This document shows positions 1 to 64,000 of a stretch of 64,000 bases of DNA, piece by piece. The notes below the pieces were generated by a model. It saw only the letters and a program-made list of their open reading frames with translations, was not told the origin of the DNA and did no database searches. Positions within the stretch are counted from its first letter, which is position 1. The number at the start of each line of letters is the position of its first letter. The stretch comes from Burkholderiales bacterium. Lineage in GTDB: Bacteria > Pseudomonadota > Gammaproteobacteria > Burkholderiales > Usitatibacteraceae. The stretch covers positions 62,001-126,000 of the forward strand of contig JANYBL010000109.1 of the NCBI GenBank assembly GCA_025360815.1. The letters are read 5' to 3'. The position numbers and the translations under genes were made by a program.

Positions 1-1
1 G

Positions 2-574
2 TTTACCGACGTCAATACGGGCTTTGCCGTTGGGGCTTATGGCGCATTTTATGCAACAACCGATGCCGGCCAGACTTGGATCGCGCGCAAAATCAACGAT
101 GGCGACAAGCACTTCAACAGCATCATCAAGCTCAAAGATGATCAACTTTTGATCGTCGGCGAAGCCGGTTCAATTTTGAAATCGGGGGATGGTGGCAAGA
201 ACTGGCTAGCCGTCGCCTCACCTTACAAGGGCTCGTTCTTTGGCGCGATTCAGGCGCAAGACGGTTCGGTCATTTTGTACGGCTTGCGCGGCCGTATTTT
301 TCGCTCGGCAGACACCGGCCTGAAGAGCTTTGGCCAGATCGATAATAAATCGACGGCATCGATCATGGGAGCCACCAAACTGTCGGATGGCGCGTTGGTG
401 CTCACCGGTTTGGCGGGTCTGGTGTTGATCTCCTCTGACAATGGGCTCTCGTTTACCCCACTCCAGACCGCTTCGACCAAGGCGATATCCGTCGCGCTGT
501 TAGGTCCGCCGAATGCACTGGTGTTATTCGGGGAAACCGGCGCGCGCGACGTGATGTTGCCGACAAAAAAATAG
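2..574 (+). CDS. YCF48-like beta-propeller protein (5' truncated by window)
   Basis: The open frame enters from the left edge and gives 190 residues up to the TAA at 572-574. It carries repeated propeller blades of the YCF48/BNR type: T-D-A-G-Q-T-W near residue 21, S-G-D-G-G-K-N-W, S-A-D-T-G and S-S-D-N-G. These are the Asp-box-like turns of sialidase/photosystem-assembly propellers. Proteins of this kind are commonly encoded immediately before MMPL-type RND exporters in proteobacteria, as here (82 nt gap), and are thought to be periplasmic partners. The signal peptide would lie outside the window, so export cannot be checked. The exact substrate or partner is unknown. Family assignment is fairly sure, function is not. 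Confidence 0.8.
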   Translation, partial: FTDVNTGFAVGAYGAFYATTDAGQTWIARKINDGDKHFNSIIKLKDDQLLIVGEAGSILKSGDGGKNWLAVASPYKGSFFGAIQAQDGSVILYGLRGRIFRSADTGLKSFGQIDNKSTASIMGATKLSDGALVLTGLAGLVLISSDNGLSFTPLQTASTKAISVALLGPPNALVLFGETGARDVMLPTKK

Positions 575-655
575 TTATCCGGCAATTATTAAAAAGCCAT
601 CCAGGTTCCTAACCCGACCAATATACCCACGGTTTACGCTAACGCGAGCGCCCAC

Positions 656-2989
656 ATGAAAATCCAACAATTCATCAATACCTTCTCCGGCATTATTTTT
701 AACAACCGAAAACTTTGGTTAATTGTTTTTGCCGTTGCGACCGCGATTTTCGCATTTTCGGCCAGCCAGCTAAAGGTTGATGCGGGCTTTAATAAAATGG
801 TGCCCCTCAAGCACCCCTATATGCAGGTCTATAAGGACTACGAAAAAGTTTTTGGCGGCGCAAACCGGATTGCAGTCGCGCTTGTGCAAAAAGAAGGCGA
901 TATTTACAACAAAGAATTCATGACCAAGCTTAAGGGCTTGACCGATGATGTGCGTGGGTTAGACGGTGTCGAGCAGCCTAGTGTAAGGTCGTTATTTACG
1001 CCCAACACCCGCTTTATTGAGGTGGTGGAAGAAGGCTTCGCAGGCGGTAACGTGATCCCCGCCACTTTCCAAGGCAGCGATGCTGATTTGGCGATCGTGC
1101 GCGGCAACGTCCAAAAATCGACTGAAGTTGGCCGAACCGTTGCCACCGATTTCTCGGGTGCGTTGGTATCGGCGGGTTTACTCGAATTGATTCCAAAGGG
1201 CGACGGCAAGCTCGAAAAACTCAACTATTTTGAACTCTCCGAAAAATTGGAAGCCATTCGCACAAAATACGAAGGCCCAAATCACACCGTTCACATTATT
1301 GGTTTTGCGAAAGCGGTGAGCGATATTTCGGCTGGCGCAAAGGGCGTGATCACGTTTTTTCTGGTTGCATTTTTGATCACCGCGGTCTTGTTATATTTTT
1401 TCCTTAAAGATTTAAAGCTGACCGCCATCGCGCTCATTGTTGCGATGATGCCGGTACTCTGGCTGCTCGGCACATTGCCGATTATCGGTTTTGGTATTGA
1501 CCCGTTGTCTATTCTTGTGCCGTTCTTAATTTTTTCCATCGGCGTTTCACATGCGGTGCAAATGACCAAAACGTGGGAGCGCAATGTGACTGCTGGGGCA
1601 GATAGTTTGTCGGCCGCAAAGCACTCGTTTGCCAGTTTGTTCGTGCCGGGCACACTAGCGCTGCTCACCAACGTATTGGGTTTTGCCGTCATTATGCTGA
1701 TCCCGATTGATATCGTGCGTGAGTTGGGCATTACTGCATCGCTGGGGGTGGCATGGATGATTGTCACGAACAAAATGATGCTGCCGATTCTGCTGTCGTA
1801 TCTAGAACTATCGCCACGCGCAAAAGAGCTTAGAATTCGCCAAGAGAGTCGTGTTGATAGGCTCTGGCGCGCCGCTTCACGTTGTGCCGATAAAAAGGTC
1901 GCTTTGTGGGTTGTCGCCTTTAGTACGATTGTGATGGTTGTCGGCTTGTTTCAAGCCCACAATTTAAAAATTGGTGATTACGGCACAGGCGTGCCGGAGC
2001 TACGCGAAGAATCGCGCTATAACCAAGACAACGCAACCATTATCAAAAAATTCGCGATCGGCGTGAATACTTTAGGCGTCGTCGCGCAGACCAAAAATGT
2101 GTCGGGTGCCTGTACCAATTACGACATCATGAACGCCATTGAAAAATTCGATTGGCATATGCAAAACGTGCCCGGTGCACAGTCGGTGATTTCACTGCCT
2201 GGCATGGCTAAAATGCTCAATGCTGGCTACAACGAAGGCAATTTACGCTGGCGGCAATTGCCGCGCGATCCGCAAGTGCTCGCGCAAAGCGTAACGCCGG
2301 TGGATACCGGAACCGGTTTGCTTAACCCTGATTGCTCGGCCATGCAGGTGTTGATCAACACCACCGATCAGCAAGGCGAAACCATTAAGGGCTTGGTGCG
2401 AGAAGTGAAGGCCTTTAATGAGTCAAACCAGAACGATAATTTAGAATTCAAACTTGCCACCGGCAATATTGGTGTAATGGCCGCCACCAACGAAGCCGTT
2501 GATAAAGCACGTTACGAAATGCACGGTGCTATTTTTGGTGCGTTGTTTTTGATGTGCTTCGCCACTTTCCGCAGCTTGCGGGCAACGATTTGTATTTTGA
2601 TTCCGTTGGCGATTGTTTCAATCCTGTGTGAGGCACTGATGCCGATGTTAGGGATCGGCCTGAAGGTTTCTACCTTGCCCGTCATTGCGCTTGGTGTGGG
2701 AGTGGGTGTGGACTACGGGATTTACCTTTATGATCGGATTGAAGAAGATCTGGAAGAGGGCAAAGATCTGGCCACCGCGTTTTTTGATGCGCTGCGTGAT
2801 CGCGGCACCGCGATGATTTTTACCGCCGTCACGATGACTTTAGGTGTTGCAACATGGGCAATGTCGGCGCTTAAATTCCAAGCCGATATGGGTATTTTGC
2901 TCGCGTTTATGTTCTTCTTAAACATGGTTGGGGCGGTGTTTTTGTTGCCGGCGCTGGGTGCTTTCTTGTTGAAACCGCATAAAAAATAG
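656..2989 (+). CDS. MMPL/RND-superfamily exporter
   Basis: The 777-residue protein has the RND layout. There is one N-terminal membrane helix (about residues 17-38), a large periplasmic loop, a five-helix bundle around 230-390, a second half starting with a helix near 413, another large loop, and a final bundle around 620-770. The segment L-G-V-G-V-G-V-D-Y-G-I-Y-L in the second half is the helix-4 motif with an acidic residue typical of MMPL/SSD proteins driven by the proton gradient. Lipid-like or hydrophobic substrates are typical for this family, but the cargo cannot be read from sequence. The ATG at 656 follows the YCF48-like gene by 82 nt, so they are probably co-transcribed, and a clear terminator lies after the stop. 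Confidence 0.9.
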   Translation: MKIQQFINTFSGIIFNNRKLWLIVFAVATAIFAFSASQLKVDAGFNKMVPLKHPYMQVYKDYEKVFGGANRIAVALVQKEGDIYNKEFMTKLKGLTDDVRGLDGVEQPSVRSLFTPNTRFIEVVEEGFAGGNVIPATFQGSDADLAIVRGNVQKSTEVGRTVATDFSGALVSAGLLELIPKGDGKLEKLNYFELSEKLEAIRTKYEGPNHTVHIIGFAKAVSDISAGAKGVITFFLVAFLITAVLLYFFLKDLKLTAIALIVAMMPVLWLLGTLPIIGFGIDPLSILVPFLIFSIGVSHAVQMTKTWERNVTAGADSLSAAKHSFASLFVPGTLALLTNVLGFAVIMLIPIDIVRELGITASLGVAWMIVTNKMMLPILLSYLELSPRAKELRIRQESRVDRLWRAASRCADKKVALWVVAFSTIVMVVGLFQAHNLKIGDYGTGVPELREESRYNQDNATIIKKFAIGVNTLGVVAQTKNVSGACTNYDIMNAIEKFDWHMQNVPGAQSVISLPGMAKMLNAGYNEGNLRWRQLPRDPQVLAQSVTPVDTGTGLLNPDCSAMQVLINTTDQQGETIKGLVREVKAFNESNQNDNLEFKLATGNIGVMAATNEAVDKARYEMHGAIFGALFLMCFATFRSLRATICILIPLAIVSILCEALMPMLGIGLKVSTLPVIALGVGVGVDYGIYLYDRIEEDLEEGKDLATAFFDALRDRGTAMIFTAVTMTLGVATWAMSALKFQADMGILLAFMFFLNMVGAVFLLPALGAFLLKPHKK

Positions 2990-3022
2990 CGTACCAAAGA
3001 CAAAGCATACGTTCGTCATTTA

Positions 3023-3055
3023 AAACAAAGCGCCCCTCGTGGGCGCTTTGTTTTT
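3023..3055 (+). terminator. Rho-independent terminator after the MMPL gene
   Basis: An 11-bp perfect stem (ACAAAGCGCCC at 3025-3035 pairing with GGGCGCTTTGT at 3041-3051) encloses a 5-nt loop and is followed by a T run. A short A run precedes the stem. It lies 33 nt after the MMPL stop codon and should end the YCF48-MMPL transcript. Confidence 0.9.
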
Positions 3056-3174
3056 GTCAGAATGCAACGACGAGGCGTCTGAAGACGCATTAAGGCGCCG
3101 CATTTACGAAACATAGCGACTGTACATTTACATTACGCTTTAGCAGGTTAGAAAAATGAGAAGGATTCAATAGA

Positions 3175-3567
3175 ATGGCTCGAATGAATAGTGCAAGCCG
3201 CCATACTGTCGCGATGGGAGCAATCCTGATGTTGCTCGGCGTGCTACTGGGCGCGTTTGGCGCACACGCGCTGAAAACTCGGTTGTCGTCTGAAATGTTG
3301 GCTGTGTACCAAACTGGCGTGCAATATCATTTGTTGCATGCACTCGGTTTGATGTTGATCGGTGTGTTGCGTCATTTGCAAACGGGCGCAATGCTGCTAA
3401 AGGCTTCAGCGTGGCTGATGGGCTTCGGTGTCGTCCTGTTCAGCGGAAGCCTATATGCATTGGCGATCACCAACATAACCATGCTGGGTGCGTTGACGCC
3501 GGTTGGCGGCTTATTTTTTATCGCCGCCTGGGTATTGGCAGTTTGGGAGATGATTCGGAAAAATTGA
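3175..3567 (+). CDS. DUF423 (YgdD-type) small membrane protein
   Basis: A 130-residue integral membrane protein with four predicted helices. The N-terminal L-L-G-V-L-L-G-A-F-G-A-H-A-L stretch followed by Y-Q-T-G-V-Q-Y-H-L-L-H-A-L is the conserved signature of the DUF423/YgdD family, so assignment is strong even though no biochemical role is established. The ATG at 3175 has an AGAAGG-like ribosome site about 10 nt upstream; a second ATG at 3184 is possible. It is a single gene, converging on the MOSC gene with only 18 nt between the stops. Confidence 0.88.
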   Translation: MARMNSASRHTVAMGAILMLLGVLLGAFGAHALKTRLSSEMLAVYQTGVQYHLLHALGLMLIGVLRHLQTGAMLLKASAWLMGFGVVLFSGSLYALAITNITMLGALTPVGGLFFIAAWVLAVWEMIRKN

Positions 3568-3585
3568 CCGTTTGTTGCCGTGAAC

Positions 3586-4407
3586 TTAATTTGTAAACGT
3601 TAGCGCATCTCCAGTCCGTACCATCCCTAGGGTCACCGGCAGAAAATTCATCCCAAACCGCACACCGCTCGGCGAATCACGATACGTCGCCAACGTGCGC
3701 AATGGTTCGGGTCCACGCATCTCCCCGGTTGTTTGATCGGTCGTCGTGACCTGACAGCGCGTGCAAGGTTTTGCCCCGCGAAGCGTGGGTCCGTTAATGC
3801 CGCCAATCTGAAAATTTCCCCACGTTTCTTCCGCAAACGCGTCGCATCCGCGCACGACAACATTGGCGCGAAAGCGATTCATCGGCACCGCAGCACCACC
3901 GCCCGCAACAATTTTTGCATTCAAATCGGCCAGCGACTCTTCCGACGCAATCAGTAGCGGATAACCATCGGCAAAACTCACTATTTCGCCATTCTTGGCA
4001 TAGTCAGGCGAGACGTGGCGCTCGGCGGTATCGGGCATATAGACCAATCGCGCACCGATACCCAAATAGTCGCTCAGCCATTGGTCGGCGTCGGCAGACA
4101 CCGTATGCGCATGAACAGGGCTCGACCATACCGTCACTGTGCGAGTGGGCAATGGCCGTGGTGCGAGCGGCACGGAAACGCAATCATCGAATGGCGAGGA
4201 AAGAATCAGCTGTTCTCCATCAATGGCAGTTTTAATGGTCGCCATCAGCGAATGATCGCGCTGGGTCAAAAATTGGTGATGGTCGTCAATCACCATAAAG
4301 CGACGGTCATATTGCAGGCCGCGCGCCGTACAGTGACTTGCGGCAACTGAAATGCCGCTCAACGATTTAACTGGAAAGATATTGATTTCAGTCACTGTCG
4401 TCGCCAT
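3586..4407 (-). CDS. MOSC-domain molybdenum-cofactor sulfurtransferase-like protein (YcbX/mARC type)
   Basis: The N-terminal MOSC beta-barrel signature I-N-I-F-P-V-K-S-L is at the start, followed by the MOSC domain. The motif K-P-C-T-R-C-Q-V-T-T-T-D in the C-terminal half contains the cysteine that ligates molybdenum in mARC/YcbX proteins. Family members reduce N-hydroxylated compounds or bind Moco, so a role in detoxifying N-hydroxy base analogues is plausible. An upstream in-frame ATG at 4446 would add 13 residues with no family resemblance, so I place the start at 4407, giving 273 residues. No electron-transfer partner is adjacent. Confidence 0.85.
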   Translation of the reverse strand: MATTVTEINIFPVKSLSGISVAASHCTARGLQYDRRFMVIDDHHQFLTQRDHSLMATIKTAIDGEQLILSSPFDDCVSVPLAPRPLPTRTVTVWSSPVHAHTVSADADQWLSDYLGIGARLVYMPDTAERHVSPDYAKNGEIVSFADGYPLLIASEESLADLNAKIVAGGGAAVPMNRFRANVVVRGCDAFAEETWGNFQIGGINGPTLRGAKPCTRCQVTTTDQTTGEMRGPEPLRTLATYRDSPSGVRFGMNFLPVTLGMVRTGDALTFTN

Positions 4408-4639
4408 ATTCACTAAGCTTTCTAGTTTTTTACCGTTGTCATACAAACGTCATTATCCAACACAAAAACGTGATAACGTGTGCCGTTGTTGGCGATAGAC
4501 AACGCAAAAGGTAACGCAAAAAGCAACGCAACATGCAATACAGCAAGCAACACTAACACACGCACCAAAGCAGCAAGTAGTTAAGACTCTTTATGTTACA
4601 TTTCGCATATTTTACGCACTTCACAAGGAGCACTACATC

Positions 4640-5761
4640 ATGATCGACTGGGTAAAAAAACTCACCGGCGAATTTATTGACATCATCGAATGGCTCGATG
4701 ACTCAACCAACACGCTGGTTTACCGGTTCGAGCGGCACAACAACGAAATCAAGTACGGTGCGAAACTCACCGTGCGCGAAGGGCAAATGGCGGTCTTCAT
4801 CAACGAAGGTCAAATGGCTGATGTTTATAAGCCCGGCATGTACACGCTCAGCACGCAGAATATGCCAATTTTGTCTACGCTACAAGGCTGGAAATACGGG
4901 TTTGAATCGCCATTTAAAGCCGAAATTTATTTCATCAACACCCGCAAATTTACGGACTTAAAATGGGGCACGCCGGGCCCATCCACCATGCGCGACAAAG
5001 AGTTCGGCATTGTCCGCGTGACCTCGTTCGGTATCTACTCGATCCGCATCAAAGACCCCGGCATTTTCATCAAAGATATTTCCGGCACGGAAGGGCGTTT
5101 CACCACCGAGCAGATTCAAGAGAACCTGCGCGGCAAAATTGGCATGCGTATTAAAGAGGTCATGCCGGAGCTTGGCTTGGCTGTGATCGATCTCGAGGCC
5201 AAGGTCAGCGTGATGGGCACTATGCTCAAAGACCGTATCCAGCCTGATTTTGAGGCCATGGGCTTGGAATTAGTTGAAGTGCAAGTGCAAGATATTGGCT
5301 TGCCCGAAGAGGTTGAAAAAGCGATCGATAAACGTGGTGCGATTGCCGCCATCGGCAATATGGCCGCCTATACCCAATACGAAACCGCCAGCGCGATTCA
5401 TGATGCTGCCACCACGCCTAACAGTGCGGCAGGGGCAGGCATGGGGCTGGGTGCGGGTTTTGCGATGGGCGGCGGTATGGTTGGGCAAATGGCCGGCGCA
5501 ATGGGTGCAATGAACGCGGCACCTGCCGCTTCTGCCGCACCGCCTCCACTGCCGCCACAAGCGGCGTACCACGTCGCAGTCGGTGGGGCGCAAGCCGGGC
5601 CTTTTGATATGGCCATCTTGGCGTCGCAAATCAATGCAGGCACTTTGAAACGCGATCAACTCGTGTGGACAGCCGGAATGGCACAGTGGACAAAAGCAGG
5701 TGATGTCGCCGCGCTCGGCAGTTTGTTTGCAAATTTGCCGCCACCGTTGCCGCCAGTATAA
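4640..5761 (+). CDS. SPFH/band-7 protein with C-terminal GYF_2 domain (YdjI-like)
   Basis: The 373-residue protein starts at an ATG with an ideal AAGGAG site. Residues about 25-240 form an SPFH domain of the 'virion core protein' subtype (E-G-Q-M-A-V-F-I-N-E-G, then V-T-S-F-G-I-Y-S-I-R and V-Q-V-Q-D-I-G-L-P). A flexible linker rich in Gly, Ala and Met (about 252-305) follows, then a GYF_2 domain near 308-360 (A-G-P-F-D-M...G-M-A-Q-W). No transmembrane helix is seen, so it is probably a peripheral membrane scaffold. It is followed by a terminator and then by a zinc-ribbon membrane protein. The pair recalls B. subtilis YdjI and YdjG, which recruit PspA under membrane stress. Confidence 0.85.
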   Translation: MIDWVKKLTGEFIDIIEWLDDSTNTLVYRFERHNNEIKYGAKLTVREGQMAVFINEGQMADVYKPGMYTLSTQNMPILSTLQGWKYGFESPFKAEIYFINTRKFTDLKWGTPGPSTMRDKEFGIVRVTSFGIYSIRIKDPGIFIKDISGTEGRFTTEQIQENLRGKIGMRIKEVMPELGLAVIDLEAKVSVMGTMLKDRIQPDFEAMGLELVEVQVQDIGLPEEVEKAIDKRGAIAAIGNMAAYTQYETASAIHDAATTPNSAAGAGMGLGAGFAMGGGMVGQMAGAMGAMNAAPAASAAPPPLPPQAAYHVAVGGAQAGPFDMAILASQINAGTLKRDQLVWTAGMAQWTKAGDVAALGSLFANLPPPLPPV

Positions 5762-5828
5762 GCCTGCATAGACTTGTATGGACTAGCTTGGGCTCGCACA
5801 GGTTTATTATGTAGCATTAAAAATAGAA

Positions 5829-5866
5829 ACAATCCAAGCCGTATGATCGGCTTGGATTGCTTTTTT
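5829..5866 (+). terminator. Rho-independent terminator between SPFH and zinc-ribbon genes
   Basis: CAATCCAAGCC at 5830-5840 pairs perfectly with GGCTTGGATTG at 5849-5859, with an 8-nt loop and then C plus six T residues. It separates the SPFH gene from the zinc-ribbon gene, so the latter needs partial read-through or its own promoter. It also argues against a TTG start at 5865 for the next gene, because that codon lies in the T run. Confidence 0.9.
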
Positions 5867-5894
5867 GCGGCTCAACTCAACGAGTAAGCAACAA

Positions 5895-7073
5895 ATGGAA
5901 AATCCAAACGCTTCCCAAACGACGCTCGATCAAATGACCTCCAAGGTTCGCACTTTCCCCTGCGTATCTTGCGGCGCGAAGCTGTCGTTTCAACCGGGTA
6001 GCAAAACCTTGAAATGCCCGTACTGCGCGGCTTCCAACGATATTCCAGAATCCGATGAAACCGTTGAAGAGCTTGATCTAAACACCTGGCTCACCAAGCT
6101 AGAAGCCGAGCACGAAACACATGAGCAAGAGAATATCAAATGTAGCAACTGCGGCGGCGCACAGACCTTGGCGGCCAATATGTTCGCGACGAGTTGCACA
6201 TTTTGCGGCACGCCGATTACCTCCAAAAGCTACGCACAGCGTCTCATCAAGCCCAAGGCACTTGTTCCCTTCAAAGTCACCAAGCTCCAAGCACAAGACA
6301 AATGGCGCAACTGGATCAAAGGGCTTTGGTTGGCACCGTCAGCACTCAAAAAATTCGTGCAAAGCGACGGCGGCATCAAAGGCATTTATATCCCCTACTG
6401 GACTTATGATGCCAACACCTATACCAATTACACTGGTCAGCGCGGCGATGATTACACCGAACGCTACGAGACCACCAATTCCAACGGCGAGCGTGTCACG
6501 CAATCCCGCACCCAAACGCGCTGGACAGGCGTCTCTGGCAATGTTTCGTACTTCCATGATGACGTTCTCGTCCCTGCCAGCAAAACCGCTTACGGCGCCT
6601 CCGGCGCAACGGGAGGCGCAGCACTGAACAACATTCCCGTCCTCAATATGTTCGGCTCCAATAATCTACGTAACTGGAACACCAAAGAAATCGTCCCCTA
6701 TCAAGATGAATACATCACCGGTTTCCAAGCCGAAGCCTATCAAATCGACCTCAAAGAAGGCTTCGTTGCGGCCAAACAAATCATCGACAATAAAGTGGAA
6801 CAACTGATCTGCGCTGATATCGGCGGCGACCACCAACGCATCGGCTCCGTCAATACCCAATACAGCCACTTAACCTTCAAACACATCCTGTTGCCGATGT
6901 GGGTTTCCGCTTATCTGTTCAGCGGCAAAACTTACCGCTTTGTGGTCAACGGCCAAACCGGCGAAGTACAAGGCGAATCGCCGAAGTCTGGCTGGAAAAT
7001 ATTCTTCTTGGTCATGGGGATACTGGCGGTGTTGTTTATTTTCTTGGTTTTGTTTGGCGGGAAACATCGTTGA
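5895..7073 (+). CDS. Double zinc-ribbon membrane protein (YdjG-like)
   Basis: Starting from ATG 5895 the protein has 392 residues. Two TFIIB/rubredoxin-like zinc ribbons are visible: C23-x2-C26...C41-x2-C44 and C83-x2-C86...C101-x2-C104. A long central region follows with a Y-I-P-Y-W-T-Y-D core, typical of proteins often labelled 'primosomal N'-like' although no helicase motif is present. A single C-terminal membrane helix (about 365-388, rich in Phe, Leu, Val) anchors it. It lies directly after the SPFH gene, and this pairing is recurrent in bacteria, suggesting a joint membrane-stress or scaffold role. The 5865 TTG alternative sits in a terminator and is rejected. Confidence 0.8.
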   Translation: MENPNASQTTLDQMTSKVRTFPCVSCGAKLSFQPGSKTLKCPYCAASNDIPESDETVEELDLNTWLTKLEAEHETHEQENIKCSNCGGAQTLAANMFATSCTFCGTPITSKSYAQRLIKPKALVPFKVTKLQAQDKWRNWIKGLWLAPSALKKFVQSDGGIKGIYIPYWTYDANTYTNYTGQRGDDYTERYETTNSNGERVTQSRTQTRWTGVSGNVSYFHDDVLVPASKTAYGASGATGGAALNNIPVLNMFGSNNLRNWNTKEIVPYQDEYITGFQAEAYQIDLKEGFVAAKQIIDNKVEQLICADIGGDHQRIGSVNTQYSHLTFKHILLPMWVSAYLFSGKTYRFVVNGQTGEVQGESPKSGWKIFFLVMGILAVLFIFLVLFGGKHR

Positions 7074-7142
7074 GTTTTCGGATGCGATGATGCCAAACGC
7101 TAGGATCGGCGCGGCGTTTTGTGCTTTTTACGTGAAAATGAA

Positions 7143-7883
7143 ATGCCCATAAAAGCCCTGCTCCTTCCCGGCCTAGACGGCACCGGCAAACTTCTTGATG
7201 ATTTTGCGCAAGCTGCGCCAAGCAAGATGATCTGCGAAATAGTCCGCTATGAAAAGCATTTCACCACACTAGATGATTTCGTTACCGTTGCAGCTTTAAA
7301 GCTACGCACCGAAACCAAAACGGTCGTCATTGCCGAATCATTTTCTGGACCAATCGCCACGCAGTTGGCATCGCGATTTCCCGAACGCATTGCGGCAATC
7401 GTGTTCGCCGCCAGTTTTGTCGAGCCTCCCTATGGCTCACTTTTGCGGCTGATTCGTGCATTCCCCAAATTGGCTCTTAACAACCTCATTTCAGACAACC
7501 TCACTTCTGACAACCTCACTTTTGGCAACTTAATTTTTCGCAGGTGGCTAGTCAAGCATTGTTGCCTAAACGGTGTTCAGGATAAAAGTTTGATTGATAA
7601 AGCGCTGACAGTCGTTGAATCGCTCGATGCTGACGTGATTCGAAGGCGGGTAGCGCTGTTGAGTCGTGTTGAATCTGTCTCGTCAAGTGCAATACCGGTT
7701 CTTGATTTTCAAGCGACACATGATCGTGCGCTGTCACGTACCGCTACGACGTCTGTGGCGCAGACTTTCCCAAACGCCACAACCGTCAAATTTGATGCCC
7801 CCCATTTTTTGCTATTGGCGCAGCCGGTGCAATGTTGGATTGAAATCGAGAAATATTTGGCCAATATAATTGGCAGTGAATAG
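7143..7883 (+). CDS. Alpha/beta-hydrolase fold protein
   Basis: From ATG 7143 the protein has 246 residues. The oxyanion region L-L-L-P-G-L-D-G-T-G is near residues 6-15. The nucleophile elbow is A-E-S-F-S-G with Ser66; the usual first Gly of G-x-S-x-G is Ala here. The acidic residue is probably in the T-H-D-R segment near 195, and the histidine in D-A-P-H-F-L near the C-terminus. It resembles small esterases/lipases of the BioH/lysophospholipase type but the substrate is not readable. Residues about 113-132 are encoded by a four-copy 15-bp tandem repeat that probably expanded the lid region. A TTG at 7119 could extend it by eight residues but has no support. Confidence 0.75.
   Translation: MPIKALLLPGLDGTGKLLDDFAQAAPSKMICEIVRYEKHFTTLDDFVTVAALKLRTETKTVVIAESFSGPIATQLASRFPERIAAIVFAASFVEPPYGSLLRLIRAFPKLALNNLISDNLTSDNLTFGNLIFRRWLVKHCCLNGVQDKSLIDKALTVVESLDADVIRRRVALLSRVESVSSSAIPVLDFQATHDRALSRTATTSVAQTFPNATTVKFDAPHFLLLAQPVQCWIEIEKYLANIIGSE
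7480..7539 (+). repeat. 15-bp tandem repeat, four imperfect copies, inside the hydrolase gene
   Basis: Units at 7480-7494, 7495-7509, 7510-7524 and 7525-7539. The first three differ by one to three bases around ACAACCTCACTTNTG and the fourth is more diverged. The period is a multiple of three, so each unit adds five residues (N-L-T-S-D type) without shifting the frame. Confidence 0.85.
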
Positions 7884-7983
7884 CACTATCGTGATGATGT
7901 GGACCCTAGATTTCCGCCCTAAACCCCTCGCCAGTGCTAGAGTTTGCCGTATTGTTGTGTTACCGAGTGCCAAAAATAAAAAT

Positions 7984-8802
7984 CTATTTGCGCTCCACAA
8001 ACTTCTTGTTCCCCTCAACCGCCCGCTTCGCCATGCCATCAATCATGCTTGGCGCGATCAGTTTTAGCCATTGTCCGAGCCTGCCTTTGAGTGTCATGAT
8101 TTCTTCGCGTTTGCGGCCTTGTATCGCGCTCAAAATCAGCGTCGTGCAATCCGCCACACTCATCACGCCTGCTTGGTCGACAGGATCGATCAACGCCGGT
8201 TTACCATCCGCGCCAGTCGCGTTTTCGCGGATGCCAGTGGCGACGAAGCCGGGGTAGACCATCGTCACCGTCACCCCAGTTTCTTCCAACTCGATCCTGA
8301 GCGAATCAAAAAATCCGCGCATCGCGTGCTTGCTAGCCGCATAGCCGGTGCGTGTCGGCACGCCGACCAAGCCAGTGAGGCTGGCAATGCCGACGATGCG
8401 GCCTTGGCTTTGCTTCAAATGTGGCAACGCGAAATGCGTGCAGTACACAGCACCCATGTAGTTCACTTGCATAATGCGGTTGATAATCTCAACATCCGCA
8501 ATATCGGCAAAATTCGCCCACATCGTCATGCCGGCGTTGAGTACGATTGTGTCGATACGGCCGAACTCTTGGATAGCCGCTTCGATGATTTTTTTGCAAT
8601 CGGCTTGAACGGCAACATCAGCGCTGACGATAATCACCTTCGCGCCTTTGGCCCTTACGCCCTCAGCGACTCGCTTAAGCTCCGCGATCCGCCGCGCAGT
8701 GAGAACCAGCTGCGCGCCCTGATCGGCAAGGCGATAGGCGAGCGCTTCGCCGATACCGGTCGATGCACCGGTGATGATGGTGACGTTGTTTTTGAAGGTC
8801 AT
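7984..8802 (-). CDS. Short-chain dehydrogenase/reductase (SDR)
   Basis: A classical SDR of 272 residues. The cofactor motif T-G-A-S-T-G-I-G is at residues 11-18, L-N-A-G is near 90, and the catalytic S...Y-x-x-x-K (S-L-T-G...G-Y-A-A-S-K) is near 140-160. An Arg-rich segment T-A-R-R after beta-2 suggests NADP(H) preference. It runs in the same direction as, and 74 nt downstream of, the Y-family polymerase gene; a functional link is not obvious. It converges on the hydrolase gene. The substrate is unknown. Confidence 0.88.
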   Translation of the reverse strand: MTFKNNVTIITGASTGIGEALAYRLADQGAQLVLTARRIAELKRVAEGVRAKGAKVIIVSADVAVQADCKKIIEAAIQEFGRIDTIVLNAGMTMWANFADIADVEIINRIMQVNYMGAVYCTHFALPHLKQSQGRIVGIASLTGLVGVPTRTGYAASKHAMRGFFDSLRIELEETGVTVTMVYPGFVATGIRENATGADGKPALIDPVDQAGVMSVADCTTLILSAIQGRKREEIMTLKGRLGQWLKLIAPSMIDGMAKRAVEGNKKFVERK

Positions 8803-8876
8803 GATTTTTGATCAGAATGATGTGAAGTGCTTGGAATAGAGCGACAGCATAAGGTGCGCACGGTGTAGCGGCTAGT

Positions 8877-10124
8877 TTAACCCTCCGTCTCCACATCTGG
8901 AATATGGTTAAACGCAATCGCCATTTTGCCGTGATCTATCGCGCGGTGTGCGCCGCCGAAATAAACAGCCCGTTTGCCGTATTTTAGCGATACCGCATCG
9001 ATGACAGAATTGAGTTGTTTGTTGTCATTATCGACATCAAACAGCGATGCAGTGTGGCCGCCTGCGGGCGCTAAATCCCAGAACGTCACGGCCACTTGCA
9101 GCGGTATGAGGTGTTTTTTCTTTGGATATTTTTTCCACATTGCGTCAATCGCATGCAATAGCGCGAGCGTATCTTGCGTTTGCATCAAACGGGTCTCGTA
9201 TTCCCAAGACGGCGCATTGATAAACTTAACTTTGATTGCAAGCCGCCCGACAAAATAATCCACCTTTCGCAGCCGCATCGCGGCCTTTTGCGTGAGCCGA
9301 TCCAGCACTGCGTAGGCATCGTTTTTATTCCGCAAGACCGGCGGCAATACGTGAGAATGGCCAATCGAGCCTATCTCGCTTTCATCAACATGAATCTCAA
9401 CGCCGCGTAGCTTTTGATAAAACCGGTCACCGCCCACACCGCCCCACACGGTGCGAAGCTGATCCGATGTTTGGGCATAGAGTTGCGCAATAGTGTGGAT
9501 GCCGTAATGATTCAGCCGCACTTCCATGTTGTGGCCGATGCCATTCAACGCGCGCAGCGGCAGGTTCTCGATTTTTGCGGGGACGTCATTCGCCTGCAAG
9601 ATCACCAGTCCGTCTGGCTTTTGCATATCCGAAGCAAGCTTGGCTAAAAATGTGTTGGGCGCGATGCCGATTGAAACCTTTAAATACGCGCCTACTTTTG
9701 CCGCCAAATTGCGTTTAATGTCGTTCGCCAATTCCGTCACACGCTCAACTGTTCTGTAGCCCGCCGGTAAATCGCAAATCATTTCATCAATCGACAATAC
9801 TTCGCGCACCGGCGCGATTTCATCCACTGCCTTTATCGCCTTATGATGAAAATCAATATAAATTTCGTGCCGCGCTACCACGAGCAGAATATCTGGAATC
9901 AGCTTTTTGGCTTCGCCGACATTGGTTAGTGTTTTCACGCCAAATTTCTTCGCCTCATAACTTGCCGCAATCAGGCAAGTCGAATCCGCCAGCATCGGCA
10001 CTACGCCCACTGGCTTGCCGCGCAACTCCGGGCGCACCTGCTGCTCGCAGGAAGCGAAATAAGAATTGAAATCGACCAAGAGTGCCGACAGCGGTGGTCG
10101 TGGAGGAGGATGAGATGAGGGCAT
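8877..10124 (-). CDS. Y-family DNA polymerase (UmuC/DinB-like)
   Basis: This 415-residue protein has the Y-family palm. L-L-V-D-F-N-S-Y-F-A-S-C-E-Q-Q carries the first metal-binding Asp (residue 18) and the steric-gate aromatic, and L-S-I-D-E-M carries the second Asp/Glu pair near 120. A helix-hairpin-helix (L-N-G-I-G...) and a little-finger region follow. A degenerate clamp-binding motif (A-S-L-F) is near 375. Such polymerases copy damaged templates. Some databases misname this clade 'type VI secretion ImpB' after the old ImpB/MucB/SamB plasmid family, but nothing here relates to secretion. No umuD, lexA or imuA is adjacent, so SOS control cannot be inferred. Confidence 0.88.
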   Translation of the reverse strand: MPSSHPPPRPPLSALLVDFNSYFASCEQQVRPELRGKPVGVVPMLADSTCLIAASYEAKKFGVKTLTNVGEAKKLIPDILLVVARHEIYIDFHHKAIKAVDEIAPVREVLSIDEMICDLPAGYRTVERVTELANDIKRNLAAKVGAYLKVSIGIAPNTFLAKLASDMQKPDGLVILQANDVPAKIENLPLRALNGIGHNMEVRLNHYGIHTIAQLYAQTSDQLRTVWGGVGGDRFYQKLRGVEIHVDESEIGSIGHSHVLPPVLRNKNDAYAVLDRLTQKAAMRLRKVDYFVGRLAIKVKFINAPSWEYETRLMQTQDTLALLHAIDAMWKKYPKKKHLIPLQVAVTFWDLAPAGGHTASLFDVDNDNKQLNSVIDAVSLKYGKRAVYFGGAHRAIDHGKMAIAFNHIPDVETEG

Positions 10125-10217
10125 GGCGTCACAAAGTTTACGCCGTTTTACGAATGCTGTAAGAAGTTACAGCGATGGCCAAAACGCCGCGCCAGTGCTT
10201 GTGTTTGGGGTGATCGT

Positions 10218-10727
10218 CTAGGTCGTACTAAAGTCAGTCATCGCCAGCAGCGTCATCGCCAGTGCTTCTAGTCCAACACGATCTTCGTCATCAAACCGCG
10301 CCAGCTTCGGACTATCAATATCAAGAACGCCAATGACCTTGCCGTCAACAATAAGCGGAATCACGATCTCAGAGTTGGAGGCCGAATCACAGGCAATATG
10401 GCCGGGGAAATCATGGACATCTTTTACGACATAAGTCTCACGATGAAACGCAGCATTACCGCAAACGCCGCGCGGGGCGGGCATTACGGGGATACGGACA
10501 CAGGCGGGTTTGCCTTGGAAAGGGCCCAGTACCAGGTCGTTCCCCCGCAGAAAATAAAACCCCACCCAGTTCAAATCGGACAGCATTAAGTAGACGAGTG
10601 ATGAAAAATTGGCCGTATTCGCCATCACATCCCGCTCACCCGTCAACAAGCCTTCAAGCTGTTTATTGAGGTCTGAATAGAATTCTATTTTCGATGCGCT
10701 GCTGCTAGTGGCGGTGGCTTCAAACAT
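10218..10727 (-). CDS. msrC: Free methionine-(R)-sulfoxide reductase (GAF-type fRMsr)
   Basis: A single GAF domain of 169 residues with the three family cysteines at positions 76 (Q-G-K-P-A-C), 89 (G-V-C-G) and 113 (H-I-A-C-D). In the E. coli enzyme these form the catalytic and resolving disulfide set. The motif S-N-S-E-I-V-I-P-L and G-V-L-D-I-D-S-P follow as in other fRMsr proteins. It reduces free Met-R-sulfoxide in the cytoplasm using thioredoxin. It stands as a single gene between the polymerase and a small secreted-protein gene, all on the minus strand. Confidence 0.9.
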   Translation of the reverse strand: MFEATATSSSASKIEFYSDLNKQLEGLLTGERDVMANTANFSSLVYLMLSDLNWVGFYFLRGNDLVLGPFQGKPACVRIPVMPAPRGVCGNAAFHRETYVVKDVHDFPGHIACDSASNSEIVIPLIVDGKVIGVLDIDSPKLARFDDEDRVGLEALAMTLLAMTDFSTT

Positions 10728-10831
10728 ATTGGTTCCGATGCGTTGCGGGTGCCGTAAACGCGTTAAATGGCTGACGAGTGCAATGCCTGAAATATATTAG
10801 GCAAGTTCTCAAGTGTATCAATGCCCGCCGC

Positions 10832-10869
10832 AAATAAAAAGCCCGGCCCTCACGAGGAAGAGCCGGGCT
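10832..10869 (-). terminator. Terminator of the small secreted-protein gene
   Basis: On the minus strand AGCCCGGC (10869-10862) pairs with GCCGGGCT (10847-10840) and runs into a T-rich stretch (TTTTTATTT). The loop contains a small inner CCT...AGG helix. It lies 22 nt past the stop of the 10891-11247 gene. Confidence 0.85.
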
Positions 10870-10890
10870 GAGGAGATTTGCTAAAGCTGT

Positions 10891-11247
10891 TTACTGTGCT
10901 GGTGCTACAGCAGGCTTAACTTGCTTGTCGTGCTTTTGGCGATGAATCCGCTTGCTGTCTTTGTTTTCCATTCTAGTCAATTTGGCGCGTTCTTTTTTTG
11001 TTACCACGCCGTCGGCTTTGGCAGCGGTTTCGGCCTTGCTCAGATTGGCTTCACGCTTGTCCAAGCGGGCTGCTTCTTTGTCGGTCAACTGGCCGGATGC
11101 CACGCCTTGTGCGATTCGCTTTTCTTGGTTAGCTTGGCGCGCGTCGATTTTTGGCGTGTTGGTGCCGGGTGTGGCTGGTGCTTGCGCCAAAACGGATGCG
11201 CTGATGACGGTGGCAAACAAGGCGGCTACGAGGGATTTTGTGTTCAT
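10891..11247 (-). CDS. Small secreted Lys/Ala-rich protein of unknown function
   Basis: The 118-residue precursor has a clear signal peptide (residues 1-22, cleavage after V-L-A). The mature part is highly charged and made of two related helix pairs: R-I-A-Q-G-V-A-S-G-Q-L-T-x-x-E-A and A-D-G-V-V-T-K-K-E-R, ending in Lys/His-rich Q-K-H-D. Such R-I-x-x-G-V-x-S-G-x-L-T / A-D-G-x-V-T-x-x-E-R proteins are frequent in proteobacteria but have no assigned role; the second half looks EF-hand-like in spacing only. It has its own terminator and is divergent from ptrB. Confidence 0.75.
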   Translation of the reverse strand: MNTKSLVAALFATVISASVLAQAPATPGTNTPKIDARQANQEKRIAQGVASGQLTDKEAARLDKREANLSKAETAAKADGVVTKKERAKLTRMENKDSKRIHRQKHDKQVKPAVAPAQ

Positions 11248-11473
11248 GGTATTTCCTTTTTGGTTGGGGGTGACGTACTTTTGTCGTGCTTATGTCGTAT
11301 TTTTATCGCATTTTAGTTTAAACGGTTAAAGGTTTTTTTTGCTGCTGTGCCCGAATAACGCTTGCCCCCTAGGCGCGTTTACGCCAAATTCTGTGAACTT
11401 TGTATCAATGTGTTGCAGGCAATAACAGCGGGGTTGTTTATAATGTGGAGCTTAACCCTGAATGGAGCGTTTC

Positions 11474-13633
11474 ATGTCGAATCGATTTATTGCCGCCGCC
11501 GCAATGTCATCAAGTTTTATTTTCTCGCTAATTTGCTGCTTTGCTCAAGCCCAACCAACAACCCCGTCAATTGCGCCTATGCCACCCATTGCTAAAAAAA
11601 TTCCCAAAACAGCCGAAAATTTTGGTGACAAGCGTACCGACGACTATTTTTGGCTACGCGAAAAATCAAACCCGGAGGTCGTCGATTATTTAAAAGCTGA
11701 AAACGCTTATACGCAAACCGTACTCGGCCCGATGAAGGATTTTCAGGCGCAGCTATATCAAGACATGCTCTCGCGCATCAAAGAAACCGACGAAAATGTC
11801 CCCTATAAAAAGGGTGACTATTTTTATTACACCCGTACCGAGATGGGCAAGCAGTACAGCATTTACGCACGTAAAAAAGGCAGCCTGACCGCCCCCGAAG
11901 AAATTATGCTTGATGCGAACGAGCTGGCGAAAGGCAAGCCGTTCTTTGCTATTGGCACCATGGATGTCAGCCCGGACGGCAAACTGGTCGCGTACTCGAC
12001 GGACATTACTGGCTTTCGCCAGTACACCTTAAGTTTTAAGGATTTGGGGTCGGGCAAAACGCTTGATGACAAGATCGAACGCGTTACCTCAATCGCTTGG
12101 GCGAACGATAACAAAACTGTTTTCTATGTCACCGAGGACGCGACCACCAAACGCAGCGATAAATTTTTCCGCCATAAGCTAGGCGAAAAAAATGATCCGA
12201 TGTTGTTTGAAGAAAAAGACGAGCTCTATGGCATCGGTGTAGAAACCACCCGCAGCCAAGGCTACATCATTCTGACTTCCGCCAGCTCCGAAACGACCGA
12301 GCAACAACTGCTCGATGCGAACAAACCTGACGGCAAATTTGCTGTTTACATGAAACGCAAAGACAACATCAAATACGGGATCGATCATCACGGTAAAGAT
12401 TTTTTTATTGTGATTAACGACAAAGGTCGAAACTCAAGGCTCGTTAAGGCACCTGAAGGCAAAGCCGATAAGGCAAAGTGGGTGGAGATCATCCCTCATC
12501 GCGCCGACGTGAAGCTTGACGGCGTAGATATGTTTAAAAATTATTTCGTTGCGATTGAAAAATCAGGCGGCCTACCGAAGCTGCGTGTGTTTGATTTAAA
12601 GGGTGAGTCAAAAGGCGGTGCGAAGAAGGCCAAACCGCACGACATCACCTTCCCGGAGGCAGCTTACGAAGCCTCACCTGGCCAAAACGCCGAATACGAT
12701 TCTGCACAGTATCGTTTTAACTACAGCTCGCTCGTCACGCCCAATTCAGTGTTTGATTACGATATCAATACGCGCGCCCGTGACCTGAAAAAGCAGCAGG
12801 AAGTGTTAGGCGGCTATAAGCCGGAGGATTACCAAGCTGAGCGCATCATGGTCAAAGCCGCGGACGGCGCGATGATCCCGGTCTCGCTCGTTTACAAAAA
12901 ATCGTTAAAGCGCGCAGGGCCACAGCCGTTATTACTTTATGGCTACGGCTCTTACGGAATCTCCATGCCATTGGGTATGCGTTCGTCGCGCCTGGCCTTG
13001 ATTGATCGCGGCATGATCTACGCTATTGCCCACATTCGCGGCGGTGGCGAAATGGGCAAAGCGTGGCATGACAACGGCAAAATGATGAAAAAGAAAAATA
13101 CCTTCACCGATTTCATCAACGTTGCCGAATATCTGGTCGCCAATAAATATACCTCGCCCAATCAGCTCGCGATTCAGGGCGGCAGTGCGGGGGGGTTGCT
13201 GATGGGCGCGGTCACCAATATGCGGCCAGATTTGTTCAAGGCCGTTGTTTCGCAGGTGCCGTTCGTCGATGTTATGAACACGATGCTCGATGCGACCTTA
13301 CCGTTAACAGTCGGCGAGTATTTGGAGTGGGGCAATCCGAATGAAAAGCCAGCGTACCAATACATGCGTTCTTATTCACCCTACGATAATTTGGCCAAGG
13401 GCGCATACCCCGCGATGCTTGTTGAGACCTCACTCAACGATAGCCAGGTGATGTATTGGGAACCAGCCAAGTACGTTGCCAAGCTACGCACATTGAAAAC
13501 CGATAACAATGTGCTGCTGCTCAAAACCAATCTGGACGCGGGGCATGGCGGCGCTTCTGGGCGCTATGATTATTTGAAAGAAATTGCGATTACGTATTCG
13601 TTCGTGCTTTCGCAGATGGGGATTGTCAAATAA
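11474..13633 (+). CDS. ptrB: Oligopeptidase B (S9 prolyl-oligopeptidase family)
   Basis: The protein is 719 residues from ATG 11474, which is preferred over ATG 11462 because GGAG at 11464-11467 is correctly spaced for it. It has a signal-like N-terminus (to about residue 27, C-F-A-Q-A), so it may be periplasmic, unlike cytoplasmic E. coli PtrB. A seven-bladed propeller region spans about 80-420 and an alpha/beta hydrolase domain follows. Catalytic Ser571 is in G-G-S-A-G-G-L, the Asp follows in N-D-S-Q-V, and the His is in D-A-G-H-G-G-A-S-G-R. The enzyme cleaves short peptides after basic residues. A TATAAT box at 11439-11444 precedes it, with no convincing -35. Confidence 0.9.
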   Translation: MSNRFIAAAAMSSSFIFSLICCFAQAQPTTPSIAPMPPIAKKIPKTAENFGDKRTDDYFWLREKSNPEVVDYLKAENAYTQTVLGPMKDFQAQLYQDMLSRIKETDENVPYKKGDYFYYTRTEMGKQYSIYARKKGSLTAPEEIMLDANELAKGKPFFAIGTMDVSPDGKLVAYSTDITGFRQYTLSFKDLGSGKTLDDKIERVTSIAWANDNKTVFYVTEDATTKRSDKFFRHKLGEKNDPMLFEEKDELYGIGVETTRSQGYIILTSASSETTEQQLLDANKPDGKFAVYMKRKDNIKYGIDHHGKDFFIVINDKGRNSRLVKAPEGKADKAKWVEIIPHRADVKLDGVDMFKNYFVAIEKSGGLPKLRVFDLKGESKGGAKKAKPHDITFPEAAYEASPGQNAEYDSAQYRFNYSSLVTPNSVFDYDINTRARDLKKQQEVLGGYKPEDYQAERIMVKAADGAMIPVSLVYKKSLKRAGPQPLLLYGYGSYGISMPLGMRSSRLALIDRGMIYAIAHIRGGGEMGKAWHDNGKMMKKKNTFTDFINVAEYLVANKYTSPNQLAIQGGSAGGLLMGAVTNMRPDLFKAVVSQVPFVDVMNTMLDATLPLTVGEYLEWGNPNEKPAYQYMRSYSPYDNLAKGAYPAMLVETSLNDSQVMYWEPAKYVAKLRTLKTDNNVLLLKTNLDAGHGGASGRYDYLKEIAITYSFVLSQMGIVK

Positions 13634-13813
13634 GCCACGTTTGAGTTGCGGAGTGGAGGGGAAGGAGGAAGGAATTTTCAGCGGCGGATATTTTGACGTT
13701 ATCGAAAATTTGATTGCCGCTCCTCCTCGCTCTGCTGCCCCCTCACATCCCTTGTCCCCAAACGGGGAAGCGAATCGCGCGACTGCAAATATCGTAAAAA
13801 TCATCAACATCTC

Positions 13814-14704
13814 ATGACGACCGCCAAACAAACCCCAACTCTCCAGCTCTTCGCCGTCTGCGTAATTATTTGGGGCACAACATGGCTGGCGATTACTTAT
13901 CAGCTTGGCCATGTCGCAGAGGAAATGTCCGTCGGCTACCGTTTCATGCTGGCAGCTGCTGCGCTCTTTGCGTACTGCACTTGGAAAAAAATTCCACTCA
14001 AATTTAGCGCAAAGCAACACGGCGATTTCGTCTTGTTGGGCGCGGCCATGTTTTGCATCAGCTATATCTTTGTTTACTACGCCGAAACCTACATCGTCTC
14101 CGGCATGGTTGCTGTCGCTTACTCCGCCAGCCCAATGATCAATATGCTCGGTGCACGACTGTTTTTTGGCACACCGATGACGCGGCGTGTTGCCGTAGCC
14201 TCGCTGTTTGGTGTTGCGGGCATCGTCGCTGTGTTCTGGCACGAGTTCAGCCACATCTCGGACAGCCGCAATGCCGAATTGGGAATTATCCTGACCATAG
14301 TCTCGGTCATAGCCTCCTCCGCCGGCTCAATGGCGGCCACGCGCAACGCCAAGTTTGGCTACAACACTTGGGCGAGCATGGCCTGGAGCATGCTGTATGG
14401 CGGCTTCCTGTCGCTGGTGGTTGGGGTGGCGATGGGCAAACCATTTGCGGTTGATCTTACCGCCGGATATTTTGCCTCGCTCTTTTATTTAGCAATCGCC
14501 GGCTCTGTCATCACCTTCGGCTGCTACTTAACCCTCATCGGCCGAATCGGCCCCGCGAAAGCAGGCTACGTCGGTGTGATGGTGCCAATTGTCGCGTTGG
14601 TTGTGTCGTTCTTTTTTGAGAAATTCGCGTGGGGCTGGTTGACGACGCTGGGAGTGGCATTGTCAGTTGTGGGGAATGTCGTGATGCTGAGGAAGGGCAG
14701 GTAG
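13814..14704 (+). CDS. EamA/DMT-family transporter
   Basis: A 296-residue protein with ten predicted helices in two EamA repeats. The first repeat begins V-I-I-W-G-T-T-W-L-A, a hallmark of the family. The second contains G-S-V-I-T-F-G-C-Y-L and ends with a helix and a short basic tail (L-R-K-G-R). Members export amino acids or metabolites or act as permeases; the substrate is not predictable. It lies 180 nt after ptrB with no obvious terminator between them. Confidence 0.88.
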   Translation: MTTAKQTPTLQLFAVCVIIWGTTWLAITYQLGHVAEEMSVGYRFMLAAAALFAYCTWKKIPLKFSAKQHGDFVLLGAAMFCISYIFVYYAETYIVSGMVAVAYSASPMINMLGARLFFGTPMTRRVAVASLFGVAGIVAVFWHEFSHISDSRNAELGIILTIVSVIASSAGSMAATRNAKFGYNTWASMAWSMLYGGFLSLVVGVAMGKPFAVDLTAGYFASLFYLAIAGSVITFGCYLTLIGRIGPAKAGYVGVMVPIVALVVSFFFEKFAWGWLTTLGVALSVVGNVVMLRKGR

Positions 14705-14903
14705 GAGAAATATGAGAATGGCGACGTGTGGAATGCGCTCGCCAAAACGTACCCCATAACACCATAGTTTGGTATTTATATCGACGGTGTCCGACTTCGC
14801 GATACTTGCCGTCGATGCCAAGCCGTATGGCCAGAAAATTGGTGGTATCCTCAAACCGTTTATTGATTGGAATGCCTTGTTTACACTTATCGAATTTTCT
14901 CAC

Positions 14904-15497
14904 ATGCGAAAAAATTTCGTCAGCCTCGCGATTATCCTGGGTTTGTTTTTTGTAGCGGGCTGCGCAACGGACGCACCGCTATCACGTGCCGCCAATGATC
15001 CATTGCTTAGAAAAGCGAATGTCAACGTCAGGATCGATGCGTCGCCGGGAAAATATCAGCGCTTCGAATCTGGTTTCGATTTTATCGATAAGACCAAGCC
15101 AAATTCAGCAGATCTTCGAGCGACGCTGCGGGCAACAAAATTACAGCCATCGCAACAATGGGGCTCAGACATCACATTCTGTGTGCGTGGCACGCAACCG
15201 CGGGCAAAAACTTGTATTTTGTTTAGTCAAACTGAAGGCGGCAAGCAGTTTAGCGTGCGCAGCGCTACCGATAGTGACGATAAAGCCGTCAAGACGGTTG
15301 TCAACATATTTCCGCCATCACTGAACATCGCCGAACCGATTGACTTGCGAATTCAGATTGAGCCCAACCTGGCGATATTCGGTGTTAATGGCAAAGAAAT
15401 TTATCGTCAGTCGTTCGTCGATAACCCGAAGATATTTGAGTTTCGTTGTTCTTCGGTGGTTTGCGATATCGAGTTCTATGAGCCTTTGATGAATTAA
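14904..15497 (+). CDS. Putative lipoprotein of unknown function
   Basis: The in-frame reading region extends upstream to a TTG at 14769, but the ATG at 14904 begins a textbook lipoprotein signal: M-R-K-N, a hydrophobic core, then the lipobox V-A-G-C with Cys20. The 197-residue product has no domain I recognise. The mature part is predicted to be mostly beta-strand with four further cysteines (C-V-R-G-T, K-T-C-I-L, F-R-C-S-S, V-V-C-D), probably two disulfides. It is the last gene before the left end of the putative island. Confidence 0.65.
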   Translation: MRKNFVSLAIILGLFFVAGCATDAPLSRAANDPLLRKANVNVRIDASPGKYQRFESGFDFIDKTKPNSADLRATLRATKLQPSQQWGSDITFCVRGTQPRAKTCILFSQTEGGKQFSVRSATDSDDKAVKTVVNIFPPSLNIAEPIDLRIQIEPNLAIFGVNGKEIYRQSFVDNPKIFEFRCSSVVCDIEFYEPLMN

Positions 15498-15613
15498 TGC
15501 CCTTTTTGGAAAGTGCCCTTAGGCTCGCCACCCAAAGACTACCTTATGGTGAATGGCGCCTCTATAGAAACCTGCACCAACCCTAGCGGTTGAGCCAATC
15601 AGCCCGCAAAACC

Positions 15614-15746
15614 TTATGCCTTAGGGTACTGCCCTTTTTCCATAAACTGCGCCAACGCAGCCCTCGCTTTTTCCCGTACTGCAGCCTTTATTGGCGACGA
15701 CCAACCAAACAATAACCCGATCGGCCCGAGTGCTTGGCTTGACCAG
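15614..15746 (-). pseudogene. Orphan 3' fragment of an NTF2-family gene (left direct repeat)
   Basis: Positions 15621-15746 match 33551-33676 at 116 of 126 positions in the same orientation, and the stop codon (15614-15616) aligns with the stop of the intact NTF2-family gene at 33544. The fragment encodes 42 residues of the C-terminus (37 identical) ending in M-E-K-G-Q-Y-P-K. Similarity stops abruptly at 15746/15747. The reading frame runs on to an ATG at 15817 through unrelated sequence. I read it as the displaced old end of the gene now completed at 33544-34041. Confidence 0.85.
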
Positions 15747-15931
15747 TTCGCGGGTGCAATAGCCTTTGGCGTTGCGCTGTAAATCTTCTCCGGGATCGAA
15801 ATCGTGTACTGGGTCAAATGAAAAAATGAAAAAAAGCCGTTTTTGACACAGGACTTTTTGTTGGACAGCAGTGCTGGGGAGCAGCAGCCAAGCTTGTATA
15901 GCTGGTTATTCGCGCAACAAAAATTTTCTTG

Positions 15932-15960
15932 TTGACAAATTAATATTATCGTCGCAACAT
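15932..15960 (+). promoter_or_regulatory. Sigma-70-type promoter of the TonB-receptor operon
   Basis: TTGACA at 15932-15937, a 17-bp spacer, and CAACAT at 15955-15960. The -35 is perfect and the -10 is weak, but the layout is the same as at 27302-27330 in front of the GH3 operon, where the operator also follows the -10 directly. The 5' leader would be about 100 nt. Confidence 0.6.
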
Positions 15961-15968
15961 TAACCCTT

Positions 15969-15990
15969 AAATTGGGTACGTTCCCAATTT
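15969..15990 (+). promoter_or_regulatory. Palindromic operator, probably for the LacI-type regulator
   Basis: AAATTGGG (15969-15976) and CCCAATTT (15983-15990) flank the centre TACGTT. The central CG and the dyad are typical of LacI-family operators. The site starts 8 nt after the -10, so binding should block initiation. A near-identical site lies at 27334-27359, and the only LacI-type gene in view is at 32350-33378 in the same locus. Confidence 0.8.
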
Positions 15991-16067
15991 GAATCCAAAA
16001 CCGATAAGCGGCATCACACTAACCGCACAACATAACGTCAAAATTACATAACTCTGGAGGAGTAGAA

Positions 16068-19000
16068 ATGAATAAGTTCGCCAAGAACGGCTGGCCAAAA
16101 AACAGCAAACGGCATCCAATATTGAGACTTACACCCATTGCGGCTGCTTGTTCTGCGCTACTCTTCACAGCGAGCAATGTCTATTCGCAGCAAACCGTTA
16201 GTGATGTCAAGCCCGGTACAAATGCAGACGCCAGCAAAGATACTGCAAAGGATGAAGCTGCTAAACGCGAGGCCGATAAAAAAGAGGCAGAAAAAAAAGA
16301 AGCCGCTAGAAAAGAGGCCGCAAAGACTGCTCCACAAACGCTGGAAGCTGTTGTGGTTACCGGCCTTCGCCGCTCTATTGAGACATCGGTCGCCGCTAAG
16401 CGCAATTCAGACTCTATTATTGAAGCAGTTTCCGCCGAGGATATTGGCAAATTGCCCGACACAAGTATCGCTGAGTCGTTGGCCCGGCTGCCCGGCTTAA
16501 CCGGGCAGCGCGGCCCAGACGGTCGCGTCAATGTGATTTCAATCCGTGGCCTTTCACCGGCTTTTGCGGGCGCGTTGCTGAACGGGCGCGAAGTCGTTAG
16601 TTCCAACGACAGTCGCGCTGTTGAGTACGACCAATTTCCCTCTGAACTTGTCGGCTCTGCCGTCGTCTATAAAACGCCGGATGCTGCGCTGATCGGCCAA
16701 GGGTTGTCTGGTACCGTTGATATCCGTACATTGAATCCACTAGATGTTCGCGGCCGCACCTTCGTCGTGAATATACGAGGCGAACGCAATTCAAACGGCA
16801 ATCTCGTCCCAGGCGTGGCGAACCCGACCGGCTCACGCATCAGCTTCTCGTACGTCGATCAATTTGCCAACAACACCATCGGTGTTGCGGCGGGATTTGC
16901 AAGGCTCGATGTATCGAGCCAAGTGAAATTGACCGAGCTTGTGCAATACGGCGATTTTACGCCGTATGGCCTGCCAATTAGTGGCAACGTGCCCTCCAAA
17001 TTTCCAATCACACCTGGCGGCGCGACCGGCCAATCGCTGCTGCCGATGTTTTGGACTGCAACATCGTCATCAAAAAAGAACACTCGCGACGGTTTGGTGT
17101 TGGCGCTCGAATATAAGCCCAATGCGGATCTACATAGCCAGCTGGATTTGTATTATTCCAAATTTGATACGCATGAAGTTGGCGGAAAATTCCTCACAAG
17201 CATGTTTGGCAACTGGGGCAACTTGACACCCAATCTGTCAAATGTGGTTACTACTCAAGGTGGTTTGAATACCTATACAACAAGCGCCACCGCAGATCAG
17301 CTCGCGGTCACCACGGGTAACTTTGATACCAAGCGCAAAGATAACATTGCCGCCCTCGGTTGGAACACATCGGTAAAACTTGACGATAAATGGCGCGCGG
17401 TCGCTGACTTAAGTTTCTCCCGCGATACGCGCGATGAAACCTATAGCGAAGTCTATGGCGCACCGTTTAACAATGCGAATCAGCAGTGGCTCTATGGTGC
17501 ATTCAAGTGGAACGTGCCAATTGACGGTGGTCATCAGACTTACACGCCATTGCAAAGCAATTTTCTCTCGGATCCGTCGATTGTTAAACTTGGTGATCAA
17601 CCTGCATTTAATTTTGTGGGTGACCAGGACGCCTATACCGGTGCCGTACGAACGCCACACATAAAGGATGAAATAAAATCTATTCGTCTTTCGGCAAAAC
17701 GCACCATTGATGACGCGTATTTAAGCAAGGTTTTTGCGAGCGCAACGTTTGGTGTGAATTACACAGCGCGTGATAAAGATGTCGCCAAAAACGAATCACG
17801 GTTGTTACTACGGAAGGATAGCAACGGCAATTACATTCGTGATGTTCCTTCCGGCGCGATCGGGAACCCATTTGATTTTTCATGGGCAGGCATTCCGGGA
17901 ATTATCCGCATCGATGTCCCGGCGCTTGTTAGTAGTGGCGCGTTGAGTCAGCAAACACTGTTTGCGCAGCAGGTTGACAATAATTCAAGTGTGCATGAAA
18001 AGGTCACAACGTACTACACCAAGCTTGATATTGATACCGATCTCGCCGGAATTCCGCTCCGCGGAAATTTAGGTTTGCAAGCTATGAAGACAAAGCAAAA
18101 TGCGGATGGCTTTGAGTATCGGGGCAACAATGCCAACCCAGACATTACCCAATTGTTCAAGCGTACTGGCGGGGCAAGCTATACCGACTATTTGCCAAGC
18201 TTGAATCTAGTGGCGGATCTAAGCAATAACTGGATTGCGCGTCTTGGTTGGGCAAAGACAATTGCACGCCCCAATATTGTTGATTTGCGCGCCGGTACGA
18301 GCACGCCCACCGTGGTTGGGGATCTAGCCGGACCAAACGTTGGCAAGTGGACAACCGCGTATTCAGGCAATCCGGCGCTCGAACCATGGCGTGCAACATC
18401 TGGTGATCTCTCAATTGAAAAGTATTTTGGTAAACGTAGTTACATTTCGGTTGCGGCGTTTCGCAAAAACTTATTGAACTACATCTTCAACGGCGAGAGC
18501 TCGCGAGATAATTCTGGCTTCCCGGCAATTGCCCCACCAGGCGTTACGCCATTGCGTTTTGGCCCTGTCGTACAGCCGCTCAATGGCTCCGGTGGCAAGG
18601 TCGAAGGATATGAGCTGTCGGCAGCGTTGGAAGCAAACTTTATCCATCCAATATTGGACGGCTTTGGAATTGTCGCAAGCGTTTCCAAACTAAGCAGCTC
18701 TATCAAAGAGAAAGACAATGGTAATGTCTCGCTCAACGGTTTGTCTGGTCGCGCAAACAGCGTTACGGCTTACTATGAAGCGAACGGGATCTCTGCTCGG
18801 GTAAGCCAGCGCTATCGTTCGCCGTTTACAGCAACAACGCGCGACATTTTCTTCAATAGTACAACGCGTCAACAGGATGCCGACAAGGTGATGGATTTAC
18901 AGTTGGGCTATGCGTTTGAAGAGGGTATGTTTAAAGGCCTTTCAATTTTATTCCAAGTCAATAACGTATTGGATAAAACGACAACAAACCGTGTCACGCC

Positions 19001-19094
19001 GGGCGACAACGCACCTGATAAGACAGTATTACTGCCGAACTACACTTATTATTTTGGCCGTCAATCGCTGCTTGGATTAAATTATAAATTCTAA
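16068..19094 (+). CDS. TonB-dependent receptor for oligosaccharide (beta-glucan) uptake
   Basis: A 1008-residue outer-membrane receptor of the Xanthomonas/Caulobacter type. It has a signal peptide (about 1-40, cleavage near V-Y-S-Q), an unusual Lys/Glu/Ala-rich helix at 61-86, a TonB-box-like T-L-E-A-V-V-V-T-G at 91-99, a plug domain (S-A-E-D-I-G-K-L-P-D...R-L-P-G-L, I-R-G-L-S), and a 22-stranded barrel ending in an aromatic C-terminal strand (L-L-G-L-N-Y-K-F). This subtype imports glucans and related oligosaccharides using TonB energy. A strong GGAGGAG site precedes the ATG. It heads the operon and is controlled by the promoter and operator just upstream. Confidence 0.93.
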   Translation: MNKFAKNGWPKNSKRHPILRLTPIAAACSALLFTASNVYSQQTVSDVKPGTNADASKDTAKDEAAKREADKKEAEKKEAARKEAAKTAPQTLEAVVVTGLRRSIETSVAAKRNSDSIIEAVSAEDIGKLPDTSIAESLARLPGLTGQRGPDGRVNVISIRGLSPAFAGALLNGREVVSSNDSRAVEYDQFPSELVGSAVVYKTPDAALIGQGLSGTVDIRTLNPLDVRGRTFVVNIRGERNSNGNLVPGVANPTGSRISFSYVDQFANNTIGVAAGFARLDVSSQVKLTELVQYGDFTPYGLPISGNVPSKFPITPGGATGQSLLPMFWTATSSSKKNTRDGLVLALEYKPNADLHSQLDLYYSKFDTHEVGGKFLTSMFGNWGNLTPNLSNVVTTQGGLNTYTTSATADQLAVTTGNFDTKRKDNIAALGWNTSVKLDDKWRAVADLSFSRDTRDETYSEVYGAPFNNANQQWLYGAFKWNVPIDGGHQTYTPLQSNFLSDPSIVKLGDQPAFNFVGDQDAYTGAVRTPHIKDEIKSIRLSAKRTIDDAYLSKVFASATFGVNYTARDKDVAKNESRLLLRKDSNGNYIRDVPSGAIGNPFDFSWAGIPGIIRIDVPALVSSGALSQQTLFAQQVDNNSSVHEKVTTYYTKLDIDTDLAGIPLRGNLGLQAMKTKQNADGFEYRGNNANPDITQLFKRTGGASYTDYLPSLNLVADLSNNWIARLGWAKTIARPNIVDLRAGTSTPTVVGDLAGPNVGKWTTAYSGNPALEPWRATSGDLSIEKYFGKRSYISVAAFRKNLLNYIFNGESSRDNSGFPAIAPPGVTPLRFGPVVQPLNGSGGKVEGYELSAALEANFIHPILDGFGIVASVSKLSSSIKEKDNGNVSLNGLSGRANSVTAYYEANGISARVSQRYRSPFTATTRDIFFNSTTRQQDADKVMDLQLGYAFEEGMFKGLSILFQVNNVLDKTTTNRVTPGDNAPDKTVLLPNYTYYFGRQSLLGLNYKF

Positions 19095-19112
19095 GCGTAG
19101 TATTGCATTGAA

Positions 19113-19151
19113 CAAGGCACTGCCGATCCCCAATTATTGGTAGTGGCCTTG
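19113..19151 (+). other. Intercistronic stem-loop after the TonB-receptor gene
   Basis: CAAGGCACTGCC (19113-19124) pairs with GGTAGTGGCCTTG (19139-19151), giving 12 pairs with one bulged G and one G-T pair, and a 14-nt loop. No T run follows, so it is more likely an mRNA-stabilising or attenuating element that lets the receptor be made in excess over the downstream genes than a full terminator. Confidence 0.5.
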
Positions 19152-19188
19152 TATCACTGACGATTGCAAACCGGCGAGATATGGCTAA

Positions 19189-20706
19189 ATGATGGTTCAA
19201 ACTCTTGTGCGCAATATCGTCGTTGTTGGCGGCGGTACTGCTGGTTGGATGACAGCGGCAGCACTTTCAAAACTGCTTGGCGGCGCGTTCAATATCTGTG
19301 TGATTGAGTCAGACGAGATCGGCACCATTGGTGTCGGCGAAGCAACTATTCCACACATTTCCGAATTTAACCGCGCCTTGGGAATTGACGAAGATGAGTT
19401 TCTACGCGCCACCCAAGGCACGTTCAAGCTGGGGATCGAATTCGTCAATTGGGGCGCGATTGGTGATCGATACATTCACGGCTTTGGCAGCGTGGGGCAA
19501 CCCACTGATGCATTACCGCTGCATCATTTCTGGCTGCGCATGGCCAAGCTTGGCCGAGCGAGCCCATTGGAAGCTTATTCGATTAACACCGCCGCACCTC
19601 GCCATGCCAAATTCATGCGGGCGCACAAAGGCATGGCAGGCTCACCATTGGGTGATATCGTCCACGCATTTCATTTTGATGCGAGTTTGTACGCGCGATT
19701 TTTGCGAACCTTCGCCGAAAAGCTCAGTGTAAAACGCACGGAAGGCAAAATAAAACGGGTCATTCAATCTGAACCTGACGGATTCATTGATGCTGTCATT
19801 ATGGAAAACGGTGAACGGGTTGGCGGCGATTTTTTCATCGATTGCTCGGGGATGCGCGGCTTGCTGATTGAGGAAACACTAAAATCAGGTTATGAAGATT
19901 GGTCGCATTGGTTGCCTTGTGATCGTGCCGTTGCCGTGCCTTGTGAATCATCGGGCCCACTTCTGCCGATGACCCGCTCGACAGCGCACACCGCAGGTTG
20001 GCAGTGGCGAATTCCTCTGCAACACCGAACAGGCAACGGCCATATTTATTGCAGTAACTTTATGAGCCAAGATGAGGCTACGACCATTTTGTTAAAAAAT
20101 TTGGATGGTGTCCCGCTAGCCGATCCGCGTCCTCTCAAATTTGTTACTGGCAGGCGCAAACAATTCTGGAACCGTAATTGTGTCGCGGTGGGGCTATCGA
20201 GTGGTTTTCTCGAGCCGCTAGAATCAACCAGCATTCATCTAATCCACACCGCAATTTCGCGCATCATTAATTTTTTCCCGCGGGCTGGTTTTGATGCTGC
20301 GGATATTGCTGAATATAACGCCATGACCAATTGGGAGTATGAACGTATTCGCGATTTTCTCGTGCTTCATTACAAAGTCACTGCGCGTGAGGATTCCGAT
20401 TTTTGGCGGTACTGCCGCAATATGAGCATCCCCGAATCGCTACAGCGCAAAATCGATCTTTTTAGCAGCAATGGACGCATCTACCGCGATGGCGAGGAGT
20501 TGTTCGCGGTCCCTAGCTGGTTGCAGGTCATGATTGGGCAGGGCATTTCGCCGCGCGGTTACCATCCACTTGCAGATTTGCGGCCAGAGGACGAAGTTGC
20601 TGCTTTCCTAGGTAATGTTGAACACGTCATTGCCAAATGCGTCAACGCGATGCCGACGCAGACAGAATTTATTGCCAAGCAATGTCAGGCTAGTTTGACG
20701 CGATGA
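19189..20706 (+). CDS. Tryptophan-halogenase-family flavoprotein
   Basis: The 505-residue protein has the FAD motif G-G-G-T-A-G-W (about 13-19), the conserved Lys80 in G-T-F-K-L-G-I (equivalent to the catalytic Lys79 of PrnA/RebH), and G-W-Q-W-R-I-P with Trp271 and Trp273, the motif that suppresses monooxygenase activity in flavin halogenases. L-E-P-L-E-S-T, which carries the halogenase-type Glu, is also present. Close relatives are frequently encoded beside TonB receptors in sugar loci of Xanthomonas, Caulobacter and marine bacteria, where their substrate is unknown. No flavin reductase is adjacent. ATG 19192 is an alternative start. It is the second gene of the beta-glucan operon. Confidence 0.85.
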   Translation: MMVQTLVRNIVVVGGGTAGWMTAAALSKLLGGAFNICVIESDEIGTIGVGEATIPHISEFNRALGIDEDEFLRATQGTFKLGIEFVNWGAIGDRYIHGFGSVGQPTDALPLHHFWLRMAKLGRASPLEAYSINTAAPRHAKFMRAHKGMAGSPLGDIVHAFHFDASLYARFLRTFAEKLSVKRTEGKIKRVIQSEPDGFIDAVIMENGERVGGDFFIDCSGMRGLLIEETLKSGYEDWSHWLPCDRAVAVPCESSGPLLPMTRSTAHTAGWQWRIPLQHRTGNGHIYCSNFMSQDEATTILLKNLDGVPLADPRPLKFVTGRRKQFWNRNCVAVGLSSGFLEPLESTSIHLIHTAISRIINFFPRAGFDAADIAEYNAMTNWEYERIRDFLVLHYKVTAREDSDFWRYCRNMSIPESLQRKIDLFSSNGRIYRDGEELFAVPSWLQVMIGQGISPRGYHPLADLRPEDEVAAFLGNVEHVIAKCVNAMPTQTEFIAKQCQASLTR

Positions 20707-20743
20707 TCATCCTTTCATTAGTCCAGCAACGGTTGGCACGCTA

Positions 20744-22003
20744 ATGCTGACACGTCGCACACTGCTGGCAATGGGGCTGATGTCAACCATGCCCGTTTTG
20801 GCTAGTTCGTCCAGTCAACCTCGTAAGCTCACCGTGGCGGCATTTCCAAATGTTGACGCCATCATCAAGGCCGCCATTCCGAAATGGCAACAGCTACATC
20901 CCAATATCGATATCGAAGTCGTTAGCCGCCAGTATGCGGATCACCACACCGCGATGACGACCGCACTTTCAACGTCAGTCTATCTACCTGATGTGATGGC
21001 GCTCGAGAGTAGTTATCTTGGCCGCTTTGCGCAAGGTGGCGGCTTAGAGGACTTGTTGCGAGAGCCATACCGTATCGACCAATATCGCAGTCGCTGTGTC
21101 ACTTACGCGTACGAGCAGGCTATCAACCGTCGTGGCGCGGTCGTGGCAATGCCAACGGATATCGGGCCCGGCACCATGCTCTACCGAACTGACCTGCTGG
21201 CTAAAGCAGGTCTCACTGCAAGCGATTTGGCCGGCTCATGGGATGCCTATGTTGATGTAGGCGTTAAGATTAAAGCGGCTACCGGCGCATATTTAGTTTC
21301 AAACATCCGTGCAATTAAAGATGTTGTCATTCGCAGCGGTATTGGTCCGGGTGAAGGCCTCTACTTTGATCAAGAGTCACGTGTATTGGTAACTGCACCG
21401 CGCTTCCAACGCGCATTTAAATTGTCGCAGAAAGTGCGACGCAATAAGCTCGATGCAAAAGTTAACGCGTGGTCGAACGAGTGGGCCGAGGCTTTTAAAC
21501 GCGGCAAATTATTCACCGAGCTGTCCGGTGCATGGATGGCCGGGCAACTGTCCACGTGGGTGGCACCCGATACAAAAGGGCTTTGGCGTGCCGCTCAACT
21601 CCCGGAGAGCACCTTTGTCAGTTTTGGGGGCACTTTTTACGCCATTCCAAGACAGGCCGCCACCGCAAACAAATCGCTGGCATGGGATTTTATCCAACTG
21701 CTCACGCTGAATACAGAGCGGCAGTTCGCCGCGTTCAAATCTCAGGATGCTTTCCCGGCATTACTTGCGACGCATGACGATCCGTTTCTCGAAGAGCCAT
21801 TGCCATTTTTAGGAGGGCAACGCGCCCGATTGCTGTGGCGCGATGCGGCGCGTCAAATCACGGCAACACAAGTACATAAGCAAGATAGCTTTGCCGAGGA
21901 AGTAATTAATAACGAACTCGATAATGTTCTTGATAACGACAAAGATATCGGTCGTGCGCTCGCCGATGCGCACCGCTTGCTTGAACGCCGTTCGCACCGC
22001 TGA
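20744..22003 (+). CDS. Sugar ABC transporter substrate-binding protein
   Basis: A 419-residue family-1 extracellular solute-binding protein. The N-terminus has twin Arg (L-T-R-R-T-L-L-A) followed by a hydrophobic stretch and cleavage near V-L-A-S, so Sec or possibly Tat export is plausible; no lipobox Cys is present. The mature part begins K-L-T-V-A-A-F-P and has the usual two-lobe pattern, with an Asp/Trp-rich region near the hinge. The neighbouring MalF/MalG-like permeases and GH1 glucosidase point to gluco-disaccharides such as cellobiose or laminaribiose, but ligand choice is inferred. Confidence 0.88.
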   Translation: MLTRRTLLAMGLMSTMPVLASSSSQPRKLTVAAFPNVDAIIKAAIPKWQQLHPNIDIEVVSRQYADHHTAMTTALSTSVYLPDVMALESSYLGRFAQGGGLEDLLREPYRIDQYRSRCVTYAYEQAINRRGAVVAMPTDIGPGTMLYRTDLLAKAGLTASDLAGSWDAYVDVGVKIKAATGAYLVSNIRAIKDVVIRSGIGPGEGLYFDQESRVLVTAPRFQRAFKLSQKVRRNKLDAKVNAWSNEWAEAFKRGKLFTELSGAWMAGQLSTWVAPDTKGLWRAAQLPESTFVSFGGTFYAIPRQAATANKSLAWDFIQLLTLNTERQFAAFKSQDAFPALLATHDDPFLEEPLPFLGGQRARLLWRDAARQITATQVHKQDSFAEEVINNELDNVLDNDKDIGRALADAHRLLERRSHR

Positions 22004-22047
22004 ACCAAGCCGATCAAACCGCATTTGAGAATGAGACATTTATAAAT

Positions 22048-22965
22048 ATGCGATTACCAGCCACATTCCGAATCTCACCCCGCTGGGCACCGTACATTCT
22101 CATTAGTCCGTTCCTCGTGTTGTTCGGGGTGTTCAGCGTGTTTCCACTCTTGTTCTCGTTTTATCTTGCGTTCCATTCGTGGGAGCCGACGGGTGGCTTG
22201 CAAGCAATGGAATACGTCGGCGTTGCGAACTTTGCCTTCGCGCTACAAGATGAGTGGTTTTGGAAAGCCTTGGGCAACACAGCGTGGCTGGCGCTGGCTT
22301 CAGGCCTGCCGCAGCATTTGGTGGGGATACCGCTTGCAGTGTTTATTCACCTATCGTTCAAACGGCTTCGAGTACGTGACAGTGTTGCAGGCATTTATTT
22401 TTTACCATTTATCACGTCAACGGTAGCCATCACAATTCTGTTCAGTTCACTTTATTCTACGGACTATGGCCTGATAAATGCCGTATTGCATACACTCTTC
22501 GGTACCGAAAATATAGACTGGCTGGGCAAGCCCGTGTACGTGAAGCCGACCATTGCATTTATCGTGTTCTGGCGCTACCTTGGCTTCAATGTGGTTCTAT
22601 ATCTGGCCGCATTGCAGGCCATTCCAAAAGACCTATACGAAGCCGCTGAAATGGATGGGGCAGGGCGCTGGCATCAGTTTTGGTGCATCACCCTGCCCAG
22701 CCTCAGGCCGATGATTTTTTTTGGCGTTACGCTCAGTGTAATTGGCGGGCTACAGCTTTTCGAGGAGCCCTTCATCCTTACAGACAAGGGGCGCGGCGGC
22801 CCCGACCAGGCAGGCATGACGTCGGCCATTTATCTTTATCGTATGGCGTTTGATTTTAATGACTTCGGTGGTGCCAGTGCCATGTCATGGCTGCTGTTTA
22901 TCATTGTGGCACTCATGACTTGGCTTACTAATCGCGCATTCCGCCCGCACAAGGGATCCGTATGA
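22048..22965 (+). CDS. Sugar ABC transporter permease (MalF/UgpA type)
   Basis: 305 residues with six predicted helices. The EAA loop is E-A-A-E-M-D-G-A-G-R-W-H-Q-F-W near residues 212-226, which docks to the ATPase. The N-terminal R-W-A-P-Y-I-L-I-S-P-F-L is typical of the family. It overlaps the next permease by 4 nt (ATGA), so translation is coupled. Confidence 0.92.
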   Translation: MRLPATFRISPRWAPYILISPFLVLFGVFSVFPLLFSFYLAFHSWEPTGGLQAMEYVGVANFAFALQDEWFWKALGNTAWLALASGLPQHLVGIPLAVFIHLSFKRLRVRDSVAGIYFLPFITSTVAITILFSSLYSTDYGLINAVLHTLFGTENIDWLGKPVYVKPTIAFIVFWRYLGFNVVLYLAALQAIPKDLYEAAEMDGAGRWHQFWCITLPSLRPMIFFGVTLSVIGGLQLFEEPFILTDKGRGGPDQAGMTSAIYLYRMAFDFNDFGGASAMSWLLFIIVALMTWLTNRAFRPHKGSV

Positions 22966-23801
22966 AAGGCGATTTGCGCAGCGCTGTGTTTGTAACCTCG
23001 TGGCCTGCTTATCTCATTGTTGCCGCTGGCGCGCTGATCATGCTCACGCCGTTTTACTTCATGTTTGTGTTTGCCACGCATTCACGCACAGAAATATTCA
23101 ACCTGCCGCCCCCGCTGTGGTTCGGTGATCATCTTATCGACAATTTAACCAATCTTACTGAGCGCCTGCCTTTATGGCATAACTTGGGCTGGAGCATTTA
23201 TGTCGCGCTTGCCTCCACACTGCTTACTTTGCTGTTTTGCTCAATGGCTGGTTACGCCTTCGCACTATTCGAGTTTCGCTTCAAGCGTTCGCTATTTGCA
23301 CTGGTGATGGCGACGATGTTGCTACCTTCGTTTATGAACATGATCCCGACTTTCATGATTATGGACGTGCTGGGCTGGATTGATCAGCACCGTGCACTTT
23401 ATATTCCCGGTGCAGCGAGCGCATTCGGCATTTTCTTGATGCGGCAGTTTGCGTTAACAGCAGTGCCCAGGGAGCTGATAGAGGCTGCACGGATGGACGG
23501 CTGCGGAGAGTTCGCAATCTATTGGCTTATTGTCTTGCCACTATTAAGGCCTGCGCTCGGCACGCTAGGGTTGATCACCTTTATTGCCTCTTGGAATAAT
23601 TTCATCGGGCCATTGATTGTTATGCGGAGCGTTGAAAACTATACTTTGCCGTTAGCGTTGCGCAGCATGCAAAGCACCACCAACACAGAGTGGGGCGCGC
23701 TAATGGCAGGCGCCGCAATTGCCACCATTCCATTGATGATTTTATTTGCCGTCTCTTCCCGCCAGCTCATTGCAGGTCTCACGACTGGCGCAGTGAAATG
23801 A
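22962..23801 (+). CDS. Sugar ABC transporter permease (MalG/UgpE type)
   Basis: 279 residues with six predicted helices and an EAA loop E-A-A-R-M-D-G-C-G-E-F-A-I-Y-W near 182-196. It starts inside the stop of the MalF-like gene. With the binding protein (20744) and ATPase (25178) it forms one carbohydrate importer of the CUT1 class; the ATPase gene is placed two genes away, beyond the GH1 gene. Confidence 0.92.
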   Translation: MKGDLRSAVFVTSWPAYLIVAAGALIMLTPFYFMFVFATHSRTEIFNLPPPLWFGDHLIDNLTNLTERLPLWHNLGWSIYVALASTLLTLLFCSMAGYAFALFEFRFKRSLFALVMATMLLPSFMNMIPTFMIMDVLGWIDQHRALYIPGAASAFGIFLMRQFALTAVPRELIEAARMDGCGEFAIYWLIVLPLLRPALGTLGLITFIASWNNFIGPLIVMRSVENYTLPLALRSMQSTTNTEWGALMAGAAIATIPLMILFAVSSRQLIAGLTTGAVK

Positions 23802-23820
23802 CCGCTAGCCTTGAAAAACT

Positions 23821-25176
23821 ATGACAGACTACAAAAACCTACACCGCCATTTTCCTGCTGATTTTGTCTGGGGAGTGGCAACGAGTTCTTTCCAAATTGA
23901 GGGTGCCGCATTTGAGGATGGCAAAGGCGAATCTATCTGGGATCGATTCTGTCGGGCGCCTGGTGCGATTGCCGATATGAGCAATGGCGATGTGGCTTGC
24001 GACCACGTTCATCGTTTGGAGAGTGATCTTGACTTAATCGCCTCATTGGGTGTCAATGCCTACCGATTTTCAGTCTCTTGGCCACGCGTACAGGCGCGCG
24101 GTTTCGGCTCGTGGAATGAGAAGGGGCTTGGTTTTTATGATCGTCTTGTTGATGGCTTGCTTACGCGTGGCGTACAACCTTATCTCACGCTGAACCACTG
24201 GGATTTGCCGCAGGCCTTGCAAGATGTTGGCGGTTGGGCGGCGCGCGATACGGTTCATCATTTTGTTGATTATGCAAGAGGCATACAGAAGCGCTTGGGT
24301 GATCGGCTCGCCGCCATTACAACCCATAACGAACCTTGGGTCATTGCCGAACTCGGGCACGAAACCGGCACGTTTGCGCCCGGGCTAAAAAATCGTAAAA
24401 CGGCAATACAGGTTGCCCATCATCTTTTGCTTAGTCATGGCCTCTCGCTGGAGGCTTTACGCGCTGATGGTTGTCAGGCCAAGCTCGGCATAGTGCTTAA
24501 CCTATCCTCTACAATGCCTGCAACTGAATCGTCGGCGGATGTCGCGAAGGCGCACATGGATGACGCAAAAACTAGACGCTGGTATACCGATCCGCTATTC
24601 AGTGGCAACTATCCTCAAGAAGTGCTTAGTGAGCTTGGATCGGACGCACCGATAATTGAGGCGGGCGACATGGGGCACATTCAAACGCCGATGGATTATC
24701 TTGGTGTAAATTATTACACCCGATATGTATCTAGTGCCGGTGAACCGTTTGATGCCAAAGCGCTTGGTTTACCGGTCAACGATATGGGCTGGGAAATTTA
24801 TCCCCAAGGTTTGACCGACCTGCTAGTACGGCTTCATCATGAATACGAATTGCCGCCGGTATTGATTACCGAAAATGGCGGCGCGTTCAAGGATCTGCTG
24901 GTCGACGGTAAGGTCCACGATGCAGAACGCACCGATTACATACGCACGCATATCGCCGCTGCGGGTGCAGCCTTGGCGCAAGGCGTTCCGCTGGCTGGCT
25001 ATATGGCATGGAGTTTGATGGATAATTTTGAATGGTCCAGCGGCTATACAAAGCGCTTCGGTATTGTGCACGTCGATTACGCCACTTTAGGCAGAACATT
25101 GAAGGACAGTGCAATCTGGTATCGCTGTTTTCTGGCGGATTGTCGAGCGGCTCAATTGGGCATGGTGGGAGATTGA
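23821..25176 (+). CDS. GH1 beta-glucosidase (cytoplasmic)
   Basis: 451 residues, the normal GH1 length, without a signal peptide. The acid/base Glu171 is in T-H-N-E-P-W and the nucleophile Glu351 in I-T-E-N-G. The N-terminal signature F-P-A-D-F-V-W-G-V-A-T-S-S-F-Q-I-E-G and the C-terminal W-S-L-M-D-N-F-E-W are both complete. It retains configuration and releases glucose from beta-linked disaccharides. Placed between the permease and ATPase genes, it should hydrolyse whatever the ABC system brings in, feeding glucokinase (29928). Confidence 0.95.
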   Translation: MTDYKNLHRHFPADFVWGVATSSFQIEGAAFEDGKGESIWDRFCRAPGAIADMSNGDVACDHVHRLESDLDLIASLGVNAYRFSVSWPRVQARGFGSWNEKGLGFYDRLVDGLLTRGVQPYLTLNHWDLPQALQDVGGWAARDTVHHFVDYARGIQKRLGDRLAAITTHNEPWVIAELGHETGTFAPGLKNRKTAIQVAHHLLLSHGLSLEALRADGCQAKLGIVLNLSSTMPATESSADVAKAHMDDAKTRRWYTDPLFSGNYPQEVLSELGSDAPIIEAGDMGHIQTPMDYLGVNYYTRYVSSAGEPFDAKALGLPVNDMGWEIYPQGLTDLLVRLHHEYELPPVLITENGGAFKDLLVDGKVHDAERTDYIRTHIAAAGAALAQGVPLAGYMAWSLMDNFEWSSGYTKRFGIVHVDYATLGRTLKDSAIWYRCFLADCRAAQLGMVGD

Positions 25177-25177
25177 G

Positions 25178-26290
25178 ATGAGTTTGATAGAGCCAACAAC
25201 TCCAACGTATCTAAAAAAGCCTGCAATCCAATTGAGTCTACGCGGCATCCGAAAGCGCTACGGTTCTATCGAGGTGATTGCCGGAGTTGATCTGGATGTA
25301 CATGACGGTGAGTTCCTCGTCTTTGTTGGACCATCCGGCTGCGGCAAGTCGACGATGCTGCGCATGATCGCGGGCCTCGAGAATATTACTGAAGGCGAGC
25401 TGTGCATCAACGGTGTGCGCGCCAATGAGATTCCTCCAGCAGATCGCGGTGCGGCCATGGTCTTTCAAAGCTATGCGCTTTACCCGCATATGACGGTGGC
25501 TGAGAACATGGGCTTCTCCCTGCGCATGTCAGGTTTGCCCCGTCCTCAGCGCAACGATCAGGTGCGACGCGCGGCACAGGTGCTGCGGATTACCGAACTG
25601 TTGAGCCGTTACCCCAAAGAGTTATCGGGTGGTCAACGACAGCGTGTGGCGATTGGCCGAGCGATCGTGCGCGAGCCAAAATTGTTCTTGTTCGACGAAC
25701 CGCTGTCGAATCTCGATGCCGCACTTCGGGTGAGTATGCGTGTCGAGCTTTCACGTCTTCACAAAGAGCTGGGTACCACCATGATATACGTTACCCACGA
25801 CCATATCGAGGCGATGACAATGGGGACGCGCATTGCGGTATTCAATGAAGGCCGCATTGAGCAGATAGGCACGCCGCTTGACCTTTATAATTTTCCCGCC
25901 AATATATTTGTTGCGAGTTTCCTTGGTGCACCACGCATCAACCTGATCAACCAACCTGCATTTGGCGCAAGCGAGCAGCACCAAGAATTGTGGAATGCAT
26001 TGACTCGGGAGGCAGCGCCACATGTTCGACATGCCGCAGCGTATGTAGCGATACGCCCGGATCACCTTGGAATTGGCGCGATTGGGCAGGGCATTGCCGC
26101 ATCTGTGGTGATGGCAGAGCATCTGGGTGATTCATCAATTCTTTATTTGTCCGTGGATGGCATAGGCGGATTGATACATGCCAAAGTGGGCGCGGGGCAC
26201 GACTACCTAGTCGCGGGAAAATCAGTCGGACTTATGCCTGACAACGCTAAAGTTCTAACGTTCGATGCGGCAAGTCGTCGAATAATTTGA
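25178..26290 (+). CDS. Sugar ABC transporter ATP-binding protein (MalK/UgpC type)
   Basis: The frame opens at 25109 inside the GH1 gene, but ATG 25178, 2 nt after the GH1 stop and preceded by GGGAGATTGAG, is the natural start (370 residues). It has Walker A G-P-S-G-C-G-K-S-T, the signature L-S-G-G-Q-R-Q-R-V, Walker B L-F-L-F-D-E-P and the H-loop T-H-D, followed by a C-terminal TOBE/OB region (residues about 240-370) as in MalK. It energises the CUT1 permeases encoded upstream. CUT1 ATPases can be shared between sugar importers. Confidence 0.93.
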   Translation: MSLIEPTTPTYLKKPAIQLSLRGIRKRYGSIEVIAGVDLDVHDGEFLVFVGPSGCGKSTMLRMIAGLENITEGELCINGVRANEIPPADRGAAMVFQSYALYPHMTVAENMGFSLRMSGLPRPQRNDQVRRAAQVLRITELLSRYPKELSGGQRQRVAIGRAIVREPKLFLFDEPLSNLDAALRVSMRVELSRLHKELGTTMIYVTHDHIEAMTMGTRIAVFNEGRIEQIGTPLDLYNFPANIFVASFLGAPRINLINQPAFGASEQHQELWNALTREAAPHVRHAAAYVAIRPDHLGIGAIGQGIAASVVMAEHLGDSSILYLSVDGIGGLIHAKVGAGHDYLVAGKSVGLMPDNAKVLTFDAASRRII

Positions 26291-26301
26291 TGGGAGGATA
26301 C

Positions 26302-27177
26302 ATGCGCTTTGGCAATATAAAAACTCAATATTTTTTTAGCGATGTTGAGATCCACCGTAACTGGTTGGCGGCAGCGTTGATTGGCTTGGTATTTCTGTGC
26401 GGAGCCACCATGGGCGCGCGTGCCGAGCCTTTTGCGGTGCCCACCAACTATAAGTTAGTTTGGGCGGATGAGTTTGATGCCAGCGGTGTGCCGGATGCCC
26501 GTAAGTGGAGTTACAACACGGATCGGAACAAAGTTGGCTGGCACAACCATGAGCTGCAGTATTACTCGGCTCAACGTGCTGAAAACGCTGTTGTCAAAGA
26601 CGGTTTCCTGCTGATTACTGCCCGCAAGGAGAAACTGTCTGCGGAGGGCGACTGGGGCGGCCAACGCTACACCTCGGCGCGTCTCACTACGCAAGGTAGG
26701 GCCGAATGGACATACGGTTTTTTTGAGGTGCGTGCCAAGATGCCTTGCGGCAAAGGTACTTGGCCGGCGATATGGACCTTGGGTAATAAAGATAAATGGC
26801 CCGATAGTGGCGAGCTCGATATCATGGAGCATGTGGGTAGCGATCCTGCTCGCATCTCTAGCGCCGTTCACACACTGGCCGGACATGGCAGCCAAGTTGT
26901 ATATGGAGCCACTCGCATTACCGATGCCTGCAGTGAGTTTCATCGCTATCAAATGCATTGGACTGCGGATGCAGTGACCTTCGGGGTGGATGGATTTGCG
27001 CATTTAAATTATCCGCGCCTCAACGTGGATTCACGCGCGTGGCCCTTCAATCGACCGCAGTATCTGTTGCTCAATGTTGCGATCGGTGGTGACCTTGGCG
27101 GTGAAGTCGACGATGGTATTTTCCCAGTCGCAATGCAGGTTGATTATGTGCGCGTTTACCAAGCGATAAAGCCCTGA
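26302..27177 (+). CDS. GH16 endo-beta-glucanase (laminarinase-like), secreted
   Basis: The ATG at 26302 follows GGGAGG with correct spacing, so earlier in-frame TTG/ATG codons at 26287-26290 are rejected. The 291-residue protein has an N-terminal hydrophobic signal or anchor (about residues 20-42, ending G-A-R-A-E). The GH16 catalytic motif is G-E-L-D-I-M-E-H-V-G, with nucleophile Glu171, Asp173 and acid/base Glu176. The extra Met in E-L-D-I-M-E is the beta-bulge form found in laminarinases (beta-1,3-glucanases). It should cut beta-1,3 or mixed-linkage glucan outside the cytoplasm and supply oligosaccharides to the TonB receptor. It is the last gene of the first operon. Confidence 0.92.
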   Translation: MRFGNIKTQYFFSDVEIHRNWLAAALIGLVFLCGATMGARAEPFAVPTNYKLVWADEFDASGVPDARKWSYNTDRNKVGWHNHELQYYSAQRAENAVVKDGFLLITARKEKLSAEGDWGGQRYTSARLTTQGRAEWTYGFFEVRAKMPCGKGTWPAIWTLGNKDKWPDSGELDIMEHVGSDPARISSAVHTLAGHGSQVVYGATRITDACSEFHRYQMHWTADAVTFGVDGFAHLNYPRLNVDSRAWPFNRPQYLLLNVAIGGDLGGEVDDGIFPVAMQVDYVRVYQAIKP

Positions 27178-27301
27178 GTGGATGGGTACTATAAATATCT
27201 GATGCCCGAGCGACTTTACTGCACGCGAGATAGTCATGTCGTAGATAAGCATCCCGCCACAACTGGTAGCAATTCCTTAGACGACTAAAAATTGTTTTTG
27301 A

Positions 27302-27330
27302 TTGACAAAACAATAACTTCGACTCATTAT
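27302..27330 (+). promoter_or_regulatory. Sigma-70-type promoter of the GH3-glk-permease operon
   Basis: TTGACA at 27302-27307, a 17-bp spacer, and CATTAT at 27325-27330. Placement relative to the operator is nearly the same as at the TonB-receptor promoter, which supports both calls. The upstream part of this gap (27178-27301) has no gene or terminator I can support. Confidence 0.65.
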
Positions 27331-27333
27331 TTC

Positions 27334-27359
27334 TAAAATTGGGTACGTCCCCAATTTTA
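27334..27359 (+). promoter_or_regulatory. Palindromic operator, second copy
   Basis: TAAAATTGGG (27334-27343) and CCCAATTTTA (27350-27359) surround the centre TACGTC. It differs from the 15969-15990 site by one base in the shared 22-bp core and begins 3 nt after the -10, covering the start-site region. A LacI-family repressor is the natural ligand. Confidence 0.8.
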
Positions 27360-27384
27360 TAATTCCGGATTAAAAAATTTCGAC

Positions 27385-29931
27385 ATGTCTAAAAAATACC
27401 AACGGGCTCAATGGTTTATCGCCGCGATCGTTTTGTATGGACTACCGGTGAGCGCCGCGCAGATGCCGCTGAGAGACTGGCCGCGTATTGTCAGCGCAAT
27501 TGGCAAAGACCCAGCGCTCGAAGCTCGGGTTGCCAGTATTGTTTCTGGTATGTCATTAGCGCAAAAAATTGGTCAGATGACGCAGCCAGAAATCAAAACT
27601 GCGAAGCCTGCCGACGTCACACAGTACTTCCTGGGGTCCGTGCTAAACGGTGGCGGGAGTTGGCCGGCGGGTAATAAATACGCAACGGCACATGAGTGGC
27701 TTGCCCTAGCGGAACAATATTACGAGGCATCGATGGCAACCGACATGGCCATCAGAGTGCCCGTTATCTGGGGGATTGATGCGATCCATGGCAATAGCAA
27801 CGTCTACGGGGCAACCTTATTTCCACACAATATTGGGCTGGGTGCGGCGCATAGCCCTAAACTTGTTGGGCTGGTGGGCGTAGCAGTTGGCAAGGCTGTG
27901 CGGGCGACCGGGATTAGCTGGGTATTTGCGCCAACTCTGGCAGTGGTGCGAGATGATCGCTGGGGGCGAACCTACGAAAGTTTTTCTGAAGATAGTGCGC
28001 TGGTGAAAGCGTACGCAAGCGCCTATGTAACCGGCCTACAAGGCAAATTTGATCGGGATGAAAATGTCGTCGCGACGGCTAAGCACTTTATCGGCGACGG
28101 GGGTACGTACCGAGGCAAAGATCAGGGCGAAACAAAATCCACCGTGGCGGAAATGATTAATCTGCACGGACAGGGCTATTACAGCGCACTCTCCGCAGGT
28201 GCGCAAACTGTTATGGTTTCCTATAATAGCTGGAGTGACGTAGCCAGCGGCGTTGACCACGGCAAAATGCACGGCAACAGAACATTGCTAACCGATGTGC
28301 TCAAAACGAAAATGGGATTTGACGGGTTTGTCGTCTCAGACTGGAATGGCATTGATCAGGTGCCCGGGTGCAGCAAAGACAGCTGTCCAAAAGCGATCAA
28401 TGCGGGTATTGATCTCATTATGGTGCCCGACGACTGGAAAGCGTTCATTGCCAACACCATCAGGCAAGTTGAACGCGGCGAGATTCCGATGTCGCGGATT
28501 GACGATGCCGTCACACGTATTATTCGCGTCAAATTGCGTGCGGGCTTGTTTGGCAAACCGCCGTCGCAAAACGCTTTTGCGGGCAGAGCCGAGGCCTTGC
28601 AAGCGCGAGCGTTGGCACGTCAGGCGGTTCGGGAATCAATGGTGCTGTTGAAAAATGATGGTGGCGTATTGCCCCTGCTACCGGGAGGCAGAAATAAGAT
28701 CCTCGTTGTCGGCAAGAGCGCAGAAAGCCTTCCGAACCAGACAGGCGGCTGGAGCTTGACATGGCAAGGTACCGACAACAAGAACAGTGACTTCCCCAAC
28801 GGCGATACGATCCTGGCCGGTATTGTCGAGGCCGCTGGCGCTGCTAACGTCACATATAGTGAGACGGCGACGGGTGTTGAGGTTGCCAAATATGATGCAG
28901 TGATTGCCGTTATCGGTGAGACACCCTACGCCGAGGGTGCGGGCGATATTGGGCCGTCGGGGACACTGCGGCACAGTATTCGCTATCCGGAAGACTTGGC
29001 AGTCTTGCAAGCTGTAGCAGGACGGGGCAAGCCCGTTGTTACGGTGCTGGTTGCTGGACGTGCTCTATACACGAACGATCTTATGAATCTCTCCGACAGC
29101 TTCGTTGTCGCTTGGCTGCCGGGCACGGAAGGCAAAGGCATAGCTGATGTACTGTTTAAAAAAGCAAATGGACGAATCAATTATCCATTCTCAGGTTCGC
29201 TTTCATTTTCATGGCCTAAGGCACCTTGTCAAAGTGCGGTCAATGCGGGTGATAAGCCTTATGCGCCGCTGTTTGCGCTGGGATACGGCTTAAAATATGT
29301 CACAAAAACGAAAATCGTCAGACTCGGTCAACTTAGTACTACCGATTCGGCGGGCGGATGCGTCGCAACCAAATCGTACCCCGTATTTAATCAAGCGGAC
29401 CGAACCACCTGGCCGCTCTATATTAGTAGCAGGGCTGCGCGGATAGCGCTAGGCGCAGATGTGAACAGAGTCATCGACTTGCCAACCGTAAAAGTCGAAA
29501 CAGTACAAATCAATACCCAGCAGGACGCAAAACAGATCACCTGGTCTGGTTCCGCACGGCTTGAAGCGCGTGCAGCTGCCGCGGTTGCGTTGCCCGCCTT
29601 TGCAAGCGCTGATGGCGTTTTGCAATTTGACACCATCGTGTCAGTGGAACCCAAGTCAGACGTCACCATGTCGATGGGATGTCAACAAGGAGGAACTTGT
29701 GCCGGCACTATTGATGTCACCGCGCTATTTAAGCGCTTGGCAGGCAAAGCTAGGCAGACCGTAAAGATTCCGCTTTCCTGTTTTGTAGCGGAGGGTGCAA
29801 ATTTATCCAAAATCGAGACACTGTTCAGTATCGAAACCCATGATGCGTTCACGGCCGCATTTGCCAATATCCAGGTTGTCGGCGGCGCTGCCATAGACGC
29901 CGATGCACAAAACTGTAGGGGAACGAAATGA
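27385..29931 (+). CDS. GH3 beta-glucosidase / exo-glucanase, periplasmic
   Basis: 848 residues with a signal peptide (about 1-25, V-S-A-A-Q). The GH3 N-terminal barrel carries nucleophile Asp319 in V-V-S-D-W-N-G and the substrate-binding K-H-F-I-G-D-G. The C-terminal GH3 domain contains R-x-S-M-V-L-L-K-N-D. A further C-terminal beta-sandwich of the ExoP type (about 680-830) follows. Enzymes of this layout release glucose from beta-1,3/1,4-gluco-oligosaccharides. The gene heads the second operon; its stop overlaps the glucokinase start (ATGA), tying glucose release to phosphorylation. Confidence 0.93.
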   Translation: MSKKYQRAQWFIAAIVLYGLPVSAAQMPLRDWPRIVSAIGKDPALEARVASIVSGMSLAQKIGQMTQPEIKTAKPADVTQYFLGSVLNGGGSWPAGNKYATAHEWLALAEQYYEASMATDMAIRVPVIWGIDAIHGNSNVYGATLFPHNIGLGAAHSPKLVGLVGVAVGKAVRATGISWVFAPTLAVVRDDRWGRTYESFSEDSALVKAYASAYVTGLQGKFDRDENVVATAKHFIGDGGTYRGKDQGETKSTVAEMINLHGQGYYSALSAGAQTVMVSYNSWSDVASGVDHGKMHGNRTLLTDVLKTKMGFDGFVVSDWNGIDQVPGCSKDSCPKAINAGIDLIMVPDDWKAFIANTIRQVERGEIPMSRIDDAVTRIIRVKLRAGLFGKPPSQNAFAGRAEALQARALARQAVRESMVLLKNDGGVLPLLPGGRNKILVVGKSAESLPNQTGGWSLTWQGTDNKNSDFPNGDTILAGIVEAAGAANVTYSETATGVEVAKYDAVIAVIGETPYAEGAGDIGPSGTLRHSIRYPEDLAVLQAVAGRGKPVVTVLVAGRALYTNDLMNLSDSFVVAWLPGTEGKGIADVLFKKANGRINYPFSGSLSFSWPKAPCQSAVNAGDKPYAPLFALGYGLKYVTKTKIVRLGQLSTTDSAGGCVATKSYPVFNQADRTTWPLYISSRAARIALGADVNRVIDLPTVKVETVQINTQQDAKQITWSGSARLEARAAAAVALPAFASADGVLQFDTIVSVEPKSDVTMSMGCQQGGTCAGTIDVTALFKRLAGKARQTVKIPLSCFVAEGANLSKIETLFSIETHDAFTAAFANIQVVGGAAIDADAQNCRGTK

Positions 29932-30908
29932 CATTATTTAACTCTGGGCCGCGCCTGCTGGCAGATATTGGCGGCACGAACGCTCGTTTTGCGCTTCAGA
30001 CATCGCCGCAACAATTTGAAGCGGTAACGGTCTACTCAACTGCCGACTTTACCAACGCTCGCGCGGCAATCCAAACATATTTAAGTAGCGCAGCTGTGCA
30101 GGTGGCCTGTCCCGATCAAGTCAGACACATGGGCATTGCGATTGCGAATCCTGTTGACGGCGATACCGTCAATATGACCAATCACCATTGGAGCTTTTCG
30201 ATCAATCAATTGCGAAACGAACTAAATCTTGAGACCTTGTTGGTTGTGAATGATTTTGCAGCGCTGGCAATGGCGCTTCCGCACTTACTGCCATCGCAGC
30301 GTGTGCAGATTGGCGGTGGCGTTGCGTTGCCTAACCGTACCGTAGGGTTAATTGGACCGGGCACTGGATTAGGCGTTTCAGGCATCGTCCCTATTGGCGA
30401 CCGCTGGGCGGCATTGGCGAGTGAAGGCGGGCACACGACATTCGCACCCAACAACTCAACCGAACTTGGCATATTGCAGTTGTTGTGGCGAGAGCGAGGA
30501 GATGACCATATTTCTGCCGAGCGCATTCTATCTGGGAGCGGCCTTGAGACTATATACCGCGCGCTATCCAATCAATCGCTGAGCGCGGCAGACATTACGC
30601 GTCACGCAATTGATGCAAGTTGTGATACTTGCGCCAAAACAGTCAGTTGTTTTTGCGATGTGCTCGGTGCTGTGGCGGGCAATGTCGCCCTCACGTTAGG
30701 CGCTACCGGCGGCATGTATATCGGCGGTGGCATCGTCCCGCGGTTGGGTCGTTTGTTCGACCAGTCATCATTTCGCAAGCGATTTGAGGCGAAGGGAAGA
30801 TTGAGCCCGTATATGGCTCGTATCCCAACCTATCTTATTACCGAAGAACATCCCGCATTTACTGGTGTAGCCGCAATGTTGGCCGACCAAATGACCACAT
30901 CACGTTAA
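29928..30908 (+). CDS. glk: Glucokinase
   Basis: 326 residues of the proteobacterial Glk family (not ROK). It has the phosphate-1 motif L-A-D-I-G-G-T-N-A-R-F-A-L at residues 11-23, V-V-N-D-F-A-A with the catalytic Asp near 107, G-P-G-T-G-L-G-V adenosine-binding Gly residues, and S-E-G-G-H-T. It phosphorylates glucose released by the GH1 and GH3 enzymes or imported by the next gene's permease. It is translationally coupled to the GH3 gene. Confidence 0.94.
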   Translation: MTLFNSGPRLLADIGGTNARFALQTSPQQFEAVTVYSTADFTNARAAIQTYLSSAAVQVACPDQVRHMGIAIANPVDGDTVNMTNHHWSFSINQLRNELNLETLLVVNDFAALAMALPHLLPSQRVQIGGGVALPNRTVGLIGPGTGLGVSGIVPIGDRWAALASEGGHTTFAPNNSTELGILQLLWRERGDDHISAERILSGSGLETIYRALSNQSLSAADITRHAIDASCDTCAKTVSCFCDVLGAVAGNVALTLGATGGMYIGGGIVPRLGRLFDQSSFRKRFEAKGRLSPYMARIPTYLITEEHPAFTGVAAMLADQMTTSR

Positions 30909-30927
30909 TTATTGAGGAGGAAACGAA

Positions 30928-32229
30928 ATGGAATCAACTTCGGCAGCGACGCCAGCGTCAGGATCGCCGAGCAGCGTGAACCACACGCGCTCTCTTATTA
31001 TTGTCACGATACTTTTTTTTATGTGGGGGCTGCTTACCTCGCTAAATGATGTGCTGATCCCGCATCTAAAATCAATTTATACCCTCAACTACCAGCAATC
31101 TCAGCTAGTGCAGTTTTGTTTTTTTGGCGCTTATTTTTTGGTGTCGCTGCCTGCGGGTATGCTAATCAAGCGCATTGGCTATCAAAGCAGCGCTGTCGCA
31201 GGACTTGTCATTGCCGCGATGGGCTGCGCGTTGTTTTATCCAGCCTCACAGAGCGGTTACGGGCTATTCTTGTTTGCATTATTTGTGCTGGCCGCGGGTA
31301 TTACCATTTTGCAGGTCGCGGCCAATCCATATGTAACGGTATTGGGTGATCCGCAAACAGCGTCAAGCCGCCTTACGCTAACTCAAGCATTTAATTCATT
31401 GGGTACAACGATCGGTCCTTTTTTCGGCGGTTTAATGATTCTCACGACTGCTGTTCTAACGGCCGATCAAATCAGCGCTTTGCCCGAAGCGGCGCAAGTG
31501 CTACATCGTGCAACAGAGGCCGCAACAGTGCAGGGTCCCTATCTGGCACTTGGTGCTGCGTTACTTGCATTGGCAGTTTTTTTTGCTTTTGCTCGACTGC
31601 CAAAAATTACCTATCAGATTGATCCCGGTGCCAACGGTAGTAGTACCGAAAAAAAGTCGGCGATGTCTTATCCGCATTTAATATTGGGTATCATCGGCAT
31701 TTTCCTCTACGTCGGCGGAGAGGTTAGCATTGGCGGTTTTCTTGTTAATTTCTTGGGCGAAAAAGATGTTGGCGGGTTACCTGCCGCAACCGCCGCAGGG
31801 TATGTCAGTCTCTATTGGGGCGGCGCAATGGTGGGTCGTTTCGTGGGCTTCGCGGTAATGCGTCATGTGAGTCCGGGCAGGGTGTTGGCTTTCAACGCAA
31901 TATGCGTGATGGTATTGATCTTGACTGCGATCTACACGCAGGGGGCAGTTGCGATGTGGGCGATTCTCGCGGTGGGTTTGTTTAACTCGATCATGTTCCC
32001 AACGATCTTTAGTATGGCGCTACATCAGCTTGGCAAGCACACAGGTCAGGGATCGGGCTTTTTGTGTATGGGTATCGTCGGCGGCGCGATTGTTCCTAGC
32101 GTGCAGGGCTTGGTAGCGGATCGTATTGGTTTACACATGTCATTTTTTGTCCCTGCAGCTTGCTATGCCTTTATACTATTTTATGGTCTCAAATATGCCA
32201 GCTTGTACAAGCATCAGGGCAAAAAATAG
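30928..32229 (+). CDS. Sugar MFS permease (FucP/GluP family)
   Basis: 433 residues with twelve predicted helices and a strong GAGGAGG site. The N-terminal [18 protein letters not shown] and Q-V-A-A-N-P-Y-V motifs are diagnostic of the fucose/glucose-galactose proton symporter family. With glucokinase upstream, glucose is the likely substrate, giving a route for sugar released by the periplasmic GH3 enzyme alongside the ABC route for disaccharides. It ends the second operon. Confidence 0.93.
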
Positions 32230-32349
32230 TGAAGTAATGGTTAGCCATCATCTTGGCAAACTTGCGGACGTTTGATTCCGGTTGCCACTGGTTCAGCCAG
32301 GAACTGGCGACAATGTAAGTTGATGACCCTGACATAATAAAGGCAAATC

Positions 32350-33378
32350 GTGGCAACTATTAAAGATGTGGCGCGTCTCGCTGGTGTTGGACATGGAACC
32401 GTATCACGGGTGGTAATCGGCACAGGTTCGGTGTCCCCAAAAACATTGGCGCGGGTGAAAAAAGCGATTGAGGAATTAAATTACCGACCTTCCCATGCGG
32501 CACGCTCGCTTCTATCTGGCTCCTCGCAAATGATTGGGGTATATATCCCCGTTCTAAGCGGCACGTTTTACACTCCGATACTGCAAGCGATTACAAATGA
32601 ATTGCGTGCCGCGGGGCTGCACATGGTGGTTGAATTTGGTGCTGGTTCAGGCGACGAGAGGCGGCAGGCTATTGACGGAATTGAGTTTCTCATAGAGCGC
32701 GGCTGCGATGGCCTTATCGTAATGAGCAATGCTATTTCCGACGAAGACATTGCCGCGCTTGGCCCCAAAAAAAACAAATTAGTGGTGTTAAACCACACCC
32801 TAAAGACAATCAGGGATCAATGCTTTACCGCAGATCACGAGCAAGGCGGCATAATGGCCGCGCGAACACTGCTCGACCTTCAGCACCGCAAAATCGCCGC
32901 GATTACAGGCCCAGCTAGCTACCCTGACAACGTAGACCGCATGACAGGTTTTTTGGGTGAGCTGATGAAATCAGGTATCAATTCATCAAAAATATGGGTT
33001 CGCGACGGCGGGTTTTCGCCTCAGGGCGGATGGGCAGCGGCAGAGGCGCTCATTGAGTCCGGCTTTAAATTCACGGCATTGTTCTGTGCTAACGATGAAA
33101 TGGCTGTTGGTGTGCTTTCGTACTTCCAGCAGCAAGGTATCTCTGTACCACACCGAGTCTCCATCATGGGTTACGACGACACGCCGAGCGGTGAGTTTAC
33201 GGGGCCGCGTCTGACGTCAGTCCATATTCCTTGGCGCGATATCGCCTTCAATGCGATCAATGCACTGCTCAATCGGTGCTACGGCTTTGACCGTCCGGTC
33301 GAACGAAAATTTACGATTAGCGTGACCCATCGAGCGTCTCTGGCTAAAGCGCCAACGGTAAGGCAAAAAAAATCGTGA
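32350..33378 (+). CDS. LacI-family transcriptional regulator
   Basis: The start is GTG 32350 with AAGG about 6 nt upstream. The 342-residue protein has the LacI helix-turn-helix at residues 2-24 (T-I-K-D-V-A-R-L-A-G-V...V-S-R-V-V), the hinge Y-R-P-S-H-A-A-R-S-L, and a periplasmic-binding-protein-like sensor domain (G-Y-D-D-T-P-S-G near 275). It lies 120 nt after the second operon and most likely represses both operons through the palindromes at 15969-15990 and 27334-27359. No copy of that palindrome is seen before its own gene, so autoregulation is not supported. The effector is probably glucose or a beta-gluco-oligosaccharide (inference). Confidence 0.92.
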   Translation: MATIKDVARLAGVGHGTVSRVVIGTGSVSPKTLARVKKAIEELNYRPSHAARSLLSGSSQMIGVYIPVLSGTFYTPILQAITNELRAAGLHMVVEFGAGSGDERRQAIDGIEFLIERGCDGLIVMSNAISDEDIAALGPKKNKLVVLNHTLKTIRDQCFTADHEQGGIMAARTLLDLQHRKIAAITGPASYPDNVDRMTGFLGELMKSGINSSKIWVRDGGFSPQGGWAAAEALIESGFKFTALFCANDEMAVGVLSYFQQQGISVPHRVSIMGYDDTPSGEFTGPRLTSVHIPWRDIAFNAINALLNRCYGFDRPVERKFTISVTHRASLAKAPTVRQKKS

Positions 33379-33412
33379 ATTCCTGGCGCGACGAGTTAGA
33401 TGCCGCATGAAG

Positions 33413-33432
33413 TTTAGCGCCCCGGCGCTAAA
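33413..33432 (+). other. Stem-loop after the LacI-type gene
   Basis: TTTAGCGC (33413-33420) and GCGCTAAA (33425-33432) form an 8-bp perfect stem with a 4-nt loop, 35 nt past the lacI-type stop. There is no T run, so termination is uncertain. It lies just inside the right end of the putative island. Confidence 0.45.
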
Positions 33433-33543
33433 GTACAATGTATCCGCTAGCAACATAAGCACGATGCCGAGCTCGTCGCTAAAGTCATTCATGCCTCAGG
33501 CAATACGCCACTTGCAGGCTCGCTGTTTGGCGCTCGGAAACCC

Positions 33544-33676
33544 TCAAGGCTTAGGATACTGCCCTTTTTCCATAAACTGCGCCAGCGCAGCCTTCGCCTT
33601 TTTCCGTACTACAGCCTTAATTGGTAACGACCAACCAAACAATAACCCGATCGGCCCTAGTGCTTGGCTTGACCAG
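33544..33676 (-). repeat. Right direct repeat (3' part of the intact NTF2-family gene)
   Basis: The partner of 15614-15746 in the same orientation, offset 17,930 bp. Of the aligned 126 bp (33551-33676), 116 are identical, and the stop codons align. Identity ends at GACCAG (33671-33676). Here the sequence continues into the rest of the intact gene. Confidence 0.9.
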
Positions 33677-34041
33677 CGCCAAAACGGGAAGCGGTCTACG
33701 TGTCGGACAATCTTGCCGTCGCGGAAAGCGAACACAGCCGAGATTTTGTTGTCTACTTTTCGGCCGGTTTGGCTGAATGTGTATTTGGCCTCCCATTTGG
33801 CTGTGCCGCCTTCTGCATTGGCGGTATCGTTGTAACTGGCTTCGACCAAAATAATTTCAAAATCATCTTTCGCCCGCGACGTCAGCATCGCCCACATTGC
33901 GCTGGCTTCTTCGCCGCGCAGCATCGGGAATGCCGGGTCGGTGAAGGCGATGTCCGGGTGATAGCACTTCGCCATGCCATCAGCGTCGCGTTTAGCGAAC
34001 GCCGCGTAAAAATTGCGAATGCATTGTTCGTTAGCGTGCAT
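33544..34041 (-). CDS. NTF2/SnoaL-like family protein
   Basis: A 165-residue cystatin-fold protein: C-I-R-N-F-Y-A-A-F-A-K-R-D-A-D-G-M near residues 7-23, then Y-H-P-D-I-A-F-T-D-P-A-F, are typical of nuclear-transport-factor-2/SnoaL-like polyketide-cyclase relatives. A GGAGAG site precedes the ATG. Such proteins bind small hydrophobic ligands; no reaction can be assigned. Its last 42 codons are duplicated at 15614-15746, at the far side of the beta-glucan locus, suggesting that the present 3' end was brought in with that locus. Confidence 0.87.
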   Translation of the reverse strand: MHANEQCIRNFYAAFAKRDADGMAKCYHPDIAFTDPAFPMLRGEEASAMWAMLTSRAKDDFEIILVEASYNDTANAEGGTAKWEAKYTFSQTGRKVDNKISAVFAFRDGKIVRHVDRFPFWRWSSQALGPIGLLFGWSLPIKAVVRKKAKAALAQFMEKGQYPKP

Positions 34042-34074
34042 GTGCTCTCCGTCGTATTTACCTTTTAAAATCGA

Positions 34075-34593
34075 TTATCTTGTAAGCGCAACATCAGCCA
34101 CCTGCGCGTTGGCGATCTGAACTAACGTTAGGGGCGCGATTTTAAACATCGTATTCGGATGCCCTGCCGCTGGATACACATGGGTAAATGCTTGAAGATC
34201 CGCATCCAGCAAGGCGATTGAAGGCGTAAGGTGCGCAATCGGCGCAACCCCGCCAATGACAAAACCAGTTTTTTCTCTCACAAAATCTGCATCCGCTTTG
34301 CCGATTTTTTGGCCGATGATGGCCGTGATTTTTTTATCATCCACGCGATTTTTGCCGCTGGTAATGACCAGCACGGCCTGGCCGTTCTCAGCGCGGAAGA
34401 TGATGGATTTGGCAATCTCAGCCACATCGCAGCCGAGCGCATCGGCGGCAGCTTGTGCGGTGTGGGTGGCGTCATCCATAACAATGATAGCGGATGGCAA
34501 GCCTGCGCTCTTCAATGCTGCTTCCACACGCAACACACTGGGGTGTTGGCGAATCGAACCGGTAATGTCATTCGTCATGTTGTTGATGGGCAT
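34075..34593 (-). CDS. YbaK/EbsC-type aminoacyl-tRNA deacylase
   Basis: 172 residues (or 167 from ATG 34578). The YbaK fold is shown by T-A-Q-A-A-A-D-A-L-G-C followed by I-A-K-S-I-I-F-R, L-V-I-T-S-G-K-N-R-V, and the late G-G-V-A-P-I-A-H. The Lys in A-K-S-I is the conserved family residue. Members hydrolyse mischarged Cys- or Ala-tRNA(Pro). The gene lies 33 nt upstream of the NTF2-family gene in the same direction and may be co-transcribed with it. Confidence 0.88.
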   Translation of the reverse strand: MPINNMTNDITGSIRQHPSVLRVEAALKSAGLPSAIIVMDDATHTAQAAADALGCDVAEIAKSIIFRAENGQAVLVITSGKNRVDDKKITAIIGQKIGKADADFVREKTGFVIGGVAPIAHLTPSIALLDADLQAFTHVYPAAGHPNTMFKIAPLTLVQIANAQVADVALTR

Positions 34594-34752
34594 TAAACTG
34601 TGGAGTAAGTTGTTATTCTACTTGACGGCTATCAAGGTGACGCGGTGGCGCTGGGTTACATACTTTTGCACACAAAACCGAAATAGCTTTTCCGCATCTA
34701 AAATCAGTTTATTTTCTAAGCCATACTATTCGTAATCCCATCGGAGAAAAAC

Positions 34753-36423
34753 ATGTTGAGTGATATCGAAATCGCCCAAAAAGCGGTGATGCACAAAATC
34801 CAAGACGTTGCAGACAAGCTCGGCATTCCCGAGGACGCGCTGGAGCCCTATGGCCGCTACAAGGCCAAGGTATCGCTCAATTACATCGAAGGCTTGAAAG
34901 CCAAGAAAAACGGCAAGCTCATTTTAGTCACCGCCATTTCGCCGACGCCTGCCGGCGAGGGCAAAACAACCACGACCGTCGGATTGGGTGATGCGTTGAA
35001 TCATATCGGCAAAAAAGCGATTGTCTGTCTGCGCGAACCATCGCTTGGTCCCGTTTTTGGCATGAAGGGAGGCGCTGCGGGCGGCGGCTACGCGCAAGTG
35101 GTGCCGATGGAAGATATCAACTTGCATTTCACCGGCGACTTTTCAGCGATTGCGTTGGCAAACAATTTGCTCGCCGCCTTGATTGACAACCATATTCACC
35201 ACGGTAACGATCTCGGGTTTGATGTCCGCCGCATAGCTTGGAAACGCGTGGTCGATATGAATGACCGTGCGCTACGCCAGATGACGATAGCACTTGGCGG
35301 TCCGGCGAATGGCTTTCCGCGTGAAGATGGCTTTGACATCGTTGTTGCATCTGAGATCATGGCGATTTTTTGCTTAGCGACTTCGATTAAAGATTTGAAA
35401 GAACGTATTTCAAAAATCGTCGTTGGTTATACCCGCGATTTGAAGCCGATCCTCGCCAAAGATTTGCAGGCGCAGGGCGCGATGACCGCGTTGTTAAAAG
35501 ATGCGATGGCGCCGAATCTCGTCCAGACCCTGGAGAACACGCCCGCCTTCATCCACGGCGGGCCGTTCGCGAATATCGCCCACGGTTGTAATTCGGTAAT
35601 TGCCACGCAAACCGCGCTCAAGTTGGGTGATTATGTGGTGACGGAAGCAGGCTTTGGCGCCGATTTGGGGGCTGAAAAATTCATTGATATTAAATGCCGA
35701 AAATCGGGCCTGCGCCCTGACGCGGTGGTGATTGTGGCGACAATTCGCGCTTTGAAATTCCATGGCGGCATGGATGTGAAAGAAGTGTCGAAAGAAAGTG
35801 TTCCCGCGCTCGAAAAAGGCATCGTTAATTTAGAGCGCCATGTCCATAACGTGATGCAAAACTACGGCCTGCCTTGTGTAGTCAGTGTGAATCACCGCAC
35901 GCACGACACCGAAGCTGAAGTGAAATGTTTGATGGATCGCTTGGCGCAATTGGGCTGCAAAGTGGTGGTCGCCAAGCATTGGGCAGAGGGTGGAAAAGGT
36001 GCGACGGAAGTGGCGCAAATTGTGGTCGATTTATGTGAGCAGCCGAGCAACTTCAAGTTTGTCTATGAAGATACGTTGCCACTGTGGGACAAAATGAAAA
36101 CCATTGCCACCAAGATTTACGGCGCATCGGATGTCACGGCGGACGTAAAAATTCTCGGCCAAATTAAAAAGCTGCAAGATGATGGTTACGGCCACTATCC
36201 GGTTTGCGTGGCAAAGACCCAGTATTCGTTCTCCACCAATCCTGCGCTGCGCGGTGCGCCTAGCGGGCATGTCCTCGCTGTTCGCGAAGTGCGGTTGGCA
36301 GCGGGGGCTGAGTTTGTTGTCATGGTTTGCGGCGATATTATGACCATGCCGGGCTTGCCAAAAGTACCGAGTGCTGCGGCAATTGACGTGGATGACAACG
36401 GCAAAATTATCGGATTGTTTTAG
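34753..36423 (+). CDS. fhs: Formate-tetrahydrofolate ligase
   Basis: 556 residues, the full family length. The ATP-binding loop is [11 protein letters not shown] (about residues 63-73), followed by [16 protein letters not shown] and the family signature. It makes 10-formyl-THF from formate, THF and ATP in the cytoplasm, either salvaging formate or feeding purine synthesis. It is a single gene with a GGAGA site; no folD or formate dehydrogenase genes are adjacent. Confidence 0.96.
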
Positions 36424-36728
36424 GCTGGTGCGTTGATGTTTAGTTGTTTAGTTGTTTAGTTGCTTGGTCGTTTAGTCGCCGCGCAAGCGGTGTGGCGTTG
36501 GTGTAGCGCTTGGTGGCGCCGCGTAGCAAACTGGTGCGGTTGCTTAAGTAATTCGTACCGTAATCGCGGTATTTCATGCTGCCAGCAGCTGCTGATGTTG
36601 GGTTAAAATTGGCACATCGAATGGGTTTTTACGTGGGGACGCGGAAAAGCATATTTTTTTGCGCCAGAAGCGCCGTAGTGCCCGCAAATAAACAATCAAT
36701 AAGCGGGAGGTTAAGGTTGTAACGCAAC
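36424..36728. other. Intergenic region with an 8-bp tandem array
   Basis: 305 bp between fhs and the TPR-like gene with no supported gene. It contains the 8-bp array at 36437-36476 and an otherwise unremarkable stretch. I see no clear terminator for fhs and no strong promoter. Confidence 0.6.
36437..36476 (+). repeat. 8-bp tandem repeat, five copies
   Basis: TGTTTAGT is repeated exactly three times (36437-36460) and followed by two variant units, TGCTTGGT and CGTTTAGT. It starts 13 nt after the fhs stop. It is a slippage-prone noncoding array. Confidence 0.85.
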
Positions 36729-37937
36729 ATGCTAAAGAATTATTCTGCAGGGCCAGCCACGGCATGGGAAAGCCTGGCAAAATCAGCTTTGAGCATTGGC
36801 AGGAAGGGTGACACCAAATCCGCGTTGGCGATATTGAACGACGCGCTTGACGCGGCCCGGCGTTCGAACGAGCCGCGTGGAGAAGCGCTCTCGCTCAACT
36901 GTGCCGCGATCGTGCATGTGATCCGTGGCGATTATTGGACATCGCTGGCAACCAGTATCGATGCATATTCCCTAGCGCATCAGCAGAATTTACCGGCCGA
37001 TCAGGCAAACGCGATGGTTAACCTCGCGGCGGCGTTCGTGTTGCTGGCGCCAGATGATGCGCTACCGTTCCTGCGCGAGGCGCACCGCATTGCGCAGCGC
37101 GTGGGCGACGCTGGATTGTTGTCGCGTGCGCATAATATGCTTGGGGTGGCGCTGGGGGATATGGGTAGGTTTGACGAGGCAGAACTCAATTTTGATATGG
37201 CGCAGGCTATGACCGATGGTGTCAACGGCGATGATGCGAATAACAATGCAGATGAGCTAAATCCTTTCAATCACTTCAATCCTTTTAACCCGCTGAATCC
37301 AATGCGCCTCCAGACGAATCTAGCCAATCTCATGCGTAAACGAGCCAAAGCAGCGCGGCGGACGGGTGGCGCAGATGCGTTGGCATCTTGCGTGGCGCTG
37401 TGTGCGCATGCACGAACCATCATCAATCGTATCGAAGGCGAGGCCGAGGCAAGTCAAAAATTGCCGTTGCTCATTGATATTCTGATGGTGGCGGGACTGA
37501 TTGATCTTGCCGATGACAGGCCGGGCAGCGGCTTGCGGAAGCTGGAGCAATCATGGCAACTATCAATTGCCACAAAGCAGCGGGCTGCGTTGCCGACGCT
37601 GGGCGTGCATATTGGACGCGTGCATATCGGACGTTTGGAAATGGCGGCAAGTCGCGCACAAGCAGTCGAACAAACGCTGACGGTGGCGTTTAACGAGTCC
37701 CTAAATTATCGCCCATCCCCCAAAGCCGAGGCGCTATGTCTATTGCTGGCGGAAGTGCGTGCCGTAATGGGTGACGCTACGGGTGAATCCGGTTGGCAAC
37801 GCGAGGCATTGAAGGCGCGGGTCATCTTTAACGGTATTAAAAGCGATGCGTTGAGACAGCTGGAGAAATTGGCGAAAATATCGCCGAGCTTGTTTCTTGA
37901 CTGCCAGCTAGCCGCCCGGCCGAGCACCGGTCGTTAA
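36729..37937 (+). CDS. TPR-like helical-repeat protein of unknown function
   Basis: 402 residues, no signal peptide. Helical repeats resembling TPRs fill most of the chain: A-W-E-S-L-A-K-S-A-L-S-I-G-R-K-G-D, A-L-S-L-N-C-A-A-I-V, A-N-A-M-V-N-L-A-A-A-F, and S-R-A-H-N-M-L-G-V-A-L-G-D-M-G-R-F-D-E-A-E, the last being a good TPR consensus. The chain is interrupted near 178-192 by a low-complexity N-P-F-type stretch from a 9-bp tandem repeat (37260-37304), and near 293-302 by a duplicated V-H-I-G-R unit (37606-37635). It is probably a cytoplasmic scaffold; partners are unknown. The next gene, 124 nt on, encodes the kinase-CNB protein. Confidence 0.65.
   Translation: MLKNYSAGPATAWESLAKSALSIGRKGDTKSALAILNDALDAARRSNEPRGEALSLNCAAIVHVIRGDYWTSLATSIDAYSLAHQQNLPADQANAMVNLAAAFVLLAPDDALPFLREAHRIAQRVGDAGLLSRAHNMLGVALGDMGRFDEAELNFDMAQAMTDGVNGDDANNNADELNPFNHFNPFNPLNPMRLQTNLANLMRKRAKAARRTGGADALASCVALCAHARTIINRIEGEAEASQKLPLLIDILMVAGLIDLADDRPGSGLRKLEQSWQLSIATKQRAALPTLGVHIGRVHIGRLEMAASRAQAVEQTLTVAFNESLNYRPSPKAEALCLLLAEVRAVMGDATGESGWQREALKARVIFNGIKSDALRQLEKLAKISPSLFLDCQLAARPSTGR
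37260..37304 (+). repeat. 9-bp tandem repeat in the TPR-like gene
   Basis: About five 9-bp units starting AATCCTTTC, AATCACTTC, AATCCTTTT, AACCCGCTG, encoding N-P-F / N-H-F / N-P-F / N-P-L / N-P. It is frame-preserving. Confidence 0.8.
37606..37635 (+). repeat. 15-bp tandem duplication in the TPR-like gene
   Basis: Two adjacent copies of GTGCATATNGGACGN encode V-H-I-G-R twice. The copies differ at two third-codon positions, so the duplication is not brand new. Confidence 0.8.
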
Positions 37938-38061
37938 CGCTGATCAAGCGCGATCATTGCCTGTGTTGATTTTAGCCGCCACAATTGATGTGCTTGAACC
38001 AAAAAAAGTGGGGTCTGATAATATTCAGGATGGGTCCGATTAAAATTAATCCGAGTACAAC

Positions 38062-39360
38062 ATGGCGCAAATAATCAAACAGCCCGAAACCATCGGCAAA
38101 TACCGCGTGATCCGCGAACTCGGACGTGGTGCGACGGGCGCAGTCTATCTTGCTGAGGATAGTTTTAACCATCGCAATGTCGCCATCAAGCTGATGTTCC
38201 ATGACATGCTGCAAGATAAAGAGGACGGTGCACTTTATAAAAGCATGTTCTTAAGCGAGGCATCCCTCGCGGGCAAAATCATTCACCCGCATATTGTCAC
38301 GATTTTTGATGCGGTTGTTGAAGATGCGATGAGCTATATCGTGATGGAATATGTTGAAGGCGGCACGCTCGAAAAATATTGCAAACCCGAGCACCGGTTT
38401 GACAATCACACGATCGTTGAGATCATTTTTAAATGTGTTCGCGCACTTGCCTTTGCCAATATGGAGGGTTTGACCCATCGGGATTTAAAGCCCGGTAATA
38501 TTTTGTATAAAAGCGGCTCCGATATTAAGGTGGCCGATTTCGGCGCAGCCTTGAGCAAGGTGTCGGATCGCACGCAAATTGCCGCGGTCGGCTCGCCGCT
38601 CTTTATGGCGCCGGAAATTATTACCGGCGCGAAAGCGACGGTACAATCCGATATCTACGCATTGGGCATGGTGATGTACATGCTGCTCGCCGGACGTCCA
38701 CCGTTTGAGGCCACCAATGCCGCGAGTCTCGCCTATCAGATTGTCAACCATGAGCCAGAACCGCCTTCGCGCTATAGTAGTGATGTGACGGCTGCGATTG
38801 AAGATATCGTCAAGACCGCGATGGCAAAAGATATTGCCCACCGTTACGCTTCTTGGGAAGCATTTGGTAAAGACTTGGCCGAGCTTTGGCAGGGCGAAGG
38901 TACGCCGCAAAAAACCAAAGGTGAAATGTCTGATACCGAGCAGTTTAGCTTTCTCAAAACCCTTTCGTTTTTTCGTGGCTTTCCGGAAAACGAATTATGG
39001 GAAGTGCTCAAAATCAGCAAATGGCGCTCGTTTAAAGCTGGGACAGTTCTGATCAAGGAAGGTGACCAAGGCGATTCATTTTTCATCCTCGCCAGCGGCA
39101 GCGTGAAAGTGATGCGCGGCAAACGCTTGCTCAATGTGCTCGGCACAGGTGATTGCTTTGGCGAGATGTCTTACTTAGCAAGACGCGATCTTCCGCGTTC
39201 GGCAACCCTTTCTACCGCGACCGATTGTGTGGTGATGAAAGTACGTTCACAAGATTTGAGCGAAGCCTCGTTTAACTGCCGCCAGCTATTTGACCGCAAG
39301 TTTTTAGAGACGCTCGTCGAGCGGCTGGAGACGGCCAACCAGCAGTTGGCCGTGACTTGA
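38062..39360 (+). CDS. Ser/Thr protein kinase with C-terminal cyclic-nucleotide-binding domain
   Basis: 432 residues. The Hanks-type kinase domain spans about 13-275: Gly loop G-R-G-A-T-G-A-V, Lys43 in V-A-I-K, H139-R-D-L-K-P-G-N catalytic loop with Asp141, D159-F-G, and A-P-E. A short linker leads to a cNMP-binding domain (about 300-405) whose phosphate-binding cassette F-G-E-M-S...P-R-S-A retains Glu368 and Arg379, as in cAMP/cGMP-binding proteins. There is no transmembrane helix, so it is cytosolic. This is the eukaryotic PKG pair of domains in reverse order, suggesting a kinase switched by a cyclic nucleotide. Its substrate may be the neighbouring TPR-like protein, which is only a guess from position. 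Confidence 0.92.
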   Translation: MAQIIKQPETIGKYRVIRELGRGATGAVYLAEDSFNHRNVAIKLMFHDMLQDKEDGALYKSMFLSEASLAGKIIHPHIVTIFDAVVEDAMSYIVMEYVEGGTLEKYCKPEHRFDNHTIVEIIFKCVRALAFANMEGLTHRDLKPGNILYKSGSDIKVADFGAALSKVSDRTQIAAVGSPLFMAPEIITGAKATVQSDIYALGMVMYMLLAGRPPFEATNAASLAYQIVNHEPEPPSRYSSDVTAAIEDIVKTAMAKDIAHRYASWEAFGKDLAELWQGEGTPQKTKGEMSDTEQFSFLKTLSFFRGFPENELWEVLKISKWRSFKAGTVLIKEGDQGDSFFILASGSVKVMRGKRLLNVLGTGDCFGEMSYLARRDLPRSATLSTATDCVVMKVRSQDLSEASFNCRQLFDRKFLETLVERLETANQQLAVT

Positions 39361-39387
39361 TTTTGCCCAACATAAAATAGGAAACCA

Positions 39388-39777
39388 ATGCCACTCACCA
39401 TCACCGCGATATACGGCTCATTTTTGGCGCTGTTTTTAATCGTACTGGCTTTACCAGTAATCAAGCTGCGTCGTAACTTGAAGGTGGGGCTGGGCGATGG
39501 TGGCCATCCAACGTTGCGGCAGGCGATACGCGCGCATGGCAACGCGACCGAATTTATTCCTATTTTTGTGATCTTGTTGGCGATATTTGAATTGAATCAT
39601 GCGTCGGCGCTAGCGGTACATATTTTCGGCGCGGTGTTTTTGGCTGCTCGGTTGGCGCATGCCTGGGGACTCTATGGCAATACCGGCGTTTCGATTGGTC
39701 GAATAATCGGCGTGCTGGGCACGTTTGGCGGCATCATCGGCTTGGCGATTGCAAACCTGATCAAATCACTGATGTAG
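39388..39777 (+). CDS. MAPEG-family membrane protein
   Basis: 129 residues with four predicted helices. The family signature is visible as R-A-H-G-N-A-T-E-F-I-P-I-F (residues 49-61) followed by A-A-R-L-A-H-A-W-G-L-Y. MAPEG proteins include glutathione-dependent enzymes, and the Arg, Asn and Glu of R-x-H-x-N-x-x-E form their active site. It starts 27 nt after the kinase stop with a TAGGAAA site, so it may be in the same transcript. Confidence 0.9.
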   Translation: MPLTITAIYGSFLALFLIVLALPVIKLRRNLKVGLGDGGHPTLRQAIRAHGNATEFIPIFVILLAIFELNHASALAVHIFGAVFLAARLAHAWGLYGNTGVSIGRIIGVLGTFGGIIGLAIANLIKSLM

Positions 39778-39857
39778 GTGGTAAAAAGCTCACTGGCTAG
39801 CCGGGTGGCTGTGCGGGAAGCTTAGATGGACGCTCATAGGGCAATTAGCGCAACCGC

Positions 39858-40349
39858 TTACAGAAAATAAGCAATCACAAACACGCCAATCATCGTCAGC
39901 GCCAATGCCAACTTGGCCAATGCACCCAGCAGCAATCCCAGCCATGTTGCAAATCCCACTTTGCCCGCTTGGGTCATTTCGCCGCGAGCGATCAATTCGC
40001 CAATCACAGCGCCAATAAACGGAAAAATAAATATCCCCACCAAGCCAAAAAATAGTCCAACGATGCTACCAATCGCCGCGCCCAACAAAGCTAATTTAGA
40101 TGCGCCAGCCCGCTTCGCGCCGAGGACAGTTGCCAATAAATCTGCCGCGATTGCGAGTGCGGTAAGGATAGCCAAAATCGTTAAAGTCTTCCAACCGATA
40201 TGTTGAAAATTGGCGACCCACGCGGCGATCAGCAAACCACCAAACACGAACGGCACGCCCGGCAACGCAGGCAGAATGGTGCCAATAAGCCCGACGAGGA
40301 CGAGGATCGCTGCAAGTGCCCACAATAAGTAAACTTCGCTACCGTTCAT
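39858..40349 (-). CDS. DUF456 membrane protein
   Basis: 163 residues, almost entirely hydrophobic, with five or six predicted helices. L-V-G-L-I-G-T-I-L-P-A-L-P-G-V-P-F-V-F-G-G near the N-terminus is the DUF456 signature. A Gly-rich repeat G-A-A-I-G-S-I-V-G-L-F-F-G follows mid-chain. Role unknown. GAGGA precedes the ATG. It converges on the MAPEG gene. Confidence 0.88.
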   Translation of the reverse strand: MNGSEVYLLWALAAILVLVGLIGTILPALPGVPFVFGGLLIAAWVANFQHIGWKTLTILAILTALAIAADLLATVLGAKRAGASKLALLGAAIGSIVGLFFGLVGIFIFPFIGAVIGELIARGEMTQAGKVGFATWLGLLLGALAKLALALTMIGVFVIAYFL

Positions 40350-40403
40350 GTTGCGTCCTCGAGATTAGGTATGGTTGACAATTGAGCCTAAGTGCTGCCA
40401 TGC

Positions 40404-40430
40404 AAATGGTGTAAACGGCGTAAATGGTGT
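40404..40430 (+). repeat. 9-bp tandem repeat upstream of glcD
   Basis: AAATGGTGT, AAACGGCGT, AAATGGTGT in tandem. The surrounding gap (40350-40638) has an open frame on each strand, but neither has a ribosome site or family resemblance, so I treat it as noncoding. Confidence 0.75.
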
Positions 40431-40638
40431 GGGGGCGCCATCGTCTCAACAAAGCGAGTGCCTAATCTGTCCGCCGTTGGGCACCCATCAGCCTGCCGAC
40501 CGGCGCAATGCACGCACAAAAGTATCAGTGTATTTCAATTTTTCGGCGTTAGAGAATCTGAAAAATCGCCCGCCAAACGGCCAAGTTAGCCTATGATTAG
40601 CCGTGATTGTTTGATGAACAACATACCACGGTGAACCA

Positions 40639-42141
40639 ATGGCTGCCCTAGCAAAACCTCCTGAATCGATATCAGCTGCTCCGCGAAACGCAATCATTGC
40701 CAAGCTTCGAGCATTCCTGCCCACAGAGGCCGTCCTGACGACTAACGAGGCACTGCGCCCTTATGAGTGCGATGGCTTATCGGCCTATCGCCAATTGCCG
40801 ATGCTGGCGGTGTTGCCATCGACAGTTGAGCAGGTCCAATCGATCATGCGGCTGGCCCGCGAGACAAATACCAAAGTCGTTGCGCGTGGCGCAGGCACTG
40901 GGCTCTCTGGCGGCGCCACGCCGTTAGGGGATGGTATTTTAATGTCACTCGCTAAGTTTAATCGTACCGTGAAAATCGATCCGTTGGCGAGAACCGCCGT
41001 GGTGCAGCCGGGTGTGCGTAATTTAAAAATCTCGGAAGACGTCGCGGCTTTGAATTTATATTACGCGCCCGACCCTTCATCACAAATTGCCTGCTCTATC
41101 GGCGGAAACGTCGCCGAGAATTCTGGCGGGGTGCATTGCTTAAAATATGGTTTGACGGTTCACAATATTTTAAAAATTGAAATCGTTACCATTGAGGGCG
41201 AGAAAGCCATCATTGGCTCCGATGCGCTTGATGCGCCGGGCTATGATTTGCTTGCACTCATGACTGGCTCGGAAGGCATGCTGGGCGTTACCACTGAAGT
41301 CACAGTGAAGCTCACGCCGAAGCCACAGCTTGCACGGGTCGTGATGGCTAGTTTTGATGATGTCGAAAAAGCCGGAAACGCGGTGGCAAACGTGATCGGT
41401 GCAGGCATCATTCCGGCGGGTTTGGAAATGATGGATAAGCTCGCTACCGAGGCTGTCGAAGGTTTTGTAAACGCGGGCTACGATTTACAAGCACAGGCCA
41501 TTTTACTGTGTGAATCCGATGGCACGCCCGAGGAAGTTGCCGAAGAAATCGCCAAGATGGAAGCCGTCATGGTGGCGTCGGGTGCTACCAGCATTCGTGT
41601 TTCCAACACGGAGGCCGAACGCCTTAAATTTTGGTCCGGTCGTAAAGCGGCTTTCCCGGCGGTCGGGCGCATTTCGCCCGATTATTATTGTATTGACGGA
41701 TCGATTCCGCGCCGCGCCTTGGCGGCGGTGTTACGGCGTACCGAAGAATTATCGATCAAATATAGCCTGCGATGCGCCAACGTGTTTCACGCGGGCGATG
41801 GCAATTTGCACCCGCTGATTTTGTACGATGCGAACAATCCCGGCGAACTCGAAAAAACGGAAGAATTTGCCGCTGATATTTTGGAGCTATGTATCGAGTA
41901 CGGCGGCACGATTACGGGCGAGCACGGGGTTGGGATTGAGAAAATAAATCAAATGTGCAGTCAATTTTCAGATGCTGAGCGCGACACATTTTTTGCGGTT
42001 AAGCGTGCGTTCGATCCTGATATGTTGCTCAACCCAGGCAAAGCGATTCCCAGTTTGGCGCGCTGTGCGGAATATGGTCGGATGCGTGTTCATAGTGCAA
42101 CAGCAAGCCAAATGCCGCACGCGGATATTCCGCGATTTTAA
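40639..42141 (+). CDS. glcD: Glycolate oxidase FAD subunit GlcD
   Basis: 500 residues. The PCMH-type FAD domain shows V-A-R-G-A-G-T-G-L-S-G-G-A and D-P-S-S-Q-I-A-C-S-I-G-G-N-V-A-E-N-S-G-G. The C-terminal cap domain has the metal/substrate motifs F-H-A-G-D-G-N-L-H-P and G-E-H-G-V-G. It oxidises glycolate (or D-lactate) to glyoxylate (or pyruvate) and passes electrons to the quinone pool through GlcF. It is followed by glcE (50 nt) and glcF (6 nt) in one operon. Confidence 0.94.
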   Translation: MAALAKPPESISAAPRNAIIAKLRAFLPTEAVLTTNEALRPYECDGLSAYRQLPMLAVLPSTVEQVQSIMRLARETNTKVVARGAGTGLSGGATPLGDGILMSLAKFNRTVKIDPLARTAVVQPGVRNLKISEDVAALNLYYAPDPSSQIACSIGGNVAENSGGVHCLKYGLTVHNILKIEIVTIEGEKAIIGSDALDAPGYDLLALMTGSEGMLGVTTEVTVKLTPKPQLARVVMASFDDVEKAGNAVANVIGAGIIPAGLEMMDKLATEAVEGFVNAGYDLQAQAILLCESDGTPEEVAEEIAKMEAVMVASGATSIRVSNTEAERLKFWSGRKAAFPAVGRISPDYYCIDGSIPRRALAAVLRRTEELSIKYSLRCANVFHAGDGNLHPLILYDANNPGELEKTEEFAADILELCIEYGGTITGEHGVGIEKINQMCSQFSDAERDTFFAVKRAFDPDMLLNPGKAIPSLARCAEYGRMRVHSATASQMPHADIPRF

Positions 42142-42191
42142 TTGTTGGCGCGTCCGATTGCCTGTTAACAAGAAATACCAACTATAATTTT

Positions 42192-43319
42192 ATGCAAGCA
42201 TTCATCAACAATCTTAGCCAATGCATCAAGGACAATGCCCAGAAGTCCGCGCCAGTAGCCGTTCTTGGCGGTGGCACCAAATCGTTTTACGGGGGAAACA
42301 TTGTTGGTGAAGCGGTCGACATGTGCCTCTACGCAGGCATCATCGAATACGAAGCCAAAGAGTTGGTGCTCACCGTTCGTGCCGGTACAACCCTCGTTGA
42401 AATTGAAGCCGCAATGGATGCAGAAAACCAAATGCTGCCCTTTGAGCCACCGCATTTTGGTGGTGCCAGCGATGACGCAAAGGCAACGATTGGCGGCACT
42501 GTGGCCGCCGGGCTTTCCGGTCCGCGCCGTGCCTACGCCGGTTCGGTGCGGGATTTTGTGCTGGGGACGCGGATCATGAATGGTCGCGGTGAAGACTTAA
42601 GTTTCGGCGGGCGGGTGATTAAAAACGTCGCAGGATACGATGTCTCACGCCTGATGGCGGGCGCGATGGGCACGCTCGGCGTGTTGCTCGATTTGTCGTT
42701 CAAAGTGCTGCCAAAACCGGCGGCGGAAGTGACGCTGCGTTTTGAGCTGGATGAGGCTGAAGCGATTCAACGCATGAACGAATGGGCAGGCAAACCGCTG
42801 CCGTTGTCCGCAACCTGTTGGTTTGATAATACGCTTTGGGTCAGGCTTTCCGGTGCGGTGTCTGGCGTGAAAGCGGCGCAGGAAAAAATGGGGGGGGAAT
42901 GCCTCTCTCCGGCCGGGGCTCTCCATCGCGAAAGCCAGCATGCAAGCGCCTTCTGGGCCAGTTGTCGCGATCATCGGCATGCCTTTTTTCAGGGCAACGA
43001 TGATCATGTGCCGCTCTTGCCACACCAACCGCTCTGGCGCCTATCCGTTCCGGCAACCACGCCACCGTTAAAACTCGATTCGCCACAGTTCATCGAATGG
43101 GGCGGCGCGCTGCGGTGGGTGCGCGGCAATCTTGATGCGAAAGCCTTACGAGCAAAAGTGGAATCCGTCGGCGGCCATGCAATCCTGTTTCGCGGCGGCG
43201 ATAAATCTGCCGGCGTTTTTCATCCGTTGCAAGCCACGCTTGTGCCGATCCATCGCCATTTAAAGGCGGCGTTTGATCCCGCCAATATTCTTAATCGCGG
43301 TCGTTTGGATAACTTCTAA
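42192..43319 (+). CDS. glcE: Glycolate oxidase FAD-binding subunit GlcE
   Basis: 375 residues. The shorter FAD subunit has G-G-G-T-K near residue 26, D-A-K-A-T-I-G-G-T-V-A-A-G-L-S-G-P and the late N-V-A-G-Y-D-V-S-R-L. Around residues 230-250 the chain is longer than I expect for GlcE. An A6-T-G8 tract at 42883-42897 precedes this segment, so a sequencing or slippage event there would frameshift the gene; as given, the frame is intact to a normal C-terminus (N-I-L-N-R-G-R). It works with GlcD and GlcF. Confidence 0.92.
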   Translation: MQAFINNLSQCIKDNAQKSAPVAVLGGGTKSFYGGNIVGEAVDMCLYAGIIEYEAKELVLTVRAGTTLVEIEAAMDAENQMLPFEPPHFGGASDDAKATIGGTVAAGLSGPRRAYAGSVRDFVLGTRIMNGRGEDLSFGGRVIKNVAGYDVSRLMAGAMGTLGVLLDLSFKVLPKPAAEVTLRFELDEAEAIQRMNEWAGKPLPLSATCWFDNTLWVRLSGAVSGVKAAQEKMGGECLSPAGALHRESQHASAFWASCRDHRHAFFQGNDDHVPLLPHQPLWRLSVPATTPPLKLDSPQFIEWGGALRWVRGNLDAKALRAKVESVGGHAILFRGGDKSAGVFHPLQATLVPIHRHLKAAFDPANILNRGRLDNF

Positions 43320-43325
43320 AAAACC

Positions 43326-44582
43326 ATGCAAACCAATCTCGCCCCTGACATCGCCGCCACGCCCGAAGGCATCGAAGCTGAACGCATCCTGCGCAAGTGT
43401 GTGCATTGCGGTTTTTGCCTTGCCACGTGCCCAACCTACAACTTGCTCGGCGATGAGCTTGATAGCCCGCGCGGTCGAATATATTTGATGAAAGAAATGC
43501 TCGAAGGCGCTGCGGTGACGGTCGAGACACAGCTGCATTTGGATCGTTGTCTCAGTTGCCGCGCGTGTGAATCAACTTGCCCGTCTGGGGTACAGTACGG
43601 GCGGTTGATTGACATTGGCCGTGAGATGGCGGAGCAACGAGTCGAACGAACCGCAATCGATAAACTCAAGCGTACCGTGCTAAAAAAGGTGCTGCCGCAA
43701 ACTGCCTTATTCGGCGCGGGTCTCGCGGTGGGTCGATTGGTCAAGCCACTGTTGCCGACGTCACTAGCCAAAAAAATTACCTCGAAGCGCGACGTCGGCG
43801 TTTGGCCGATCGCATCGCGCACGAGGCAGATGTTGGTGCTAGAAGGTTGTGTACAGCCTGCGATGGCACCGAGTATCAACGCCGCTACTGCGCGTGTTCT
43901 CGACAGGCTTGGCATCTCGATCATCAAATCACCAGGCGCGGGCTGCTGTGGCGCGATTCCGCATCACCTCAACGATCCGCATGAATCGCATGTGATGATC
44001 AAACGTAACATCGACGCGTGGTGGTCGCACATAGAGCGCGGGATTGAGGCAATTGTGGTCACGGCTTCGGGTTGCGGCACGATGGTTGCGGAATATGGCT
44101 ACACGCTGCGCAACGATGCCGTCTATGCTGAAAAGGCCGCGCGTGTTTCAGCGCTATTTAGGGATGTGAGCCAAGTGATCGCGGCTGAAAGTGAGGCGCT
44201 TTCCGAGCAGCTCGCCAAGACACTGAATGCCGATCAAAAGCCCAAACAAAAACTCGCCTTCCATTCGCCATGCAGCCTGCAGCACGGACTAAAAATTAAA
44301 GGTGTGGTCGAGGATTTACTACGCGATGCAGGCTATGAATTAACCGCTGTGCCGGATGGCCATTTGTGCTGCGGCTCGGCAGGAACTTACTCGATATTGC
44401 AGCCCGGCCTCTCGCAACAACTACTCGCCAACAAAGTCAGCGCACTCGAATCCGGCGCACCGGAAATCGTAGCAACCGCCAATATCGGCTGCTTGGCGCA
44501 TATTGAATCGGGGTTGAACGGAAGTTCGAAAACGCCAATCCGACACTGGATTGAGTTGTTGGATCAACGGTTGGCGGGTTGA
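43326..44582 (+). CDS. glcF: Glycolate oxidase iron-sulfur subunit GlcF
   Basis: 418 residues. Two ferredoxin-type 4Fe-4S motifs (C-V-H-C-G-F-C-L-A-T-C-P and C-L-S-C-R-A-C-E-S-T-C-P) are followed by two C-C-G cysteine-rich domains (A-G-C-C-G-A-I and L-C-C-G-S-A-G). It transfers electrons from GlcD/GlcE to the membrane. It begins 6 nt after glcE. No glcC regulator is adjacent. Confidence 0.95.
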   Translation: MQTNLAPDIAATPEGIEAERILRKCVHCGFCLATCPTYNLLGDELDSPRGRIYLMKEMLEGAAVTVETQLHLDRCLSCRACESTCPSGVQYGRLIDIGREMAEQRVERTAIDKLKRTVLKKVLPQTALFGAGLAVGRLVKPLLPTSLAKKITSKRDVGVWPIASRTRQMLVLEGCVQPAMAPSINAATARVLDRLGISIIKSPGAGCCGAIPHHLNDPHESHVMIKRNIDAWWSHIERGIEAIVVTASGCGTMVAEYGYTLRNDAVYAEKAARVSALFRDVSQVIAAESEALSEQLAKTLNADQKPKQKLAFHSPCSLQHGLKIKGVVEDLLRDAGYELTAVPDGHLCCGSAGTYSILQPGLSQQLLANKVSALESGAPEIVATANIGCLAHIESGLNGSSKTPIRHWIELLDQRLAG

Positions 44583-44738
44583 GAACCAAGGCGCGAATCA
44601 AAAGGGCCATCGCCGCGATATTTTCTGACACTACGTTTTGATGCCGTAGTTCTGCTCGGAGCAAATGGATTTTTCAAAATTGCAAATCCCTGAAACTCAG
44701 CGCCAATACGGGCGTTCAGCGCAGACACTCAGTGACGG

Positions 44739-46079
44739 TCAATGATAATGTGCCGGCGTCAAATTAGAATCATCGGGCATGTGCGGGTGGACCGCTTCAG
44801 CGTCAGCGTCATAAAATAGCGGTGCGCCGCAGTCTTCGCAAAACTCTGGCGGTAGCACGCCGGGCAGCTTGGTGATTTTGCCGACGTTGGATGCTTTTAG
44901 GATCGCCTCGATTTGTTCGCACGGGCCGGGATTAGCATCGTCATCTTCTTGTGCAACCAGCGGCCAGATCATGCCGTTCACAACTTCGCCAGAATCTTTA
45001 AGCGCAAACGCGACGCGATATTCATCAACCTGAGCCTCACCCACACCAGCGATGATGGCGTGTAGCTGGCTGGCGCTCGTGCTGAGGGCGGCCTCGAGAT
45101 GTTCAACGGCACTGCTGACCATATAGGGGCGTACACGGCGATCACATTCGCGGCAGCTGCGGAAGAATGCATCAGGCAGGCCAAGTTCCAGGGAAGCGCC
45201 GGGGACGAGCTTGGCGAGGTCGGGCGTGGCGTGTTTTGCCCACAGCGTTAAGCATTCGGTGCGGTTGAGGATAATGTTGTTGGCGGCAACTGCTTTAGGC
45301 AATGTTGATGAAAGCGATGTCTTGGATTTTGCAGCCGCTTTTAACGTGGTTTTCAACAGGGCTTTTTCAAGGGCCTTCCCAGGGGCTTTCGATGCAGCTT
45401 TCGAGGCCGCCTTCCCCGCAGTTTGCGCAGACGCGCTCGATTCTTGCCACCGGAAAAGTGGCTTGTCGACTGGCACCACCACCACGGATAGCAACATGCG
45501 GGTATCCGCGGGCATGTCAATAGCTTCGACCTTGATTTCTTTGATGGCGAGCGTAGTTTCGCCAACGATGGCGTTGGCCATGTGTTGCAGCAATTTTCGC
45601 GTCTCGGAAAACGATTGCGGCAAGTGGTCAATTGAGTATAAAAATGGATTAACAATCGATCGTGATTCAACGGCAAAAATAAAGTCACGTAAATGTTGAT
45701 GAATCGCCGCCACATCGGCTGGTTTTAAATGGCCGGCCGCTATCGAATATTTCGACCATACGATCATCGGCACAGAGACGAGCAGCGCTTGGTGTGGTTG
45801 GTCGAGGACATTGAAATAATATGTTTCCGATACCGCCTCAACTGATTCTGCTAGAAGGTCGTGGGCTTCCGGTGCCTTTTCAAAGCTAACATCGAGTGCC
45901 ATCTCGACTGCGCCATCGTTTCCGGCGTTGAGCAGCTCGGTCGCCAAGGTTTCAAGTTGCTGACCCCAATACCGGTCTTCAACACGGCAGCCGGAATCAA
46001 AAGCGTCGCTTGTAATTTGGAGAAGTCGCTCGGCATCTTTGGAGATGCGAGCCGAAGGGTTCTTGCGGACACGTTTCAT
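44739..46079 (-). CDS. DUF2863-family protein
   Basis: 446 residues. R-I-S-K-D-A-E-R-L-L...S-G-C-R-V-E-D-R-Y-W at the N-terminus and the C-terminal P-P-E-F-C-E-D-C-G-A-P-L-F-Y-D-A-D match the betaproteobacterial DUF2863 family. The C-terminal cysteines could bind metal. Around residues 218-275 an Ala/Lys-rich low-complexity insert (K-A-A-S-K-A-A-S-K-A-P-G-K-A...) separates the two halves and seems specific to this protein. Function is unknown. This family is the best taxonomic marker in the window. Confidence 0.85.
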   Translation of the reverse strand: MKRVRKNPSARISKDAERLLQITSDAFDSGCRVEDRYWGQQLETLATELLNAGNDGAVEMALDVSFEKAPEAHDLLAESVEAVSETYYFNVLDQPHQALLVSVPMIVWSKYSIAAGHLKPADVAAIHQHLRDFIFAVESRSIVNPFLYSIDHLPQSFSETRKLLQHMANAIVGETTLAIKEIKVEAIDMPADTRMLLSVVVVPVDKPLFRWQESSASAQTAGKAASKAASKAPGKALEKALLKTTLKAAAKSKTSLSSTLPKAVAANNIILNRTECLTLWAKHATPDLAKLVPGASLELGLPDAFFRSCRECDRRVRPYMVSSAVEHLEAALSTSASQLHAIIAGVGEAQVDEYRVAFALKDSGEVVNGMIWPLVAQEDDDANPGPCEQIEAILKASNVGKITKLPGVLPPEFCEDCGAPLFYDADAEAVHPHMPDDSNLTPAHYH

Positions 46080-46251
46080 GGCGGGTGGTTGCTCGGCGCA
46101 ACTTCGATAAATAAAGACCCAATTATAGTCCCCTGTTTGCCGCTCGCCCGCTTGGGTACCCTTGCGCCGCGCTTTAGGGCACGATAGGGCACGAGCTTCG
46201 GTTGCGACTTGTGGTGTCGTCTTGCGGGCGCGAGGGTGCTTAGCAAATTTA

Positions 46252-46434
46252 CTAAACGGGGGTGCCGATCACGGCAGAAACGCGTATGACGGACTTTTTT
46301 CGGAGCGTGGCCTCGTGATGACGGCGCATCGATTCACTGAACGCGCTGATCGCTGAATTTGTCAATCGTGCAAATTCGAGACGACGAAGGGCGCGCGCCT
46401 TGGTTTCGAGATCTATTCTGGTCTGGGTGTTCAT
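46252..46434 (-). CDS. Small protein of unknown function
   Basis: A 60-residue reading frame starting at ATG 46434, preceded by AAGGAAAG at good spacing, which decides this start over the upstream in-frame codon at 46503. The product is basic and helical (T-R-I-D-L-E-T-K-A-R-A-L-R-R-L-E-F). It has no signal peptide and no recognised family. The 276 bp between it and the divergent LysR gene contain nothing else I can support. Confidence 0.45.
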   Translation of the reverse strand: MNTQTRIDLETKARALRRLEFARLTNSAISAFSESMRRHHEATLRKKSVIRVSAVIGTPV

Positions 46435-46710
46435 GCTACTTTCCTTGGTAGGTTTGCTATTTTTACGACGTACTGGTCGCGTAACGAAGACCGTAACCAA
46501 CAAGCGTCGAAAAGAGGGTTGATACTGTCTGAGTTGTTACACAATTTATATGTTATTCCCTTCGCCAGAACAACAATGATTCAAAATGGCATAATATTGC
46601 GGAAATAAATTCATTAATAGGATTGAACTTTTTCATTTCTATCGGTTGGCGTCGATTTGCCTTAATTTGCTTCAACCTAAAGCGCAATAATTCAAAAATT
46701 CAGAGGAAAA

Positions 46711-47781
46711 ATGGACAAACCCGGAGAAATGCGTGCCTTTGTGCGCTCTGTCGAATTGGGCGGCTTTTCTGCGGCCGCGCGGGATCTTGATCTCACACCA
46801 TCGGCATTGTCAAAATTGGTCACCCGTATGGAGGATCGGCTTGGCGTCAGGCTCATGAACCGTACTACGCGTAAGCTTGCGCTCACCGCCGAAGGTGAGG
46901 CGTATTTTGCAAGCGCCAAACGAATCCTCGTTGAAATCGAAGAAGCCGAAGCCGAAGTCACCCGTTTTAGCGATCACCCGAAAGGCATGTTGCGCATCAA
47001 CGTCGGCGTCGCGTTTGGCATGCACCAATTAGTGCCCGCACTCCCGCGGTTTTTAGAAAAATATCCGGAGATTGAATTGGATATTACCGTCACTGACCGG
47101 CTGGTCGATCTGGTGGAGGAGGGCGCGGACGTGGCGATTCGCACTGGCGTGTTGCGCGATTCGAGCTTGATCGCCAAAAAAATCTGCGATATGCATCGGG
47201 TTATTTGTGTCTCACCGATTTATCAAAAAAAGCACGGCACTCCCGAAACTGCAAAAGATTTGCTGAAACACAACTGCATCTCCATCAGCGGTGCCTCGCA
47301 ATTGCGAAAATGGCCCTTCACCACCGCCGATGGCATGGAAATCGTTGATGTTGTCGGCACGGTGAATGCCAATAATGCCGAAACGCTGTTGCAAATGGCG
47401 GCGATGGGTGTGGGCATTATTCGGCTGGCGGATGTCATTGTGGCCGACGGCATTCGCGCCGGTTGGCTGGTGCCAATTCTGACCGATATTCATCACGCCG
47501 AGCCGTTGCCGTTGTCGGCAGTGTACCCACAGGGAAAACACAAAAGCCCGCGGGTGGCGGCGTTCGTGAATTTTTTGGTGGAAACATTTTCTTCTGCGCC
47601 ATGGCGGCACGGAGCGGCAGCCGCTGACGCGGCCGGTTCAAACAACAGGGGCAATAAGCAAAATAGGGACAATAGGCAATTGGACAGGGTCAATGTGGCT
47701 GCTGTGGCTGCTGAAAAAGCGCCTGTCGCAAAATCAAAAACATCAACTCAAGACAAATTGGTTAAACGCAAAAAAGTTTAG
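46711..47781 (+). CDS. LysR-family transcriptional regulator with a long C-terminal tail
   Basis: 356 residues; AGAGGA ribosome site. The winged helix is at residues 1-60 (F-S-A-A-A-R-D-L-D-L-T-P-S-A-L-S-K) and the LysR substrate-binding domain at about 88-295. The subgroup is the CrgA/DsdC-like 'L-R-I-N-V-G-V-A-F-G' type often controlling oxidoreductases. The last roughly 55 residues are low complexity (Asn/Arg/Gln then Ala/Val/Lys), encoded by short repeats, and lie beyond the normal end. The target is unknown; the divergent neighbour is a small protein gene. Confidence 0.9.
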   Translation: MDKPGEMRAFVRSVELGGFSAAARDLDLTPSALSKLVTRMEDRLGVRLMNRTTRKLALTAEGEAYFASAKRILVEIEEAEAEVTRFSDHPKGMLRINVGVAFGMHQLVPALPRFLEKYPEIELDITVTDRLVDLVEEGADVAIRTGVLRDSSLIAKKICDMHRVICVSPIYQKKHGTPETAKDLLKHNCISISGASQLRKWPFTTADGMEIVDVVGTVNANNAETLLQMAAMGVGIIRLADVIVADGIRAGWLVPILTDIHHAEPLPLSAVYPQGKHKSPRVAAFVNFLVETFSSAPWRHGAAAADAAGSNNRGNKQNRDNRQLDRVNVAAVAAEKAPVAKSKTSTQDKLVKRKKV

Positions 47782-47851
47782 GCCCAATGGTTTCCGCTTC
47801 AATATTCATGGCGTATAGTTTTGTTTCGTTAATCATTTTGAGGAGCCAACG

Positions 47852-48382
47852 ATGGGCATATTGATTAAAATACTGCTGGGTTTTTTGGTTTTCGTGGTGG
47901 CGATTGCGATTGTGGGGTTTCTATTGCCCAAACAATTTAAGATTGAACGCTCAGCGGTGATTGCCGCCTCGGCAGAGAAAATTTATCCGCTGATCGCCGA
48001 GCCAAAAAACTGGCCGAAATGGGGCGTGTGGAACCAGCGCGATCCGCAGATGAAGGTTTCATTTTCGGGCGCGACTAGCGGCGTGGGCGCGAAGTGGTCG
48101 TGGGAATCCAAATCGGAGGGCAACGGCGTGATGGAATTCAGCATGGCCGAGTCGAATAAACAGATTGGCTACATCCTCACCTTTCCCGACATGGGCATGG
48201 AATCCAAAGGTGTTTTGAGCCTTGCAACTGAGGGTGTAGGCACGCGTATTCGCTGGACGAACGAGGGCGAATTCGGAGGCAATCCATTTTTGCGTTATTT
48301 GGGCTTGATCATGGACCGCATGGTGGGCAAAGATTTTGAAGCTGGCCTGAATAATTTAAAAGCATTGGCTGAAAAGCCGTAG
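47852..48382 (+). CDS. SRPBCC (START-like) family protein with N-terminal anchor
   Basis: 176 residues. One N-terminal membrane helix (about 3-24), then a Bet v1/polyketide-cyclase-like domain: I-E-R-S-A-V-I-A-A-S-A-E-K-I-Y-P-L-I-A-E-P-K-N-W-P-K-W. The fold binds hydrophobic ligands, but no ligand can be assigned. GAGGAG precedes the ATG. Confidence 0.85.
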   Translation: MGILIKILLGFLVFVVAIAIVGFLLPKQFKIERSAVIAASAEKIYPLIAEPKNWPKWGVWNQRDPQMKVSFSGATSGVGAKWSWESKSEGNGVMEFSMAESNKQIGYILTFPDMGMESKGVLSLATEGVGTRIRWTNEGEFGGNPFLRYLGLIMDRMVGKDFEAGLNNLKALAEKP

Positions 48383-48501
48383 CGGATGTCGCGCACTTTT
48401 TCTGATTGCAGCGTAAATTGCAATGTAAATATCAAGGAATAGTTTGGGTGGCGAGCCGTATAATTTGTATTCAATTGTTGTTAACTTAATGGCATGAAAA
48501 A

Positions 48502-48906
48502 ATGAAAACTAAATCCTATCTCACGCTGGATGATTGTAAAAAAATTGCCGCAGCCTCAGAGGCAGAGGCGCTAAAAAATAATTGGGCGGTCTGCATCGCG
48601 ATTGTCGATGATGGCGGACATTTGCTGTGGTTCCAGCGATTGGATAAATGTGCGCAGGCAAGCGCTGCGATCGCGATGGGCAAAGCAACCAGTTCGGCCT
48701 TGCGTCGCCGCCCCACCAAGATGGATGAAGACTTGATTGCGAATGGTCGTATTGCCGCGCTCTCGATGCCGGGCGTGCTCTTTTTAGAAGGCGGTTTGCC
48801 GATTCTGGTTGATGGTGAAATCATTGGCGCGGTCGGTGTGTCAGGTGTGAAATCGAGTGATGATGCGGCCATTGCGCAAGCGGGCATTGATGCGTTGTTA
48901 AAATAA
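48502..48906 (+). CDS. GlcG/HbpS-family protein
   Basis: 134 residues spanning one GlcG/HbpS domain (L-T-L-D-D-C-K-K-I-A-A-A-S-E-A-E-A, V-C-I-A-I-V-D-D-G-G-H-L-L-W-F-Q-R, and G-A-V-G-V-S-G). In E. coli glcG lies in the glycolate operon, whereas here it is 3.9 kb from glcF with other genes between. HbpS relatives bind heme and sense redox. Its stop is separated from the next ATG by one nucleotide. Confidence 0.9.
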   Translation: MKTKSYLTLDDCKKIAAASEAEALKNNWAVCIAIVDDGGHLLWFQRLDKCAQASAAIAMGKATSSALRRRPTKMDEDLIANGRIAALSMPGVLFLEGGLPILVDGEIIGAVGVSGVKSSDDAAIAQAGIDALLK

Positions 48907-48907
48907 G

Positions 48908-49669
48908 ATGCATTGCCCCAGCTGCAAAACTGGCATGGAAGCAGTGGCCTTGGCGTCACACATTGGCACTGATCTCGTCATCGATGTGTGTTGGCCTTGC
49001 AAAGTGATTTGGTTCGACCATATGGAGAGCACGTCGCTATCGGCGGCATCCGTCATCGTATTGTTCAAACGCATTCACGAAGCCCGGGATGGTGATCGCA
49101 ACTCGGTGAGCCTAAATATGCGCTGCCCGACTTGTGCCGGGGGGCTTAAGCTCACCAACGATCTCGGAAAAAACGGACGATTCTCCTACTACCGTTGCGA
49201 AATGGGTGACGGACGCGTGATAAGTTTTACGCAGTTTTTGCGCGAGAAAAATTTTATCCGCAGCTTAAACGCAATCGAAATTAAGTCACTCTCGGCGCAA
49301 GTAAAACAAATTCGTTGCTCTAGCTGTGGCGGCTCGATTGATTTGGTAAATGACACCGCGTGTAGCCATTGCGGCTCAGCAATTTCAGTGTTGGACCGCG
49401 ATGCGGTTGAAAAAGCGTTAACCGCCTTGGCCGCCAAGGATGCGCAACAATTGAGAGCTCAAGGCGATGGCCAAACCACGCGACAAGAAATAGATGCGAT
49501 TGCGGCCGTTTTAGCGCAGCGCGCCGGTAAGTCACAACCCGGACTACCAGCCACCGTCTATTCAACGTATTCCGATAACGGCTGGCTGCTCGAACTCGCC
49601 AGCCAAAGCGTTTCGACTGATTTGATTCAAGAGGGCATCGGCGCCTTGGTGTCGAGCCTGTTCGATTGA
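48908..49669 (+). CDS. Multi-zinc-ribbon protein
   Basis: 253 residues. The N-terminus is a zf-TFIIB-type ribbon: C3-x2-C6 and V-C-W-P-C-K-V-I-W-F-D near 28. A second Cys pair, M-R-C-P-T-C-A-G-G, is followed by Y-R-C-E, and a third ribbon is R-C-S-S-C-G-G...A-C-S-H-C-G near 138-160. The C-terminal third is Ala/Gln-rich and helical without a membrane helix. It is probably a cytoplasmic scaffold; its role is unknown. It is translationally adjacent to the GlcG-like gene. Confidence 0.75.
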   Translation: MHCPSCKTGMEAVALASHIGTDLVIDVCWPCKVIWFDHMESTSLSAASVIVLFKRIHEARDGDRNSVSLNMRCPTCAGGLKLTNDLGKNGRFSYYRCEMGDGRVISFTQFLREKNFIRSLNAIEIKSLSAQVKQIRCSSCGGSIDLVNDTACSHCGSAISVLDRDAVEKALTALAAKDAQQLRAQGDGQTTRQEIDAIAAVLAQRAGKSQPGLPATVYSTYSDNGWLLELASQSVSTDLIQEGIGALVSSLFD

Positions 49670-49780
49670 TTTTGGATTGCTGTCGATCGCCGTGAATTAT
49701 TCTGAACAGTCATCGATAGTCTTTTATCGTCCTCGATCGTCCTCTATGGCAGTTGATTTGTTTTCTAGAAATGGTTTGAG

Positions 49781-50551
49781 ATGAATTTAGTCATTGTTAC
49801 CGGGACGACCAAAGGGCTTGGCGCGGCGCTGTATGCAGCACTGGTCAATGACCAGAACAACGTGGTTATTGCTGTTTCACGCGGCATTGGCAATAGCGTG
49901 GATGGTGACGTTAGCGAAACGATGAGTTCTTCAAACGCCAGTATTGGCGCGGACTTTGGCGATGTTGTGTCGGTTGAATTGGCATTCAATCGCATTGCAT
50001 TGCACCTGTCGGGTATTGGTAAACATCATTTTGAACGCGCTGTTTTGATTAACAATGCGGGCGTGGTGTTGCCGGTGGGAGCGTTCGATCAGATTGACGG
50101 CGAAGGGCTCAAAAACAACATCCATGTAAACCTCATCTCACCGATGGTTGCCATGCGCCGATTTGCCGAACTGACGCGCTCAATTGCCCGGCAGCGGCTC
50201 ATTATCAATATTTCCTCAGGCGCGGCCAAGCGGGCGATTGCCGGTTGGTCGGCTTATTGTGCGGCAAAGGCCGGTTTGGAAATGGCGGCCCAAGTCGCGG
50301 CGCTGGAAGCGGCAGTTAACGATCCGACGCTTGCGATTTGCGCGTTAGCGCCTGGCGTAATTGATACGCCGATGCAAAGCCAAGTGCGTTTGGCATCGGC
50401 AGATGCGTTCCCCGATGTCGAGCGATTCCGCGCCATGAAAATAGACGGCATGCTCCGCCCGGCTGACGAGGTGGCGCACGATATTATTCGACTGATGGCG
50501 TCGGGCAAGCTCACCAATGGTGGAAGTTTTGATATTCGCACCTTGGTCTAA
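49781..50551 (+). CDS. Short-chain dehydrogenase/reductase (SDR)
   Basis: 256 residues. The cofactor motif is V-T-G-T-T-K-G-L-G (residues 6-14), N-N-A-G is near 90, and catalytic S...Y-x-x-x-K is I-S-S-G...A-Y-C-A-A-K near 145-165. The pattern I-V-T-G-T-T-K-G-L-G and the P-G-V-I-D-T-P-M-Q after the active site resemble sepiapterin-reductase-like SDRs. It has no operon partner within 100 nt. Confidence 0.88.
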   Translation: MNLVIVTGTTKGLGAALYAALVNDQNNVVIAVSRGIGNSVDGDVSETMSSSNASIGADFGDVVSVELAFNRIALHLSGIGKHHFERAVLINNAGVVLPVGAFDQIDGEGLKNNIHVNLISPMVAMRRFAELTRSIARQRLIINISSGAAKRAIAGWSAYCAAKAGLEMAAQVAALEAAVNDPTLAICALAPGVIDTPMQSQVRLASADAFPDVERFRAMKIDGMLRPADEVAHDIIRLMASGKLTNGGSFDIRTLV

Positions 50552-50687
50552 TCTCTTTTCAGTACGCTTCGTGCGCTGGCCTTATGACTGAATCCAGCGT
50601 GCTCTCCAAAGTGTAACCGGACGCCCAACCGTCTGGCCTGCCCCTAAAATTCAACCCCACAGCTCAACCCAAAGCCCTACTCAAATA

Positions 50688-51263
50688 ATGAATACCACCA
50701 CCAAGTCTGCCGCCAAGAAGAAATCGCATACTAAACTACACTATTGCGATTTGAAAGTTTGTGAAGGAATCTGCTGTAGCGACGGCGCGTTTTTGCTGCC
50801 TGAAGAAGAGCAGGCAATTCATGATGTCGTTGCGAAATATCCCCAGCACTTCAAACACCTGCCCAAGAATTATATTTTTGATGGTGAATGGGAAGGCAAT
50901 CTCGGCCGCAAAACAGCCGTTTATAAGTTTGGCTACAAGAACAAACCCGCCCATTTCGCCAATACCCGCTGCGCTTTTTCAGAGAGCGATGGCAAATGCT
51001 CTCTGCAAACACTTGCCGTGAAATTGGATAAGCACAAATGGCACTTTAAGCCGATGGGATGCTGGTTGTTCCCGCTGTCGGCTGATGATAAAGGCCTGAT
51101 CGCGCCGCCTCGTTCGCGCCGCGAAGACCCGAACAATTTAGGCAAAGACTATCCCGGCTTTGCGTCATTTGCGCCGTGCGGCAAGCATGAGGCCAAAGGG
51201 AAAGTTTGGTGGATTCAGCTCAAGGAGGAGGTGACCGAATATCGCCGCCTCGCGACTGAATAG
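50688..51263 (+). CDS. Cys-cluster protein (DUF3109/YkgJ-like)
   Basis: 191 residues with a Lys-rich N-terminus and cysteines spaced as C-E-G-I-C-C (about 25-30), T-R-C...G-K-C near 95-106, G-C-W-L-F-P-L near 123 and F-A-P-C-G near 163. This is the pattern of putative Fe-S or zinc cluster proteins of the YkgJ/DUF3109 kind. The E-E-E segment after the first cluster and P-L-S-A-D-D before the third also fit. The biochemical role is unknown. The family label is a judgement from spacing. Confidence 0.65.
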   Translation: MNTTTKSAAKKKSHTKLHYCDLKVCEGICCSDGAFLLPEEEQAIHDVVAKYPQHFKHLPKNYIFDGEWEGNLGRKTAVYKFGYKNKPAHFANTRCAFSESDGKCSLQTLAVKLDKHKWHFKPMGCWLFPLSADDKGLIAPPRSRREDPNNLGKDYPGFASFAPCGKHEAKGKVWWIQLKEEVTEYRRLATE

Positions 51264-51508
51264 GGTTTGGTTTCTACTGTAAAACATTAATCCTGGCAAG
51301 CTTTGATTCAGTCGAGCGAATCGAGAGTACCAATTAAGGATGGCTGCGGCGCAAAAAAAGTTGGAGGCTCGATACGCCTGACGTGGCGACAGAAATTTTC
51401 GTGTTTTTCCCGCAGAATTTTGTTTGTCATGGAAGCCTATGGGGGCTACCTCGAATTTGTCGGCGGTTCCCTAGGCGTATATTGTGAGATCGCTTAAACT
51501 AAACCTAT

Positions 51509-53635
51509 ATGTCCCTAACAACCACTGACTTTGCCAAGTTTGTTCAGCAGCTCGAGCTGGCGCAGCAAGCGGTCGGCCGCAATTTAAAACAAATTGTGGA
51601 GGCATTTGATCATCTTGAGTCAGGCGTTGTTCTCTACGGTCCTGACGATCGCTTGGTGTTTTGCAATCGGCGCTTTCGCGAAATTTACGCCGAGGTGAGT
51701 GATTTGCTGGTGCCGGGAACCCCGTTCGAAGCGATTCCGCGGGCACTCTATCAGCGTGGATTTGAGAAGCGCGTGCAACTTGATGAAGACGAGTATGTCC
51801 GCTCCTGGGTGGCAAAGCACCTCAACCCCGACGAAAGTGATTACGAGTTTCAACTCGGCGACGATAAATGTATCTGGGCTTCTGACCGTAAAACAGCAGA
51901 CGGCGGGGTAATTGGTTTTCGCCTCGATATCACCGACCGGAAAAAAGCCGACGTCGCGTTGCTCGAGAGTGAGGCGCGTTTTAAAGCCCTCTTGGGAATG
52001 TCCAGCGATTGGTATTGGGAACAAGGCGACGAATATCGATTTACGATTATTTCCGGCGTTACGAGGCAATCCATGGGCATTGACCCAAGCGCCCGCTACG
52101 GGGTTACGCGCTGGGAGCTTCCGTATTTGGGAATTACCCGCGAGCAAATGGAAGAACACCGCCAACAATGCGAGGCGCATGAACCCTTTCGCGATTTTCA
52201 GTACGCATCTGCCATGGCGGATGGGCAAGTTCGCTGGGTGAGTATTTCCGGCGAGCCGATGTTCAATGGGGTCGGCAAATTTATGGGCTATCGAGGCGTC
52301 GGCGCCAATATTACTGAGAGGCGTCGCACGGAAATGCTCGTTCGTGAGTTGGCCGAATACGATTTCTTAACTGGATTGCCAAACCGGATGCTGCTAGGTG
52401 CGCGATTTGAATTTGCGATGCGGCAAGCGAAACGTCGCGGTGCCGGCAGCGACGCAGGAATGTCGTTAATGTTTATTGACCTAGATCGGTTCAAGAATAT
52501 TAACGATTCATTAGGCCATGATGTCGGCGATCAAATATTGGCGGCAACCGCCCGCCGGTTGACCGATGCTACCCGCGCGACGGATACGGTGGCACGCCAC
52601 GGCGGCGATGAATTCATTATGTTGTTGCCCGACGTCACCAATGCCGCAGATCTGGCGATAGTGGCTGAAAAACTGGTGGCGACGCTTGGGCAGCCCCACC
52701 AAATTAATGGTGTTGAACTGACAGTGACACCATCAATTGGCGTCACCATTTGGCCCGCCGATGGCGACGATATTAATACACTCATCAAGAACGCAGACTT
52801 GGCCATGTATCACTCCAAAGCAGAGGGGCGCAATCAATTCAGTTTCTTCCGTACTGAGATGAATGCGCGGGTAAATGAACGTCTGATGATTGAAAATGCC
52901 TTGCGCCGCGCATTAGCGCGCGATGAATTTTCATTGGTGTATCAACCCATTTTTCGCCTGCCTGATCGTCATATTATCGGTGCTGAAGCGCTGCTCCGCT
53001 GGAACAGTGCCGAGTTGGGAAGCATTGAGCCATCGCGTTTTATTCCGGTCGCAGAAGATAGCGGCTTGATTGTGCCGATTGGCGAATGGGTCGCAAGAGA
53101 AGCGATCGCGCAGCTACGCCGCTGGCGCGATGCAGGACTTGATAATTTCCCGGTCACCATTAATGTGTCGGGCATTCAGTTTAAGACGCGTCGTTTGGTG
53201 GACGTGTTGTTGACAACCTTGGCTGAACATCGGCTGGAAGTGAGTGATATCGAAATTGAACTTACCGAGACCGCGCTCGTCAGCGAGGGTGACGCTGCCA
53301 ACAGCACGCTGGGCGCGCTATCCGCTGCGGGCTTTCGCTTGGTCGTGGATGATTTTGGGACGGGCTATTCCAACTTGGGTTACTTAAAGCGATTCGATAT
53401 CGCCAAGCTGAAAATCGATCAGTCGTTTGTCCGTGATATTACAACCGATGCCAACGATGCCGCGATTACGCGCGGCATTATTGGCTTGGCCAAAAGCTTG
53501 GGCTTGCGGGTGGTGGCTGAAGGCATTGAGTACGCCTCGCAGCTAGACTACTTATTGGCTAACGGCTGCGAAGAGGGGCAAGGCTACTTGCTTTCAAGAC
53601 CATTGGCACCCGCTGTTTTTCAAATGCAATTTTAG
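51509..53635 (+). CDS. PAS-PAS-GGDEF-EAL cyclic-di-GMP protein
   Basis: 708 residues, no membrane helix. Two PAS domains lie at about 25-145 and 155-275. The GGDEF domain has intact H-G-G-D-E-F (365-369) and the product-inhibition site R-A-T-D five residues before it. The EAL domain begins E-A-L-L-R-W (Glu493) and keeps I-N-V-S-G, E-L-T-E and D-D-F-G-T-G-Y-S-N-L. Both activities look intact, so it could be a bifunctional cyclase/phosphodiesterase set by the PAS signal. A coiled segment precedes PAS1. No obvious ribosome site. The 245 bp before it (51264-51508) hold no supported gene. Confidence 0.94.
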   Translation: MSLTTTDFAKFVQQLELAQQAVGRNLKQIVEAFDHLESGVVLYGPDDRLVFCNRRFREIYAEVSDLLVPGTPFEAIPRALYQRGFEKRVQLDEDEYVRSWVAKHLNPDESDYEFQLGDDKCIWASDRKTADGGVIGFRLDITDRKKADVALLESEARFKALLGMSSDWYWEQGDEYRFTIISGVTRQSMGIDPSARYGVTRWELPYLGITREQMEEHRQQCEAHEPFRDFQYASAMADGQVRWVSISGEPMFNGVGKFMGYRGVGANITERRRTEMLVRELAEYDFLTGLPNRMLLGARFEFAMRQAKRRGAGSDAGMSLMFIDLDRFKNINDSLGHDVGDQILAATARRLTDATRATDTVARHGGDEFIMLLPDVTNAADLAIVAEKLVATLGQPHQINGVELTVTPSIGVTIWPADGDDINTLIKNADLAMYHSKAEGRNQFSFFRTEMNARVNERLMIENALRRALARDEFSLVYQPIFRLPDRHIIGAEALLRWNSAELGSIEPSRFIPVAEDSGLIVPIGEWVAREAIAQLRRWRDAGLDNFPVTINVSGIQFKTRRLVDVLLTTLAEHRLEVSDIEIELTETALVSEGDAANSTLGALSAAGFRLVVDDFGTGYSNLGYLKRFDIAKLKIDQSFVRDITTDANDAAITRGIIGLAKSLGLRVVAEGIEYASQLDYLLANGCEEGQGYLLSRPLAPAVFQMQF

Positions 53636-53696
53636 AAAGTGTTAAGTTGTGAAGTTGCTGGGTCGCCAAGAATTTTATGGACCACAAAGGATAATA

Positions 53697-53933
53697 ATGC
53701 CCACCTACAAACTGCAAGTACAAGATGACGATGCTCAACCGTTACAATGGCGCGATGTCAAAAACGACGACGGCCGCTTACTCGTTTTTGACAAAGAACC
53801 CGCCGCCCGCGACAAGTTGGCGCAATTGTTTCCGGTGCTGGTGAAGCTGGAAAAATTTGCCGCAGGACCAAAGCGCACCCGCGTCGTAGTGGTGAACGCA
53901 TATTTAGATGTTGATAAAGAAAAGGAATCGTAA
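53697..53933 (+). CDS. Small protein of unknown function, first gene of the Kv-beta-like operon
   Basis: ATG 53697 with AAAGGA at the right distance is chosen over the upstream codon at 53649. The 78-residue product is soluble with an alternating strand/helix pattern (Y-K-L-Q-V-Q, then [14 protein letters not shown], then [10 protein letters not shown]). No family recognised. Its stop is 2 nt before the aldo/keto reductase start. Confidence 0.65.
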
Positions 53934-53935
53934 CC

Positions 53936-54919
53936 ATGGAATACCGTCGTTTAGGAAAATCAGGCCTCAAAGTATCAGCACTTTCTCTCGGTTCGTGGGT
54001 GACGTATGGCAATCAGGTCGATCAAAATTCTGCCATCGAATTAATGAGTGCTGCGCGTGACCACGGCATCAATTTTTTTGATAACGCCGAAGTATATGCG
54101 TCAGGAAAATCGGAATTGCTGATGGGCGCCGCGCTCAAAAAACTCGGCTGGGATCGGTTAACCTACGTGGTGTCGACCAAATTTTTCTGGGGTTTGCCGA
54201 CCAAATTTGGTGACGGTATTAACGAGCGCAACACGCTTAACCGGAAATATCTCATGCAGGCGATTGACCTTTCTTTAAAGCGCCTTGACCTTGATTTTGT
54301 TGATCTTGTGTACTGCCATCGCCCCGATGTCAATACACCGTTGGAAGAAACAGTCTATGCCATGCACGATATGGTGAGCAGCGGCAAGGCGCTGTACTGG
54401 GGCACGTCGGAGTGGAGTGCGGCTGAAATCGCGGCGGCGTGGCATATCGCTGACAAACATCATTTGCATAAGCCGGTGGTGGAACAGCCCGAATACAATC
54501 TTTTCCACCGTCATCGCGTTGAAACCGAATATGCGCGGCTATACGGCGATATCGGCTTGGGTCTGACTACATGGAGCCCGCTTGCCTCTGGTTTGCTTAC
54601 CGGTAAATACGCGAATGGTATTCCGGCCGACAGTCGGGGGGCCCTTAAGAATTTAACGTGGATGCAGGAACAATTGCTAGATGGTGATAAAAATGCAAAG
54701 GTCGCCAAGCTGGCAGTCGTTGCGCAAGAACTCGGCTGTACCACGGCGCAATTGGCAATTGCTTGGTGCTTGAAAAACCCGAACGTAAGCACGGTCATCA
54801 CAGGCGCTTCACGTGTTTCGCAATTTGCTGAAAATATTAAAGCGCTGGAAATTTCAGGCAAGCTCGAGCAAACCGTGATGGCGCGGATGAGTGACATTAT
54901 CGGCAATGCGGCCAATTAG
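53936..54919 (+). CDS. Aldo/keto reductase of the Kv-beta (AKR6) type
   Basis: 327 residues, close in length and motifs to the core of animal voltage-gated K+ channel beta subunits: [12 protein letters not shown], then [26 protein letters not shown], and [13 protein letters not shown]. The catalytic tetrad is Asp49, Tyr54, Lys82 and His128; the animal channel subunits carry Asn at the last position, so this protein should be a more active enzyme. NADPH binding is expected. It sits in a tight operon: 2 nt after the small-protein gene, and its stop is 1 nt before the PycTM-like gene. Confidence 0.93.
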
Positions 54920-54920
54920 G

Positions 54921-55595
54921 ATGGCTGATCGTGAAACAGTCAGCGCGGAAAACGTCTTGAGCGCCCAGTATGCGGACGTGCTCAAGCGCAGCCCGTCCCG
55001 CTATGACGCGGCCTCGCTGACGATCCGGCTCGACCAAGCTTGGCGTATTTTGAATTTGAACCAAGATCTGATTCGCTCTGCCGATCAAAAAGTCTATTTG
55101 TTGATCGTCATGTCGACGTTATTGGTAACGTATGTTTCGGCGAACTTGGACAAAATCATGCATCTGGGTGTGCGTGAAAAAATTTGTCTGATTTTGTTTT
55201 TAATTGCCGGTGCTGGATTTTTTTACTTTGCTTTGACGACGGTATTGGCACGTGCCCGCAATATCAAAAAGGAGGCGCTTAAAAATACCGCGCACAGCCA
55301 GTGCGCTCCGAGCGTTCAGCATCGTCAACCAAGCAACGCGCAAAACCAAGCGCAAGCTGCCCATATCCTCAGCCTAATTTTCTTTGGCGACATTGTGCGG
55401 CGAAGCGGCCCAGCCGACTATGCGAGTGCTTTTCATCAAGCCGATCTGCATGAGGTTTTGGATGATGTCTGTCACCAAATTCACCAAGTCGCCGAAATTG
55501 CCACCACTAAATACGCTGCTTATCGCCGGGCGTGGCTTGCTCTGGTTATTGAAGTCAGCATGTTTTTGGTGCTTGAATTTTCGATTATTCTTTGA
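54921..55595 (+). CDS. PycTM-like (DUF5706) membrane protein
   Basis: The frame opens at 54891, but ATG 54921, 1 nt after the reductase stop, is the natural start (224 residues). It has an N-terminal soluble helix ending L-I-R-S-A-D-Q-K-V-Y, membrane helices near 58-76 and 88-108, a hydrophilic Gln/Asn-rich loop (about 118-148), then S-L-I-F-F-G-D-I-V, H-Q-I-H-Q-V-A-E-I-A-T-T-K-Y, and a last helix at 204-224. This is the pattern of DUF5706, the transmembrane effector of Pycsar antiphage systems, which damages the membrane on binding cCMP or cUMP. No class III cyclase gene is next to it, so it is an orphan here or has a different input. Confidence 0.75.
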   Translation: MADRETVSAENVLSAQYADVLKRSPSRYDAASLTIRLDQAWRILNLNQDLIRSADQKVYLLIVMSTLLVTYVSANLDKIMHLGVREKICLILFLIAGAGFFYFALTTVLARARNIKKEALKNTAHSQCAPSVQHRQPSNAQNQAQAAHILSLIFFGDIVRRSGPADYASAFHQADLHEVLDDVCHQIHQVAEIATTKYAAYRRAWLALVIEVSMFLVLEFSIIL

Positions 55596-55623
55596 TCTTT
55601 TCTGGCCGCCAACAGGATTGACG

Positions 55624-55833
55624 ATGGAAATGAGAAAGGTAAACGGAGGCACCATCCGCGCCATCGGCTACGACGATAAACGGCGCGTGCTGGTGGTGGA
55701 GTTATCGGTGGGGACGTTTGAATACGCGAGCGTTTCATCCGAAATTTGGCGCCGATTTTCAACGTCCGCTGCGATGAAAAGTTTCTATAGCGACAATATA
55801 GAGGATGTATTTAGCAAGCGGCGGATTAAATAA
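55624..55833 (+). CDS. KTSC-domain protein
   Basis: 69 residues starting at ATG 55624 (ATG 55630 also possible). The sequence R-A-I-G-Y-D-D-K-R-R-V-L-V-V-E-L then F-E-Y-A-S-V-S-S-E-I-W is the KTSC fold found alone in small bacterial proteins and at the C-terminus of some lysyl-tRNA synthetases. Role unknown. It is 28 nt after the PycTM-like gene and ends the operon before the terminator at 55956. Confidence 0.85.
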   Translation: MEMRKVNGGTIRAIGYDDKRRVLVVELSVGTFEYASVSSEIWRRFSTSAAMKSFYSDNIEDVFSKRRIK

Positions 55834-55955
55834 CTTGTACCGAAGGCTAAGCAGGTAGGCATTCTTCGGCGAGGACGGGGTCTGCATACCCGCCGGTTGC
55901 GAGGGTTTTAAAAATGGCGGTCTCATTGGTCGTTAAGCCAGCCGAATCTAAATTG

Positions 55956-55987
55956 AAAAAAGCGTCGTCATCGCGACGCCGTTTTTT
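55956..55987. terminator. Bidirectional Rho-independent terminator
   Basis: GCGTCG (55962-55967) pairs with CGACGC (55974-55979) around a 6-nt loop, with six A before and, 2 nt after the stem, six T. It lies between the convergent KTSC operon and aceB and should serve both. Confidence 0.82.
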
Positions 55988-56010
55988 GAGTAGGCACGCT
56001 AAGGCAAAGG

Positions 56011-57627
56011 TCACGCCATGGCGCGATAAGCTGGCGACGTCAAAAATTCTTCGTAGTGGTCGTCTATCACGAGCTTTTCAAACATCGCAGCGCCTTCCAC
56101 ATATTTGCCTGCCGCGTACGTCGCTTCGCCCGCAATCCCGGGTGTCTTGGTCAGTTCATCAGCGATCAATGCTTTCACCATTTCCTTGCTTATTTTGCGA
56201 CCATCATCCAACACACCTTTGGGGGAGCGGATCCATTGCCAGATCTGGCTGCGCGAAATTTCGGCTGTCGCAGCATCTTCCATCAGATTGAAAATCGGCA
56301 CGCATCCATTGCCGCCAAGCCATGAGCCGATGTATTGAATGCCGACTTGAATGTTGTTGCGCACACCAGCCTCGGTGATCGGCGCTTCCGGGCGGAAATC
56401 GAGTAAATCTTTGGCGGTGTAGTGCACGTCGTCGCGCTGCTTGTGAATTTGGTTCGGCGTTGGCATGTGCTCATCAAATACTGCCTTGGCAACCGCCACT
56501 AAGCCAGGATGCGCGACCCACGTCCCGTCGCAACCGTCAGTGACCTCACGGAGTTTGTCGAGACGCACTTTTTCAAATGCGGCATTGTTTGCGACGGGAT
56601 CATTTTTGATTGGGATTTGCGCGGCCATACCACCCATCGCGAACGCTTGGCGTTTGTGACAAGTTTTCACCAGCGTAAGCGCATAAGCGCGCAGGAAGGG
56701 GGCGAGCATATTGACTTGTGCGCGGTCAGCCAAACAAAAATCCTTGTTCAAGCGGAACTTTTTGATTGCAGAAAAAATATAATCCCAACGGCCAATATTT
56801 AAACCCGCACTGTGCACACGCAGCTCATACAGAATTTCATCCATCTCAAATGCGGCGGTGATGGTTTCAATCAGAACGGTTCCTTTGATGGAGCCTTGCG
56901 GCACACCGAGTTCGTTCTGTGCCATGACAAAAATATTATTCCACAATCGCGCCTCAAGGTGCGACTCCATCTTCGGCAAATAAAAATAAACGCCACTGCC
57001 GCGTGCGAGCAGTGGTTTGACGTTGTGAAAAAAATACAGCGCAAAATCAAAGATACCACCTGATACGGGCTTGCCATCCAATGTCACGTGCTTCTCGTCC
57101 AGATGCCAGCCGCGAGGGCGTGGGAAGAGCACGGCGGGCTTATCGTTCAACTTGTAGGATTTGCCGTTTTGCTCCAGCGTGATCGTGCGCAAGTTCGCAT
57201 CGCGTAAATTGATCTGGCCGTCAATCATGTTTTGCCAAGTCGGGCAATTGGCATCTTCAAAATCGGCCATGAAGGTGTTTGCGCCGCAGTTCAGCGCATT
57301 GATCACCATTTTGCGGTCAGTTGGGCCAGTAATTTCCACGCGCCGGTCTTGTATATCAGCCGGAACGGGTGATACTACCCATGCACCGTCACGAATGTGT
57401 TTAGTTTCCGCCAGAAAATCGGGCAGCACACCGCTATCGAATTCCGATTGGCGCGCTTCACGAGCGGCAAGCAATGATTGCCGGGTGAACTCAAACCGGC
57501 GAGCAAGCTTGACAAAAAACGACAGCGCGTCGGGCGTTAAAATCTCCGTGAATTGCGCCGTGAGATGGCCGGTAATGGCAAGGCCTGTCAGTGCAGAGAC
57601 TGCCGATAGATTGGGCATGTTTTCCAT
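56011..57627 (-). CDS. aceB: Malate synthase A
   Basis: 538 residues, the normal length. The signature H-S-A-G-L-N-I-G-R-W-D-Y-I-F is present near 265-280, with S-P-V-P-A-D-I-Q-D-R-R-V-E-I-T-G-P and M-A-D-F-E-D-A-N upstream, which together form the acetyl-CoA/glyoxylate site. It condenses glyoxylate with acetyl-CoA to malate, completing glyoxylate use from GlcDEF or from isocitrate lyase (not in the window). ATG 57618 is an alternative start. A LysR gene is divergent from it, a common arrangement for control of aceB. Confidence 0.95.
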   Translation of the reverse strand: MENMPNLSAVSALTGLAITGHLTAQFTEILTPDALSFFVKLARRFEFTRQSLLAAREARQSEFDSGVLPDFLAETKHIRDGAWVVSPVPADIQDRRVEITGPTDRKMVINALNCGANTFMADFEDANCPTWQNMIDGQINLRDANLRTITLEQNGKSYKLNDKPAVLFPRPRGWHLDEKHVTLDGKPVSGGIFDFALYFFHNVKPLLARGSGVYFYLPKMESHLEARLWNNIFVMAQNELGVPQGSIKGTVLIETITAAFEMDEILYELRVHSAGLNIGRWDYIFSAIKKFRLNKDFCLADRAQVNMLAPFLRAYALTLVKTCHKRQAFAMGGMAAQIPIKNDPVANNAAFEKVRLDKLREVTDGCDGTWVAHPGLVAVAKAVFDEHMPTPNQIHKQRDDVHYTAKDLLDFRPEAPITEAGVRNNIQVGIQYIGSWLGGNGCVPIFNLMEDAATAEISRSQIWQWIRSPKGVLDDGRKISKEMVKALIADELTKTPGIAGEATYAAGKYVEGAAMFEKLVIDDHYEEFLTSPAYRAMA

Positions 57628-58031
57628 AAAGAATTTCTTTCCAAAAACTGACTAATTGGTAACATTATTAAAAATAGTAAACTGCAGTGTATTCCCTTAC
57701 TCTTTGTAAGATAATAATTAAAAAAGCGAAAAGGTTTAATACTTTTGCCATGTTTAAGGAAGCGTCGATTGAACTGGACGAAGTTAAACACGAAGCGAGC
57801 TCACACGCACTTTTTAAAGCGCGTTTAATGATTTCTGGGTCGGCTCGGTTTGATATGCGATTTGCAAACCTAGAGAAATTTTTGTGTAGTTGCTGGCACC
57901 GCAAAAACGGATGGCGTTGAAATCGGCTTAATGCTTAATTAGAGCATCCTAGAGTAAACATAAATGGTCTTGTCATAGCAAGTTGGCAAAGCAAGCTAGT
58001 GAGTTTTGACGAAAAGTGCGGAGGAGAAATC
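57628..58031. other. Intergenic region between aceB and the divergent LysR gene
   Basis: 404 bp without a supported gene; a 77-codon frame on the plus strand (57687-57920) has no ribosome site or family resemblance. The aceB-proximal part is A/T-rich and holds a LysR-type dyad (57696-57710). A second dyad, ATGCT...AGCAT, lies at 57931-57947. GGAGGAG just before ATG 58032 sets the LysR start. Confidence 0.6.
57696..57710. promoter_or_regulatory. Candidate LysR-type binding site before aceB
   Basis: CTTAC-N5-GTAAG contains T-N11-A with inverted arms, the classical LysR motif, and is about 70 bp upstream of the aceB start, in the region expected for activation by the divergent regulator. Prediction only. 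Confidence 0.4.
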
Positions 58032-59084
58032 ATGGATAGATTCAAAGCGTTACAAACGTTTCTGGATGTTGCTAAGTCCGAAAGCCTTTCCGTCGTGGCG
58101 CGAGGCGAAGGGGTAACGCCCGCGATGGTGGGGCGACGAATTGATCAGTTGGAAGAGCAGCTTGGCGTAAAACTGTTTAAACGTTCCACGCGGAAAATTA
58201 CGCTGACACCAGAAGGGACGGTGTTTTTTGAGGATGTTCGAAATATCCTGAATGAATTGCGCGCGGCCGAAGAATCGCTTTCAGTCGGCGCCAAGAACGC
58301 GACTGGGCGGCTGATCGTATCGGCACCGACATCGTTTGGCAGAAAACATATCGCGCCGTATTTGCCCGCGTTTGTGGAGGCGCACCCGAATTTGACCGTA
58401 ACGCTGAATCTCTCGGAACGCATTGTTGATCTCAAGAACGAGCGGGTGGATTTGGCCGTGCGGATTGCGGACTTAAAAAACGCGGATCTGATCGCCAGTA
58501 AATTGGCGCGGAATCACCGCGTAGTGGTTGGCTCGCCCGACTATTTTAAGCAACATGGCAAACCATCCAGCTTGGACGATCTGGCGAAGCATAATTGCCT
58601 GATGACGGCCACCGAGAGCGGTTTGGCCGACAGCTGGACGTTTCTTTCCCCCAATCATCCGGGGCAGGCAGCAAAGGGTGCTAGGCCCCTCGCTCCTGCA
58701 ACCGTGACTCTAAAAATTACCGGCAAGATGCACTGCAATGACGGCGAAGTGTTGACCCGGTGGGCACTGGCTGGGCATGGCTTGGCGTGGCGCAGCGCAT
58801 GGGAAGTTGCGGAAGAAATTGAGCGTGGCCGCTTGGTGGAAGTGTTGCCCACTTTTGCCGCGCCGGGCAATGATATTTTTGCCGTTTATCCGGATCGGAA
58901 ATTTTTACCAGCCAAGGTGCGGTTGTTTATTGATTTCCTGAAAAGCACGTTCGGTGATCCGCCGTATTGGGAGCAAACCGGCGACCTAAAAGGCATCGTG
59001 TCAGCAACCAACAGAGCACAATCACTTAAGTCGGAAGCAAATCGCCGGGCAGCAAACGCCAAGCACAGCAACACTACAGCTTAA
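58032..59084 (+). CDS. LysR-family regulator, divergent from aceB
   Basis: The frame opens at 57999, but ATG 58032 has a perfect GGAGGAG site (350 residues). The N-terminal winged helix (M-D-R-F-K-A-L-Q-T-F-L-D-V-A and G-V-T-P-A-M-V-G-R-R-I-D-Q-L-E) is followed by the LysR effector domain (about 90-295) and a 45-residue polar tail. Divergence from aceB makes that gene its likely target, with an organic acid as effector; this is inference from position. Confidence 0.92.
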   Translation: MDRFKALQTFLDVAKSESLSVVARGEGVTPAMVGRRIDQLEEQLGVKLFKRSTRKITLTPEGTVFFEDVRNILNELRAAEESLSVGAKNATGRLIVSAPTSFGRKHIAPYLPAFVEAHPNLTVTLNLSERIVDLKNERVDLAVRIADLKNADLIASKLARNHRVVVGSPDYFKQHGKPSSLDDLAKHNCLMTATESGLADSWTFLSPNHPGQAAKGARPLAPATVTLKITGKMHCNDGEVLTRWALAGHGLAWRSAWEVAEEIERGRLVEVLPTFAAPGNDIFAVYPDRKFLPAKVRLFIDFLKSTFGDPPYWEQTGDLKGIVSATNRAQSLKSEANRRAANAKHSNTTA

Positions 59085-59085
59085 T

Positions 59086-59117
59086 CGGCAGCCAAGATTT
59101 TAGCTTATGGCTTGCCG
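59086..59117 (+). other. Stem-loop after the LysR gene
   Basis: CGGCA-GCCA (59086-59094) pairs with TGGC-T-TGCCG (59108-59117), nine pairs with one bulge, directly after the stop codon. There is no T run, so it may be a weak terminator or only a stem-loop between convergent genes. Confidence 0.4.
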
Positions 59118-59160
59118 CCTATCGGTATCGCTGAAACATCAATCAATGGACAACGTTTTT

Positions 59161-61197
59161 TTAGCGATTTTCTAGTTTGCCGCGTACTTCCGGTTCACGT
59201 TTTTCAGATTTTTCGGGGCGGTCGATTTTCTCAATTTTTTCATGTTGCAGTTTTACGGGTTTTTCCATTTGCTCAGGCCGTTCGCGACGCTCAACACGCG
59301 GCGCTTGCGATGGCGTCGCGAAATTGCGACCCTGAATTGCGCCCTCGGCGGCGGGTTGGGAAGCTCGGCCCTCACGTTGCACGTTCTGCTTATTATGATA
59401 GGTCGGTGTTGGGATTGAATGGGTGCTGTCGGCATTGCCCCCGTTCGGTAAGTGCGCGACGACTTCTGATGCAGCGCTTGGCGGTTTGCCATAGGCTGGT
59501 TGTGGTGCGGGCTGCGGCATCGGTGGTGATGTGCGTGCGTTAAATTCTCTTGGCATAGCCGGTATTGGCGGAATGCCGTTGTTATTCTGAGCGCCGCCGG
59601 AGATTGGCTCTGGTAGTGGCTTTCCGGGACGTTGACTATTGCTGGGCAGATTGTTCTGTGCGCTGCCTAGCCCGCCGTTTGTTCCATTCGGTAGCGCATT
59701 TGGGTTCCGCGCATTTGGCAGGTTGGGCGGCGTCGCTTGCGCACCGTTTGCCTGTTTATTTTGTGGAGGTTGTGTTTGCCCTTGCGCGGGTGGAGGTGGT
59801 GCGTTGTTCTGCCCGCTCTGCGTGCGCGAACCCATTTCTTTGGCGAAGGGTGCAGCGGTCGGCGTTGCCGGGGCGACCATCGTTGGATGTTCCGCTCGTT
59901 CTTTTGCCGACACTTTGATCGTGTTGTTTTGCACCGGACGCGCATTCAAAAAGGTTTGTCCATTGACGAACGTCGCGCCGGGGATTTGATTTGCGTACCG
60001 CGCTGGCGGGTTAATGATGGTGATGTTGTTGGTGATGTGATTTATGTTGCGGATGTAGGTGACGTTGTTTGTGTAGCCGGGAATAAAGTGCTCGCGCGGC
60101 GCGAGCGGAAACCAGCCAATCGAAGGGCCCAAATTGCGTCCAGCGCCGCCATACCAGCCCACTAGCGCCGGCGCGTAAATTGGGCGACGTGCGTAGGCAC
60201 CCGGCCACCATGCCCAACGCGTTCCGGCGTAAACCCAGCGTCCGTAATGAAACGGAGCAAAGCCCCAAGCGGCATCATCTACCCAAGTCCAGCCCCAAGG
60301 CCTTACATATGCCCATGACCCATAGCGATATGGTGCCCAACCCGCCACCACCACGCGCGGCGTCCAAATGCGACCGTATTCGCGATCCTCAACCCAATCG
60401 CCATTCGCATCTAGATCCTCATAGCCAGTCATGTATGGTGAAATCGTCTGCTCACGCACATACCGAGTGTGGGTTTCGTCCCAGCGCTGGTCGCGAGAGT
60501 TTGCCCAGTGATCAAGCTCGGATTCATTAGCAGGCTCGAATCGGAAATCCATCGATCCCCCAGAAGCCCTGCCAGCACTGGGGTTTCGGATGATAAGCAT
60601 CTTGCCGGGTTCAATTGTTAGGCGATTATCGACGCCGTTGCCACCTTCATAACGGGCACGGCCGCCGAAAACTGAAATGCGGCTTTCCGCGCCGTCTTGG
60701 GCGGCTTCGATACGAAAGCGTCCACTCCCTTCCATGAGAAAGCGTCCGTCGTTGGTTTCAACACGAAAGCTATCGCGGCTTTGGTTATCAGCACGGGTGC
60801 GGATAATGAGCGCACCACGCTGCAAAAAAGTATCGGTGCGGTCATCACTGATCGTTAAAAAATCGAGGATTGAATTTTCGCCCAGCCGAACCGAAGATCC
60901 GCCAATCCGGACCTCGGCACGCGATTGGTTCTCGGTCCAGACCGAGTTTTCGTTGGTGACGGGGAAATTGACCCGCGCTTTTTGCCAGCCTTCGGTGCGA
61001 TCCGCATAAAACGATACGTCCCCTTCAATATAGCCAACCCGACCTACTCTCGACGGGGGGTCCGCCAGTGCGGCTGTTGACAGCATTGCGGAGGCAGCAA
61101 CGCTAACGGCCAACAACGCAGTGCGCCAAGAAAAGCCGATGCGCGAATATTGAAACGAACGAAGCGTGGGGCATGAGGATTCGGTGGTGGTTTGCAC
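59161..61197 (-). CDS. FecR-like / DUF6600 secreted protein
   Basis: The frame extends upstream to 61413, but GTG 61197 has CAGGAG six nt before it and is followed by a long signal peptide (A-L-L-A-V-S-V-A-A...L-A-D), so I start there (678 residues). A FecR-like beta domain (about 50-200) is followed by the DUF6600 region: G-D-W-V, G-R-I-W-T-P, G-W-A-P-Y-R-Y-G-S-W, W-G-W-T-W-V-D, G-F-A-P-F-H-Y-G-R-W repeats near 270-350. The C-terminal third is Pro/Gln/Asn-rich and disordered, ending in a Lys/Glu-rich tail. It is probably a periplasmic or surface protein; function unknown. Confidence 0.8.
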   Translation of the reverse strand: MQTTTESSCPTLRSFQYSRIGFSWRTALLAVSVAASAMLSTAALADPPSRVGRVGYIEGDVSFYADRTEGWQKARVNFPVTNENSVWTENQSRAEVRIGGSSVRLGENSILDFLTISDDRTDTFLQRGALIIRTRADNQSRDSFRVETNDGRFLMEGSGRFRIEAAQDGAESRISVFGGRARYEGGNGVDNRLTIEPGKMLIIRNPSAGRASGGSMDFRFEPANESELDHWANSRDQRWDETHTRYVREQTISPYMTGYEDLDANGDWVEDREYGRIWTPRVVVAGWAPYRYGSWAYVRPWGWTWVDDAAWGFAPFHYGRWVYAGTRWAWWPGAYARRPIYAPALVGWYGGAGRNLGPSIGWFPLAPREHFIPGYTNNVTYIRNINHITNNITIINPPARYANQIPGATFVNGQTFLNARPVQNNTIKVSAKERAEHPTMVAPATPTAAPFAKEMGSRTQSGQNNAPPPPAQGQTQPPQNKQANGAQATPPNLPNARNPNALPNGTNGGLGSAQNNLPSNSQRPGKPLPEPISGGAQNNNGIPPIPAMPREFNARTSPPMPQPAPQPAYGKPPSAASEVVAHLPNGGNADSTHSIPTPTYHNKQNVQREGRASQPAAEGAIQGRNFATPSQAPRVERRERPEQMEKPVKLQHEKIEKIDRPEKSEKREPEVRGKLENR

Positions 61198-61594
61198 TGG
61201 GTACTCCTGATTTACGGCAAAGCTCGGATGGCTAAAATGACCATCAAAAGTAAGAAAACACGATACGTTGTGTTGGATAAACGTCAATTTTGAAAATGCG
61301 TTGACGAGAACTGCCTGAGAACCCATCCAGAGTTGATCAATTTCCTCAGCAGCAAGCTGAGTCGAATGAGCCATGAGCCGCGTATGGATGAGCAATTGCG
61401 CGAAAAAACCCATTCTGTGAGAATATATTAGTCACGGGGTAAGCGGCTTGCAGAGATAATGCTTTTGTTTGGCTTGACGTTCGTTTTAAAATAAGCAGAA
61501 AAGTGAATGATTTTTCTATGGTGCGTTGCATGCGTGTTATTGCCGAAAATAAAAATTCAAGCGCCTCACTTTTGACCTTATCGAAAGCCGTGCG
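61198..61594. other. Divergent intergenic region
   Basis: 397 bp between the DUF6600 gene and the coiled-coil gene. The DUF6600-side part is open on the minus strand, but its codons show no resemblance to the family and the GTG with ribosome site argues that it is leader. No promoter I can defend, no terminator, no other gene. Confidence 0.55.
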
Positions 61595-64000
61595 ATGGAT
61601 TTAAAAATTGTTTTCACCAAAACTGCCAAAGGGCTGACGCAGCTCAATCAAAAAACCCAATCGCTCTCGCGCGATTTGACTAAGGCGCTCAAATTAATTG
61701 ACGGCAAGTCTACCGTCGAGCAACTTTCCGATAAAACTGGCATGGCGTTACCCGCATTGCAAAAGGCGCTCAATGAGCTCAAGCGCGAGGGCTTTGTCAA
61801 AATTTTTGAAGTGAAAGTGGAAGAGCCGCTGACAGATTTTGGCGGCGATGATGATTTTGATTTCACCGCGCCAACCAAAATGGCTGCCGCGCAATCATCA
61901 CCAGGCGCGTCAGCGACATCCCGCGTCCCGGCCATGCCCGCGTTCGGGCCATCACCGTACCGGACGCCGGCCGCCAACGATCAAGTTGCGCGAGTCGAAG
62001 TGCCGAAAGTAGCGGCAGCACCAGTGGCCGCCGCCCCAGCGCCAAGTCCCGCTCCGAAACCAGAGCTGCCGAAAGCACCCGCCGCGCCTGAAGTTGATGA
62101 GGCCGCTTTAATCGCAGCGCGTATCAAATCCCAAGCTGAAGCTCGGGCGCGCGCCGAGCGCGAAGCGCAAGTTAGAGCACGATTGGAAGTCGAGGCGCGG
62201 GCACGCAAGGAAGCCGAACTAAGGGCGCTGGAAGAGGCGAAGCGCGCCCAAGAGGCCGCTGAACACGCCCGTGCAGAGCTCGAGTTGCGATTGGCCGAGG
62301 AAAATAAACAGCGCGAAATTGCCATTGCTACCCGCGAGAAAATGACGCGCGACCAGCTCGCAGAGCAAGCCGAGCAGCAAAAAGCACTGGCCGCCGCGCG
62401 TGCCAAAGCAGAGGCGGAAGCGCATGCACTTGCGCGTGCACGCGTCGCTGCCGAGTCCGAAGCAAAATTATTGGCTGAAGCGCGTTTGCAAGCCGATGCG
62501 GCCGCCAAAAAACAGGCGGTTGAATTTGAGTCGGCGCAGCGTGATCTGCGGCAACAGTTGAAGGCGGAAATCGAAGCGCAAGTACGCGCTGAAATGGAAG
62601 TCATGCTCAAGAGCGACATCGAAGAAAGTGCGCGGGTCGAGGTCGAAGCGGCGGTTCGGCAGGGTGCACAAGAAGATGCGCGTCGCATGTTGGAAGTGCG
62701 CTTGGTTGAAGAGCGTGGCCTGCTTGAACGGGCGGGTGCCGCCGCCACACAACGCGCCGAAGCGGATGCGAAGAGCATGTTGGCCGAGCAAGAGACCAAA
62801 ATACGCGCTGAAATGGAAGAGCGCATCGCGGCACTCAATGAAGAAAAGAAAGTTGCCGAGGCCACCGCACGCGAAATGGCTGTCGCGCAAGCTGATGCAG
62901 CCGCAAAAACAGCAGCCGAGTTCTCAGCGCGCTTAAAAATTGAAGAGCAGGCACGCCAAAAAGCGCAAGCTGAAACTGAAGCGCAGCGATTGCGTCTGGA
63001 AGAACTTGCACGCAGCGAAGCTGTAAAACGTGCCCAAGTTGAAGCCGAAATGGTAGCCAAATTGGCGGCGGAAAAAGAGGCCAAAATTCAGGCAGAGGCG
63101 CGTGCGCTGATTGAGCAGGAGCTACGCGAAAAAGCACATCAGGCGAGCCTCGCCGCGCTGGCAATTGAAAAAGAAGCGAAAGCCGAGGCCGAAGCCCGCG
63201 CCCACGCCGAGCAAGAGTTGCGTGAAAAAGTATTGCAGGCCAGTCAAGCTGAATTAGCGGCTGAAAAAGAAGCCAAAGCGCAAGCTGAGGCGCGTGCGCT
63301 GGCCGAGCAGGAGATGCGGGAGCAAGCCCTAGAGGCCAACCAAGCCAGTCAAGCGCAGTTAGAGATTGAACGCAGGGCGCGTGAAGAGGCGGATCGCAAT
63401 GCGGCAGCGCAAAGGCTCAGGCTTGAAGCGCGTGCCCGTGAAGAGGCCTTGGAACGCGAGCGGGTGGAAGCCGAAATGATCGCCAAGCTCGCGGCTGAAA
63501 AAGGCGCAACGGCGGATGCGGAAGCACGCGCGAAGTCCGAGTCCGCCAAACGTAAGCAAGCCGAGCGGGCAAGCCAGACTGAACTTGAAAGCGAACGGCG
63601 CGCCCGTGAAGAAGCAGAACGCAAAGCAGAATCCGAAATGGCGGCGCGGGAAGCCACTTCGCGTGCCGCATCGCAGCAGGCGGTGGAGTTGGAGCGTTTT
63701 GAGCAAGAAGCCGAAGCGCGGGTGCAGCATGAGCGCGCCCTACGTGAAAAAGCTGAAGAAAAATCTAGGCTGGAGGAAGAAGCCGAAGCCGCTTCTCGTG
63801 CTGGGCAGGTTGCCCGTCTGCGAGAATTGCAAGAGCAAGCCGAGCGCACGCAGATTGAGCAGTCGGAAATCGCCTCTGGCAAACGGCGTCGTCCCGTCAA
63901 GCGTGAGCGCCATTTGCTGCGGTGGACGATGGTGGGCCTGCTGGGTTTATTTGTATTCGCAGTAATCCTGATTCAAGTTGTCCCATTGCGCACAGTGAAT
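61595..64000 (+). CDS. Long coiled-coil membrane protein with N-terminal winged-helix-like domain (3' truncated by window)
   Basis: An uninterrupted frame runs from ATG 61595 to the window end (802 residues, no stop). Residues 1-70 look like a winged helix (L-T-K-A-L-K-L-I-D-G-K-S-T-V-E-Q-L, L-K-R-E-G-F-V-K-I). An Ala/Pro-rich linker (about 85-160) follows, then some 590 residues of Ala/Glu/Arg/Lys heptad-rich coiled coil, a basic patch and one membrane helix near 778-796; more must follow. The Pro-Leu after the helix resembles AsmA-like proteins, but this is weak. A protein tethering a winged-helix head to the membrane by a long rod is unusual; function is unknown. Confidence 0.75.
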   Translation, partial: MDLKIVFTKTAKGLTQLNQKTQSLSRDLTKALKLIDGKSTVEQLSDKTGMALPALQKALNELKREGFVKIFEVKVEEPLTDFGGDDDFDFTAPTKMAAAQSSPGASATSRVPAMPAFGPSPYRTPAANDQVARVEVPKVAAAPVAAAPAPSPAPKPELPKAPAAPEVDEAALIAARIKSQAEARARAEREAQVRARLEVEARARKEAELRALEEAKRAQEAAEHARAELELRLAEENKQREIAIATREKMTRDQLAEQAEQQKALAAARAKAEAEAHALARARVAAESEAKLLAEARLQADAAAKKQAVEFESAQRDLRQQLKAEIEAQVRAEMEVMLKSDIEESARVEVEAAVRQGAQEDARRMLEVRLVEERGLLERAGAAATQRAEADAKSMLAEQETKIRAEMEERIAALNEEKKVAEATAREMAVAQADAAAKTAAEFSARLKIEEQARQKAQAETEAQRLRLEELARSEAVKRAQVEAEMVAKLAAEKEAKIQAEARALIEQELREKAHQASLAALAIEKEAKAEAEARAHAEQELREKVLQASQAELAAEKEAKAQAEARALAEQEMREQALEANQASQAQLEIERRAREEADRNAAAQRLRLEARAREEALERERVEAEMIAKLAAEKGATADAEARAKSESAKRKQAERASQTELESERRAREEAERKAESEMAAREATSRAASQQAVELERFEQEAEARVQHERALREKAEEKSRLEEEAEAASRAGQVARLRELQEQAERTQIEQSEIASGKRRRPVKRERHLLRWTMVGLLGLFVFAVILIQVVPLRTVN

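Follow-up and report, generated by a model that had tools for sequence, protein, structure and literature searches.

Can a bacterial Ser/Thr kinase be controlled directly by a cyclic nucleotide? Most of what is known of bacterial cAMP concerns CRP-type transcription factors, and for bacterial Hanks-type kinases it concerns membrane sensors. The question is raised by one gene in a 64,000-nucleotide stretch of DNA (the window) from a member of the Usitatibacteraceae (Burkholderiales), for which an earlier note had proposed such control from the sequence alone.

Architecture of the kinase-CNB protein

The gene occupies positions 38062–39360 of the window's forward strand, which carries all window features given with coordinates below. 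It starts with ATG and encodes 432 amino acids plus a stop codon, and in an alignment with L047, the closest relative, the first Met residues coincide. A Pfam scan places a Hanks-type Ser/Thr kinase domain (Pfam accession PF00069, 168.5 bits, cut-off 31.7) at residues 14–264 (38101–38853) and a cyclic nucleotide-binding (CNB) domain (cNMP_binding, Pfam accession PF00027, 72 bits, cut-off 27.5) at residues 322–401 (39025–39264). These matches, together with catalytic motifs that are all in place, bear out the earlier description of a complete kinase followed by a CNB domain, and the open reading frame, Glu368 and Arg379 had been located and numbered correctly. A flexible linker (residues 278–287, 38893–38922) follows the kinase domain. 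Helices at residues 291–318 (38932–39015), which we take to be N3A-like, lead into the CNB barrel, and a single helix at residues 404–431 (39271–39354) ends the chain. Promoter and terminator scans found about as many sites as in shuffled sequence.

No membrane segment was detected in the protein (the top 19-residue Kyte-Doolittle mean is 1.26) and the Pfam scan returned no PASTA domain, in agreement with the earlier claim that both kinds of sensor are missing. The protein is soluble and combines a kinase, one CNB domain and a C-terminal helix in a single chain. PASTA repeats are the sensor part of PknB/Stk1-type kinases. With no segment hydrophobic enough for a membrane helix and no PASTA match, the kinase-CNB protein falls outside the PASTA-kinase (PknB/Stk1 equivalog) class. 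Its score against NCBIfam NF033483 (259.7 bits) is under that family's cut-off of 450, and none of its best 25 NCBIfam matches is above cut-off.

A model of the full-length protein has a mean pLDDT of 83.5 and a pTM of 0.63, with the activation loop (residues 166–174) and the linker below 50. Because of this pTM and the disordered linker, contacts between the kinase and the CNB domain are not readable from the model.

Distribution and conservation of the family

We searched 61 related genomes with the window protein and obtained matches at E 1e-30 in 46. Counting by hand as carriers those genomes whose listed match extends into the CNB domain, we identified at least 39 carriers among the 61 (at least 27 of 28 in the window's family and at least 12 of 33 outside it) and at least 36 among 184 class genomes besides the window's. 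On a different contig, the window genome itself encodes a further copy with 45% identity. At a stricter threshold (E 1e-90), 3 of 249 genomes in a phylum-wide sample, the window's own included, have a match running into the CNB domain, all in the window's class; the match of a fourth genome is kinase-only.

We assembled 57 homologues, defined as reading frames scoring 200 bits or more, from 55 regions picked from the match list, which holds further full-length matches, and from the window; the lower-scoring L106 (92.8 bits) and L092 (56.6 bits) were excluded. All 57 come from the window's order and share the kinase-then-CNB arrangement. A scan with the C-terminal part of the protein across one genome per species (84,980 species) yielded 45 loci. 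In 39 of these the kinase-CNB frame is complete or almost so (the L147 frame starts at residue 22), two run off the end of a contig (L130 is frame-broken as well) and four match in the CNB region only, including loci from deltaproteobacterial and myxococcal bacteria. The window protein and 38 loci with a kinase-CNB frame make up the 39 rows of a second alignment, A4. The 57 homologues and the 39 loci with a kinase-CNB frame rule out a chance fusion or an assembly error. We also rejected spread on plasmids: four plasmid records match P0001 at E 1e-40, but no match extends past residue 296, so that none shows the CNB domain.

A further set of 26 frames represents the rest of the window's class, except for L201, which is from the window's order. 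Rows of this set were added at fixed alignment width and may hide insertions, and its cassettes were read from the raw stretches. The cassette Arg is kept in 22 of the 26 frames and replaced by Ser or Gln in the other four (L198, L209, L211 and L212), which are natural candidates for ligand-blind variants. Six class genomes contain two kinase-CNB genes near each other (L202, L203, L204, L205, L206 and L214), and these pairs may cooperate.

The family is compact, with about 430 residues, one enzyme and one sensor in a soluble protein. As it has members in isolates (Rhodocyclus tenuis strain 2761 and Methylohalomonas lacus HMT 1), it is testable at the bench.

A PknB-like kinase domain

The window kinase retains the Gly-rich loop, Lys43, Glu66, HRD at residues 139–141, Asn146 and DFG at residues 159–161. 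This is the motif set of Hanks-type kinases, from which Ser/Thr phosphotransfer is predicted. Conservation across the 57 homologues is nearly complete for Lys43 (57), Glu66 (57), His139 (57), Arg140 (56), Asp141 (56), Asn146 (57) and Asp159 (57); Phe160 (53) is the loosest catalytic-motif residue, and Glu185 is kept in 52. Lys43, Glu66, HRD, Asn146 and Asp159 are invariant in A4. Thr171 in the activation loop (38572–38574) is a candidate autophosphorylation site, being Thr in 52 of the 57 homologues and in all 39 rows of A4; the position is variable in the set of 26 frames.

The kinase of the full-length model is most similar to PknB of Mycobacterium tuberculosis among the top 1000 chains returned by Foldseek (VIA Z 31.9, rmsd 2.0, 258 aligned residues, 34% identity). 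PknB thus ranks first by fold, and it does so by sequence as well. Apicomplexan PKG is a close second by sequence, probably through several summed stretches.

A CNB domain with an intact cassette and a CRP-like C-terminal helix

The CNB domain modelled alone (residues 286–432) has a pLDDT of 90.2 and ends in one helix (404–431). Its 50 listed fold matches span Z 15.5–17.9 and, with PF00027, place it in the CNB family. The best are PycTIR with cUMP (17.9), GlxR with cAMP (17.4), a PKA regulatory subunit (17.1) and M. tuberculosis CRP with cAMP (17.0); we treat matches within one Z unit as tied. The CNB core also aligns by sequence with the domains of PKG and PKA. In the helices that precede the barrel, F303, F304, F307, E311, W313 and E314 are invariant in A4.

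The phosphate-binding cassette runs from Glu368 to Arg379 (39163–39198); in GEMSYLARRDLPRSAT, residue 368 is Glu and residue 379 is Arg. Arg379 is present in all 57 homologues and Glu368 in 56, with Asp in the remaining one, and both are invariant in A4. The cassette Glu of PKA holds the ribose 2'-hydroxyl. The cAMP phosphate is coordinated by Arg209 in PKA, as part of a 2007 survey of CNB domains records (PMC2246266), so the earlier note was right that both cassette residues are present and imprecise in calling Glu368 phosphate-binding.

The spacing between these residues is 11 in 45 of the 57 homologues, 12 in eight, 10 in three and 13 in one, whereas it is 9 in PKG, and PKG alignments to the window CNB domain show a 2-residue gap at the cassette. 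The PKG spacing of 9 does occur in 19 rows of the wider set of 26 frames. As aligned, the longer cassette is typical of family members in the window's order.

Among the best 60 listed sequence matches, those that reach the last few residues of the window protein are CRP/FNR proteins and PycTIR, and several CRP-type chains align structurally up to the final residue of the CNB model. Arg421 (55 of 57 homologues) and Leu422 (56 of 57) are conserved in this long C-terminal helix, and both are invariant in A4. These features suggest CRP-like pairing through the helix, which would make it a likely dimer helix.

Origin and genomic context

In a tree of kinase domains, the 57 kinase-CNB rows are split from 25 other kinase domains by a branch with an SH-aLRT of 98; this is a quick tree with no bootstrap, and some outside rows sit on long branches. 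The outside domains comprise six from the window genome, none of which has a cNMP_binding match nearby, and 19 fetched matches ending before the CNB domain, chosen by match end alone. The kinase-CNB fusion is best read, from this grouping of sequences, as one event followed by duplication.

The window gene is preceded by genes for formate-THF ligase and a TPR protein and followed by genes for a MAPEG protein and DUF456. Putative glycolate oxidase genes (glcD, glcE and glcF) lie beyond DUF456, and parts of this gene order recur in the closest relatives. Neighborhoods in GC-rich genomes are partly wrong where longest-ORF calling picked spurious antisense frames, and we re-ranked the frames there by codon composition. 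The TPR protein (Pfam TPR_12, 36729–37937) is encoded directly upstream of the kinase. A homologue holds this position in four of 15 orthologous loci (the window, L050, L054 and L055; coordinate differences 39–125) and lies 1153 bases upstream in L048, while two of the 15 (L049 and L058) contain no upstream sequence. This association weakly suggests the TPR protein as a possible partner or substrate of the kinase.

Paralogues from other subgroups have different neighbors. A chemoreceptor gene adjoins the kinase-CNB gene in L074, L079 and L089. The L074 paralogue is also beside CheY- and CheA-type genes, and that of L100 is beside a CheY-CheA-CheW-CheR-CheD-CheB row, hinting at a link to motility. 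A divergent paralogue is followed directly by a gene for a 739-residue CHAT-domain protein (L090:8618–10837), and the ends of the two genes overlap.

A broader proposal, for which we put the odds slightly below even, is that beta/gammaproteobacteria evolved a cAMP-dependent protein kinase of their own, separately from PKA and PKG. A PknB-like kinase would have been fused with a CRP-like sensor, giving a second cAMP output besides transcription and, in some genomes, paralogues tied to chemotaxis operons.

Cyclases in carrier genomes

We identified six class III cyclase matches in the window genome. Surroundings were fetched for five, of which three match the motif pattern and have K...D or K...S/T, a signature that we take to be adenylyl-type, and two have no pattern match. 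Two of the genome's class III cyclases (L164 and L165) have long N-terminal regions, which resemble a CHASE2-type sensor. No class I cyclase was found in the 61 genomes.

Carriers are rich in class III cyclases. Taking one genome per family outside the window's family, the median is 6.5 in 12 carriers versus 1.0 in 21 non-carriers (Mann-Whitney p 0.0004; per Mb p 0.001), in raw counts over genomes that ignore kinship and with cyclase and GGDEF numbers copied by hand. GGDEF proteins, used as a control in the same genomes, do not differ (18.5 in carriers versus 21 in non-carriers, p 0.93), and carrier genomes tend to be larger (4.5 versus 3.0 Mb, p 0.056). The 21 non-carriers include seven with kinase matches; in a re-search with the family profile, all of these matches stop before the CNB barrel, at or before profile position 312. 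Across the class, with carriers taken from the matches listed, a class III cyclase is present in 32 of 36 carriers versus 92 of 148 other genomes. Two of the four remaining carriers have a class I cyclase (G121 and G126) and two have neither class (G178 and G208).

The link between carriers and cyclases is real in these counts and fits cAMP control without proving it. The window genome has 11 cNMP_binding matches in total, and its other CNB proteins could explain the cyclases by themselves; CRP-type proteins could share the link. Neither a class I nor a class III cyclase was detected in G178 (96% complete), G208 (95%) and G033 (68%), all of which retain the cassette Arg. Conversely, of the four genomes whose frame has lost the Arg, three (G205, G217 and G111) were counted as carriers and also have class III cyclases, so cyclases alone are no marker of a working sensor. 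The loss of the Arg in four of 26 frames and the two carriers without a class I or III cyclase imply that the sensor is not needed everywhere.

Proposed mechanism and alternatives

The intact, conserved CNB domain and the cyclase-rich genomes make direct cyclic-nucleotide control of the kinase likely, as the earlier note had proposed. Our preferred reading, to which we assign a probability of roughly 0.58, is that a soluble, PknB-like Ser/Thr kinase works as a dimer and is regulated in cis by its C-terminal CNB domain and CRP-like C-terminal helix, in response to a ligand of the cAMP type. In this mechanism, class III cyclases of the cell would make the most likely ligand, 3',5'-cAMP, which would bind the CNB domain with the phosphate contacting Arg379 and the ribose contacting Glu368. 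The bound ligand would move or order the C-terminal helix, through which two protein molecules would pair. Each of the paired kinase domains would then phosphorylate the activation loop of the other (at Thr171), so that the ligand would activate the kinase rather than inhibit it, and the active kinase would presumably act on a substrate.

This reading builds on what the sequences show: both domains are present, their catalytic and ligand residues are intact and conserved, the kinase domains group together, and the same genome has cyclase genes. We counted against it the carriers without a cyclase, the loss of the cassette Arg in four of 26 frames, a cassette longer than that of PKG and the larger genomes of carriers.

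It is somewhat unlikely that the CNB domain is instead a dimerization or docking module, or binds a ligand that is not a cyclic nucleotide (such as a nucleoside), leaving the kinase outside cyclic-nucleotide control. Trypanosome PKA offers a precedent, as its response to nucleosides is described in parts of two reports (PMC6440977, PMC10959531), and such a role would accommodate both the class members that have lost the Arg and the two nearly complete carrier genomes with no detected class I or III cyclase. It accounts less well for an Arg379 that is kept in every one of the 57 homologues and 39 A4 rows, and for carriers that are rich in cyclases and not in GGDEF proteins.

Control by cGMP, cCMP or cUMP rather than cAMP is improbable, given that three cyclases of the window genome carry the Lys typical of adenylyl-type enzymes. 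Some features would nevertheless suit another nucleotide: the top-ranked CNB match is PycTIR with cUMP, though tied within one Z unit, and the cassette is longer than PKG's. Position 380, directly after the cassette Arg, is Ser in the window protein and varies among the 57 homologues (Ser in 32, Thr in 14, others in 11). Ser or Thr at this position is common in cGMP-specific kinases, yet Ser also occurs in cAMP-activated CRP, according to part of a study of Bdellovibrio Bd1971 (PMC6717892).

An anti-phage system in which a nucleotide signal switches on a kinase effector is suggested by PADLOC matches that include PD-T4-6 and MADS kinases (up to 236 bits) and by the likeness of the CNB domain to a Pycsar receptor, but we reject it as highly improbable because the best 25 of 40 PADLOC matches all lie within residues 7–294, the kinase part, and the closest orthologues sit in a housekeeping neighborhood (formate-THF ligase, MAPEG, DUF456 and glycolate oxidase genes).

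Comparison with known systems

Control of the kinase by cAMP, as we prefer to read it, would combine parts that are known from separate systems. PknB/Stk1-type kinases resemble the window protein in kinase fold and sequence; the window protein differs in having no membrane segment or PASTA repeats and in carrying a CNB domain in the sensor's place. CRP and GlxR regulators share its CNB domain and long C-terminal helix, whereas the window protein has a kinase in front and ends in that helix without a DNA-binding domain. The effector of PycTIR, the Pycsar receptor, is a TIR domain. PycTIR is the top-ranked CNB structure match (Z 17.9, 142 aligned residues, 22% identity), but the effector in the window protein is a kinase and its neighborhood is not defence-like.

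Bdellovibrio provides another bacterial enzyme controlled by a CNB domain. Bd1971 is a cAMP-sensing EAL enzyme whose CNB domain is similar to kinase CNB domains and pairs in the manner of CRP; it differs from the window protein in its N-terminal CNB domain and its c-di-GMP phosphodiesterase activity, as far as part of its description goes (PMC6717892). The joining of kinase and CNB domain is already implied in Planctomycetota, where part of one report points to CNB among the domains associated with Ser/Thr kinases (PMC11032199). These proteins belong to another phylum, and what they share with the window protein in that part of the report is the pairing of domains. In part of a further report, Pkinase or cNMP_binding domains appear in drawings of bacterial PP2C phosphatases (PMC12088040). 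The bacterial fusions named in part of the 2007 CNB survey are to DNA-binding domains, histidine kinases, CBS domains and AAA ATPases (PMC2246266), and the terms 'cyclic nucleotide' and 'cNMP' are absent from the main text, as available in part, of a 2005 survey of more than 600 prokaryotic kinases (PMC1262709). Among the matches listed in the open-licence literature, we found no experiments on any bacterial Ser/Thr kinase that has a CNB domain.

PKG likewise has a Ser/Thr kinase and CNB domains in one chain, and the earlier note had described the window protein as PKG-like with its domains reversed. The reversal holds, as PKG has tandem CNB domains before the kinase and the window protein has its CNB domain behind. 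Kinship with PKG is not supported: the kinase is PknB-like, a single CNB domain lies behind it, and the solved structures nearest to that domain, tied within one Z unit, are PycTIR, GlxR, a PKA regulatory subunit and M. tuberculosis CRP. 'PKG in reverse' fits as an analogy between working parts. If the proposed control is true, a kinase with a conserved cyclic-nucleotide sensor would link bacterial cAMP directly to Hanks-type kinases, an independently invented counterpart of the link that PKA and PKG provide in eukaryotes.
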